Of a stretch of DNA of 41,461 nucleotides, positions 1-41,461 are shown piece after piece (position 1 is the first letter of the stretch; each line of letters starts with the position of its first letter). The stretch is from a virus. The translations under genes were made by a program, and so were the position numbers. Under the pieces are notes generated by a model, which did no database searches, had not been told where the DNA came from, and was given only the letters and a program-made list of their open reading frames with translations. The stretch lies in IMG/VR virus record IMGVR_UViG_3300046011_003786, positions 1-41,461 of that record; one strand, written 5' to 3'.

Positions 1-127
1 CAATAAGCAATAATCATTCCAACTTCTTAATCAACACCAACATCATTCGCACCCCGATAGAATGGAGGTTTTAGATGAGTCTGGGATATGCCTATGGGGG
101 AAAATGAAAATGCAACTAGGGCGGAAA
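1..127. repeat. Terminal direct repeat, left copy
   Basis: Bases 1-127 are identical to 41335-41461. Exactly 127 bases is the size expected of a k-mer overlap left when an assembler closes a circular contig, so I read it as proof of a circular (or circularly permuted / terminally redundant) genome rather than as a biological terminal repeat. Phages with T7-type terminases often do carry real direct terminal repeats, so the physical ends cannot be settled from sequence alone. Confidence 0.9.
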
Positions 128-174
128 AGCTAGAAATGTATTTCTTATGCAAATCCTAACTTCTTAATCAAACC
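128..174. other. Non-coding stretch between window start and first leftward gene
   Basis: Together with 1-127 and 41210-41334 this forms one continuous gene-free stretch across the arbitrary cut. It holds a degenerate third copy of the CTAACTTCTTAATCAA motif also found near 17-35. No convincing ORF with a ribosome binding site is present. An ATG at 62 opens a 23-codon frame without a Shine-Dalgarno sequence. Confidence 0.6.
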
Positions 175-588
175 TTAAACAACAACTTCTTTACGTACAC
201 AATATTTCTTTAGTGGAAGTTCTATCTGGTCTATTATCTTGTTCATTTGTGAGTAGCTACAAGTGATATATTTACCTCGTTCTACTTGACGATATACACT
301 AGATACTATGTTTCTAGTTCCAAGTGTAATAGCACTACGTAGTAGATATTCAGTTGAGTTACCAAACTGTTGTAGATTGTCTAATCCATATCCATAACCA
401 GCTAATACTCGTATTGTTATTTGTCTAAATGATTTGTATCGTTGAAGATATTGTATACTTACATCTCTGTATGGTGAGCCATAAGAGGTTAGTGCTGAGT
501 ATAGGATATCATTTGGTTCAAATAGATTGCCAGTAGGTATGTATCCTAATTGTTCTAGTTCTTTATATTTTGGTACTATATATTCCAT
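175..588 (-). CDS. Hypothetical protein, first gene of the leftward side
   Basis: This 137-aa protein matches no family I recognise. It is fairly polar with many Tyr and Ile residues, has no obvious membrane segment and no clear helix-turn-helix. It is divergent from the rightward operon, with its ATG only 30 bases from the first rightward start. No good Shine-Dalgarno sequence precedes the ATG, and a TTAAAAT -10-like element lies about 10-15 bases upstream, so the mRNA may be nearly leaderless or the true start may be internal. Placement at the divergent switch would suit an early or regulatory protein, but that is inference only. Confidence 0.6.
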   Translation of the reverse strand: MEYIVPKYKELEQLGYIPTGNLFEPNDILYSALTSYGSPYRDVSIQYLQRYKSFRQITIRVLAGYGYGLDNLQQFGNSTEYLLRSAITLGTRNIVSSVYRQVERGKYITCSYSQMNKIIDQIELPLKKYCVRKEVVV

Positions 589-596
589 GATATAAT
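588..596 (+). promoter_or_regulatory. Extended -10 promoter for the rightward operon
   Basis: The sequence TGATATAAT is a perfect extended -10 (TGnTATAAT) placed 22 bases upstream of the first rightward start codon, with AAAGGGG between them as ribosome binding site. There is no recognisable -35, which is normal for extended -10 promoters. It lies over the start codon of the divergent leftward gene. Confidence 0.65.
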
Positions 597-617
597 TTTA
601 ACATATAAAGGGGTTTT

Positions 618-794
618 GTGGATAAGATTTGTATTCAAGAGTTGGTCAAGAGATTGACTGAGGATTATATTCCATCAGGTGTTGAGATGATTGATGTACT
701 AGAACGTACTGAGTTCCAGAGGGGTAAGATAGCTGGAGTAGCTATGGTTATTGATAGCCTAGAGAGATTGGTTGAGGATTTGAATCGTGAGTAA
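618..794 (+). CDS. Small hypothetical protein, first rightward gene
   Basis: A 58-aa protein starting at GTG (618) after an AAAGGGG ribosome binding site. It begins MDKICIQELV and is mostly helical, with alternating charged and hydrophobic residues. Its end overlaps the acetyltransferase start by 8 bases, which suggests translational coupling. No family recognised. Being the promoter-proximal gene of the late operon it could be a small regulator, but nothing in the sequence proves it. Confidence 0.6.
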   Translation: MDKICIQELVKRLTEDYIPSGVEMIDVLERTEFQRGKIAGVAMVIDSLERLVEDLNRE

Positions 795-1251
795 AATAAC
801 GTACGAAGAAGAAGAGCTAGATTTAGAGTTGGCTAATGAACTTATGCCATTGCTTGAACTGCATAGACAAGAATTGAGTGCTTATCAGGATATGAAGTTA
901 AATGTAGATGTGTATGGATATATTACTATGTATAACATGGGAATGTATAAGTGCTTTATAGCTAGAAATGAGAGTCAGCATGTAGTTGGTTATTTATGTT
1001 ATACAATAGCTAGGAATATGCACTACAACGATTATACTATTGGCATCCAAGATGTGTTATACGTTGATAAGTCAGCTAGAGGTGCTATGATTGGAAGTAG
1101 ATTAATTGCGTTCTCTGATGATATAATGAAGAATAAGTATGGTGTTAATGTTGTATCTCAGCACGTTAAGACAAAGCATGATATGGAGTCTATTATGAAA
1201 CGTAATGGATATACTTGGATTGAAAAGATTTACTCAAAGAGATTAAATTGA
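787..1251 (+). CDS. GNAT-family N-acetyltransferase
   Basis: A 154-aa protein with the GNAT layout: an N-terminal helix pair, a central strand (VGYLCYTIAR), then a strand reading DVLYVDKSARG followed by GAMIGSRLIAF, which matches the acetyl-CoA pyrophosphate-binding loop (R/Q-x-x-G-x-G/A) preceding helix alpha-3. The C-terminal part (KRNGYTWIEKIYSK) fits the last GNAT strands. The start is GTG inside the previous gene. GNAT genes are common just upstream of the head genes in T7-like phages. The substrate is unknown and could be a protein or a small molecule. Its stop overlaps the next start. Confidence 0.8.
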   Translation: MSKITYEEEELDLELANELMPLLELHRQELSAYQDMKLNVDVYGYITMYNMGMYKCFIARNESQHVVGYLCYTIARNMHYNDYTIGIQDVLYVDKSARGAMIGSRLIAFSDDIMKNKYGVNVVSQHVKTKHDMESIMKRNGYTWIEKIYSKRLN

Positions 1252-1829
1252 GCAACTATATCAACTATGGTAGATTGTCTACGTTTGATACAGTAAAAGA
1301 ACTAGCACTAAGTGAAGACTTCTCTAGGTCTACTCTTAGAGAACTTACTGATAGTCAAAAACATACGAGAGTATCTATTGGTCTATTTAATATACTGGAT
1401 GGCATGGAAGGATATGCTAATAGTAATATGTTCTTTAAATACCATGAACTACTAGAAGATGTAGTATCAGCAGTCAAAGAAAGATATGGATATTCTAATA
1501 TTACGTATAACTCATTAATGGTTGTAAAGCTAATTCCAAATGGAGTTATATCAACACATATAGATGAATATGGAAGATACGCAGTATCTCATCGTATTCA
1601 TATACCAATCAAGACAAACTCTGAATGTATATTTAATATAGACGGTGAGATTAAACATTTAGAGGAGGGAAGTATAGTTGAGATAGATAATATGAAACCG
1701 CATAGTGTAGTTAATGGCGATGAAGATAGGATACATTTGATTGTAGATATATCAGAGTCTAATGATACTGAGTACGAATTTGATAAATACGTAATATCAA
1801 ATAAGATACCAGAATATTTTTATACTTAA
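1248..1829 (+). CDS. Aspartyl/asparaginyl beta-hydroxylase-like 2-oxoglutarate/Fe(II) dioxygenase
   Basis: A 193-aa protein with the double-stranded beta-helix signature of the Asp/Asn beta-hydroxylase family. Candidate iron ligands are H104 and D106 (motif HIDEYGR) and H152 (PHSVVNGD). R116/H118 (HRIHIPI) and R161 (RIHLIVD) fit the family's conserved 2-oxoglutarate-binding region. FNIDG and the following loop match the usual strand between ligands. The start is TTG (1248), overlapping the acetyltransferase stop. Coupling to a GNAT gene ahead of the virion genes suggests modification of a phage structural or host protein; this is inference. Confidence 0.75.
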   Translation: MSNYINYGRLSTFDTVKELALSEDFSRSTLRELTDSQKHTRVSIGLFNILDGMEGYANSNMFFKYHELLEDVVSAVKERYGYSNITYNSLMVVKLIPNGVISTHIDEYGRYAVSHRIHIPIKTNSECIFNIDGEIKHLEEGSIVEIDNMKPHSVVNGDEDRIHLIVDISESNDTEYEFDKYVISNKIPEYFYT

Positions 1830-1839
1830 AGGAGATAAT

Positions 1840-2139
1840 ATGGGATGGTCAGCAGCAGCAATGGTTGCAGTATCTGCATTTAGTGCAAGGGAACAGAAGA
1901 TGGCTGGAGATAAGGCTAGAGACGCTCAAAATTCAGCAGCAGAAGCAGCTAGACAACAAGAGATGGAAGCTAGACGTATTGCAGCAAGTGCTAAGCCAAT
2001 GGAAGAAACAGCTACATTGCTAACTGGTGGAAGCAAAGGAAGTGTATTGGGTAATTTAGGTCTTATGGTAGAACCAACTTCTAAAAGGGTGTCTAGTCTA
2101 GGTGGTACAACTGCTACTGGATTAGGGTTTGGGGTATAG
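1840..2139 (+). CDS. gp7.3-like small virion protein
   Basis: A 99-aa protein starting after AAAGGAGATAAT. It has an Ala-rich N-terminal hydrophobic patch, a charged helical middle rich in Ala, Arg and Gln, and a Gly/Ser-rich tail ending GLGFGV. T7 gp7.3 is also 99 aa, lies just upstream of the portal gene and has a Gly/Ser-rich C-terminus. Similarity is by position, size and composition rather than clear sequence identity. A role as a tail-tip or ejected host-range protein is inferred from T7. Confidence 0.6.
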   Translation: MGWSAAAMVAVSAFSAREQKMAGDKARDAQNSAAEAARQQEMEARRIAASAKPMEETATLLTGGSKGSVLGNLGLMVEPTSKRVSSLGGTTATGLGFGV

Positions 2140-2141
2140 AT

Positions 2142-3641
2142 ATGGGTAAGTTTGGAGAATTAAGTCCTAAAGCTTTCTATGCAAAGCATAGCAGTGATAG
2201 GCTAACATATGAAGATACAGCTGAACGTATTAGTAAAAAGACAATTCCATATATCATGGTTCAAAAAGGCTCTACATCTACTACTAAATTGGCTGATAGT
2301 TGTAGTCAATCATTTTGTGGTGGGCTAGTAAGCAACTTAAAGTCCAAGATGGGTATGAGCTTACTTCCTCCTAGTACATCTAGCTTTAGATTAGAGCCAG
2401 ATAGAGAAGCACTAGAGACTATTACTCAAGGTAATGGTGATATGGTAAGTGCTATATATGCTAAGCTATCGTCTGTTACAGCTAATATCAATAAAGAGAT
2501 TGAAGCACAACAGATGAGAGACAGTGTGTTTGACTTATTGACACAATTGATTGTTGTTGGTTCAGTAGTTATTGAGAAAGTGAAGGATGATGGTATCAAG
2601 ATTCATCCATTGCGTAACTTTACTGTAGATTTAGATAGTCGTGGTGAAGCTAGAGCTATGTGTATTATGGAGAAGATTAAAGATTTACCAGACGGTATTA
2701 GTCCTAGTCAAGAAAAAGATGAGTATGACTTGTATACTTTGATTGAGCGTAATTGGGATGATAAGAAATGGTATATGACTCAATCTATTGAGGATGAGAT
2801 TGTAGGCAAAGAACAGAAGTTTACTGATTACACATTGCCATTCCAATACATTGGATGGACTTGGATTGTTGGTGATACATATCATCGTCCTTATGCTGAA
2901 GATTTCATTGATGACATTGAGCAGTATGATGCTTTGTCTAAGGTTCTTACTCAAGGTAGTATTATTGCTAGTAAGTCATTGATATTTGTAGACCAGAAGG
3001 GAAATAGAACCAAGATTAAAGATGTATCTGACTCTGAGAATGGTGATATCATTAATGGTAGAGCTGATGATGTAACAGCATTTCAATTACAGAAGAACTT
3101 TGATTTTCAAGTTCCAATGGCTAGGCTACAAGAGATTGGAAAACACTTATCAAAGTCATTTTTAGATAGTCAATCAGTTACAAGAGATGCAGAAAGGGTT
3201 ACAGCACAAGAGATTCAGTATATGGCTCAAGAGCTAGAGAAGTCTAGCCTATCAGGTGTCTATTCTAAATTGGCTAAGAAGCTTTCTAAGCGTATTGTAG
3301 AATGGATTATGCAAGAGATTAACGTCAAGTTTGATGGTATCTCTATTAACGTAATCACTGGACTAGATGCACTAGGAAGAAGTCAAGAAGCTCAGAAGTT
3401 AGATGCTTATATGCAACGAATGGGAGCTATGGGAATGATTGATATGTTCAATAAAGCTGAACTAGCAATTAGATATGCAAGCTTTGATGGTATTGATACA
3501 ACTGGACTATTAAAACCTCCATCTCAAATAGCTCAGGAGCAACAACAAGCTCAACAACAAGCTGTTATGGCTCAAGGTGACCAAGCACTAGCTCAATCAG
3601 CTGGACAAGCTATGGGTGAACACCTAGCACCACAAGGTTAA
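2142..3641 (+). CDS. Portal (head-tail connector) protein, T7 gp8-like
   Basis: A 499-aa protein with the composition and layout of podovirus head-to-tail connectors: an N-terminal segment with a YIMVQKGSTSTTKLADS region, a central beta-rich wing, a clip/stem region, and a Gln/Ala-rich C-terminal tail (QEQQQAQQQAV) typical of T7-type portals. T7 gp8 is 536 aa. It starts 2 bases after the gp7.3-like gene and precedes the scaffold gene as in T7. It would form the dodecameric vertex through which terminase packages DNA. Confidence 0.9.
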   Translation: MGKFGELSPKAFYAKHSSDRLTYEDTAERISKKTIPYIMVQKGSTSTTKLADSCSQSFCGGLVSNLKSKMGMSLLPPSTSSFRLEPDREALETITQGNGDMVSAIYAKLSSVTANINKEIEAQQMRDSVFDLLTQLIVVGSVVIEKVKDDGIKIHPLRNFTVDLDSRGEARAMCIMEKIKDLPDGISPSQEKDEYDLYTLIERNWDDKKWYMTQSIEDEIVGKEQKFTDYTLPFQYIGWTWIVGDTYHRPYAEDFIDDIEQYDALSKVLTQGSIIASKSLIFVDQKGNRTKIKDVSDSENGDIINGRADDVTAFQLQKNFDFQVPMARLQEIGKHLSKSFLDSQSVTRDAERVTAQEIQYMAQELEKSSLSGVYSKLAKKLSKRIVEWIMQEINVKFDGISINVITGLDALGRSQEAQKLDAYMQRMGAMGMIDMFNKAELAIRYASFDGIDTTGLLKPPSQIAQEQQQAQQQAVMAQGDQALAQSAGQAMGEHLAPQG

Positions 3642-3648
3642 ATACTTG

Positions 3649-3657
3649 TGGTACAAT
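3649..3657 (+). promoter_or_regulatory. Possible extended -10 promoter upstream of scaffold genes
   Basis: TGGTACAAT fits TGnTACAAT and lies 33 bases before the next start codon, in one of the few gaps of the virion operon. There is no -35. One mismatch to the consensus and only weak context make this a tentative call. Confidence 0.35.
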
Positions 3658-3689
3658 TACAGTTCAAATAAAACTAAAGGAACGTCCAA

Positions 3690-4007
3690 ATGGCTCGTAC
3701 ACCAGCATTAACAGAAGAAGAAGTAGAGGTTGTAGTAGTTCCAGATGAGAACTCTACACATATCCATACATATAGCGCAGAAGAATATAAGGCTATGAGT
3801 AAAGCTAACGGTACAGTAATGGGTCGTAAGCAAGGTCAAAAGACAAAGCTATCAACAGAGGAACTAAGGGTTCTTATTAATGAGAAGTGGACTGCTGAGG
3901 AAGTTAAAGACAAGCATGGTCTTGACGATGAAGAGTTAAAGCAAGTAGTTTGGAAACTATCTCAAGAAGAACGTCTTGATAAACCAATTAAGTTTGGAAA
4001 GCTGTAA
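3690..4007 (+). CDS. Hypothetical protein between portal and scaffold
   Basis: A 105-aa protein. Residues 1-20 are acidic with a valine run (VEVVVVP). The C-terminal half (LSTEELRVLINEKWTAEEV) looks like a small helical domain that could bind a partner. Preceded by AAAGGAACG. T7-like phages often have a small gene at this spot; no function is known to me. Its stop lies 3 bases before the scaffold start. Confidence 0.75.
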   Translation: MARTPALTEEEVEVVVVPDENSTHIHTYSAEEYKAMSKANGTVMGRKQGQKTKLSTEELRVLINEKWTAEEVKDKHGLDDEELKQVVWKLSQEERLDKPIKFGKL

Positions 4008-4010
4008 CAG

Positions 4011-4805
4011 ATGGCTGAAGAACTACAAGACCCTATGGCTCAATACCAAGAGCCAGTAGCAGAAACAGTCGTAGAAGATAATGCTGGGGGATTACCTTCA
4101 GTCAAAGAAGAGTCAGCTATTGCATTAGAGAACTTCCAATTCACTGAAGAGCAAGTAGCTAAGTATTTCAAGAATGGTAAACTACAAGGTAGGTTTGATA
4201 ATATTGAGGGAGTATTAAATACTCTTAAATCGGTAGAGGATAAGTATGCTAATGCAGTTAGAGAGCAAAAATCATCTGCAACAAAAGTTGACATGAATGA
4301 AGTAGCTCAACCATTGATTGAAAAGTTTATGGCTGACAATATGGAACTAACACCAGAATTGATTGCTGAAGCTGAGAGTAAAGGCATTGACATTCGTGAT
4401 GTTAAGCTTGCTGCTATTGATATTCGTGAACAATTAGCTAAATCTCACGCTATTGTAGGTGGAGCAGATGAGTATAATGCAATGCTAGAATGGGGAAGAG
4501 CTAATCTTGATGATACGAAGAAGGCTGAGTTTGACAAAGGCTTAAAGTCTGGTATGGGAGAGTATGCCATTAAAGGATTATACGCTGACTATAAAGCTAG
4601 CCTATCTGATTCATCAACACCTACTCAACGAATCAGTGGTAACACAAACAATGCCCCATCAACTGGTGGATACACTTCACAATTAGAAATTATGAAGGAT
4701 AAGGCTTACTTAAATACAATGCAAGGACGTAATGATAGAGCAGCACAAGCAGCTCACCAATCTCGTCTAGCACGAACTCCAGACCACGTTGTGTTTGGAC
4801 GATAA
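4011..4805 (+). CDS. Capsid assembly scaffolding protein, T7 gp9-like
   Basis: A 264-aa, acidic, mostly helical protein placed directly before the major capsid gene. The N-terminus is low-complexity and Glu-rich, the middle contains long amphipathic helices, and the C-terminus is basic (LARTPDHVVFGR), as expected for the scaffold segment that contacts the capsid protein. T7 gp9 is 307 aa. It would direct procapsid assembly and leave before or during packaging. Confidence 0.85.
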   Translation: MAEELQDPMAQYQEPVAETVVEDNAGGLPSVKEESAIALENFQFTEEQVAKYFKNGKLQGRFDNIEGVLNTLKSVEDKYANAVREQKSSATKVDMNEVAQPLIEKFMADNMELTPELIAEAESKGIDIRDVKLAAIDIREQLAKSHAIVGGADEYNAMLEWGRANLDDTKKAEFDKGLKSGMGEYAIKGLYADYKASLSDSSTPTQRISGNTNNAPSTGGYTSQLEIMKDKAYLNTMQGRNDRAAQAAHQSRLARTPDHVVFGR

Positions 4806-4815
4806 AAAATAACAC

Positions 4816-4845
4816 TTGACATATAATAAAAAATATGTCTATAAT
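4816..4845 (+). promoter_or_regulatory. Consensus sigma70 promoter for the major capsid gene
   Basis: TTGACA at 4816-4821 and TATAAT at 4840-4845 with an 18-base spacer: both hexamers are perfect consensus. It lies in the only large gap of the head operon, about 150 bases before the capsid start. It gives the most abundant virion protein its own host-polymerase promoter, the role played in T7 by a phage-specific late promoter. Confidence 0.85.
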
Positions 4846-4855
4846 TTCAAAGGTT

Positions 4856-4873
4856 TGTTGGGGAAACCCAACA
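4856..4873 (+). other. GAAA-tetraloop hairpin in the capsid mRNA leader
   Basis: TGTTGGG and CCCAACA form a perfect 7-bp stem closing a GAAA (GNRA) tetraloop. It starts only a few bases after the expected transcription start, so it would sit at the 5' end of the capsid transcript, a place where a hairpin protects mRNA from RppH/RNase E attack. A second nested hairpin follows at about 4924-4972 (GTTTGTA / TACAAAC outside, GTTG / CAAC inside). Confidence 0.6.
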
Positions 4874-4998
4874 GCGGAAAACATTCTTCACAAGACTCTA
4901 GTATATTGCTGGTAACCTTAGTAAGTTTGTAGATATGTTGGGCGAAACACAACCAAATAACTTTACAAACAATCCCATATCGGGAATAAGGATTTACT

Positions 4999-5925
4999 AT
5001 GCCATATACTGGAGCTTCTGCACCTTCCGTAGGTACAACTTCGTCTGCAACTCTTAGTCGTGATGTATATCTTGATACATTACAAGCGTTTACTCGTAAT
5101 TTGATTTTTGTTCCTTACTTGTATACACAAACAATTCAAAATGGTACTGGTGGTCAGTTCATTATTGAAGGTAAAATGGATGCTGCTGATAACAACATTG
5201 CATCATATTCTGCTGGTACACAAGTTAACGTAACTGCTGGTACTCAAGACCAACGTATTATTAACCTTGACCGTCCCCAGTATGAAGCACGACGTATTGA
5301 CCGTTTCGATGAGTCTGTTGCTAGATATGATGTAATTGCTATGCAAGTTCGTCAGATGAGTGCTAACTTGGCTGCTAAGGTTGACCGTAAATGTGCTGCT
5401 GCTATTGAAGCTGCTTCTCTTGCAACTGGTTTAGCTGGAAACGGAAATGGTTCAGTTGTTGTTAATGCTAAACTTCTTGGTGGTGCTTCTGCTGCAACTA
5501 CTCCATCTGCTCTTGGTGATGAACTTGCTGCATCTATCTTCGCTGCTGCTGCTGCTATTCGTGCTTCAGACGATATGGGTGATGCTTATGTTGCTGTTAA
5601 CCCTCAACAATACTCATTCTTGGTTCAATCTGCTCGTGCTACTTATGGTGAGTATATGGACGGAAACAACGGTGGATACAACACTGGTAAAGTAATGATG
5701 ATTGGTGGAGTTACTGTTCTTCAGACTAACCAACTTCCTTCTACTGCTGGTCTTATTGGTTTAGTATTTACTAGCCAAGCTGCTGGTCTTGTTAAGTTGT
5801 GGGACGTTCAGTCTAAAATCTCTGAGCAACCAGATTTCTTGGATGCTAAATTGATTACTGCTTCTTTCTCTAACGGTGTTGGTACTCTTCGTGCTAACTC
5901 AGCTGTATCAATCAAGAACGTTTGA
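4999..5925 (+). CDS. Major capsid protein, T7 gp10-like
   Basis: A 308-aa protein with the HK97-type layout of podovirus capsid proteins: an Ala/Gly-rich N-terminal arm, an E-loop region (GGQFIIEGKMDA), a long spine helix rich in Ala (LAASIFAAAAAIRASDD), then a P-domain-like segment (YVAVNPQQYSFLV) and a C-terminal beta strand region. T7 gp10A is 345 aa. The gene has its own promoter and structured leader, an AAGGA ribosome binding site, and uses more C-ending Asn/Asp codons than its neighbours, as expected for very high expression. A stable hairpin follows it. Confidence 0.92.
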   Translation: MPYTGASAPSVGTTSSATLSRDVYLDTLQAFTRNLIFVPYLYTQTIQNGTGGQFIIEGKMDAADNNIASYSAGTQVNVTAGTQDQRIINLDRPQYEARRIDRFDESVARYDVIAMQVRQMSANLAAKVDRKCAAAIEAASLATGLAGNGNGSVVVNAKLLGGASAATTPSALGDELAASIFAAAAAIRASDDMGDAYVAVNPQQYSFLVQSARATYGEYMDGNNGGYNTGKVMMIGGVTVLQTNQLPSTAGLIGLVFTSQAAGLVKLWDVQSKISEQPDFLDAKLITASFSNGVGTLRANSAVSIKNV

Positions 5926-5937
5926 TTATACTTTAAG

Positions 5938-5955
5938 TACCTTCTTCGGAAGGTA
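5938..5955 (+). terminator. UUCG-loop hairpin after the capsid gene, likely partial terminator
   Basis: TACCTTC-TTCG-GAAGGTA forms a perfect 7-bp stem with a C(UUCG)G tetraloop, among the most stable known. The following bases are AT-rich (TTATAAATTAT) but lack a long T run, so it may attenuate rather than stop transcription, or act as a 3' stabiliser. T7 places its main late terminator at the same position, after gene 10. Confidence 0.7.
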
Positions 5956-5977
5956 TTATAAATTATAAGGAGCTTCT

Positions 5978-6568
5978 ATGGCATATATCCAAAACGAATA
6001 CGACTCAAGCAAGTTGCTTCTAACTGCTATCAATGTATTGCTACAAACAATTAATGAATTACCTATTGAGTCTGATACTGACTTGGCTAACTCAACTACT
6101 GGACAACTAGCAGAGATGGTTCTACTTGAAGTCAAAAAAGCTGTACTAGCTGGTGGATGGGATTTTAATACAGATGAGGGATATGAGTTTCCAGTTGATT
6201 TAACTGGAGAAATTGCTATACCTATGAATGTATTAGATATAACAGCATCAAGTGATAAGAAGATTATTATGAGAGACTGGAGACTATACGACAAGACTCT
6301 GTTTACTAATAAGTTTGAAGAACCAGTTCCTTGTGATGTTATCTGGGATATGGATTTCAATGCACTAACTCATCCTATTCGCCACTACATTACTATTAGA
6401 GCAGCTAGAATATTTCAGGCTAGAACTATTGGGGATACAGCTTCATACTCATACACAACAAAAGATGAAGAAGATGCTTTTGTATCAGCTAAGATGAGTG
6501 AAAGTAGAACTGGTAAATACAATATGATTAACTCATCATTTGGTATTCAGATGAAAGGGAACAGATAA
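5978..6568 (+). CDS. Tail tubular protein A, T7 gp11-like
   Basis: A 196-aa protein, the same length as T7 gp11. It is helical with the typical motif pattern of the podovirus gatekeeper: an N-terminal helix, a conserved GGWDFNTDEGYEF segment, and a C-terminal region beginning IRAARIFQARTIGDTASYSY. It would form the ring that joins portal to nozzle. Its stop overlaps the start of tail tubular protein B by one base (TAATG), as in many T7-like phages. Confidence 0.92.
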   Translation: MAYIQNEYDSSKLLLTAINVLLQTINELPIESDTDLANSTTGQLAEMVLLEVKKAVLAGGWDFNTDEGYEFPVDLTGEIAIPMNVLDITASSDKKIIMRDWRLYDKTLFTNKFEEPVPCDVIWDMDFNALTHPIRHYITIRAARIFQARTIGDTASYSYTTKDEEDAFVSAKMSESRTGKYNMINSSFGIQMKGNR

Positions 6569-9354
6569 TGGCTCTAGTCCATAATAACCTACTCAGTATC
6601 TTCTCTGGGGTAAGTAAGCAATCGCTTGACCAAAGACTACCAAACAACTGTGAGGAGATGATTAACGCATATCCTACAATCTCAAGTGGTGTTAGACGTA
6701 GAAATCCTACAGTACAAGTAAATACAAACACTCTTATAGAAGATAACCAATTCGTTCATAGCTACGACAGAGGATTGGCTGGAGAGTCATCCGAGCAATA
6801 CATCATTACGATTGATAGGGTTAATGGTCTTAGGGTTATGGATGCTTCTACTGGACAGTATAGAACTGTGACGTATAGTGGTAGTGCATTGAAGTATCTT
6901 GAGTCATCTAATCCAGAGGTAGGGTTCTCAGCACTGACTATTAAAGATACTACATTTATAGCCAATAAGGATATTATTCCTGAAATTATAGGAGATGGAA
7001 CTACAACTACATTTAACTATAAGTCAATTAATGTATCAACTACTGGATATAGTTCTGTATATTCAACATTAGATTCTACAGCTGTAGATAACAATATATC
7101 GTCAATTAAAAAGAATTTAGCTCCAGCAAGGATAAAGACGTATACTGGACTAGCTCCAGCATATATTAGTGTTGAAGTTCTACCAGATGTACAAAGAAGA
7201 CAAAAAGTATATAATAAAGTAGTATATGCAGACTCAGCAGAAGGAGCTACAACAACTATTGTAGTTGATGGAGCAAGCATAGTATACAAAACATCAGTAT
7301 CTCAAGTTGGATTAAACTATTATCCTGAGTCTATATTTGAATATAGAACAAACATTTATTCATTGCTAAGTGGCAAGTTAGATAAAAGTAAATATAGAGT
7401 TCTACTTGGAACAAATGGAGCAATAGAGATATATAAAATTGATGGAACTGCAATAACAACAACAACATCAATTACGTATCCATCAGACGTAACTGCTACT
7501 CCTCCAGCTATGTCACAAGATATTCAATCATGGTCTGTTGTATCATCTGCAAATTTAGGCTCAGATGCAATAGTTAATGTAACGTCATCAACATCATCTG
7601 GTAAAACTTCCAATGCTTCAACGTATGATAAAGAATCGTATATATGGATTAAGTACGCAAGTGTAGACCCTGCTTTCCCATATTCATACACTTGTACTCT
7701 ATATAATACAGATGGAACTACAATCAGCTCACATACATATAGTGGAATTAACTCTGATACTATTGCTGCTAGTTTTGCTACTTGGGCTAATGGACTAACT
7801 GGATTTACTGGTGTATCAAGTGGAGCTATCGTAAAGATTAAACGTACAAGTGGAGCAGACTTCACTATCGTTATGAGTGACAGTTATGGTAATCAGGGTA
7901 GTTATGCTTGGAAGGGTGTTGTTACTTCTATGGGAGATTTACCTAAGCATTTCCCATATAAAGATACTATCGTAAAGGTAGATGGTATTCAGCGTAATGA
8001 TGACGTTGCATATTGGGTAAAGTATAATGGAACTCAATGGGCTGAGTCTATTGACCCAACAATGAATAATGTGATACTTGACTCATCTATGCCACATAAG
8101 CTAGTGCGTAATGCTGACTTTACATTTACGCTATCATCTATTGAATACGATGATATCCTAGTTGGAGATGCAAACTCACAAGCAATTCCAGAGTTCATTG
8201 GCTCTCCTGTTAAAGACTTATTCTTTGTGAATGGTAGATTTGGTATCTTAACCAAGAATGGTATATCGCTAAGCCAACAAGGTGAGTTTACTAACTTCTT
8301 CAGAACAACAGTATTGACCATGCTGGATGATAGTGCTATTACTACTTACATTGATAGCAATAAGTCTGTTGGTCTTGAGTATGCTATAGAGATGCAAGGC
8401 TCTATTGTATTGTTTGGTGATAAGCAGCAGTTTGTTATTGATGCTACAAAAGGTATTACTCCATCTAGCCTTACAGTATCTCCTATATCTGGGTATGAGA
8501 TTAATAAAGCAGTTAGACCTATTTCTATTGGAAACTTTATCATATTTGCTTCACAAGTTGGTGACTACTCATCATTAATGGAGATGAGCTTAGAGACATT
8601 AACAGCTAATATTAGAGCCACTGATATATCATCCCATGTTCCAAACTATATTGATAAAGATTTAACAACACTAGTTGGCTCAGAGAGAAATAGCTGTATA
8701 TTCTTAAGAAGCAAAACAAATAGAGACACAATATATGTTTGGAAGTATCATTTTGAAGGAAATGAGAATAAGCAATCAGCTTGGAGTAAATGGGTATTTA
8801 GTTATGATATATCTTCTATTGTTTCATTTGACAGATATCTATATCTGCTAGGAAAAAGATATAATGCTACAGTACCAACAAGTGAGTTTACATTCTCTGA
8901 TACAATAGATTTTTCAAGAAGTATAATCTTTGAGACATATATATCATATGGAGCTATATTGGCTAATCCATCATACGAGAAGATTGATATTGACCCATAT
9001 AGTGTTACATCTACATTTAAAGATAATGGTACTGTAATCTATAATAGCGAGATAGAACTATCTGAATGGTCTTTAATTGACAAGCAATTAATTAAAGAGA
9101 TGAGGGGAACATTGCTAGTAAAAACTGCTATGATTTCATCAGTAGAAGATAGTAACTTTAACTTGGTTGTTGAAGATAAAGAACGTGGAACAGTTAGAAC
9201 GATTCCAGCTGTATATACTGTAGATAGAAAGCCATACATATCTGGTAATTCTAAGAACATGAAAATTAAAATCAAGTCTGTAAATGGCTATGGATTTCAA
9301 ATTAATGCTATATCACTAGAGGGACAATATAATGGTCGCTCAACCAAATTATAA
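6568..9354 (+). CDS. Tail tubular protein B (nozzle), T7 gp12-like
   Basis: A 928-aa beta-rich protein, somewhat longer than T7 gp12 (794 aa). The N-terminus (LPNNCEEMINAYPTISSGVRRRNP) matches the conserved opening of nozzle proteins. Segments such as VNGRFGILTKNGISLSQQGE and NFFRTTVLTMLDDS fit the beta-propeller blades, and the C-terminus with GYGFQINAISLEGQYNGRS is the usual end. It forms the tail tip channel and the fibre attachment surface. The extra length lies mainly at residues 180-460, a Thr/Ser-rich insertion. Confidence 0.9.
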   Translation: MALVHNNLLSIFSGVSKQSLDQRLPNNCEEMINAYPTISSGVRRRNPTVQVNTNTLIEDNQFVHSYDRGLAGESSEQYIITIDRVNGLRVMDASTGQYRTVTYSGSALKYLESSNPEVGFSALTIKDTTFIANKDIIPEIIGDGTTTTFNYKSINVSTTGYSSVYSTLDSTAVDNNISSIKKNLAPARIKTYTGLAPAYISVEVLPDVQRRQKVYNKVVYADSAEGATTTIVVDGASIVYKTSVSQVGLNYYPESIFEYRTNIYSLLSGKLDKSKYRVLLGTNGAIEIYKIDGTAITTTTSITYPSDVTATPPAMSQDIQSWSVVSSANLGSDAIVNVTSSTSSGKTSNASTYDKESYIWIKYASVDPAFPYSYTCTLYNTDGTTISSHTYSGINSDTIAASFATWANGLTGFTGVSSGAIVKIKRTSGADFTIVMSDSYGNQGSYAWKGVVTSMGDLPKHFPYKDTIVKVDGIQRNDDVAYWVKYNGTQWAESIDPTMNNVILDSSMPHKLVRNADFTFTLSSIEYDDILVGDANSQAIPEFIGSPVKDLFFVNGRFGILTKNGISLSQQGEFTNFFRTTVLTMLDDSAITTYIDSNKSVGLEYAIEMQGSIVLFGDKQQFVIDATKGITPSSLTVSPISGYEINKAVRPISIGNFIIFASQVGDYSSLMEMSLETLTANIRATDISSHVPNYIDKDLTTLVGSERNSCIFLRSKTNRDTIYVWKYHFEGNENKQSAWSKWVFSYDISSIVSFDRYLYLLGKRYNATVPTSEFTFSDTIDFSRSIIFETYISYGAILANPSYEKIDIDPYSVTSTFKDNGTVIYNSEIELSEWSLIDKQLIKEMRGTLLVKTAMISSVEDSNFNLVVEDKERGTVRTIPAVYTVDRKPYISGNSKNMKIKIKSVNGYGFQINAISLEGQYNGRSTKL

Positions 9355-9365
9355 AGGAAAATATT

Positions 9366-12300
9366 ATGGCTATTCAATCTAGTATATATGCAACAGATGG
9401 GACGACTAGAACCTATCCATCAACAAAGCACATAGCAACAAAACAACACTGTAGTGTATGGAAATTAAGAGTATCAGATAGTGTTTGGGAGATTTCAAAT
9501 GTATCAGAATACTCTCTAGTTAATAACTCTGTAATATTTGCAGATGCTGTACTTACATCATTATATTCAGAAGTTGAAATTAGAGTAGCAGATACAGCAG
9601 ATGAGCTACTAGACTCTCCAACTGATATTGCAATCGTGGCAAGTTCAATTGCTGATATAAACACAGTTGCAACTGATATCGCTGATATTACCAATGTAGC
9701 AGATAATATCGGTGCAGTATCAACTGTATCTGGAAGTGTAGCCAACGTAAATACTGTAGCAAGCAGTATTATCAATGTCAATAATGTTGGTGGGTCAATA
9801 GTAAATGTAAATGCAGTGGCTTTAAATGCAGCAAACATCAATGTAGTAGCGTCTGATTTACTTGAGCCAGTAAGTGAAATTGATACAGTTGCAACATCAA
9901 TTGCAAATGTCAACACAGTTGGTTCTGCTATTGCAAATGTAAATACAGTTGCTACAAATATTACTAATGTAAATTCTGTTGCAACTACAATCGTTCCAAA
10001 TATCGCAGAGATTCTATTGGCTGATGACAATGCAATTATCGCTACAGAACAAGCAGTTATTGCTACGTCAATGGCTACTGTATGTACAAATATTTATGAC
10101 CAATTTGATGATAAGTATTTAGGAGCTAAAGCTACTCCTCCATTGCTAGATAATGATGGTAATGCTTTAACGTATGGTGCTTTGTATTTTGATACTACTC
10201 AGAATTATATGAAAGTATGGAGTAATGCTGGATGGATTAATGCTGGTAGTTCTGTTAATGGAACAACTGAGAGATATACATATCATGCTACTGCTGGACA
10301 GACAGTGTTTACTGCTACGTATGAAGCTGGATATATTGATGTATTCTTGAATGGTTCAAAGCTAGAGAATGGTGTAGACTTTACAGCTGTTACTGCTACT
10401 AATATTACACTAACTTCTCCAGCAGCATTGAATGATGTAATAGATATTATCTGTTATGCAGTATTTGAGTTAAGTACAGCACCTACAAAGGACGTTGTAG
10501 CATACACTGTATCAACTGTTGATGATTTAGTTTCTATTCCTTCTAGCTATACTACTGCTATCGTAAAAGACCTAGACAGTGGCGGTACATTTATTTGGTC
10601 ATCAACTGGTACTGCTAATGGGGGTACTGTGTTTGCTGGAGCTGCTGGATATTGGACTAGACAGTACAGTGGTGCCAGTAATGTAAAATGGTTTGGAGCT
10701 AAGGGTGATGGCATAACAGATGATACGGTGGCGCTTACTTTATTAGCTAACTCTATTGCATCTAACTCAACAATTGATTTCGGTAGTGATACATATTTAA
10801 TATCATATCAAGGTACTGCACATTCAAGCGTATTTGGGAATGTTGTAATAGATATATTGAATAAAAAAGATATTAGTTTTATTGGAAACAAGGCGGTAAT
10901 AAAAGTTGTAAATCATAATATTGCAACTTATGGTGGACTAAGAGCATTTAACTTTAAAGGTTGTAAAAATATTTTTATTGATGGGATAACTTTTGATATG
11001 ACATTTACTGGCGTAAATAGCTCTGCCTTATACTACCCTTTTTGCGGAGCAATTACAGCTATTGACGAAGACAGTGCAACACCTAGTTTTAGTACATTAA
11101 ATAGTGACTTTAAAATAACAAACTGTAAATTCAAATTATTCCATCCTTATGGAAACTGGGCTACCACATCAAATCCTTATGCTGGTGATTCCAATAATGG
11201 ATATAAGCTATTTTCAATATTTGTAAGCGGAGCTAATACTCCAAGCGATGAAGTAAACCAAAATAGAAACATTGAGGTTTCTTCATGTACATGGATGGAT
11301 GGACACAATGGGTATGGGTGTTGGGTATGGGCATGGAATAATACTTTATTCATAAACAATATAGCTGAATCTTGGGTAACTAAATATTCAGATAATACAG
11401 GGAATTATCTCGGTGGTGGTGTAGCTATGTTGCGCTATATACCATTTTGGACACATGGGCTAATTGCAACTAATAATCAATGTATCGCAAAGAAGCAAGC
11501 TCTAAGGGTTAACGGGTTTGAAGGCATATCTGAGTTTGTATTATGCGCAAATAACCAAATCAATGTAGATAATACAAAAGGTGAAACTGTTATTTCAGAT
11601 AATATTATTATTCTAGGGGGAGGATATTCTTCATCCATGGATATTGGTATATTTTTTAATATATATGGGTCATTATCTATTACAGATAATACTTTTGATG
11701 GGCATGATGGGGCTACTTCATTTTTAAATCAAGGAATTAGTATACTAGGAGATACTGGCGATACTTTAAACGGCTCTACGTCAATTTCTATTACTGGAAA
11801 TACATTCGGAAGTTGGTTAAAAGGGCAGTGCATATACCTTACTAATGGGTCAAGTATTTCAGCAGCAGCTAGAAGATGCAAAAATTTAATTATTACTAAT
11901 AATGTTTCTACAAGTAATGACTTTTTTCTAAGGATGAGTTCATATTCTTTTAAGACATATGAAGGTGTAGCAAATTCTCTTATTTCAAATAATATAATTG
12001 ATGGTACAATTTATGGTACATACGCACCTCCTAGTGTTAATAATTATGGAATTGCGTTAGCAGGGAATGTTTCAGGAGATATAATAATATGTACAAATAA
12101 TACAATTATTGGAAAAACTTTTGCTGTCTTAACATATAACTATATGTGTTCATCATCTGCAAGTATAAATATTTCAGGAAATAAATTAAAAACAATTACT
12201 ACTCCATATTACACTACTTCACAGATTGTTTCGGGTCAATCAGGATTTTTTGCTGGTTCAAAAGTATATGCGTATGGAGATGATAGTGTTACTGATGCAC

Positions 12301-12881
12301 AACCTACAATAGGAGCAAAGCATTTAACAAGCGGTGCTGAGGTCTCTCTATTTCAGCAATCAACAATATCCTATCTAATGGCTACAAATTCTTTATATAT
12401 ATATACAGATTCAGCTGCACAAGTTATTGTTGATTCTAATGAATTTAAGCCATCTGCTGATAATACAAAATCGTTAGGAACTGCTGCCCTTAGATGGTCA
12501 GTAGTATATTCTGGGACTGGAACTATTAACACCTCAGATATCACAGAAAAGACATTCTATGAGATTGAAGAAGCAGAAGTATCATGCGCTAAAGAATTAA
12601 AGTCTATGATGCGCAAATTTAGATTTAATGATGCTATTGACGAAAAGGGGGAAGATAACGCACGTATTCACTTTGGAGTAGGTGCTCAATATGTTCGTGA
12701 TGTATTTAGTAAGTATGGATTAGACCCATTCAAATATGCTTTACTTTGTTATGACTCATGGGACGAAGTATTAGAAGAAAAAGATGAAGAAGGGAATATT
12801 ATTACTGAATATATTCCTGCTGGCGATAGATATGGAATACGCTATGATGAATTGTTATGCTTTATAATAAGTGGAATCTAG
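9366..12881 (+). CDS. Tail fibre/tailspike with T7-fibre N-terminus, pectate-lyase domain and S74-type chaperone
   Basis: 1171 aa. Residues 1-85 resemble the T7 tail-fibre attachment domain. Residues 90-230 carry repeats of an (I)ANVNTVA-type unit that should form a trimeric stalk. Residues 245-375 are a beta adaptor (FDDKYLGAKATPP, YIDVFLNGSKLENG). A pectate-lyase-type beta-helix starts with NVKWFGAKGDG near 440 and has FKGCKNIFIDGITF-like rungs. The last 115 residues match the endosialidase/S74 intramolecular chaperone: SD in NTSDITEK is the likely autocleavage Ser-Asp site, and HFGVGAQYV and RYGIRYDELL are family motifs. It probably degrades a capsule or O-antigen sugar; the substrate is unknown. 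Confidence 0.88.
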   Translation: MAIQSSIYATDGTTRTYPSTKHIATKQHCSVWKLRVSDSVWEISNVSEYSLVNNSVIFADAVLTSLYSEVEIRVADTADELLDSPTDIAIVASSIADINTVATDIADITNVADNIGAVSTVSGSVANVNTVASSIINVNNVGGSIVNVNAVALNAANINVVASDLLEPVSEIDTVATSIANVNTVGSAIANVNTVATNITNVNSVATTIVPNIAEILLADDNAIIATEQAVIATSMATVCTNIYDQFDDKYLGAKATPPLLDNDGNALTYGALYFDTTQNYMKVWSNAGWINAGSSVNGTTERYTYHATAGQTVFTATYEAGYIDVFLNGSKLENGVDFTAVTATNITLTSPAALNDVIDIICYAVFELSTAPTKDVVAYTVSTVDDLVSIPSSYTTAIVKDLDSGGTFIWSSTGTANGGTVFAGAAGYWTRQYSGASNVKWFGAKGDGITDDTVALTLLANSIASNSTIDFGSDTYLISYQGTAHSSVFGNVVIDILNKKDISFIGNKAVIKVVNHNIATYGGLRAFNFKGCKNIFIDGITFDMTFTGVNSSALYYPFCGAITAIDEDSATPSFSTLNSDFKITNCKFKLFHPYGNWATTSNPYAGDSNNGYKLFSIFVSGANTPSDEVNQNRNIEVSSCTWMDGHNGYGCWVWAWNNTLFINNIAESWVTKYSDNTGNYLGGGVAMLRYIPFWTHGLIATNNQCIAKKQALRVNGFEGISEFVLCANNQINVDNTKGETVISDNIIILGGGYSSSMDIGIFFNIYGSLSITDNTFDGHDGATSFLNQGISILGDTGDTLNGSTSISITGNTFGSWLKGQCIYLTNGSSISAAARRCKNLIITNNVSTSNDFFLRMSSYSFKTYEGVANSLISNNIIDGTIYGTYAPPSVNNYGIALAGNVSGDIIICTNNTIIGKTFAVLTYNYMCSSSASINISGNKLKTITTPYYTTSQIVSGQSGFFAGSKVYAYGDDSVTDAQPTIGAKHLTSGAEVSLFQQSTISYLMATNSLYIYTDSAAQVIVDSNEFKPSADNTKSLGTAALRWSVVYSGTGTINTSDITEKTFYEIEEAEVSCAKELKSMMRKFRFNDAIDEKGEDNARIHFGVGAQYVRDVFSKYGLDPFKYALLCYDSWDEVLEEKDEEGNIITEYIPAGDRYGIRYDELLCFIISGI

Positions 12882-12882
12882 C

Positions 12883-12960
12883 ATGACACCACAACACTTT
12901 AACTCAAAGTATAAATACAAGTTTGACAAAGACCAATTTGGTGTAGATCTGATAAAATAA
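12883..12960 (+). CDS. Very small ORF after the tail fibre
   Basis: 25 codons starting one base after the fibre stop codon (TAGC ATG) and ending TAA. The peptide is basic and aromatic (begins MTPQHFNSKY). Tight spacing to the fibre stop would allow re-initiation, but there is no separate Shine-Dalgarno sequence. It may be a real micro-gene or chance. Confidence 0.3.
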   Translation: MTPQHFNSKYKYKFDKDQFGVDLIK

Positions 12961-12981
12961 TAATAAATAAAAGGAAGCAGT

Positions 12982-13293
12982 ATGGCAATTGGTGAAATTG
13001 AACACAGGGTAAATACATTGGAGAGCAATCATCAAAGCTTTGTGTTTGAGCTCAGGCAAACCAATGCTACTCTTATTAAGATTGAAAGAGCTATTGAGCA
13101 ACAAAACGAAATAAGCACTGACATTAGATTGTTAAGACAAGAATTCAAGTCTCATACTGACATGGAAGCAGAGTCTGCTAAACGACAGAATGCAAGGCTA
13201 GAACATTTAGAAACAAACCAGTCTCGTATAGCATGGATGGTATTTACTGCTGTAATCGGTGCTATAATGACTTTAATATTGAAGGGTAACTGA
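12982..13293 (+). CDS. Coiled-coil protein with C-terminal membrane helix (XhlA-like, lysis associated)
   Basis: 103 aa. Residues 5-75 are a polar coiled coil (IEHRVNTLESNHQSF, then repeated hydrophobic heptads). Residues 83-100 are one hydrophobic helix (IAWMVFTAVIGAIMTLI) and the protein ends KGN. This tail-anchored topology is that of hemolysin XhlA-type proteins that assist holins. It starts after AAAAGGAAGCAGT, and its stop overlaps the start of the next gene by one base (TGATGG), which supports a joint lysis role. Confidence 0.7.
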   Translation: MAIGEIEHRVNTLESNHQSFVFELRQTNATLIKIERAIEQQNEISTDIRLLRQEFKSHTDMEAESAKRQNARLEHLETNQSRIAWMVFTAVIGAIMTLILKGN

Positions 13294-13718
13294 TGGAACT
13301 AAAACTAGTGCGTAAAAAAGGTAATGCTTTATCTGTTGAAGGTAAGCTATTTATCAATAATGGTTTTCAATGTTATACGGTTGAGGATGCTGACAGACGT
13401 TTAGAGACTGCTGGTTGTTCAGCTAAAGTATATGGCAAGACAGCTATCCCAAGAGGGAAGTATAAAGTTACTATATCAATGAGCAAGAGATTCAAAAGAT
13501 TTCTTATTGAAGTATTAGATGTTCCTTGCTTTGAAGGCATTCGTATCCATAGTGGTAATTCATCTAAAGATAGTGAAGGATGTATTATCGTAGGAGCTAC
13601 AAATACTAAAGATGATGATGATTGGGTTGGTAATAGTAAAGTTGCGTATGAAGCATTACATAAGAGAGTTAAGAGTGCTTTATCTGCGGGTGAATCTGTA
13701 ACACTGGAGGTTGTGTGA
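13293..13718 (+). CDS. DUF5675 family protein, candidate peptidoglycan-active lysis enzyme
   Basis: A 141-aa protein with the DUF5675 pattern: KTAIPRGKYKVTIS, then PCFEGIRIHSGNSSKD and SEGCIIVG. The His in IHSGN and the Cys in GCIIVG recall the His/Cys pair of L,D-transpeptidase (YkuD-like) folds, so a cell-wall enzyme is likely although no reaction is proven for the family. It lies between a tail-anchored coiled-coil protein and a tailspike, upstream of holin and spanins. It could be the endolysin or help penetrate the wall at entry. Confidence 0.75.
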   Translation: MELKLVRKKGNALSVEGKLFINNGFQCYTVEDADRRLETAGCSAKVYGKTAIPRGKYKVTISMSKRFKRFLIEVLDVPCFEGIRIHSGNSSKDSEGCIIVGATNTKDDDDWVGNSKVAYEALHKRVKSALSAGESVTLEVV

Positions 13719-15415
13719 TGAGTAAAGCAAGAGAATTAAGTAAGTTACCAAACTACGTATTAAGTACTGTAGCTGAATTAAAGTTAGCTGTAGGTAAAGA
13801 ACAAGGCGATAAAGCATTTGTAGGTGGATACTATGCTGATGGTGATGGTGGAAGTGGAGACTTCTATTGGGATGCTGTAAGTGTTGAAGCAGATAATGGT
13901 GGTACTATCTTTCAAGTAACTGGAACCACTACTGGTAGATGGAAACGTATTTATAGTGGTGCTGTTAATGTTAAGTGGTTTGGTGCTAAAGGGGATGGTG
14001 TTACTGATGATACCACCGTAATTCAAAACTCTATATACTCACTTTCAATAGGGGATTCTCTTGACGGAGGAGGTAAAACATATATTGTTACTTCGTTGTA
14101 TCTTATGTCATATATGACATTATTAAATTTCAAGTTTATAACAAAATCTGGTTCTACTCCATTCAGAAGCCCAATCACCATTGACGGAACATTATTAGCA
14201 AAAACAGATATAAACATTATAAATGTATATGTAGATGGAAACCGCATAAATCAAACCAATATAACTGTTCCAAGTGCAGAGGATGGTTCATTACATGGGA
14301 TTCGTTGTATTGGTACTTTGAGTAACTTATATCTTGAGCGTGTTCATGTTAGCTACTGTGGAAGCTATGGGATACTATTACTTTCATCTATGTCAGTAGG
14401 AGCAGCAGATTCAGATTTTGTGTTTAACAATATAACCATTAAAGACAGCTCTTTTAGTAATAATAGAGCACACGGAATGGCAGCAGATAGTGTTAATGGT
14501 CTTGTCATGGACAATGTGATGCTCAATAATAATGGTAATGACCTAAACGGAACTGACCCTCTAACATCGGGTGGAAGGGGTGCTACAGTAGATGGAAATT
14601 ACTACGGGTCTGGTTTTGACTTTGAAGGGTATGGAATCGGGTCTAGCTTTAAAAATGTAAAATTATCAAATGTAACAGCACTAAATAATGCTAGAATGGG
14701 AGGTCTATTTTACGACCAACTAGATACCCGTCCAATAGTTTTTGCGGCTCGTCAAAAAATATGGATTTCGGACAGTTATTTTGACAAAGGTATTTCTGTA
14801 AATAGTGATGGTTCGGGTTTACAATTTACGTCTACTTTGTCCTCAAAAACACTTGCTTCATTATATGATTCTGTGTATATAACAAACACAAGGGTAGATG
14901 GTTTTTTATTAGCCAGATGCGTAAATAATCTTCAGTTCTCAGGTGAAATCAATAGCACAGTTGGCGATAGTTTTCTTATTTTAGATTATGCTACTAGGGT
15001 ACAATGTAGTGCAATCACTTCTGGAACATCAAAACTTGTTTCCGCATTGAACTCCACCTACTCATTTGGGATTGAGTCACAAGAATTTCCACCAAACCCA
15101 GTATTAACAAATGTTGGAGCGGCTGGTACGTTGAATAATATTGTGTGTACGCAAGTAGAGAATATTAGAGATAGAACTTTTAGATTTCTAATTACAGCAG
15201 ACTGGTTGGTAACTACTGTTGGGACAACACCTATTTTCAGAATAACACCAAGTGGAAATAGCACTATAGTTGTTCCACCAAGGCTTGATATAATATCATC
15301 TGCAACGGCACTGCCAATACTTGCATCGTACGATTTATCTACAAACTATGCAAAATTTATAGATAATGAAGGAGTAGTTTTAAATATTCAATTTATAGTT
15401 GATGTAAAAGTTTAA
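13718..15415 (+). CDS. Second tailspike, pectate-lyase beta-helix
   Basis: 565 aa from the ATG at 13718, chosen because GGAGG lies 7 bases upstream. Residues 15-90 form a small head domain (STVAELKLAV, YYADGDGGSGDFYW, NGGTIFQV) that is also found just before the beta-helix of the first tailspike. NVKWFGAKGDGVTDDT then begins a pectate-lyase-type beta-helix with many Asn-rich turns. The C-terminal 100 residues (VLTNVGAAGTLNN onward) are a beta domain that may trimerise. It lacks the T7-fibre N-terminus and the S74 chaperone, so it must attach to the virion some other way, perhaps through the shared domain. Confidence 0.82.
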   Translation: MSKARELSKLPNYVLSTVAELKLAVGKEQGDKAFVGGYYADGDGGSGDFYWDAVSVEADNGGTIFQVTGTTTGRWKRIYSGAVNVKWFGAKGDGVTDDTTVIQNSIYSLSIGDSLDGGGKTYIVTSLYLMSYMTLLNFKFITKSGSTPFRSPITIDGTLLAKTDINIINVYVDGNRINQTNITVPSAEDGSLHGIRCIGTLSNLYLERVHVSYCGSYGILLLSSMSVGAADSDFVFNNITIKDSSFSNNRAHGMAADSVNGLVMDNVMLNNNGNDLNGTDPLTSGGRGATVDGNYYGSGFDFEGYGIGSSFKNVKLSNVTALNNARMGGLFYDQLDTRPIVFAARQKIWISDSYFDKGISVNSDGSGLQFTSTLSSKTLASLYDSVYITNTRVDGFLLARCVNNLQFSGEINSTVGDSFLILDYATRVQCSAITSGTSKLVSALNSTYSFGIESQEFPPNPVLTNVGAAGTLNNIVCTQVENIRDRTFRFLITADWLVTTVGTTPIFRITPSGNSTIVVPPRLDIISSATALPILASYDLSTNYAKFIDNEGVVLNIQFIVDVKV

Positions 15416-15459
15416 AATGTATAGTACAACAACAACAATATTAAATAAAAAGGAATAAC

Positions 15460-15660
15460 ATGGAAAAGCTAAAACAATTTCTAAAGTCAAAGTCAATCAA
15501 CTTTGCACTAATAATGGGTGCACTCGGAGTAGTTGAGGCATATACTGGAGAAATCAAAGATAGACTAGGTGATACCTATGGCTTAGCTTATGCAATGGTA
15601 TTCTCTATTGGTATGATTTATCTACGGTCTATTACAAATACAAGCCTAAAGGATAAATAG
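15460..15660 (+). CDS. Holin-like membrane protein
   Basis: 66 aa: a short basic start (MEKLKQFLKSKS), a hydrophobic helix (INFALIMGALGVVEAY), a charged loop (TGEIKDRLGD) and a second hydrophobic helix (AYAMVFSIGMIYL), ending in a basic tail. This two-helix layout and the position directly before the spanins fit a small class II holin (T7 gp17.5 is 67 aa). Preceded by AAAAGGAATAAC. Confidence 0.75.
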   Translation: MEKLKQFLKSKSINFALIMGALGVVEAYTGEIKDRLGDTYGLAYAMVFSIGMIYLRSITNTSLKDK

Positions 15661-15980
15661 TGTACCTACGCTTCTGGAGAGAGATAGCACTACTTGTAGC
15701 TATTATCTCTTGGTATGGTACATATTGGTATCTATCAAATAGATTGGACGTTGTAGTGGCTGAGAAAGCTTTACACGAACAAGCTTTAGACTTTCAGAAT
15801 GCTTCACTATTAAAACAGAAGGAAGACTATGAAAAGAAGTTATCAGAACTACCTAAAGAAATTGAGAAGATTACTGTTAGGTATAAAGTTATTTATCAAG
15901 GTATAGATGATTGGAAAGGAGATGATAATGCAACTGATTGTGAAAATGCTAATAGCTTTCTTCGTAGTATTAATTACTAG
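15660..15980 (+). CDS. Rz: Inner-membrane spanin (Rz-like)
   Basis: 106 aa, GTG start overlapping the holin stop (TAGTG). One N-terminal membrane helix (IALLVAIISWYGTYWYL) followed by a long charged periplasmic coiled coil (VVVAEKALHEQALDF and beyond), as in Rz. The outer-membrane partner gene starts inside this one in another frame, the classic Rz/Rz1 layout. It spans the periplasm and fuses inner and outer membranes at the last step of lysis, so the host must be Gram-negative. Confidence 0.85.
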   Translation: MYLRFWREIALLVAIISWYGTYWYLSNRLDVVVAEKALHEQALDFQNASLLKQKEDYEKKLSELPKEIEKITVRYKVIYQGIDDWKGDDNATDCENANSFLRSINY

Positions 15981-16164
15981 TGGATGCTCACAGAAGCTTA
16001 TCATGGTTCCTATTGCTTGTGATATACCTAAAGTAGATGAGCCAATGATTGATACTATTGATAAAGATACGACTCTTGGAGAAGCTAAGAGATGTGCTAA
16101 GAACTACTTTCAAATGAAAGAGAGTTACGAGAAACTAAAGAAAGTTGTAGAAGTGTGTCAATAG
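15928..16164 (+). CDS. Rz1: Outer-membrane spanin lipoprotein (Rz1-like)
   Basis: The start at 15928 is preferred over the longer frame from 15907 because AAAGGAG lies 6 bases upstream. The 78-aa product begins with a signal sequence (MLIAFFVVLITSGCS) carrying a lipobox ITSG|C; the mature protein would be about 60 residues. It overlaps Rz by 53 bases in a different frame. Two later Cys residues and a C-terminal helix (KESYEKLKKVVEVC) may mediate binding to Rz. Confidence 0.85.
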   Translation: MQLIVKMLIAFFVVLITSGCSQKLIMVPIACDIPKVDEPMIDTIDKDTTLGEAKRCAKNYFQMKESYEKLKKVVEVCQ

Positions 16165-16173
16165 TGATATACT
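16165..16173 (+). promoter_or_regulatory. Possible extended -10 promoter for the internal-protein genes
   Basis: TGATATACT fits TGnTATAnT and begins at the last base of the Rz1 stop region, 38 bases before the next start codon. Its resemblance to the TGATATAAT element upstream of the rightward operon supports it. No -35 is visible. Confidence 0.4.
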
Positions 16174-16210
16174 TTCAATAGCATATAGCATAATTTTAAA
16201 AAGGATAACC

Positions 16211-16783
16211 ATGGCTGTAACATATACTAATATTATTGATGGTCAAAGTGTAACAACTTGGGCTACTAATGCTAATTCATTTGGAAATGCTGTTAAAGCT
16301 AATATAGATACTATTGAAACGAACATAACAAACTTGGATAACTCTAAGATAGAAGTAACTGATACTGGTATGGTATATGCTGTATCTAATGCTGGTGTAC
16401 TACAGAACCTAACTACATCATACGCTAAGGTATATATGGTAGATACGATTGCTATTAACTCTGCAAACTCTCATATCACTGTAAATATTGGTTCTGGAAC
16501 AATTACATTCAATACGTCAGGTGTTTACCATATCAATGCTAGTGGCTCTGTTAAATCAACTAACAATGTATTAGTGGAATTTAACTATAATATCAATGGC
16601 TCTACTGTTGTTACTACTCCTCCTAAGTTTACTGGTGCTGGTAATGAACCATATGCTATCACTAACTCTACATTTATAAGCGTAACTGCTGGAGCTGTAT
16701 TATATATTGAGGCTAAAGCTGGTTCTGCTGCTACATTTACTCCCACTGGTTTTGGTATATCAGTTGAGAAAACTCACTACTAA
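16211..16783 (+). CDS. C1q/TNF-like jelly-roll virion protein
   Basis: 190 aa. Residues 1-60 hold a helical/coiled-coil lead (NAVKANIDTIETNITNLDNSK), and residues 65-190 form a beta sandwich with the C1q pattern: ITFNTSGVYHINASGSVK, then VLVEFNYNINGS, ending GFGISVEKTHY. Such domains are trimeric and occur on phage fibres, head decorations and capsid fibres. It is cotranscribed with internal virion proteins. I expect a minor structural protein, possibly a head fibre; the exact place is unknown. Confidence 0.65.
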   Translation: MAVTYTNIIDGQSVTTWATNANSFGNAVKANIDTIETNITNLDNSKIEVTDTGMVYAVSNAGVLQNLTTSYAKVYMVDTIAINSANSHITVNIGSGTITFNTSGVYHINASGSVKSTNNVLVEFNYNINGSTVVTTPPKFTGAGNEPYAITNSTFISVTAGAVLYIEAKAGSAATFTPTGFGISVEKTHY

Positions 16784-16791
16784 GGATTAAT

Positions 16792-17451
16792 ATGAGTGGA
16801 TTTGCATTAGCTGGAGCTGGATTAGGTGTAGCAACAAATATGTTGTCCTTACGTTCAGCAAATAAGCAAGCTATCAATAGTATTAACCAACAAGGTGAAG
16901 CATTAAGTCTACAAGGAAGTAACCTTATATCTAATCTAAAGCTTATCCAATACAATAGAGATGAACTAGATAGAGACTTAGGCGATATACTATCAGCAGA
17001 TGCTTTGGCTACTGCTAAGAATATGGCTACTGCTAAGGTATATATGAGTACAAGAGGTACTGTTGGTGGTACAAGTGCATTGGTATCTAAACAAGTCTTT
17101 ATAGACCAAATACAAGCTGATGCTGAAGCTATTAACAAATACAGAAAAGAAGATGTTAATATGTTGACCAATCAGTTAGCTAAGCAGATAGATTTTAAAA
17201 CTCAACAAAGACAAGCTCAATGGAATATGGATGCTACTAGGGCTGGTATAGCTAGTCCATTTGCTGCTGTATTAGGAACTATGAGTGCTGCTATTGGTGG
17301 AGCTTCTGCTGGTGCTACTATGGGTCAAGGAATTGAGAAGATGGGAAGTGTAAACAGTGGTCTTGGAGCAAGTCAGGTTAGCAGTAGAAGCTCAATGACT
17401 CCAAGCGGTTCTAGTTGGGTTCATCAATCCAATTCACCATTCAATACTTAA
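16792..17451 (+). CDS. Internal virion protein, T7 gp14-like
   Basis: 219 aa (T7 gp14 is 196). Hydrophobic Gly/Ala-rich N-terminus (FALAGAGLGVATNML), a long helical middle with Arg/Asp/Gln-rich stretches (QAQWNMDATRAGIASPF) and a second Gly/Ala-rich hydrophobic region (VLGTMSAAIGGASAGATMG). This matches the ejected outer-membrane pore protein gp14, and it is followed by gp15- and gp16-like genes as in T7. Confidence 0.8.
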   Translation: MSGFALAGAGLGVATNMLSLRSANKQAINSINQQGEALSLQGSNLISNLKLIQYNRDELDRDLGDILSADALATAKNMATAKVYMSTRGTVGGTSALVSKQVFIDQIQADAEAINKYRKEDVNMLTNQLAKQIDFKTQQRQAQWNMDATRAGIASPFAAVLGTMSAAIGGASAGATMGQGIEKMGSVNSGLGASQVSSRSSMTPSGSSWVHQSNSPFNT

Positions 17452-17463
17452 TAAGGATAATAT

Positions 17464-19581
17464 ATGATTAACGTACAAATTGGTGGAGGACTACAACCTA
17501 CTAATGCTCCAGTAGAGAACTTAGGTAAAGACTTAGCTAATCTATTTGGTGCAGTAGGAAAAGGTGTTGAGACATATAATACTATTGGAGAGACAACAGC
17601 TAAACTAAAAGCTTCTGAAGATATAGCTCAATATAGAGAGCAAGTAACAACACTCAAGGCATCTCTTGCTTATGCAGATAAAAATCCAGATATGTATTTA
17701 CAAGTTAATGCTAGGATTAATGAGCTTGGAGCAGAGCTTGTTTCTAAATCAAAAGAGTTTGAAAATCATCAGGCTGCATTTGATGTATATAAAGAAGCTA
17801 CATCAGCTGCCCATGCAGACGTTGCTTCAGCAATAGAGCCATTGGTTCAGGCTGGGTTTGTAAAAGAAGGTCTATCTAAAAAAACAGAAGATACATTAAC
17901 TAGACAAAACAAAGCTGGTCTATTCCCAAATAAGAATGATATAGAAGTATCTAAACTTACTGGAATGCCTTATGGGCAAGGTCTTACTGAGGCAGAGAAT
18001 GATGTAGCAAAACCACATCTTAATGCTATAGACACTGAATTAGATGCGCAGAATCCAAGTGTTATAGGAAGTAAGATATTAACAAATGGTGCTGTAGATA
18101 GAACTAAATTATCTGAGTATCTTAATACTCTTACTGGTAGTTTAGTTAAGTATGTTACAGATGAGAATGGTCATGTTACACTTGATACTCCAATAGAAAG
18201 TACATCTATTAAAGAAGAGTATATGAAGAGATTTGACTCTTTAGTTACTAGATTTACAAAGAAAGAAAAAGATGAGCCAAACGTAGACCTAAAAGCGATG
18301 AAAACAAATGTTTCTGAAAACAAGACTCCTACATATACAGTTCAAGGCATAGCTGAAAAGAGAGACGCTGATGTTAAGGCATTTGAGATATACAAAAACT
18401 CAGATGGTCATGCTAATGCTAGTAAGATTGAAGAAGTTGAATATATGGGTCTTGAAGCTAGTTCTTTAAATGACTATCAAGAAAAGATGAGTGCTATTGC
18501 AGCAATGCAAGCTGGAGAGCCAATTACTAGAGCTAGATTTCAGCAAGTAGAAGTAGTATTAAATGAAAATAATATTGCTAATCTTGTAGTAAAAGATATG
18601 AATAAACAAGTTAGTGAAGCTACATTAACTGGCATGATTACATCATATTCACTTGAGATTGAAGATGCACTAAAGAATGGAACACCAATGGATAAAAACA
18701 TAATGGGTTCAATGATTAAGTCTAAGCCATCAAACCTGAAGTCATTTGAAGAAGCACTAATTGGCTCAATTAATTCTGGTGGTAATCTTGCTACCGTAGA
18801 GTCTTTAGAGAATAGAGTTGATGCATTTAATATCTTTGGGCAGAAGTCTAACAGTCTAGCTAATAGAGCCATATATGCTGATGCAAGCAGATTTCTTGGA
18901 AGATACCTATCAGACTACAATAAGATTAAAGACCCAGCAGAAAAAGCAAAAAGAGGTATGAATATACTTGCAACTGCATCTGCTTATCAGTCTACTATAC
19001 CAACAAAGATTCAGGTTGAAAAGATTGTTACTGCTACAATGACAAATGAGGTATATAAAAATCTTGACATTGATGGTCTTAATGTTAAACCAGAAAATAT
19101 ATCCGAGTCTTTTGTAGAGGAATCATATTATCAATATAGAAACTCAATGAATAGAGACCCATCTAATGAACAGCTAACTAAGTTTATAGACGATAATGCA
19201 GTTAGCATGAAGAGGGTATTCAACTGGGACAGAGAGACTGATGATATTATTGTATTAAGACCAGTAAATAGCAATGGTCAACGTATTACATCTGACAATA
19301 CATACTATGGTCTACATGCTTATTTTGATAAGCATAATATGGATGCTAATAACTATGACTATATTACTACATCTACTACTGGAAAATCTACTGCAATACA
19401 GATAGTAGATAAGAAGACTGGAGCATTATATGCTATTCTTGATGGAGACTATTTTGATAGAGAATCAAAGTATAATACCAAAAATAGTGGTAACATAACT
19501 CCAAATACTAGAAAAATAGTAGATGCAAACAAAAAGTCAGCTAGAAAAGCGAATGAATCACTGTTTAATCTATTTAAGTAA
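17464..19581 (+). CDS. Internal virion protein, T7 gp15-like
   Basis: 705 aa (T7 gp15 is 747). Soluble, almost entirely helical, Lys/Asn/Glu-rich, with no membrane helix. Position between gp14- and gp16-like genes, size and helical content identify it as the periplasmic tunnel protein that is ejected with gp16. The C-terminus is basic (KKSARKANESLFNLFK). Confidence 0.8.
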   Translation: MINVQIGGGLQPTNAPVENLGKDLANLFGAVGKGVETYNTIGETTAKLKASEDIAQYREQVTTLKASLAYADKNPDMYLQVNARINELGAELVSKSKEFENHQAAFDVYKEATSAAHADVASAIEPLVQAGFVKEGLSKKTEDTLTRQNKAGLFPNKNDIEVSKLTGMPYGQGLTEAENDVAKPHLNAIDTELDAQNPSVIGSKILTNGAVDRTKLSEYLNTLTGSLVKYVTDENGHVTLDTPIESTSIKEEYMKRFDSLVTRFTKKEKDEPNVDLKAMKTNVSENKTPTYTVQGIAEKRDADVKAFEIYKNSDGHANASKIEEVEYMGLEASSLNDYQEKMSAIAAMQAGEPITRARFQQVEVVLNENNIANLVVKDMNKQVSEATLTGMITSYSLEIEDALKNGTPMDKNIMGSMIKSKPSNLKSFEEALIGSINSGGNLATVESLENRVDAFNIFGQKSNSLANRAIYADASRFLGRYLSDYNKIKDPAEKAKRGMNILATASAYQSTIPTKIQVEKIVTATMTNEVYKNLDIDGLNVKPENISESFVEESYYQYRNSMNRDPSNEQLTKFIDDNAVSMKRVFNWDRETDDIIVLRPVNSNGQRITSDNTYYGLHAYFDKHNMDANNYDYITTSTTGKSTAIQIVDKKTGALYAILDGDYFDRESKYNTKNSGNITPNTRKIVDANKKSARKANESLFNLFK

Positions 19582-19593
19582 ATAAGGACTATT

Positions 19594-22500
19594 ATGGGAA
19601 TTGACACAAATGCTATTGTGGGTATTAGAAAGAACTATGGTTCATTAATAGAAGAAGCATCAAAGAAGCATGGAGTTCCAAAGGATATACTAGAGTCTGT
19701 GATATATCAAGAGTCGAGAGGTAACCCAAATGCAGTTGGAAAGGAAGTTGTAAGAAATGGCGTAAGCCATGGTACTGCCAAAGGGCTAATGCAGTTTATG
19801 GATGCTACTTGGAAAGATACTAATAAAGGAAATCCATCAGCTAGTCAATTTGATGCCAAGGCAAACATTGATGCTGGAGCTAGATATTTAGCTGGTAACT
19901 TAAAAGAGTTTGGTGGAAATGAAGAGTTGGCTATAGCTGCATATACATCTGGTGCTGGTAGCGTTCACAAGGCTAAAGGCAAGATTCCTAATAGTGAAGC
20001 ACAAATGTATGTTGATAGCATTAAAGAAGTAAGAGGGTATTTGTCTGGTCAATCAAAGCTACCAATATCACAGCAGAAGTTAGGCTCAACATATTCAACT
20101 GCTATAAATGAAATATCAACTAGGACAGCTACTAATTCAGCAGCACTACAGAGTCAATTAAATAGTGATATTGCTAGAGCTAATAATATTGCTAATTCTA
20201 GCTTTGGAGAAAAGTTTACAGCAGCAATAACATCTATGAACTTATCAAGTCCAACAACTCAGATTATTGATGAATTCGATTTAAGAAGTAGAGCTGGTAA
20301 AGAGGACACTAATTATAAGTATGACCAGACTTATGCAGCTAAAGTTCTTGCTGCACATAACCTTGACTATAATGATGATAATCTTGGGCTGCTATCTAAG
20401 TCAATAAACAATAAAGATTTTATGAATAGAATAGACCATATCTCTGGATTGAAAGATGTACGTAATTTTGCTAACCAAAGTCTTGGTGATACATCTATGA
20501 CTTCATGGGGAATTACTGGAGCATTTATAGGAGACCCATCTTTAGCATTGTCATTAACAGCACTACCAATGTCAATCGCAAGAATGGGATTAGCAGCTAG
20601 AGCAATTACTTCATATGGTACAGCTGGAGCTATACAAGGTGGAATATCTTTATTTAAACAAGAGTATATGCCTAACCATACTATTGATGATGTATTGCTT
20701 GACACAGTGTTCGGAGGGATAGTCGATGGCTCATTAGCTAAAGGAATGTTCAAACCAAAGAAGCCAATAATAGAACCATCAAAAGTAATAACCCTTAGGC
20801 AAAGCTTTGCTGCTAGTGTGGCTGAGACTCCAGTAGAAACAAGATTTGATTTAAGTAAGAATTACGGGTGGAGCTTTGCTCCTAGCAAACAAGTAGTTGA
20901 ACCATTTACTGATGTTGAGTGGGAAACTACAGCTAAAGCACTTGGTCACGATAATCCACTGATGATTACGGACAAAAATGTAAGAAAGCAAATATCTGAT
21001 GCTATTGAACAACAAAGAATAGATAAAGCACTTAATGATGAAGCTATGCTAAAAGCACAAAGAGATATAGCTGAGAAAGAAGCTCATGCAGCTAAGAAGG
21101 CTTCGGACAAAGCAACATCATCAAAGGTAAAAGAAGCAGCTAAAGCTACAGCTAGAACTGTTCTAACTGAAGAGGAAAAGAAAGCAAAGATAATATCAGA
21201 TAGAATAACTTCATCTGGATTATCAAGAGAAGACTTCTTTAAACGTGTTGACTCATTGGCTACAGATGCTAAAGACATTAAGGATACAATTAAGGAGATT
21301 GCTGGTTGGTCTTCAAATAAAACAAAAGGCAGAGCGTTTAAGGATATTCAGCAAACAATAAATGATATTAGAAAAATATCTCCATCACATGCTGACTCAC
21401 TGCAATATACATTAGATAAACACCAAGGTCTTATTAAAACCAACAGAGCAGTATTGGATGCTAATAAGAAAGTAAAGCTTGAGATGAAGGCTAAGTCATT
21501 TAAAGATAATGTTAAGCAACTATCTACATATTTAAAGGGCGTTGGTAAGAAAGTGTCTGAAGCTGAAAAACAAGTTTCTGACTTCAAGCATATCGGAACA
21601 GTTGAAACATCAGCTAAAGCAACAAAGAATGAGATGGATAGATTATCAGCTATAGATAAGGCTATAGAGAAGGCAAGCAAAGGAAAGAACCAAGTATCTA
21701 AAGATGCTGTTGCTAGACTTAGAAAAGAAGCTGAAGACATTAAAAATTCAATTAATAAAAGAGCTAAAGATAATGCTAAATCAGCATCTGATAATTTAGC
21801 TAGACAAAAAGAAATATATGAACGAATGGCAAGTGCTGTAGATGAAGCTGTAATGGGGCTAGAAGACACTATTAATGATATGCTACTAGATATGTTTCAG
21901 AATACAGCAGATAAAGAGAAATACCTAGGAGAGCTAGCTGGAGCTATTAATAAAGAGTTTGGTTCGGATTTGAAACTAACCATTAAAGATGGCAAAGTTG
22001 CTTCTGAAGGAAGTCTTAAGTTCACTGTCAAAGGAAATAAGGCGTATTCTAATGGAATGAAAATTGTAATTGGTCTTCCAGCTGCATTAGCATTAAGCTC
22101 AGTAGCATCTTTTGCTGGTGATGGTGGAGACAATGAAAGCTGGTTTGGAATTGGTGGGTTTGCACTAATAGTTCTTGGGCTTGGAGTATCAGCATCAGTG
22201 GTTAAAAGTGTGGTTGAGCATGGTGGAGTTATTAATGCAGCTAAAGCTACATGGAAAGATATTAGAGGAATTGAATCTAATGCAACTACATTATCTGACC
22301 CATTCTATAAGAGAGTTAAAGACAAGGTTATGTCTGTAGACACATATAGAACTGGATACCTAGAGAGCCTAGCTACTATTCTTAAAAGCAAGAATGAAAG
22401 CATTAAAGAGCTTGGTAGAAAATTAGTTACTGACCATATTGACCCAACTAAGAGTCTATCTGCTATGGCTGATAAAACTGCAAGGATTGGTGCAGCTGAT

Positions 22501-24432
22501 TACAATATAGCACTAGCTAGTGAAAAGGCATATAAGCAATGGCTAATTGCTACTAATCAATCAGAGACATTAGCACAGAAGTTTGCTTATGTATTTGAAG
22601 ACACTCCATTAAGACTAAAATTTGAAGAGGAAGTATTAGACCATATAGAATTTGGTACTGATGCTAGTTCTGCTATTAAAGAGTATGCTAAAGCCATTAG
22701 AGCTGAACAAGATAAGATGGTTAAATATATGAATGAATGCGGAGTAGATGGATTCAGTAATGAAGATATTGCTAAGTTTAAAGAAGGATATATTCCAAGA
22801 ATAGTAAACTCAGAAGCAATGATGAAAATAGCTCAAACTCCAGATGGGATATTGAAGCTAACATCATCAGTCAGTGAAATGATTGCAAGTAAGATTGGAA
22901 AATTACCAGATGACAAAGATGTAATGGACTTAGCTGACAAGTATGTAAGAAGCGTGTTGTCTAATTCAAGACCAGCTGGAGTAGGCTCTACTAATGTGGC
23001 TAAGATGGTTGAAGCTATGGATAGATTAGGACTTGATATATCTGGAATAGATATTGAAGCAGTAGCTAAAGAAGCTCATTCATCCAATGATGTATTGTCA
23101 AGAGGTAAAATGAGAATACCAATGGACTTGTCTAAGTTCAAGCCGTTTAAAATATCTACCAATGGACATGAAATTGAAATTACTCTAGCTACACTATATG
23201 ATAGAAATGCTCAACAGTTAATGAGAAGAGTAGTTAATGAGCAATATGGATATGCAGCAGCAGTAAGAATAACTGGATATAAATCTTATGGTGCATTGAT
23301 GAATAAGATTAATGGAAATATAGATGACTATGTTGAGCCAGAAGTGGCTAAGACGTTGACTACTTATGCCAACTCTTTATTTGGAAGACCAGCATTTGAT
23401 ACATCATCAGAAATGGCTCAGAATGCAATGGTAATCAAAGGAATCACTGGTATGGCATTAACATTTTCTACCCTTACTACTTCAATGGAAACTCTTAAGG
23501 CATTATCTGCTGCATTTGGATTTCACGGTAGCAGTGCAGCTAAGAAGCAATTTCTAATATCAACTGCAAACCTAATTGCCAAGTCATTTGGAAGAGAAGG
23601 ATTCCAAGATACATATCTAGCCAAGGTTATGATTAGCCAAGTTAATGGTAGAGGTGGTGCTCATGTTAAGGGCGACATTACAATGAAGGGGCTTGATGAT
23701 TTAACTAACCTTACGGAACAAGGTGTTGATGGGGTTAGACGTATAATTAAAAAAGCATCTGTATCTGGATATATTACATCAAGACTTATTCAAGCTGATG
23801 ACTTCTTTAAGAAGATTGCTAATATTTATTCAGCAACAAGACTAGCCAGATTAGCTCATGGAGTAGAGACAATGAGTGATGGCTCTAAATCTCTATATGG
23901 AATTGATGATAAAGTATTGGCTAGAATGAAAGAGAAGTTAAAGTTAGATTCACAAAATGAAGTTATTGACTTAGACTTTGATAATTGGAGTATAGAAGAC
24001 CAAGATATGTTCAGGAATGTAACTGATGCCATCTCTATGGATAGGTCTACTTGGACTACACTAGGTGCAATACCAACTGGTTCAATTAATAGCACTGCTG
24101 GTATTATGATGAGTGGTCTAACCCACTTTGTTTCTCAAACATATACAACACAAGCACTAGCTAAGTTTAGACATGGAGGTTTGGCTAACTATGCAGACTC
24201 TGGACTATGGGTATTATCTGGAGCTATGAGCTACTATGCTAAGTCGTACGCAACTGGAAGAGAACCAGACCATGATGATGCTATAATGTACGCCATAATG
24301 CAATCACCAATAGCTGCACCATTTGCTGTAGCTGGAATGATGATTGACCCAGTTGCATTATCTGTGGTACAAAAAGCAATGATGGCAGCAAAGTCAAACG
24401 TAGAGTATGTAGTTAAGGATAACAATGAATAA
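19594..24432 (+). CDS. Internal virion protein with lytic transglycosylase, T7 gp16-like
   Basis: 1612 aa, longer than T7 gp16 (1318). Residues 10-150 are an SLT transglycosylase: catalytic Glu40 in IYQESRG, then GLMQFMDATW, ANIDAGARYLAGNL and AIAAYTSGAGSV. The middle (about 450-770) is a very long Lys/Ala/Glu-rich coiled-coil region. Two hydrophobic segments follow (IGLPAALALSSVASFAG; FALIVLGLGVSASVV near 835-880), which could insert in the inner membrane. The remainder is helical. It cuts peptidoglycan and extends the ejection channel into the cytoplasm during infection. Confidence 0.88.
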   Translation: MGIDTNAIVGIRKNYGSLIEEASKKHGVPKDILESVIYQESRGNPNAVGKEVVRNGVSHGTAKGLMQFMDATWKDTNKGNPSASQFDAKANIDAGARYLAGNLKEFGGNEELAIAAYTSGAGSVHKAKGKIPNSEAQMYVDSIKEVRGYLSGQSKLPISQQKLGSTYSTAINEISTRTATNSAALQSQLNSDIARANNIANSSFGEKFTAAITSMNLSSPTTQIIDEFDLRSRAGKEDTNYKYDQTYAAKVLAAHNLDYNDDNLGLLSKSINNKDFMNRIDHISGLKDVRNFANQSLGDTSMTSWGITGAFIGDPSLALSLTALPMSIARMGLAARAITSYGTAGAIQGGISLFKQEYMPNHTIDDVLLDTVFGGIVDGSLAKGMFKPKKPIIEPSKVITLRQSFAASVAETPVETRFDLSKNYGWSFAPSKQVVEPFTDVEWETTAKALGHDNPLMITDKNVRKQISDAIEQQRIDKALNDEAMLKAQRDIAEKEAHAAKKASDKATSSKVKEAAKATARTVLTEEEKKAKIISDRITSSGLSREDFFKRVDSLATDAKDIKDTIKEIAGWSSNKTKGRAFKDIQQTINDIRKISPSHADSLQYTLDKHQGLIKTNRAVLDANKKVKLEMKAKSFKDNVKQLSTYLKGVGKKVSEAEKQVSDFKHIGTVETSAKATKNEMDRLSAIDKAIEKASKGKNQVSKDAVARLRKEAEDIKNSINKRAKDNAKSASDNLARQKEIYERMASAVDEAVMGLEDTINDMLLDMFQNTADKEKYLGELAGAINKEFGSDLKLTIKDGKVASEGSLKFTVKGNKAYSNGMKIVIGLPAALALSSVASFAGDGGDNESWFGIGGFALIVLGLGVSASVVKSVVEHGGVINAAKATWKDIRGIESNATTLSDPFYKRVKDKVMSVDTYRTGYLESLATILKSKNESIKELGRKLVTDHIDPTKSLSAMADKTARIGAADYNIALASEKAYKQWLIATNQSETLAQKFAYVFEDTPLRLKFEEEVLDHIEFGTDASSAIKEYAKAIRAEQDKMVKYMNECGVDGFSNEDIAKFKEGYIPRIVNSEAMMKIAQTPDGILKLTSSVSEMIASKIGKLPDDKDVMDLADKYVRSVLSNSRPAGVGSTNVAKMVEAMDRLGLDISGIDIEAVAKEAHSSNDVLSRGKMRIPMDLSKFKPFKISTNGHEIEITLATLYDRNAQQLMRRVVNEQYGYAAAVRITGYKSYGALMNKINGNIDDYVEPEVAKTLTTYANSLFGRPAFDTSSEMAQNAMVIKGITGMALTFSTLTTSMETLKALSAAFGFHGSSAAKKQFLISTANLIAKSFGREGFQDTYLAKVMISQVNGRGGAHVKGDITMKGLDDLTNLTEQGVDGVRRIIKKASVSGYITSRLIQADDFFKKIANIYSATRLARLAHGVETMSDGSKSLYGIDDKVLARMKEKLKLDSQNEVIDLDFDNWSIEDQDMFRNVTDAISMDRSTWTTLGAIPTGSINSTAGIMMSGLTHFVSQTYTTQALAKFRHGGLANYADSGLWVLSGAMSYYAKSYATGREPDHDDAIMYAIMQSPIAAPFAVAGMMIDPVALSVVQKAMMAAKSNVEYVVKDNNE

Positions 24433-24670
24433 ACAAGAGAAGCTAGTTAAACTAGATATGATGGTTTTAGACAAGATGATTGAATGGATGGAAACTGATG
24501 AGACAAATAGACTTCCTGAGCTAGGCAATGCTATATCTTTTCTAAAAGCCAATGCAGTAGTAGAAGAAAAGAAACAAGATGATGATATACTTGAACAAAG
24601 AAAAAAGAAACTAGAAGAAGTTAGGGAAAAGAGAGATAATGCAAATATCAAAACTAATAACAGAGCATGA
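24425..24670 (+). CDS. Small terminase subunit, T7 gp18-like
   Basis: 81 aa (T7 gp18 is 89). Helical: KLVKLDMMVLDKMIEWMET, then LPELGNAISFLKANAVV, a pattern shared with DNA-maturase A proteins, and a highly charged C-terminal helix (LEQRKKKLEEVREKRD). It overlaps the gp16-like gene by 8 bases and lies close to the large terminase as in T7. It would recognise the packaging site. Confidence 0.75.
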   Translation: MNKQEKLVKLDMMVLDKMIEWMETDETNRLPELGNAISFLKANAVVEEKKQDDDILEQRKKKLEEVREKRDNANIKTNNRA

Positions 24671-24911
24671 TGATATTTTTGAAGTCAGTGGTATTACCTA
24701 TGTGTATAAAGACAGTAACTACATAAGAAGCGTGTATGAATCAACAACAAAAGCAAAGGTAATTGAGATTAATTTAATAAGGGTTGGCAATAATACGGAT
24801 AGTCTGAAACGCTTCCTATCAAAACAGTCTAGGGTAGATAGGGTAAATAAATACATAAAAGATGGAAAAGAAGATAAAGATTGGATTGGAGATAGGGATT
24901 ACCTTTTATGA
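24639..24911 (+). CDS. Hypothetical protein between terminase subunits
   Basis: 90 aa, overlapping the small terminase by 32 bases and the large terminase by 4 (ATGA). A short beta-rich N-terminal half (DIFEVSGITYVYKDSNY) is followed by a charged C-terminus (RVDRVNKYIKDGKEDK). No family recognised. In T7 this interval holds Rz/Rz1, which here lie elsewhere, so the gene is not an obvious homologue. Confidence 0.7.
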   Translation: MQISKLITEHDDIFEVSGITYVYKDSNYIRSVYESTTKAKVIEINLIRVGNNTDSLKRFLSKQSRVDRVNKYIKDGKEDKDWIGDRDYLL

Positions 24912-26641
24912 GTAAGTATAACTATAAATATTATGTAGATAGACTAGACGAGTCAACTTGGGGAAAGATTAACCATGATGATAAATACTATGATGATGAT
25001 GACTTATACGATAGCTTCATCTGTTTTGTCCACTATGCTTTTGCTTATCTAAATCTACCTTCTCCAACTAGAGCGCAGATAGAATTAGCTAGGTTTATCT
25101 CTGACCAGTCTAATCCTCACCGTATGCTTCAATGTCTACGTGGTTTGAGTAAATCCCTTAACGCACAGTTATACACTGTCTGGAGGCTTTTAAATGACCC
25201 TGATGAGCATATCCTTGTCATGTCTGCTACTGGTTCTCGTGCTGTAAGCTTTACTCAGTTTGTTCAGAAGCTATTAAAGCTACTACCAGTATGTGGTGGT
25301 ATGAGTCCACGTCATAATAAAGAGAGAACATCTGGACAGTCATTTGATATAGCTGGTGCTTCTCCATCAGATAGTCCTAGTGTATATGCAGTAGGTGTTG
25401 GTAATCAGATTACTGGTATGAGAGCAACACTGGTTATTTATGATGATATTGAAACTGCTCAGAACGCTGATAGTGCTACTCAGCGTGAGAAGGTAGACCA
25501 CTTTGCTTCTGAAGCTACCAACTTGCTTATGGCTGGAAGAGACGAAACAATAACTCTTTGTACTCCTCATAGTATGGACTCTATATACATCGACTGGATA
25601 CAGAATAAAGGATTTAAACCTTTGATTATTCCAGCTCAGTATCCAAGTGACATTAATCTATACAATGCCAACTTAGCTCCATATATCCTAGAGAGAATGG
25701 AAGCTAAGCCAGACTTGGTTGGACTTAATATTGATGAACGATTTACTCTTGATATTCTTGAGTCCAAGAGATTACGTATTGGTAATAGCCAATATAAACT
25801 ACAGTACCAACTAGATGTTACAGCAAGTGATGAGTTGAAGCATCCACTTAAGCTAGCTGACCTAATTATTACTGACGTAGATATTGATGATGCTCCTATT
25901 AGAATATCTCCATCCAGTATGAGAGAGAACCTAGTTATGGTTAAACATAATGGTTTTCAAACAGATAGATTATATGCTCCATCATTTGTATCTGAAGATA
26001 GAGCCAAGTACAACTATCGTCTTATGAGTGTTGACCCTTCAGGTAGCGGTAGTGATGAGACTGGTATAGCTGTAGCGTTTACTTGTGGTGGTAGATTATT
26101 CTTTAAAAAGATTAGTGGTCTCACTGGTGGATATTCCCATGAGAACATTAACCAAATAGCTACAATGTGTAAGGACTATAATATCGATTACCTTATTGTA
26201 GAGAGTAACTTTGGAGATGGTGCTTATGGTAAGTTGGTTGAGCCAATACTAAATAAGATGTCACCTAATACAAAGCTAGAGAACCTACGTTCATTTGGTC
26301 AAAAAGAGAAACGTATTATACAAACAGTAGAACCATTGCTGAATCAGCGCAAGATAGTGTTAGACAAGAAGATACTCGATGATGACATTGGAGCTAACAT
26401 TGTCAATAGCTTTACATACCAGCTTACAAGACTTACTCCAGAGCCTAGATGCTTAAGGCACGATGATAGACTTGATGCTGTTGAACTATTGTGCAGATAT
26501 GCTTTAGAGCTAGAGAACTTTGATGAAGATGCTGTAGCTACTTTATTTGACGAAGAGAAACTATCTAAAGACTTAGAAGATTTCCATGCACTATTTGGAA
26601 TGGACTTTAGCAACAATAATAATTATGCTGCTAAGTATTAG
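24908..26641 (+). CDS. Large terminase subunit, T7 gp19-like
   Basis: 577 aa (T7 gp19 is 586). The ATPase domain has a deviant Walker A, RGLSKS at 78-83 (Gly before Lys replaced by Ser), followed by LVMSATGSRA, and Walker B VIYDDIE with acidic pair D179/D180. The nuclease domain has Asp in SVDPSGSGSDETG, Glu in YLIVESNFGDG and Asp in DDRLDAVE as likely metal ligands. It drives ATP-powered packaging and cuts the concatemer. It is the last rightward gene. Confidence 0.92.
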   Translation: MSKYNYKYYVDRLDESTWGKINHDDKYYDDDDLYDSFICFVHYAFAYLNLPSPTRAQIELARFISDQSNPHRMLQCLRGLSKSLNAQLYTVWRLLNDPDEHILVMSATGSRAVSFTQFVQKLLKLLPVCGGMSPRHNKERTSGQSFDIAGASPSDSPSVYAVGVGNQITGMRATLVIYDDIETAQNADSATQREKVDHFASEATNLLMAGRDETITLCTPHSMDSIYIDWIQNKGFKPLIIPAQYPSDINLYNANLAPYILERMEAKPDLVGLNIDERFTLDILESKRLRIGNSQYKLQYQLDVTASDELKHPLKLADLIITDVDIDDAPIRISPSSMRENLVMVKHNGFQTDRLYAPSFVSEDRAKYNYRLMSVDPSGSGSDETGIAVAFTCGGRLFFKKISGLTGGYSHENINQIATMCKDYNIDYLIVESNFGDGAYGKLVEPILNKMSPNTKLENLRSFGQKEKRIIQTVEPLLNQRKIVLDKKILDDDIGANIVNSFTYQLTRLTPEPRCLRHDDRLDAVELLCRYALELENFDEDAVATLFDEEKLSKDLEDFHALFGMDFSNNNNYAAKY

Positions 26642-26821
26642 TTACAGAGCTACTTCTACTCTGCCATCTCTACCAAACTCTACTCCATCTGAGAAGCATT
26701 GAGCCAATAATCTGATAAGTGCATCTTCTGCTTTCTTATTCCCTTTATACAGAGCATTTGGAACAGCTCTGACAAGCATACGCAAATATTGGTTTTCTTT
26801 ATCAACAACTACTGTTTCCAT
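26642..26821 (-). CDS. Small conserved-looking hypothetical protein
   Basis: 59 aa, beginning METVVVDKEN and ending GRVEVAL. ATG preceded by AAAAGGACTTAA. A helical middle with several basic residues (KGNKKAEDALIRLLAQC). It is the last gene of the leftward side and its stop codon abuts the terminase stop codon, so the two transcripts must read into each other. It overlaps the upstream gene by 20 bases. Function unknown. Confidence 0.7.
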   Translation of the reverse strand: METVVVDKENQYLRMLVRAVPNALYKGNKKAEDALIRLLAQCFSDGVEFGRDGRVEVAL

Positions 26822-27101
26822 TTAAGTCCTTTTCTAAGTCACGATTTAATCGCTTCTCAATTAATGTAGCATAGCCTGATATATCGTGCCAACTGTCAAT
26901 ATGCTCTGGATTACCAGCTAGTATTCTCGCTATCTTGTGAACAATCATATCAAGTGATTCTTGCATATCCCAAGCAAGCTCATTCCAGTTACTACAAGTG
27001 GCTTCTCTCATCTCAAGTTTAATCCTTTGGCTAATCATTGACTGAACACTAAAATCACCATGTGTTTGCTGTCGTTCTGCTAATGTATCTTCAATACTCA
27101 T
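26802..27101 (-). CDS. DUF6378-like phage protein
   Basis: 99 aa with the recognisable pattern LAERQQTHGDF, then ESLDMIVHKIARILAGNP and DSWHDISGYATLIEKRL. Proteins of this pattern occur in many phages near nucleotide-metabolism genes and resemble small all-alpha pyrophosphatase-type helices, but no activity is established. Its start overlaps the MazG-like gene stop by 4 bases. Confidence 0.75.
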   Translation of the reverse strand: MSIEDTLAERQQTHGDFSVQSMISQRIKLEMREATCSNWNELAWDMQESLDMIVHKIARILAGNPEHIDSWHDISGYATLIEKRLNRDLEKDLNGNSSC

Positions 27102-27559
27102 AATTTAGCCTTTGTGTAGTCTGCTTTATATAGAGTATTCTCTGGTTGTTCTTTCCACTTCATCCACTTGTCTCCATCATTACCATACAAATCCCATTTC
27201 TCTGCTTGCTTTGGGTCTTGTAGTCTAGAGCTAATCTCTAGTACAGTCTCTTCCATAGCTATCTGAGCATCAAAACCAAATCTAGGCATAAAGTTTACAG
27301 TGAATACGTTAATGTCACATAGAGCATCAATTACGTCATCCTCAGTGCTATTTGCATTGTACATATCAGCATCAGCCAACATAGACTCAGCATAAGTATC
27401 TGCTAACTTCTTAAGTGAGTTCTTATCTATAACTTTATGTAGTCCTAACATCTCAAGCAACTCTTCAACAATACAATACACTGCAAGCTTCTTAGTGATA
27501 GGTGTCTTATCTGTACCTCTAGCTATTCCCCAATTGTTAATACTTTCTACTACATTCAT
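27098..27559 (-). CDS. MazG-like all-alpha NTP pyrophosphohydrolase
   Basis: 153 aa from the ATG at 27559, chosen over a longer frame because GGAGGAAGCAA lies directly upstream. EELLE (about residue 32) and EDDVIDALCDINVF supply the EExxE and D/ExxD metal-binding motifs of the MazG/HisE superfamily. It probably hydrolyses non-canonical or excess (d)NTPs to monophosphates and may work with ThyX. It overlaps its upstream neighbour by ATGA. Confidence 0.7.
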   Translation of the reverse strand: MNVVESINNWGIARGTDKTPITKKLAVYCIVEELLEMLGLHKVIDKNSLKKLADTYAESMLADADMYNANSTEDDVIDALCDINVFTVNFMPRFGFDAQIAMEETVLEISSRLQDPKQAEKWDLYGNDGDKWMKWKEQPENTLYKADYTKAKL

Positions 27560-27687
27560 TTGCTTCCTCCAATATATTCTAGTGCATCTTCTTCTGAATA
27601 AAAAATCTTTATGATTTTCCAATAACCAAAGTGGTCTAGTGCCTCAACAAAATGTTGAATGTTATTATCTGCTTTACGGTATTTCAT
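27556..27687 (-). CDS. Small hypothetical protein
   Basis: 43 aa, starting ATG after AAAAGGAAGTAGA and ending GGSK, with its stop in an ATGA overlap with the MazG-like gene. The GGAGG used by the next gene is read here as the C-terminal Gly-Gly-Ser codons. Composition (HFVEALDHFGYWKIIKIFY) suggests one amphipathic helix and a strand. No family recognised. Confidence 0.65.
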   Translation of the reverse strand: MKYRKADNNIQHFVEALDHFGYWKIIKIFYSEEDALEYIGGSK

Positions 27688-27908
27688 TCTACTTCCTTTT
27701 CATTAGCTTCAGCTATCTTTTTTCTATTCCAATTAACTGCTTCTAGGCAGTCATTGATACGTCTCATATCCCTTGTTTCTAATGGCTCATTTAGTAAATC
27801 CCTAATGGTATCTTCAGCCCATATGATTTGCCTATGGAACAACCTAATGTGTTTTTGTACAAAGTCCTTATCATAGTATGTGCTATACAAGTATTCTGAT
27901 GACTTCAT
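27684..27908 (-). CDS. Hypothetical helical protein
   Basis: 74 aa, highly charged and helical (DTIRDLLNEPLETRDMRRI, NWNRKKIAEANEKEVE). Start ATG after TTGGAGAAGAAAA. Overlaps its downstream neighbour by ATGA and its upstream neighbour by 26 bases. Function unknown. Confidence 0.7.
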   Translation of the reverse strand: MKSSEYLYSTYYDKDFVQKHIRLFHRQIIWAEDTIRDLLNEPLETRDMRRINDCLEAVNWNRKKIAEANEKEVE

Positions 27909-28170
27909 TTTTCTTCTCCAATTTTGATATAGCTTTTAGCAATCTATTTGTACTTCTAGTGAACATTGACTTGCATCCAGTAGATACATTCTCGTTACCA
28001 ATATGACAATATCTTTTAGCTTCAATAGCTTTCTTTAGTCTATTAGTATCCCATAGTGATTGTAAACAACCATTCTTTACTGTTGTGCCACTAGGGTCTG
28101 ATATTCTATATAGATAGCCATTAGCCATATCAGCTCCAGCTAATTGTAATTCTTTTGCTGTTACATTCAT
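27883..28170 (-). CDS. Hypothetical protein
   Basis: 95 aa with an AAAGGAGTAAAGAG ribosome binding site. The N-terminal part (LQLAGADMANGYLYRI) is followed by a basic segment (NRLKKAIEAKRYCHIG) and three Cys residues. The C-terminal helix is basic (NRLLKAISKLEKKNEV). It could bind nucleic acid, but no motif confirms it. Confidence 0.7.
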   Translation of the reverse strand: MNVTAKELQLAGADMANGYLYRISDPSGTTVKNGCLQSLWDTNRLKKAIEAKRYCHIGNENVSTGCKSMFTRSTNRLLKAISKLEKKNEVIRILV

Positions 28171-28355
28171 CTCTTTACTCCTTTAAACATATCACAATCT
28201 GACAAATCTCCGTCAACTACCATAGCATCTTGAGTTGGTTTAATGATACCTAGATGACGTTCCAAGCTATTGATTAATTCTTCTCTTCGCTTAGCTTGGT
28301 TCTCATCTTCTGGAATAGCTGAGTATAATAATTCTAATCTTGTTTTTTCATCCAT
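28167..28355 (-). CDS. Small hypothetical acidic protein
   Basis: 62 aa from the ATG at 28355, preferred because AAAAGGATAACA precedes it; a longer frame from 28400 lacks a ribosome binding site. Charged helical N-terminus (MDEKTRLELLYSAIPEDEN), acidic middle (VVDGDLSDCDMF). First gene after the long structured gap, overlapping the next gene by 4 bases. Confidence 0.7.
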   Translation of the reverse strand: MDEKTRLELLYSAIPEDENQAKRREELINSLERHLGIIKPTQDAMVVDGDLSDCDMFKGVKR

Positions 28356-28770
28356 TGTTATCCTTTTGAAGTTGTAGTGCAATGCTGATATACCATCCAC
28401 TACCCGACTATATTTCTACCACGTCAGACCTAGATTGTGTAGGTGTCCTTAATGATTTATCAGTAGGCATAAGCCTTTAATCAACCAATATTATTGGCTC
28501 ACTAAAGGTGATATAGCGAATGACAGTGAAACATTCCTATATCGTGACTAAATCTTTAGACTTTTATTTAAAAGTTTATCACTGTAAGTTTTTTGATAGC
28601 TAATACATCGTGCTATCAGCGATGATAACAGTTGCAATCTCAACCAACTGAGACCACTGCTATACGATTAAACACACATAGATTGGTTTGTGACAGTATC
28701 TTCTCTAGATAACTGTATTGATTTCACCAATACATGTAAAGATGCAATCAATACAACCATCCTAAGATGG
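28356..28770 (-). other. 415-bp gene-free stretch packed with hairpins
   Basis: No convincing ORF. Successive inverted repeats include 28465-28476, 28474-28508 (CCTTTA / TAAAGG around CCAAT / ATTGG), 28510-28543 (GATATAG plus GAATG stems), 28560-28575 (ACTTTT / AAAAGT), 28595-28617 (GATAGC / GCTATC), 28612-28629, 28638-28653 (TCTCA / TGAGA), 28693-28716, 28714-28734 (perfect 7-bp stem) and a 5-bp hairpin right after the thyX stop. At least one pair (28612-28629) is better paired as RNA from the minus strand through a G-U pair. It could be a structured leader, a small RNA or a replication element. Confidence 0.55.
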
Positions 28771-29322
28771 CTATTCATTAAACAGAAACTTCATATCTTC
28801 AGGTATACATTCATACATAGCTTCAGCTACTTCACGTATTTGAAAGTGTGCTGATGATGCTCTACGAAGCTCTAGGAAGTTCTTTAAGCTTCTAGCGTTA
28901 AACATTACTGTCCAGTTATATTGAAAGGCTTGTGGTAGCATTAGAGACGTTAGTTCATTGGAGTACCCATGAGCTATTGTGTCACTTATCTTATTCTTCC
29001 AGTCATACAGAAGGTTATCTACATACTCATCACCAGTAGGCTCAAATACAATATCAGTCTTATTAAGTGTGTAACGACTTGACTGACAAGCATAAGATGC
29101 CATACGGTGTCTAGTCATCTCAAGAAGCACTTTTGTACTGGCTGATATGTCAAATGTGAATGTAGCAAACTCTAATACACTAGAGTGCTTATGTTTTAAT
29201 GCTACCTTAGTGATACGATTATCACGTTTAGTAGCATCAGTATAGTCTCCCTTAGCATAGCAAAGTCCGATACTATGGTCTATGCCTTCAAGCCCTTGAT
29301 GCGCAATTAATTTAACTTTCAT
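28771..29322 (-). CDS. thyX: Flavin-dependent thymidylate synthase
   Basis: 183 aa, short for ThyX (usually 210-250). The signature RHRx7S is exact: R71-H72-R73 then S81, followed by R83-Y84. LKHKHSSVLEFATFTF is the conserved segment before it, and NARSLKNFLELR with the terminal helix forms the rest of the dUMP/FAD site. It makes dTMP from dUMP with methylene-tetrahydrofolate and FAD. TTGGAGGTGAAAG gives a strong start. It overlaps the YopX-like gene by 11 bases. Confidence 0.92.
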   Translation of the reverse strand: MKVKLIAHQGLEGIDHSIGLCYAKGDYTDATKRDNRITKVALKHKHSSVLEFATFTFDISASTKVLLEMTRHRMASYACQSSRYTLNKTDIVFEPTGDEYVDNLLYDWKNKISDTIAHGYSNELTSLMLPQAFQYNWTVMFNARSLKNFLELRRASSAHFQIREVAEAMYECIPEDMKFLFNE

Positions 29323-29752
29323 CTTTCACCTCCAATAAATGTGGATGCTCATAGATGTTTCCTATTACTTCAAAATGTTGGTGATAATTTCTTGGTGCGA
29401 TATAATTACCCTTGTCGCTTTGAACTTCAAACACAAAACTAATCGGTCTGTAAATAATTACACATATTTCATAATCTTCAAAATTATGCCGTTTTGCTTT
29501 TACAACATCCCCCTCATAAATCTCAACACCGTTTTTATCGAGCAGTCCAGTGAATTGCATTAAAGTAATATCATCTTGGAAATCTTCATTTTGCAAATCA
29601 GCATTGCTGTAATATTCACCAGTAATGTCAGATGATGTATACATCGGGAATACCTCTCCACTCCACCCTATGATAATGAAGTCAGGATTTTTGGTTCCAT
29701 TTAGCATTAAGCTACGTCTTTCATCCCACGCTCTAAATTTAATACTACGCAT
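29312..29752 (-). CDS. YopX family protein
   Basis: 146 aa with the YopX hallmarks: IKFRAWDERRSLML at the N-terminus, MQFTGLLDKNGVEIYEGDVV in the centre (an SH3-like strand set) and FEVIGNIYEHPHLLE at the end. YopX proteins are widespread in phages and have no confirmed function. ATG preceded by TTGAGGTAAAAG. Overlaps the next upstream gene by 8 bases. Confidence 0.9.
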   Translation of the reverse strand: MRSIKFRAWDERRSLMLNGTKNPDFIIIGWSGEVFPMYTSSDITGEYYSNADLQNEDFQDDITLMQFTGLLDKNGVEIYEGDVVKAKRHNFEDYEICVIIYRPISFVFEVQSDKGNYIAPRNYHQHFEVIGNIYEHPHLLEVKDES

Positions 29753-29957
29753 CTTTTACCTCAATCCAATTTCCCATAATGTCATCAGCATCTAACTCGA
29801 CACCATAATGCACGTTTCTATTCAATGTATCATAATATTTCAAGACATCATTTTGAACAAAAATACAAAATGTATTTCTCCAATTGCAGTTTCTCATCTT
29901 CTTCCCACCATAACGCATGAGATGAAGGGCACGACTAAATGTGTATGTTTCAGTCAT
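29745..29957 (-). CDS. DUF2829 / Tad2-like small protein (candidate anti-Thoeris)
   Basis: 70 aa. The layout TFSRALHLMRYGGKKMRNCNW, then a beta strand (FCIFVQN), then DADDIMGNWIEV follows the DUF2829 pattern (F..AL..l..Gk...r..W ... D.l..dW.vv). Some DUF2829 proteins, called Tad2, sequester the signalling nucleotides of Thoeris defence. This copy lacks the usual PYI/PW region, so ligand binding is uncertain. ATG after AAAAAGGATTAGACA. It lies next to the YopX gene, another common accessory protein. Confidence 0.55.
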   Translation of the reverse strand: MTETYTFSRALHLMRYGGKKMRNCNWRNTFCIFVQNDVLKYYDTLNRNVHYGVELDADDIMGNWIEVKDA

Positions 29958-30304
29958 TGTCTAATCCTTTTTGTAGTGTCTTCGAGGGTACAGATTTTTT
30001 TTGGGAATCCAAACTCTCTATATTCTTCTTCTGTGAAATACCTATCAGTAAATTCACATACCCCATCTGAATACACCATCCTAACTTTGTATTCGTAAAC
30101 TGGGTCTTTTGGTTTGATGCCTAGATGCATAGATATTCTTGTATTTTCAGCTTCAAGTTCTGCAATGCGCTTACTTAATAGCTCATATTGCTCACTAGCA
30201 TAAGACATTGTTTGCATAAATATCTCAGGCGATAGTTTGAAACCAGTTTTGAATATATATTCTACATCTTGCATTAACTTGCTATAAAATTCATCTTGTG
30301 TCAT
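29954..30304 (-). CDS. Hypothetical coiled-coil protein
   Basis: 116 aa from the second of two adjacent ATGs, which has the better distance from AAAGGAG. Residues 35-65 are a coiled coil (YELLSKRIAELEAENTRI). The C-terminal half is beta-rich and acidic (YEYKVRMVYSDGVCEF). It overlaps the transglycosylase stop by 3 bases. No family recognised. Confidence 0.7.
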   Translation of the reverse strand: MTQDEFYSKLMQDVEYIFKTGFKLSPEIFMQTMSYASEQYELLSKRIAELEAENTRISMHLGIKPKDPVYEYKVRMVYSDGVCEFTDRYFTEEEYREFGFPKKICTLEDTTKRIRQ

Positions 30305-30854
30305 CATAACTCCTTTGAATGATTTAGCACATCTTGTGCTTGTTCTCTACCTAGCTCACATATTCCCTTGTAAGCAGTAAGAGCTTTTTTATAATTACCT
30401 TGATACTTATCTAGGTTACGTCTTAATCGTACTGCTGAACACATAGCATTACCTTTGAAGGTATATGGTGATACTGGTAGTAAGTCATTGTCTTTGAGTG
30501 ATATTCCAAAGGCTCCTACAACATAAGGCACTTTATGAGTAACATGTTGATTGTATCTGCTTTCACTCCAACAGATACTGCCTAATATTTTGGGGATATA
30601 CCCACTTCTTCAGATACAGTGATGATATCTTCTGCTTCTTTATATGATGCACCATCCTCCATTATCTTAATGACAAGTTGCTGATGAGCTATAATCTCGT
30701 CACTATCATTATACTCCGCATCGCATACAGATAACTGAGCTTCTAATGATGCTACTTCTTTAAGATATTCCTTCTCTAATTCATTCTCATGATATACTGC
30801 ATATACAGAGAACAATACTAGCATTGTGATAATAGTATCTTTAAGTATATTCAT
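30304..30854 (-). CDS. Membrane-anchored lytic transglycosylase made by -1 ribosomal frameshift
   Basis: Reading in frame 0 from 30854 and slipping back one base at CCCAAAA (30594-30588) gives one 183-aa protein. Residues 1-22 hold a membrane helix (IITMLVLFSVYAVY), residues 23-70 a charged coiled coil, and residues 72-180 a transglycosylase/lysozyme-like domain: helix AEDIITVSEEVGISPKILGSI runs without a break across the junction, then WSESRYN with the catalytic Glu, VVGAFGIS, and YQGNYKKALTAYKG matching the family's L..Y.GN...ALAAYN motif. The downstream frame has no ATG, GTG or TTG before the catalytic Glu, so it cannot work alone. A signal-anchor lysozyme role is likely. A sequencing error or true inactivating mutation is the alternative. 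Confidence 0.72.
30553..30594 (-). promoter_or_regulatory. -1 programmed frameshift signal
   Basis: On the minus strand: slippery heptamer C CCA AAA (30594-30588), then a 9-base spacer TATTAGGCA that includes the frame-0 stop, then GTATCTG (30578-30572) pairing perfectly with CAGATAC (30559-30553) over a 12-base loop. GAGT within the loop can pair with ACTC just downstream, so a pseudoknot is possible. Heptamer class, spacing and stem are all within the usual range for bacterial and phage -1 sites. Confidence 0.7.
30582..30854 (-). CDS. Zero-frame product: membrane helix plus coiled coil (90 aa)
   Basis: The unshifted product stops at TAG two codons after the slippery site. It keeps the N-terminal membrane helix and coiled coil but only the first helix of the enzyme domain, so it would be an enzymatically dead partner or regulator of the 183-aa form. 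Its start overlaps the zinc-ribbon gene stop (ATGA). If frameshifting is efficient both forms would coexist, as in other phage genes with paired products. Confidence 0.65.
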   Translation of the reverse strand: MNILKDTIITMLVLFSVYAVYHENELEKEYLKEVASLEAQLSVCDAEYNDSDEIIAHQQLVIKIMEDGASYKEAEDIITVSEEVGISPKY

Positions 30855-31087
30855 TTTGTAATACCTATCAAAGCAATAGTAATTACAGTAACCATAAGTG
30901 CAATAAACATAGTATGCTCCTTTTTCTTTTGTTCTTCAACGTATACTAATGTACCGTTTTTCTTTTTGTTTACATATCGGATATGTCTACATTGTTTACA
31001 TTCTGAGTTGTATCCATCTTTATTACTTGTCTTCTTATGGAAACTACTTAAGTCTTTCTCGATATTACATATTCTACATATCTTCAT
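30851..31087 (-). CDS. Zinc-ribbon protein with C-terminal membrane helix
   Basis: 78 aa from the ATG at 31087, which overlaps the RusA stop (ATGA). N-terminus MKICRICNIEK and CKQCRHIRY form a CxxC...CxxC zinc ribbon of the kind found at the N-terminus of HNH-type nucleases. The HNH core is missing, and the C-terminus is a hydrophobic helix (MFIALMVTVITIALIGI) ending in TK. A zinc ribbon tethered to the membrane right before a membrane-anchored transglycosylase is unusual. Function unknown. Confidence 0.7.
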   Translation of the reverse strand: MKICRICNIEKDLSSFHKKTSNKDGYNSECKQCRHIRYVNKKKNGTLVYVEEQKKKEHTMFIALMVTVITIALIGITK

Positions 31088-31470
31088 ACCATTTCCTTTA
31101 TGGTTACAAAGCATTTCATCTCACTATGTCCATTAGAACCAATGAATGATACCTTTCTTACGAACTCTGATGAGTCATCCTTTATAATGCCTACCTCTAC
31201 TAAACAATCACTGAATACCTTATCTACTATTGTTCCTATATTCGCTATATCAACTCTCTTCTTGCCAATAAAATGAAACTCATATGCCAATGATATTGGC
31301 TCATTAATAGTATCAATATCTTTAAGCAATGCTTTGATACTGTCACCATAATCACGTTTAAAATTATTAAGCAAGTGATGATGTAGGTTGCGATAAATAT
31401 TAAGACTCATAAGAGCCTTACTATTTTTCTTGTAATATGGAATTGGCAATTCTATGCTTATTAAGCCCAA
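31084..31470 (-). CDS. RusA-like Holliday-junction resolvase
   Basis: 128 aa. The pattern LPIPYYKKNSK at the start and KRVDIANIGTIVDKVFSDCLVEVG...IIKDDS matches RusA (D.dN..K...D.l...gii.DD); the Asp residues in VDIANI, TIVDKV and IKDD are likely metal ligands. It would resolve branched DNA before packaging, fitting the ERF/SSB recombination genes. The start is problematic: no ATG or Shine-Dalgarno sequence is in frame, and TTG at 31470 lies inside an 11-codon leader, so translation is probably coupled to that leader. Confidence 0.8.
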   Translation of the reverse strand: MGLISIELPIPYYKKNSKALMSLNIYRNLHHHLLNNFKRDYGDSIKALLKDIDTINEPISLAYEFHFIGKKRVDIANIGTIVDKVFSDCLVEVGIIKDDSSEFVRKVSFIGSNGHSEMKCFVTIKEMV

Positions 31471-31496
31471 GTGTAGTTAATATCAATGCTAAACAT
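31461..31496 (-). CDS. 11-codon leader peptide preceding rusA
   Basis: ATG after AATAGGAGAAACA, the best ribosome binding site in this interval, gives MFSIDINYTWA and stops at TAATAA. The rusA TTG start lies 9 bases before the end of this frame, in the -1 frame. It either couples rusA translation by re-initiation or marks a frameshifted rusA start; its residues FSIDI resemble the first residues of RusA (ISIEL). Confidence 0.4.
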   Translation of the reverse strand: MFSIDINYTWA

Positions 31497-31965
31497 TGTT
31501 TCTCCTATTAGATAAATTATTGTCATCACAATATCTATTATATGCAATAGCAGCATCTAATGATGTATCAAATGTGCTACCACTACTATATCTTGTTCCA
31601 TCAGCTTTTCTAACCCTAAAGCCATATCTTCCAACATACTTCCCATTGCTTTTTTGTTTATAGACATTGGTGTATCCATGTGGCTTTTCGTACATTCTAT
31701 TTAGAGTCATATTTTGTTGATGGTATGATTCAATTCTACAATTATCAGGACTATAATTTTGTTTACTATCAATACGTCCTATTGTCAATCCTTCTTCCCA
31801 CCCACTTAATATTGCCCATTCTGAAAAAGCTTCATACTCCATCCACCTATTACAAACATATACGCCATTTGCTCCATACTTGTCATATGATGTATGTGTC
31901 TTACAATAGCATCTGCCTTTCATGCTTTGCCATACTTTGTATAGTTTTGTTTTTGATTTTACCAT
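31489..31965 (-). CDS. HNH-type homing endonuclease with AP2 DNA-binding domain
   Basis: 158 aa. Residues 8-90 follow the phage HNH/YajD-like pattern: KVWQSMKGRCY, YGANGVYVCNRWM, FSEWAILSGW, LTIGRIDSKQNYSPDNCRI and HHQQN-type ending. Residues 95-150 are an AP2 domain (GYTNVYKQKSNGKYVGRYG, TFDTSLDAAIAYNRY). Free-standing genes of this type are selfish homing endonucleases inserted between conserved genes. It sits between ssb and rusA and overlaps the rusA leader by 8 bases. Confidence 0.85.
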   Translation of the reverse strand: MVKSKTKLYKVWQSMKGRCYCKTHTSYDKYGANGVYVCNRWMEYEAFSEWAILSGWEEGLTIGRIDSKQNYSPDNCRIESYHQQNMTLNRMYEKPHGYTNVYKQKSNGKYVGRYGFRVRKADGTRYSSGSTFDTSLDAAIAYNRYCDDNNLSNRRNNV

Positions 31966-32072
31966 GATTTAATTCCTCATCTTGAAATAGATAAGGTCGG
32001 ATAGTGTTTCATATCCTGAAGTCCTTGCCATATTACTGGTCTTATTGTTATTATATCATGTACTTGTTTAAT
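31966..32072 (-). other. 107-bp spacer between ssb and the HNH gene
   Basis: It contains a TGATATAAT element and a 20-codon frame (MARTSGYETL..., from about 32028) without a good ribosome binding site that ends just before the HNH start. The spacer may have come in with the HNH gene. I cannot assign coding function to the short frame. Confidence 0.4.
32050..32058 (-). promoter_or_regulatory. Extended -10 promoter upstream of the HNH gene
   Basis: TGATATAAT on the minus strand is identical to the extended -10 that precedes the rightward operon. It lies about 85 bases before the HNH start codon, with no -35. It would transcribe HNH, rusA and the genes beyond. Confidence 0.55.
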
Positions 32073-32471
32073 TCACGACCAGGGATTGTCTTCTTCTGCT
32101 GGAGCTTGTGACGATTGACTAGCAGTTCGTACATGAGCCTTAACAGTAGTAGAATCAATAACTAGAAATTGATTACCTTTTACTTCCTTGTCATCTTTAG
32201 TATAGTTATTAGGCACAAAGAATCCATCTGCTTGTAGCATACCATCTCCAGCACTAATCAATCCGTATACACGTTTACCTTCATCAGGTGACTTGATTTG
32301 AATCTTAATATCAATTGGTTTACCAAATACTTTGTTACCGTCTTTGTCTTTACCATTTACTGATAGACCACATAGAATAGCTCCATTATCTGAAGTTCCT
32401 AACTTTTTGATTTCAAACTTACGGGTATCTTTATTCCAAGATGTTCCATTAAAATATCCACTAATTACCAT
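32073..32471 (-). CDS. ssb: Single-stranded DNA-binding protein
   Basis: 132 aa. An OB-fold-like beta-rich body (MVISGYFNGTSW, FEIKKLGTSDNG, KPIDIKIQIKSP) is followed by a Gln/Ser linker and an acidic C-terminal tip EEDNPWS, like the DDDIPF tail by which SSBs recruit partners. It is encoded right after two ERF annealing proteins and overlaps the second by 7 bases (start within GAATGG). It would coat ssDNA during replication and recombination. Confidence 0.8.
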   Translation of the reverse strand: MVISGYFNGTSWNKDTRKFEIKKLGTSDNGAILCGLSVNGKDKDGNKVFGKPIDIKIQIKSPDEGKRVYGLISAGDGMLQADGFFVPNNYTKDDKEVKGNQFLVIDSTTVKAHVRTASQSSQAPAEEDNPWS

Positions 32472-32899
32472 TCTGAATCCTTTGTTGTTGTTTTAGTTTG
32501 TGTTGGTTTACTTGTAGCATTTGTCTTTCCACTTGCATAGTTACCGTCATCATCTTCCGCTTCTAAGCCAAGTAATGATACTAGCTGATAACGTCTAGCA
32601 TATGTAACAGCTGAACCTAGTTGTTGCATGTCTTGTTTAGTCATAATCAATCTCATAACTGAACGTATCTTGCTATCAGGCTTGTCAGCATCATAAATCT
32701 CTGTAACTAATACATCTACACCATCTTGAATATCAGGTGACTGAGAGTAGCTAATGCCACATTCTTTTAGTGTTGGTGTAATAGCTTTAATGATACCATT
32801 AATGTCTGAATAGTTGCTCTTAAAGAAAGGATTTTTTGAGTCCTTTTTTACAGCATCAACACTTGATTGAAAAATTAACAATTTTGATTGTATTGACAT
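32465..32899 (-). CDS. ERF-family single-strand annealing protein, copy 2
   Basis: 144 aa. Lead helix QSKLLIFQSSVDAV, then NPFFKSNYSDINGIIKAITP and the ERF signature GSAVTYARRYQLVSLLGL followed by an acidic EDDDGNYA. The C-terminal linker TQTKTTTKDSEW ends the protein. ERF proteins anneal complementary ssDNA and can promote circularisation of phage DNA. It is the shorter of two tandem ERF genes and overlaps both neighbours. Confidence 0.85.
   Translation of the reverse strand: MSIQSKLLIFQSSVDAVKKDSKNPFFKSNYSDINGIIKAITPTLKECGISYSQSPDIQDGVDVLVTEIYDADKPDSKIRSVMRLIMTKQDMQQLGSAVTYARRYQLVSLLGLEAEDDDGNYASGKTNATSKPTQTKTTTKDSEW
32468..32504. repeat. 37-bp direct repeat, copy at the end of ERF copy 2
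   Basis: This segment encodes the TQTKTTTKDSEW tail of ERF copy 2 and the start region of ssb. It matches 33142-33178, inside ERF copy 1, with one mismatch in 37. The level of identity is far above that of the two ERF domains themselves, which suggests recent duplication or gene conversion. Confidence 0.85.
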
Positions 32900-33573
32900 T
32901 TGTTTTCTCCATATAATCTATATGCTGTACTCATACTGCATCCTAGATGTTTTGCTATCTTTGTGAAAGATATATTCTGATTTCTTAATTCAATAACTTT
33001 TAGTATAAACTCATCGTCGTAAGTTCTTATGCTTCCATTTATTGAACCCCACTTGCTTCCCATTGATTTTGCTACTTGTTTCTGTGTATCAGATTTTGGT
33101 ACATGAAAATCCCTATGCAAATTGTTTTCAGATTTTGTTACCCATTCTGAATCCTTTGTTGTTATTTTAGTTTGTGTTATTTCTTTACCATGCGTATTTG
33201 TAGCATCAGAGTCTTTTGTATCATCAATAGCAAATAAACCATTCATTGCATACTTTCTAGCATAAGATGATGTAGCTCCAGTTACTTGTGCTGAATCCAT
33301 ACCCTTCTTATTTTCCTCTTCTCTAGCAAACCCACTACCTTCTGCTACTAGCTCTCCATCTTTATCAAATAGACTAGCAGTTGCTTTAATATAATATCTG
33401 TCACCAAGAACCACTAGCTCATCACGTACAGTAACGCTACATTCGTGCTTTTTAATCAAAGGCTTCAGTCCTTCAAAAATATCTTCCAAGCTACGATACT
33501 TGTACTTACCAAATAAATTAAATCGGTTCTTAGGAGCGTTTAACTCAGACTGAATTGTGCTTAACAAACTCAT
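32875..33573 (-). CDS. ERF-family annealing protein, copy 1, fused to a helix-turn-helix tail
   Basis: 232 aa from the ATG at 33573 (ATGA overlap with the upstream gene). Residues 1-130 are an ERF domain: FGKYKYRSLEDIFEGLKP, ATASLFDKDGELVAEG, and GATSSYARKYAMNGLFAIDDTKDSDA. A TQTKITTKDSEW linker follows, after which about 90 residues are added: a basic stretch and a helix-turn-helix (FILKVIELRNQNISFTKIAKH, LGCSMSTAYRLYGEN) typical of homing-endonuclease DNA-binding tails. The extra part ends just after the start of ERF copy 2. Confidence 0.82.
   Translation of the reverse strand: MSLLSTIQSELNAPKNRFNLFGKYKYRSLEDIFEGLKPLIKKHECSVTVRDELVVLGDRYYIKATASLFDKDGELVAEGSGFAREEENKKGMDSAQVTGATSSYARKYAMNGLFAIDDTKDSDATNTHGKEITQTKITTKDSEWVTKSENNLHRDFHVPKSDTQKQVAKSMGSKWGSINGSIRTYDDEFILKVIELRNQNISFTKIAKHLGCSMSTAYRLYGENKCQYNQNC
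33142..33178. repeat. 37-bp direct repeat, copy inside ERF copy 1
   Basis: Matches 32468-32504 with a single mismatch. In ERF copy 1 the reading frame runs on through the DSEW codons into the helix-turn-helix tail instead of stopping, because the TGGTAA of the other copy is TGGGTAA here. Confidence 0.85.
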
Positions 33574-33689
33574 TTTGTAGCTCTCCATTCTTCATAAGCT
33601 TTAATCACTTCTTGTGGTTCAATACCAAGCTTTTGACTTACTGCATAGAATGACATACCACTATTAAGTAGCTTCATAATCTCTTCCAT
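33570..33689 (-). CDS. Small helical, HTH-like protein
   Basis: 39 aa, ATG after AAAGGATATATT. MEEIMKLLNSGMSFYAVSQKLGI has the spacing of a helix-turn-helix (helix, GMS turn, AVSQKLG recognition helix), followed by EPQEVIKAYEEW. It overlaps ERF copy 1 by ATGA. It could be a tiny DNA-binding protein, but size alone limits confidence. Confidence 0.6.
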   Translation of the reverse strand: MEEIMKLLNSGMSFYAVSQKLGIEPQEVIKAYEEWRATK

Positions 33690-33699
33690 AATATATCCT

Positions 33700-33864
33700 T
33701 TACTTCTGATGAGACGATAAACCGTCTTCATATTCTTTGATTAAAATCTTAAGCATACTAACCATTGAACGGTCTTCTGTATCAGCCAATGATTGTAGCT
33801 TATTCTTTACGTCCAATGGTAGTCGTACCAATGAACTACCCTTTGATTTCTCTGTATCCTTCAT
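33700..33864 (-). CDS. Ribbon-helix-helix-like protein
   Basis: 54 aa, ATG after AAAGGAGGAATTTAACT. SSLVRLPLDVKNKLQSLAD and DRSMVSMLKILIKEYEDG have the strand-helix-helix layout of Arc/MetJ-type DNA-binding proteins: an alternating strand SLVRLPL, helix A, then helix B. It overlaps the upstream gene by 29 bases. A regulator of the ERF/SSB operon is plausible. Confidence 0.65.
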   Translation of the reverse strand: MKDTEKSKGSSLVRLPLDVKNKLQSLADTEDRSMVSMLKILIKEYEDGLSSHQK

Positions 33865-34042
33865 AGTTAAATTCCTCCTTTCCCATATTTAAGAAAGCTA
33901 TCTGAGCTGATAGCTCATGGTACATAGCTAAAGCTACATCAGTCTTCTCTTGTATCATTAGTTGTGCTACAAGATGACAATTATCAAATGTTGTGTTATC
34001 TACTGCTAGAATTACATCTAGGCTATCAATGGCTGCTTTCAT
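33836..34042 (-). CDS. Hypothetical helical protein
   Basis: 68 aa, mostly helical (DNCHLVAQLMIQEKTDVALAM, HELSAQIAFLNMGKEE). Start overlaps the previous stop (ATGA). No family recognised. Confidence 0.65.
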   Translation of the reverse strand: MKAAIDSLDVILAVDNTTFDNCHLVAQLMIQEKTDVALAMYHELSAQIAFLNMGKEEFNYEGYREIKG

Positions 34043-34257
34043 AACTGTTCCTTTATATCTTCAAGTATTAACTCACGCATTACATCTCGCTCAATGTCAT
34101 ATCTAGTAAGCAAGTAGTTGAATTTCTCAATCATCTTTTCTATACTATCATCCATTTCATCTCTAAAGTCATTACACTGTTCTTCGTATAACTCTTCACC
34201 TGACTGTTGATTATTCAAATATCTATGTAGATTATTTGATTGCTCTTTATCCGTCAT
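34039..34257 (-). CDS. Hypothetical acidic helical protein
   Basis: 72 aa from the ATG at 34257, chosen because ACAAAGGATATATT precedes it; the longer frame from 34293 has no ribosome binding site. Strongly acidic (YEEQCNDFRDEMDDSIEKM) with a helical C-terminus (RDVMRELILEDIKEQL). First gene after the second structured gap. Confidence 0.65.
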   Translation of the reverse strand: MTDKEQSNNLHRYLNNQQSGEELYEEQCNDFRDEMDDSIEKMIEKFNYLLTRYDIERDVMRELILEDIKEQL

Positions 34258-34536
34258 AATATATCCTTTGTGAATATTTGAAGTTTCCTTCATTGAGCAT
34301 CATATCCAACTACCCCTACGCTGATTAAGCGCTAATGCAATAATCACTTGCAATTCAGTTAGAAGCATTGACACTCAATGAAATAAACTTATTTAACAAT
34401 AGACAGCCTCTTGGAAATTAATCCGCAACATCTCTTTGATGTTTCATATTTGAAGGCAAGTAAATCAAATAACTCATATCAGAAGAGATAAACTCAACTG
34501 ATACTGATATTATACTCTTGTAAACCAAAAGTAAAC
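34258..34536 (-). other. Gene-free stretch with hairpins and a promoter
   Basis: No convincing ORF. Inverted repeats: 34336-34352 (TGCAA / TTGCA, 7-base loop), 34366-34380 (CATTGA / TCAATG, 3-base loop), 34427-34443 (AACATC / GATGTT), and 34477-34503 (TATCAG aa GAG ATAAA CTC aa CTGATA, a symmetric interrupted stem). A TATAAT at 34509-34514 would start leftward transcription so that all of these lie in a leader of about 240 bases. Confidence 0.5.
34509..34514 (-). promoter_or_regulatory. Candidate leftward promoter (-10) downstream of the helicase-primase gene
   Basis: TATAAT on the minus strand, preceded at 16 bases by GTTTAC, a partial -35. It would drive the ERF/SSB/RusA block independently of the genes upstream. 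The weak -35 keeps confidence moderate. Confidence 0.45.
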
Positions 34537-36675
34537 TTAATCTTTGTAAGATTTTTCTACAATTAACATAACTTCTTTATCAAAATTATGTTTATTCCAA
34601 TAGCTTTCATCAATAGACAATGCTATATCATGTAAGCTATATAGCCATTCCTCTGCTTCATCTTTGTTCATAAGCAATTTATCAACTGTTGCTAGAGCTG
34701 CTTTAGCTAATAAATTAACTGCTCCAGTACCTTGTTTGGCTACCTTGATAATCTCTTGCTCAAAGTATGCTTTCAATGCTCCACCACCACTAGGAACGAA
34801 TGGAGTAATATGTTTTCTATTCTCCTTCTTCTCTTTAGGGATAAGCTTTGCTACTTCAAACTTCTTCTCACAAGAACCAAACCATATATCATCAGTAGGA
34901 TTGCTATAATAGATATGAGCCTTATCGAAACAAGCTTCGTCAATCTTTACCGAATAGTATCTTGCAATGTTAGACATAAACTCTTTGTATATCTCAGGTG
35001 TAGTTGATATGTATTTATCAGCCAATAAGATAACTCTAAATCTATCCCCTATTGCTCCATTCTTTTCCTTTTGATGGTTTCTAGTAGGTGCTATGATTGC
35101 ATAATGTTCTGCAAATAATTCCTTAGCATAATCCATGCTCATACCATCATCTACATCAAGTACAATCATATTGGTTAGTTGTTGAGCTGATTCATTATTA
35201 CGCTTACCACCTTTGAATTCAACAGGAGCATAACAGATATTCTCTCCAGTAATCCAGTGAGGTATCTCTTCAAACTTCATCTCTCTTTTAACATATCCAT
35301 CACCATGGTTAAACTTACCATTTATAGGCATAGAGTAGCTCATAATACAACTATCACTATTGGTTGATATTAGTTGTCTAATCTTTACAGACAGCATACT
35401 TCCAATCTCCATACACTCGTAAGCATCACCATGTTTGTATGATAAATCCTCTAGCTCTCCAAAGTGAACCTTGATAGCTTTAGTGCTTGTGCTTGGATAG
35501 ATACCAAAGTCTAATGCTTCATTAGTATCTACAAATCGATTTAAGCCACGTAGACGTAAATATAATCGTTCTAGCTTAGATTGCCCCTTGATTATACGTT
35601 TGAGGCTCTCAGTGCTATTTACGGTAAGATTAATGGCATATTCTACATCTTTAACAGATACAGACTTATTCCCACTAATGAAAGCATATAATCCAGCCAT
35701 CTTAACGCACTTGAAATGTCTTCCATTGTACTCAGCACTAAGGATGCTGTCTTTGAACTCATTAGCTAAAGCTTCTGACTCTGCTTTAAACTCATACATC
35801 ATATCCTTTGCATCTTCATCCATAGTTAGCACTAGACCTTCATTATCAGGTACAATTAGCTCTAGCAGTCGCTTAGCAGTAGTTTCTGCATTCTTATGTA
35901 GTTCGCTAGCCTTAGACTCTAATTCTCGCATTTCCTTACCAGTTAGCAAGATTGGCAACTTATCATCATCTTCTCTGAAAAAGAAACTACGTCTAGCTAA
36001 TCCCGATTGCAACTTACTTCTAAATACATCTGCAATAGCATCATTAAGCATTAACGCTTCATATGTTCCAAACCCAAAAAAGTTAGGAGCTACTCCAAAC
36101 ACTTGTGCTTTAGTCTTCTCAGACTTAATAGCTTTAGTAGCCCATATGCCATTATCATAGCTAGTAAATAAGTTATCAATCATCTCTTGTTTTGCTGATA
36201 TGAATTTGTCAATCTCATCTACCTCAAAGCTTGGTGAACCAAACTCTAAGTCGAATAAGGTTTGGGCTAATGAAGTCATACCTGCTTCAGTAGCGTTTCC
36301 TACTGTTGGTTGCCATACGCTTAGCCCCATAGCTGCTTCATCACGCTCTTTACCCTCTGCAAAGCTAGATAGATATATCTTACGTCTATTCATAAAGACC
36401 TTATTTAGTCTGTCATAGATAGCATTGAAGTACCAATTGTTTAGGGTATCTAATGAGCTATTCTTTCCTCCACCTGATTGTAGTAATAGTACAGAATAGA
36501 AATTAATAGGAGCTGGATTCCTACCTCCTTGGTAATCAACCTTAATCCTCATATTTGATGCTATTGTAGCTAGTTTATAGTTAGCCATCATAGCACTTGC
36601 CTCTAGCTCAATCTTTGGGTTTAATGACATTATTCCCTCAGCCATCTCATTTACTATTGGATGATACTTATTCAT
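34537..36675 (-). CDS. DUF3987-like helicase fused to an AEP/PrimPol-like domain
   Basis: 712 aa. Residues 1-380 look like the DUF3987 RecA-type helicase: NFYSVLLLQSGGGKNSS is a Walker A with Asn after Lys in place of Ser/Thr, SFEVDEIDKF a Walker B, and ANEFKDSILSAEYNGRHFKCVK the lid helices. Residues 480-610 resemble an archaeo-eukaryotic primase core: IVLDVDDG (acidic metal site), GDRFRVILLADKYIS, KIDEACFDKAHIYYSNP (the D...C.. P region seen in viral primases). The usual order is primase first; here it is last. It is the main replication protein here. Overlaps the methyltransferase by 4 bases. Confidence 0.68.
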   Translation of the reverse strand: MNKYHPIVNEMAEGIMSLNPKIELEASAMMANYKLATIASNMRIKVDYQGGRNPAPINFYSVLLLQSGGGKNSSLDTLNNWYFNAIYDRLNKVFMNRRKIYLSSFAEGKERDEAAMGLSVWQPTVGNATEAGMTSLAQTLFDLEFGSPSFEVDEIDKFISAKQEMIDNLFTSYDNGIWATKAIKSEKTKAQVFGVAPNFFGFGTYEALMLNDAIADVFRSKLQSGLARRSFFFREDDDKLPILLTGKEMRELESKASELHKNAETTAKRLLELIVPDNEGLVLTMDEDAKDMMYEFKAESEALANEFKDSILSAEYNGRHFKCVKMAGLYAFISGNKSVSVKDVEYAINLTVNSTESLKRIIKGQSKLERLYLRLRGLNRFVDTNEALDFGIYPSTSTKAIKVHFGELEDLSYKHGDAYECMEIGSMLSVKIRQLISTNSDSCIMSYSMPINGKFNHGDGYVKREMKFEEIPHWITGENICYAPVEFKGGKRNNESAQQLTNMIVLDVDDGMSMDYAKELFAEHYAIIAPTRNHQKEKNGAIGDRFRVILLADKYISTTPEIYKEFMSNIARYYSVKIDEACFDKAHIYYSNPTDDIWFGSCEKKFEVAKLIPKEKKENRKHITPFVPSGGGALKAYFEQEIIKVAKQGTGAVNLLAKAALATVDKLLMNKDEAEEWLYSLHDIALSIDESYWNKHNFDKEVMLIVEKSYKD

Positions 36676-37523
36676 TTTAATCCTTTAAAAATATGAGCTA
36701 CAACATCAACTGTCCAACCATTTCCTATGGCGTGATACCTATTGTAATTTGATACTCCACTTGTATATCCAATTGGTATCGTGTTAATTGCCTCACATTC
36801 TTCTGGAGTTAAAAACCTCCACTTGTCTCTATTTTTATTTCCTATGGCATTTGCTTCATCTATGCTTGGTTTGTTTTCAGTAATATATTTCATAAATTCC
36901 GAATCTGTAAAAACTATTTGTCTACTACCTCTGTATAGATACCTTCTTAGATTTGAGCCTTTCCCATACATAGCATCTATGCAAAATGACTTATCTCTAT
37001 CACTTACAGCATCTACAAGAACATCATTCAGTGATATTCCCTTGTCTTCAGGCTGGGTAACATTTGGTATATTTGTCCAATAGCTCCTCTTCCTTAATCC
37101 AGCTGATACAAGGGAACTATTGATACTAATTGGTTTTACGCCAAGCTGAGAAGATATAATATCTTGAAACTCCTGCTTCATATTTACATTCTCAAGCAGA
37201 AAATACTTCGGTTTAACTAGCTTTAGAACCCTTACATACTCAAAAAATAGAACACTTCTTGGGTCTGCAAAATTTAATCCTTTACCAGCAGAACTGAATC
37301 CTTGACATGGGCTTCCTCCAATTAACAGGTCTATGTTTTTAATTGTTTTAATATCTCTAACATCACCAATCTGAATTGTATTTGGGTAGTTATTCATTGT
37401 GATAGATATTGCACTAGGCTCCACTTCACTTGCGAAATAACTATCCACTTCTATGCCTGCTCTTTCTAATGCTATTTGACCACAACTAATTCCATCAAAT
37501 AGACTTAGTACATTTACTCCCAT
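36672..37523 (-). CDS. DNA (cytosine-5) methyltransferase
   Basis: 283 aa with all main C5-methyltransferase motifs in order: I (SLFDGISCGQIALERAG), IV (GGSPCQGFSSAG, catalytic C73), VI (ENV at 111-113), VIII (GLRKRSYW), IX (RFLTPEECEAINTIPIG) and X (YHAIGNGWTVDVVAHIF). The target-recognition region between VIII and IX is short, about 80 residues. No restriction enzyme gene is adjacent, so it is an orphan, likely protecting phage DNA from host restriction. Target unknown. Confidence 0.93.
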   Translation of the reverse strand: MGVNVLSLFDGISCGQIALERAGIEVDSYFASEVEPSAISITMNNYPNTIQIGDVRDIKTIKNIDLLIGGSPCQGFSSAGKGLNFADPRSVLFFEYVRVLKLVKPKYFLLENVNMKQEFQDIISSQLGVKPISINSSLVSAGLRKRSYWTNIPNVTQPEDKGISLNDVLVDAVSDRDKSFCIDAMYGKGSNLRRYLYRGSRQIVFTDSEFMKYITENKPSIDEANAIGNKNRDKWRFLTPEECEAINTIPIGYTSGVSNYNRYHAIGNGWTVDVVAHIFKGLK

Positions 37524-37834
37524 GGTGATACCTCCTTGCTAATATCTTCTTGTATGCTTGAAAGAACGTTATCTAATGAGAATTTATCTGTTCTATCTTT
37601 ACTTCTTGCTTCTAATATCCTGATAACATTAAATGCTTTTTCTAAAGAATCAGTTTCAACGCTATTTGACATTAACGCTCTACTTGAATAGTCGTATACT
37701 AACTTTATGCTGTAATACCCATTCTTTTTTATCTTCATCATAGAAGTACCATAATAGTCTTCAACCTTAAAATCACCGTATGGTTTAAAGTGATTCATTA
37801 ACTGCTTGTGTATGTTCTCGTCTTCTGCTTTCAT
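37514..37834 (-). CDS. Hypothetical protein
   Basis: 106 aa: charged N-terminal helix, beta-rich centre (MMKIKKNGYYSIKLVYDYSS) and a helical acidic tail. It overlaps the methyltransferase by 10 bases and the upstream ribbon-helix-helix gene by 50 bases in another frame. No family recognised. Confidence 0.7.
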   Translation of the reverse strand: MKAEDENIHKQLMNHFKPYGDFKVEDYYGTSMMKIKKNGYYSIKLVYDYSSRALMSNSVETDSLEKAFNVIRILEARSKDRTDKFSLDNVLSSIQEDISKEVSPWE

Positions 37835-37955
37835 CTAATATCAACCTTCTTACTTCTTGACTCATTGAGCTAGAATTTTTTTCAGCTAAATATTTTAGAA
37901 TTGAAATCACATTAGCATCAAGGTTAATCATAACACCCTTCTTCTCTTGCTTCAT
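37785..37955 (-). CDS. Ribbon-helix-helix transcriptional regulator
   Basis: 56 aa, beginning MKQEKKGVMINLDANVI. GVMINLD is the strand, NVISILKYLAEKNS helix A, and SMSQEVRRLILDESRRR helix B, the classic Arc/MetJ/ParG layout. It is transcribed away from an origin-like region carrying an iterated repeat and a palindrome, its likely binding sites. The last 16 codons overlap the next gene in another frame. ATG after AAAAAGGAAATAGA. Confidence 0.72.
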   Translation of the reverse strand: MKQEKKGVMINLDANVISILKYLAEKNSSSMSQEVRRLILDESRRREHTQAVNESL

Positions 37956-38030
37956 TCTATTTCCTTTTTATTTAGTTCATTGCAATGATACAACTATATA
38001 CCTTAAGCTATATAAAATTTGTATATATAA

Positions 38031-38078
38031 TATAGGTAAGGTATAGGTATAGGTAAGGTATTGGTAAGGTAAGGTAGG
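38031..38078. repeat. Tandem 11-bp iterons
   Basis: Contiguous units TATAGGTAAGG (38031-38041), TATAGG (38042-38047), TATAGGTAAGG (38048-38058), TATTGGTAAGG (38059-38069) and TAAGGTAGG (38070-38078). The 11-base period matches one DNA helix turn, so bound proteins would lie on one face. Confidence 0.85.
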
Positions 38079-38125
38079 AAACACGTATATACCCTAGTGG
38101 TTACCCTCGTGGGTCGTAAGATGAA

Positions 38126-38142
38126 CGTACGATTATCGTACG
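38126..38142. promoter_or_regulatory. Perfect palindrome, operator-like
   Basis: CGTACGA-TTA-TCGTACG: 7-bp perfect arms with a 3-base centre, followed by no T run. It lies between the 38-aa membrane gene and the iterons and upstream of the ribbon-helix-helix gene. Dimeric ribbon-helix-helix proteins bind such short inverted repeats, so autoregulation is plausible. Confidence 0.6.
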
Positions 38143-38160
38143 ACAAATTACTTTAAGGTT

Positions 38161-38277
38161 CTATTTTCCAGTAAATAGGCTAATAAAACCAACTATTGCC
38201 ACAGCTAAAATCCCTATAACAATTGGCAATAAATAAATCCCAATTACAAATCCCATTCCAGCTAAAACCCATTCCAT
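38161..38277 (-). CDS. Small hydrophobic membrane protein
   Basis: 38 aa, beginning MEWVLAGMGFVIG and ending FTGK, nearly entirely one or two membrane helices. ATG after AAAAGGATAGCAG. It could be a small holin-like, superinfection-exclusion or membrane-tethering protein; its place next to the origin candidate gives no decision. Confidence 0.7.
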   Translation of the reverse strand: MEWVLAGMGFVIGIYLLPIVIGILAVAIVGFISLFTGK

Positions 38278-38346
38278 CTGCTATCCTTTTCTTTTCTTTT
38301 TATTATTGGCTCAAAGACTTATTGCTAATCAGGATAAAAAAGAACT

Positions 38347-38356
38347 ACTACGTAGT
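38347..38356. promoter_or_regulatory. 10-bp perfect palindrome ACTACGTAGT
   Basis: ACTACGTAGT lies in the 115-base gap between two leftward genes. With no loop it cannot form a hairpin but suits a dimeric DNA-binding protein. The gap shows no other gene. Confidence 0.35.
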
Positions 38357-38392
38357 GTCACTTCGTTATCTTTTTCATCCTTCAGCAAACGT

Positions 38393-38650
38393 CTAAACTA
38401 TTTGTTTTCTTGGGAGAGATATAATCATTTCTTTCTCCCCATCATCATACCTCATCAGACAAGTAACTGTATAATTGGTTCTCCCAATACCCTTAATAAA
38501 TGCACTTCCATAGTTTTGTTCTACCCACAATACTACTTCCTCATTGGTTAATGGTCTATTGTTTGAGTGCCATAGAGCTATGTTATTGGCTCTTTCTTCT
38601 TCAGTTGATACATAACTCGTCTTTTTGCTTTTCGTTCGTTTAAGAGCCAT
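38393..38650 (-). CDS. Hypothetical basic protein
   Basis: 85 aa from the ATG at 38650. The N-terminus is very basic (MALKRTKSKKTSY), then EEERANNIALWHSNNRPLTNEEVVLWVEQNY looks helical and the C-terminus beta (YTVTCLMRYDDGEKEMI). A DNA-binding role is possible. Ribosome binding site weak; the start follows the nuclease stop by 16 bases, so coupling is likely. Confidence 0.65.
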   Translation of the reverse strand: MALKRTKSKKTSYVSTEEERANNIALWHSNNRPLTNEEVVLWVEQNYGSAFIKGIGRTNYTVTCLMRYDDGEKEMIISLPRKQIV

Positions 38651-38666
38651 TTGCGTTACTTCTATG

Positions 38667-39407
38667 CTATGTTCTGAAACTAAATGGATTGGTTTGCCAC
38701 AATACATCTACTAAATCAGGCATATTCTTAGCCATACGGATAGCTTTAACCTTGATTTGTATTAAACGTAACAATTCTGCCATATACTCTTCGTCTATTG
38801 GCTCAGTCAATACATTGACTTTAACCTCCCCTTTAACAGTAGGCTTTACAATATTAACAACACATACATGGTTAATATCAAAACCATTCTTACGAGCTAT
38901 ATAGGCATAGGTATACAATTGCATCTTATAATCAGCTAATGATGATTTACTCTTGGCTGAAGTCTTCCAATCAACAACAGTATTGCCCACAATAGCATCA
39001 ATACTTCCCCCTAATACAAAACCATCAGTAGGCTTATAGGTGAGAGTTAGCTCTAACTCGTTAGGCTTTGGAAACTTCTTACCATACTGCTCAACCCAAG
39101 TATTATACATTGGCTCCAATGCTTCAAGGATTCCCCAACTGTCAATAGCGTTATTAGAATCCAAATAAGCTACTTCCTCGTCCTTGTTAGGTGTATAACC
39201 ACCATTCCTACTGCTTAGATAATAATTCTCTATACGATTATGTAATAAGCTTCCTAGATAGGTATTATCATTACCGTTAAAAGATTTCTCTTTTAGGATA
39301 TAAGTCTTATACCAAGCATAAGGATTGTCGAACATCTGTGACAAACTACTAGGTGATAGTAAAACCTCTCCCTCTTCTACTTCTATTTTTACATATTCTA
39401 ATCCCAT
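38667..39407 (-). CDS. PD-(D/E)XK (RecB/Cas4-like) nuclease
   Basis: 246 aa from the ATG at 39407, preceded by CAAGGGGAATTA; the longer frame to 39479 lacks a ribosome binding site. LLSPSSLSQMFDNPYAWYKTYI is the N-terminal motif, YLGSLLHNRIENYY supplies the H, GGSIDAI the Asp, VVDWKTS the D/E-x-K, and YKMQLYTYAYIA the QxxxY motif of RecB-type exonucleases. It probably provides 5' or 3' resection to feed the ERF annealing proteins. Confidence 0.85.
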   Translation of the reverse strand: MGLEYVKIEVEEGEVLLSPSSLSQMFDNPYAWYKTYILKEKSFNGNDNTYLGSLLHNRIENYYLSSRNGGYTPNKDEEVAYLDSNNAIDSWGILEALEPMYNTWVEQYGKKFPKPNELELTLTYKPTDGFVLGGSIDAIVGNTVVDWKTSAKSKSSLADYKMQLYTYAYIARKNGFDINHVCVVNIVKPTVKGEVKVNVLTEPIDEEYMAELLRLIQIKVKAIRMAKNMPDLVDVLWQTNPFSFRT

Positions 39408-39428
39408 TAATTCCCCTTGAAATGAGGT

Positions 39429-39448
39429 AGTTAATATTATAATTAACT
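39429..39448. promoter_or_regulatory. Inverted repeat enclosing a -10 element upstream of the nuclease gene
   Basis: On the minus strand AGTTAAT-TATAAT-ATTAACT: 7-bp perfect arms with a consensus -10 hexamer as the centre, 22 bases upstream of the nuclease start codon. A repressor bound here would cover the promoter. A second inverted repeat (ACTATC / GATAGT) lies just upstream at 39452-39473. Confidence 0.55.
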
Positions 39449-39479
39449 CCATACTATCCCCCATTGGAGATAGTAGCAA

Positions 39480-39731
39480 TTAATTATTATTACCCCTAAA
39501 ACCACAACAGCTCTTAGAATTCCCTGATTGCACATTGTATAAAGATACTACCCATAACTCACCACAAGTAGGACAAATAGCTTTCACTAATGTTTTCCCT
39601 CCCTTATTTGTGACTGAACCAAAGTATCTCACCCCATTGGCTATCTCCTCTCCCATTTTAAATTGCTTAGGTTTGACACGCTTAGGAGATTTGATTCTCT
39701 CCTGATTTATAGCCATATACAGCTCTTCCAT
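39480..39731 (-). CDS. Small zinc-binding protein
   Basis: 83 aa, start after AAAGGATAACC. A basic N-terminus (ERIKSPKRVKPKQF) is followed by a zinc-knuckle pattern CPTCGELW ... SGNSKSCCG, as seen in phage HNH/AP2-associated proteins. No nuclease core remains. It may bind DNA or RNA. Confidence 0.65.
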   Translation of the reverse strand: MEELYMAINQERIKSPKRVKPKQFKMGEEIANGVRYFGSVTNKGGKTLVKAICPTCGELWVVSLYNVQSGNSKSCCGFRGNNN

Positions 39732-39734
39732 TGG

Positions 39735-39950
39735 TTATCCTTTCACATTCAATCTGTAATTTGGTAAATCATACTCCCTACATTCATTTAGAGCCTCTAG
39801 AAGGAACAATCTATCCCTTATAGTAGTGTTTGCTCTCTTCAGGCTTTCAAGCTGTATAAGCTGACTCTGGAGCCAATTGCAATCAACTGCTATAATTTCC
39901 CCTTTTGCAAAATAATCTACCATAAATTGCTCAAGTTCTTTATTTTCCAT
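39735..39950 (-). CDS. Hypothetical helical protein
   Basis: 71 aa, ATG after AAGGAGATAAA. Mainly helical (SQLIQLESLKRANTTIRDRL, LFLLEALNECREYD) with a short basic end. No family recognised. Confidence 0.65.
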   Translation of the reverse strand: MENKELEQFMVDYFAKGEIIAVDCNWLQSQLIQLESLKRANTTIRDRLFLLEALNECREYDLPNYRLNVKG

Positions 39951-39959
39951 TTTATCTCC

Positions 39960-40034
39960 TTAAAACAGTTTGTTAGCTATTCTGCCGAATAGCACCTCAA
40001 GTTTTAACAACTTCCATTTAATAAGTGTTCTCAT
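39960..40034 (-). CDS. Very small basic ORF
   Basis: 24 codons beginning MRTLIKWKLLKLEVLF, after GATGGAGTAAAAT. An amphipathic basic helix. The ribosome binding site and tight fit between two genes argue for a real micro-gene, but coding cannot be shown at this length. Confidence 0.35.
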   Translation of the reverse strand: MRTLIKWKLLKLEVLFGRIANKLF

Positions 40035-40037
40035 ATT

Positions 40038-40448
40038 TTACTCCATCTCTTCACAATAATATGAATCACAAATTGAGTCGTAATAGTCATTTAAGCCGCA
40101 CTTGTATTGAATTGGGTCAGCTCTCTCAAGTATTATACTTGCACACATATTAAACATTTCAGGATAACAATCATCTAGCATATTATTGTATTGTTCGATT
40201 AAGTCATCATGTGAGATTAATTCTCTTCCATCGTCTTCAATGGAAAAATAACTCATTTGGTTCTCATATTCCATTTCATAATCATCATCGTTTTCCATTC
40301 CATGATCATCATCGTTATAATCGCTAGGAAGTTGTTCTATTGTAAACTCTTCAACTTTAGAACATACAAACTCACTTGCTTCACTCTCTGTTTCAAACAT
40401 TGCAACCTCTTTACTAAAGTTACCACTCATTTCATAAACCTTAAACAT
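40038..40448 (-). CDS. Highly acidic early protein, DNA-mimic candidate
   Basis: 136 aa with 38 Asp/Glu and only 6 Lys/Arg. Acidic runs include PSDYNDDDHGMENDDDYEM and EYENQMSYFSIEDDGRE, and the C-terminus is acidic (CDSYYCEEME) with five Cys residues. Strong negative charge, early position and small size are shared with DNA-mimic anti-restriction proteins such as T7 Ocr, though there is no sequence match that I can see. Confidence 0.75.
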   Translation of the reverse strand: MFKVYEMSGNFSKEVAMFETESEASEFVCSKVEEFTIEQLPSDYNDDDHGMENDDDYEMEYENQMSYFSIEDDGRELISHDDLIEQYNNMLDDCYPEMFNMCASIILERADPIQYKCGLNDYYDSICDSYYCEEME

Positions 40449-40507
40449 AATAAACTCCTTGAAGTATAATTTGTTGCTACCAACGACTTCATAGAATAGC
40501 CTATTGG

Positions 40508-40813
40508 CTACTCATTGAAATTAATGGTCATACCATCCTCAAAAGGCACACTATCGCCTCTTGCATCGTATACTCTCCAAATTCCTTTTGTCTGCTTGAT
40601 ATACATGTTTAGCTTAGATAGTACACCATTTAATCGTTCTTTGGTAGTTGTTGTATACCAACCACAAGAAGATATAAATAGTTTATTATCTCTAACATAT
40701 GCAATGTTATTACCATGTAGCCATATAGACTTATTTTCAACTCTTGTGTTATCTCTGTTGAAATAACTATCATTCCATAATGCGTTGGTTGCATCTTTAG
40801 TAATCTGTCTCAT
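40508..40813 (-). CDS. Conserved phage protein of unknown function
   Basis: 101 aa from the ATG at 40813, placed after AAAGGAGTATGAA. The sequence pattern MRQITKDATNALW, NTRV, LHGNNIAYV, SSCGWYTTTTKERLN and GIWRVYD is one I associate with a widespread family of early phage proteins of unknown role. It lies one base past the stop of the gene ahead. Confidence 0.75.
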   Translation of the reverse strand: MRQITKDATNALWNDSYFNRDNTRVENKSIWLHGNNIAYVRDNKLFISSCGWYTTTTKERLNGVLSKLNMYIKQTKGIWRVYDARGDSVPFEDGMTINFNE

Positions 40814-40814
40814 T

Positions 40815-40940
40815 TCATACTCCTTTACTTGCACTATATGGAGCTATGAAATAGCCTTCCATTATCTTGGCTATTACTTCGTTAGCCATAACTCTAACTT
40901 GCACTTCAGGACGTATTCCTTTATACATTAAAACAGACAT
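40815..40940 (-). CDS. Small hypothetical early protein
   Basis: 41 aa, ATG after AATAGGAGTTTATT. MSVLMYKGIRPEVQVRVMAN then a helix EVIAKIMEGYF. First gene downstream of the leftward early promoter. No family recognised. Confidence 0.65.
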   Translation of the reverse strand: MSVLMYKGIRPEVQVRVMANEVIAKIMEGYFIAPYSASKGV

Positions 40941-41180
40941 AATAAACTCCTATTTAAAGTCATAAGACTATATTTGGATTAACTCCATACAATACACATA
41001 ATGTGAACTGTAACAATTAATCTTATTAGGTTATGTATTCTCATTAGTTCTAAACTAATACATAATAGGTAATCTCTTAGTTCTTTATGAGAGAGATTGG
41101 TAAATCAATTAACTTGTTAGATAAGCTATTTCTTTCTAACTGTGATAGTATTACATATGTTAACTTAAATAATACTGAAG
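40941..41180 (-). other. Long early leader with stem-loops
   Basis: About 235 bases between the promoter and the first start codon, with no ORF preceded by a ribosome binding site. Stem-loops: 41031-41065 (TTATGTA / TACATAA outside, TTAGT / ACTAA inside), 41071-41098 (AATCTCT / AGAGATT) and 41116-41140 (GTTAGA / TCTAAC). It may protect the early mRNA or regulate it. Confidence 0.5.
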
Positions 41181-41209
41181 TTATACTAAAATATATATAA
41201 TTTGTAAAA
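41181..41209 (-). promoter_or_regulatory. Leftward early promoter
   Basis: On the minus strand TTTACA (41209-41204) and TATAAC (41186-41181) with a 17-base AT-rich spacer: one mismatch per hexamer to sigma70 consensus and ideal spacing. It is the best candidate for host-driven early transcription of the leftward operon. Confidence 0.65.
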
Positions 41210-41334
41210 GAATTTATTGATAGTGATTATTGATTAGGTGGTTTTGTTTTGAACGCTATATATATGTAACGTGTGAGAGGATATGTGAGAGAAAAATTGA
41301 TAAGCAAAAACTATTCCAACTTTGTTTACCATTA
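41210..41334. repeat. Gene-free segment with short iterated repeats up to the closure point
   Basis: Contains TTATTGAT twice (near 41214-41234) and GATAAGCAAAAACTATTCCAACTT near 41298-41321, which is repeated imperfectly at 41336 (equal to position 2) as AATAAGCAATAATCATTCCAACTT and again in weaker form near 138-160. The 37-base step between the first two copies suggests a protein-binding or packaging element. No ORF seen. Confidence 0.5.
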
Positions 41335-41461
41335 CAATAAGCAATAATCATTCCAACTTCTTAATCAACACCAACATCATTCGCACCCCGATAGAATGGA
41401 GGTTTTAGATGAGTCTGGGATATGCCTATGGGGGAAAATGAAAATGCAACTAGGGCGGAAA
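41335..41461. repeat. Terminal direct repeat, right copy
   Basis: Exact copy of bases 1-127; see the left copy. The segment is more G-rich than its surroundings toward its 3' end (CCTATGGGGGAAAATG), so it may be a recognition element in its own right, independent of the assembly overlap. Confidence 0.9.

Follow-up and report, generated by a model that had tools for sequence, protein, structure and literature searches.

The 205-nt intergenic region at 37956-38160 is most likely the control region of a replication operon combined with a theta-type origin, a reading to which we give about an even chance. The window (the whole stretch of DNA analysed) comprises 41,461 bases, of which 1-127 are identical to 41335-41461, an exact 127-bp terminal direct repeat. 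Because the start is repeated exactly at the end, the record maps as a closed circle of 41,334 bp; the 127-bp overlap appears to be of the size expected from the assembler's k-mer overlap. The origin/control reading is supported by arrays with a pitch of about 11 bp, by an unstable A+T tract, by the position, which heads the helicase-primase operon, and by the presence of comparable arrays at initiator genes in other phages. An earlier note had proposed an origin/partition control region: these observations sustain origin and control, while partition was given up, no ParA-type ATPase having been recognised among the ORFs searched. Iteron-type control regions are of a known kind; the replication module around this one is unusual. 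The features concerned are:

37956-38160: intergenic region of 205 nt, between the 56-aa gene and the 38-aa hydrophobic ORF
38161-38277 (-): 38-aa hydrophobic ORF, the upstream neighbour, which bounds the intergenic region on the right
38114-38143: three 8-bp self-complementary boxes, TCGTAAGA, ACGTACGA and TCGTACGA, at 11-bp pitch
38090-38112 (+): two 12-bp direct repeats TACCCTMGTGG, TACCCTAGTGG (T) and TACCCTCGTGG (G), repeat D13
38031-38078 (+): GGTA/TACC array with eight GGTA, composed of TATAGGTAAGG, TATAGG, TATAGGTAAGG, TATTGGTAAGG and TAAGGTAGG
37985-38034: A+T tract, DUE-like, 84% A+T, from a nearest-neighbour scan of the circular genome
37996-38005 (-): array motif in inverted orientation, ATATACCTTA, which is TAAGGTATAT on the minus strand, across the A+T tract
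37785-37955 (-): gene of a 56-aa probable ribbon-helix-helix (RHH) protein, the first of the operon
37514-37834 (-): gene of a 106-aa protein without family match, overlapping the neighbouring genes
36672-37523 (-): C5-cytosine DNA methyltransferase gene (PF00145, E 3.7e-39; phrog_116, E 5e-58)
34537-36675 (-): gene of a 712-aa N4 gp43-like helicase-primase (phrog_2135, E 1.6e-72, full-length profile match)

Three repeat sets adjoin an unstable A+T tract

The GGTA/TACC array carries eight GGTA within 46 bp at a pitch of 5-6 bp (successive spacings 5, 6, 6, 5, 6, 5 and 5), which read as TACC on the other strand; TATAGGTAAGG is present at 38031 and 38048 and TATTGGTAAGG at 38059. The maximum in 100 order-3 Markov genomes was 4, and the cluster is well beyond chance. 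When any 4-mer with at least three different letters was considered, a count of 8 was reached in 1 of 100 simulations. The array had been described as contiguous 11-bp units. Repeat units are indeed present, but the 6-bp TATAGG at 38042-38047 breaks the run and eight GGTA describe it better. The inverted repeat I21 (TATACCTTA/TAAGGTATA) underlies the inverted copy of the motif at 37996-38005.

The three TCGTACGA-like boxes start at 38114, 38125 and 38136, an exact 11-bp pitch. Such a triple (three boxes inside 30 bp, none with more than 2 mismatches) occurs only once in the genome. Triples of equal quality based on any 8-mer occupy 3 distinct genome places against 0-2 in 12 simulations, so that the box array alone is only modestly significant. 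It was missed by a strict iteron scan, in which the first copy served as reference and 1 mismatch was allowed in all, and was found by the 8-mer triple scan. Two of the three boxes form the perfect palindrome CGTACGATTATCGTACG at 38126-38142, previously pointed out and confirmed here. Perfect palindromes with arms of at least 8 and a spacer of at most 3 number 3 in the genome and 1-8 in 20 simulated genomes; by itself this one is no more than chance, and it is better taken as part of the three 11-bp-spaced boxes, likely operator or iteron sites. A terminator scan also flagged the palindrome, a candidate dropped for its poor T run.

By nearest-neighbour scan, only one 50-bp segment of the 41,334-bp genome is less stable than 37985-38034. 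The tract announced as pure A/T does lie beside the array, but 38009-38034 includes one G, at 38021. On the TACC strand the order is: three TCGTACGA boxes, GGGTA/TACCC pair, TACC array, A+T tract, RHH gene and helicase-primase gene. The region presents two marks of the iteron type, repeats at a pitch of about one turn (TCGTACGA-like boxes three times at 11 bp, TACCCT twice at 12 bp, GGTA at 5-6 bp) and an easily melted A+T-rich segment adjoining them (37985-38034).

No DnaA box with at most 2 mismatches was found in 37956-38167, and a scan for sigma-70-type promoters gave none inside 37956-38160 on either strand. One perfect DnaA box (TTATCCACA) lies at 617-625 (-), where the plus-strand gene block begins.

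Other noncoding regions were compared. The large one at 40835-41334 is an alternative origin candidate, with the genome's least stable 50 bp (41182) and a 23-bp direct repeat. Single-strand folding of 37956-38160 (z -1.80) is predicted to be weaker than that of 34294-34536 (z -3.41; several short hairpins downstream of the helicase-primase gene) and of the noncoding 28401-28770, where a strong fold is predicted (z -3.17); neither of these two matched Rfam. GC skew, a check named in the earlier note, showed no turning point: raw skew tracks gene strand, and fourfold sites contain too few G/C.

A probable RHH gene heads a likely operon with an N4 gp43-like helicase-primase

The ORF at 37955-37785, on the minus strand, points away from the repeats, as had been stated for a small ribbon-helix-helix protein; that identity is only probable. 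Its best Pfam match is FitA-like_RHH (E 0.0023, 18.3 bits, sub-threshold against a cut-off of 27), and against the PDB it weakly matched designed Arc (E 0.076). The AF2 monomer model (pLDDT 90) has helices at 14-25 and 33-55. Foldseek and VIA gave no clear RHH match to this model, a null result that is uninformative because the chain is so small; a VIA match to F-plasmid TraM (4qpo_A; Z 3.3, rmsd 10.3) was too poor to be retained. Among 81 loci (80 of helicase-primase relatives plus L162), phmmer detected no RHH-like protein. A second small Arc/RHH-like gene lies at 33700-33864 (-), matching RHH_5 just under the cut-off (E 1.3e-5) and an Arc-like repressor PHROG (E 6.8e-6).

Since the genes of the 56-aa protein, the 106-aa protein, the methyltransferase and the helicase-primase overlap one another, the four probably form one operon headed by 37956-38160. 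The helicase-primase gene is thus in the same gene cluster as the repeats, and its product is a putative initiator.

The 712-aa protein has a full-length match to the N4 gp43 family with intact catalytic residues. With most N4-like relatives, among the matches listed, 86-99% of its length could be aligned; identity to the relatives in the multiple alignments is only 21-25%. In an alignment of seven sequences the Walker A residues S67, G68, G70, K71 and S74 are invariant, as are D507, D509, H534 and D579, which we take to be AEP motifs; in an alignment of 36, D507 and D579 are still invariant and D509 and H534 nearly so. Residues 1-363 of the AF2 model match MCM AAA+ domains (VIA Z 18.2 to 6mii_B, 281 aligned, rmsd 3.9). 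The VIA search covered this part; the AEP assignment comes from residue conservation instead of a matched fold. The protein is predicted to present an MCM-like AAA+ part first and AEP-type residues at 507-579 afterwards. It resembles the phage N4 gp43 family (Schitoviridae) in these invariant Walker A and AEP-type residues and differs in its low identity and in its setting, a T7-like-particle genome without recognised DNA polymerase. Fusions of MCM-like and DUF3987-type ATPases to AEPs have been described (PMC5862659). The literature searched gave no origin for the N4 gp43 family.

Comparison with known replicons

Iteron-type theta origins (plasmids, lambda O type) combine boxes at one-turn pitch, an A+T-rich unwinding region and an initiator gene nearby. 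The region studied here is similar in its tandem one-turn boxes beside an A+T-rich tract, with an initiator candidate near, and differs by the extra GGTA/TACC array between boxes and tract and by the lack of a DnaA box. It also recalls the bacterial basal unwinding system, composed of double-strand sites (DnaA-boxes), a short-period strand-directional repeat (DnaA-trios) and an unwinding site (PMC8287927). The same succession of putative double-strand sites, short-period directional repeat and candidate unwinding site is found here, but the pitch is 5-6 instead of 3 and the double-strand sites are not DnaA boxes.

In the Sulfolobus plasmid pRN1, ORF56 is presumably of RHH type, and the primase-helicase has AEP first, then SF3. 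As in pRN1, a small, probable RHH gene opens the presumed replication operon of the window, and the gene of a predicted primase-helicase fusion closes it. Two genes separate the probable RHH gene (sub-threshold) from the AEP-helicase gene. Unlike in pRN1, the helicase is of another type and the domain order is reversed, with the MCM-like AAA+ part (1-363) ahead of the AEP-type residues (507-579). Neither are iterons a hallmark of pRN1. According to the pRN1 study, the operon starts with the small repressor gene orf56 and ends with the primase-helicase gene orf904, the region upstream of orf56 is a promoter and essential control region, and the origin is an essential 100-nt stem-loop downstream of the replication gene (PMC4234260). 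In the window, the segment downstream of the helicase-primase gene (34294-34536) folds strongly (z -3.41), though into several short hairpins.

In pMV158 the order is dso-copG-repB. This plasmid carries three 11-bp tandem repeats (DDRs) and a hairpin (PMC9943647), and copG is cotranscribed with the downstream rep gene (PMC5717011). Three 11-bp-spaced repeats and a hairpin ahead of an operon for an RHH repressor and an initiator, both putative in the window, are shared by the two. As opposed to pMV158, which replicates by rolling circle with an HUH nickase, the ORFs searched gave no HUH/RepB family match.

GGTA arrays in other viral contigs

No direct DNA relatives of the region were found in phages, and a distant search of phages and plasmids yielded nothing beyond short matches of chance level (E 5 to 6). 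The helicase-primase, the exonuclease and the RHH protein as queries retrieved no relatives in viral contigs. A tail gene retrieved 5 short viral contigs, and the only match of their records to the region (26 bp, E 9.6e-4) was taken as noise. The methyltransferase retrieved 36 loci, and none of these matched any of the window's other replication-block proteins that were tested. Genome contigs searched with the helicase-primase or the tail protein gave nothing. No close relative covering the locus was thus found in viral or genome contigs.

An exact pattern of five GGTA at 5-6-bp pitch matched 15 contigs of IMG/VR, and one to four flanking ORFs were searched for 14 of these loci (all but L249). 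A replication-initiator gene lies at or around the array in 4 of the 15: L243 (phrog_9474, E 4.9e-23), L248 (phrog_16167, E 1.5e-4), and L245 and L091 (E 6e-25 and 1.6e-28, respectively, to the initiator of Paenibacillus phage Harrison). This count is uneven across loci, minus-strand ORFs having been re-read for L091 and L245 only; its P value is 0.0008 if the background is 3%, an assumed figure. The initiators of L091, L243 and L245 are homologous to each other and hence not independent. Near the remaining arrays we observed a phrog_4652 gene (L244, L246 and L253), terminase genes (L247, L253 and L256), a helicase (L255), RusA/endonuclease genes (L252), an anti-restriction gene (L254) and unknown genes (L250 and L251). 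Pure pentamer runs were present in the phage contigs L249, L254, L255 and L256.

In L091 and L243, 11-bp iterons with zero mismatches lie beside the array; the random-position control for iterons used at most 60 positions per locus, and positions less than 500 bp from the array were skipped yet kept in the denominator. In L245, CGTTACG-type repeats (iterons) and a TACC array both lie within the initiator ORF (7700-7960), where they encode VTDNA-like and LPYLTVPNLTLPY peptides. The order repeats, TACC array, A+T-rich tract (on the TACC strand) is common to the window, L091, L243 and L250. In L053, adjoined by a DnaD-like gene, the parts run the other way round on the TACC strand. This locus is outside the count of 15: it comes from a scan with the 15-mer GGTAAGGTATWGGTA and was chosen by eye after the hits had been ranked by GGTA count. 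The 15-mer has 112 exact matches in viral contigs, about the estimated chance number, so the scan alone means little.

None of 7 relatives of the L243/L245-type initiators, taken from isolates or databases, has the array, and runs of at least 5 GGTA or TACC in 46 bp were absent from the 116 loci of helicase-primase and methyltransferase relatives. Six window proteins showed no resemblance to the array-associated initiators (best E 0.034). We found no description of GGTA/TACC arrays in phage origins in the literature, among the matches listed. It is a tempting, if quite doubtful, idea that irregular GGTA/TACC arrays (5-6-nt pitch) recur in phage origins as a strand-directional element for unwinding or helicase loading, a phage counterpart of the DnaA-trios that would lie between the iterons proper to each replicon and the A+T tract and be used by unrelated initiators (DnaD-like replisome organisers, MCM-like/AEP helicase-primase). 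If true, the common TACC array would suggest an unwinding element in general use among phages.

Origin, operator or neutral repeat

The main rival, possible although on the unlikely side, is that the region is operator and promoter only: the arrays would bind the 56-aa RHH protein, perhaps with a second regulator, to autoregulate the operon, and the origin would be elsewhere (40835-41334 plus 1-174, or 34294-34536). The arrays are indeed directly upstream of the RHH start, and self-complementary boxes at 11-bp pitch would suit tandem RHH dimers, which occupy such boxes in Arc/MetJ-type operators. Moreover, the least stable segment and the strongest fold belong to the rival regions, and pRN1 has its promoter upstream of orf56 and its origin downstream of the replication gene (PMC4234260). 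These same points (the segment at 41182, the stronger fold downstream of the helicase-primase gene and the pRN1 layout) speak against an origin here, as do the missing DnaA box, the skew without turning point, the 0 of 7 initiator relatives with an array and the reversed order in L053. On the other hand, no sigma-70-type promoter was found inside 37956-38160 on either strand, similar GGTA arrays elsewhere sit at initiator genes, and a very unstable tract is unnecessary for an operator alone.

Two further readings concern the repeats themselves. Neutral slippage in a noncoding stretch, one of the few, could have enlarged the GGTA array as a microsatellite without any part in replication, which we hold to be improbable. 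The pure pentamer runs in L249, L254, L255 and L256 and the sporadic occurrence of arrays (0/7 initiator relatives) agree with slippage, but a pitch varying between 5 and 6 is not what pure slippage would leave, an extreme A+T tract falls together with three distinct repeat sets, and 4/15 arrays are at initiator genes (P 0.0008 at the assumed 3% background). Partition or plasmid maintenance, with an RHH centromere-binding protein on the repeats of a phage kept as a plasmid, is not supported and highly improbable. A small RHH protein does lie beside the repeats, and the second, Arc-like RHH protein weakly matches two PHROGs called 'partition protein ATPase' (E 0.006-0.007). Nevertheless, no ParA-type ATPase was recognised among the searched proteins, nor was there an integrase or prophage-repressor family match, apart from Arc/RHH-type and sub-threshold repressor matches on the two small RHH proteins.

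For the preferred reading, that of a control region plus theta-type origin, a working scheme can be drawn from the order of the elements. A double-strand-binding protein, either the helicase-primase or a partner, would occupy the boxes; the TACC array would act as a directional loading or unwinding platform, and the A+T tract next to it would melt. The MCM-like/AEP protein would then load at the melted tract, unwind and prime, and a host polymerase would extend. The 56-aa RHH protein may bind one array, the likeliest being the 11-bp boxes, and repress its own overlapping operon, by analogy with the small RHH repressors of plasmid replication operons.

Gene blocks and mode of replication

Profile searches identified T7-like head-tail, capsid, tail-tube, internal virion and terminase proteins on the plus strand. 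The minus-strand block encodes the N4 gp43-like protein, the C5 methyltransferase, a PD-(D/E)XK exonuclease and two Erf-type annealing proteins, with further RusA, HNH, thymidylate-synthase-like and MazG-like proteins. The ORFs searched gave no PHROG or Pfam family match to a DNA or RNA polymerase, neither to family A DNA polymerase nor to phage RNA polymerase, and the DNA polymerase B model, the sole polymerase model run genome-wide, had no match in the whole genome. As no polymerase was recognised, T7-type replication is unlikely, and a start by the phage helicase-primase with a host polymerase is plausible. A control region of this kind had been thought unexpected with a T7-like particle. 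The particle is T7-like as claimed, but the replication genes are N4 gp43-like and go without a recognised polymerase. If the origin reading is true, an N4-type helicase-primase, controlled by a small repressor, would start replication in a phage with a T7-like particle and no polymerase of its own, and the region would offer a compact origin for testing the N4 gp43 family.

In the same minus-strand block, the two Erf-type annealing genes (32465-33588, -) are adjacent and overlapping, perhaps as a result of duplication. On the plus strand, 1248-1829 encodes an aspartyl/asparaginyl beta-hydroxylase-like protein (PF05118, E 2.1e-13), next to an acetyltransferase-like gene.
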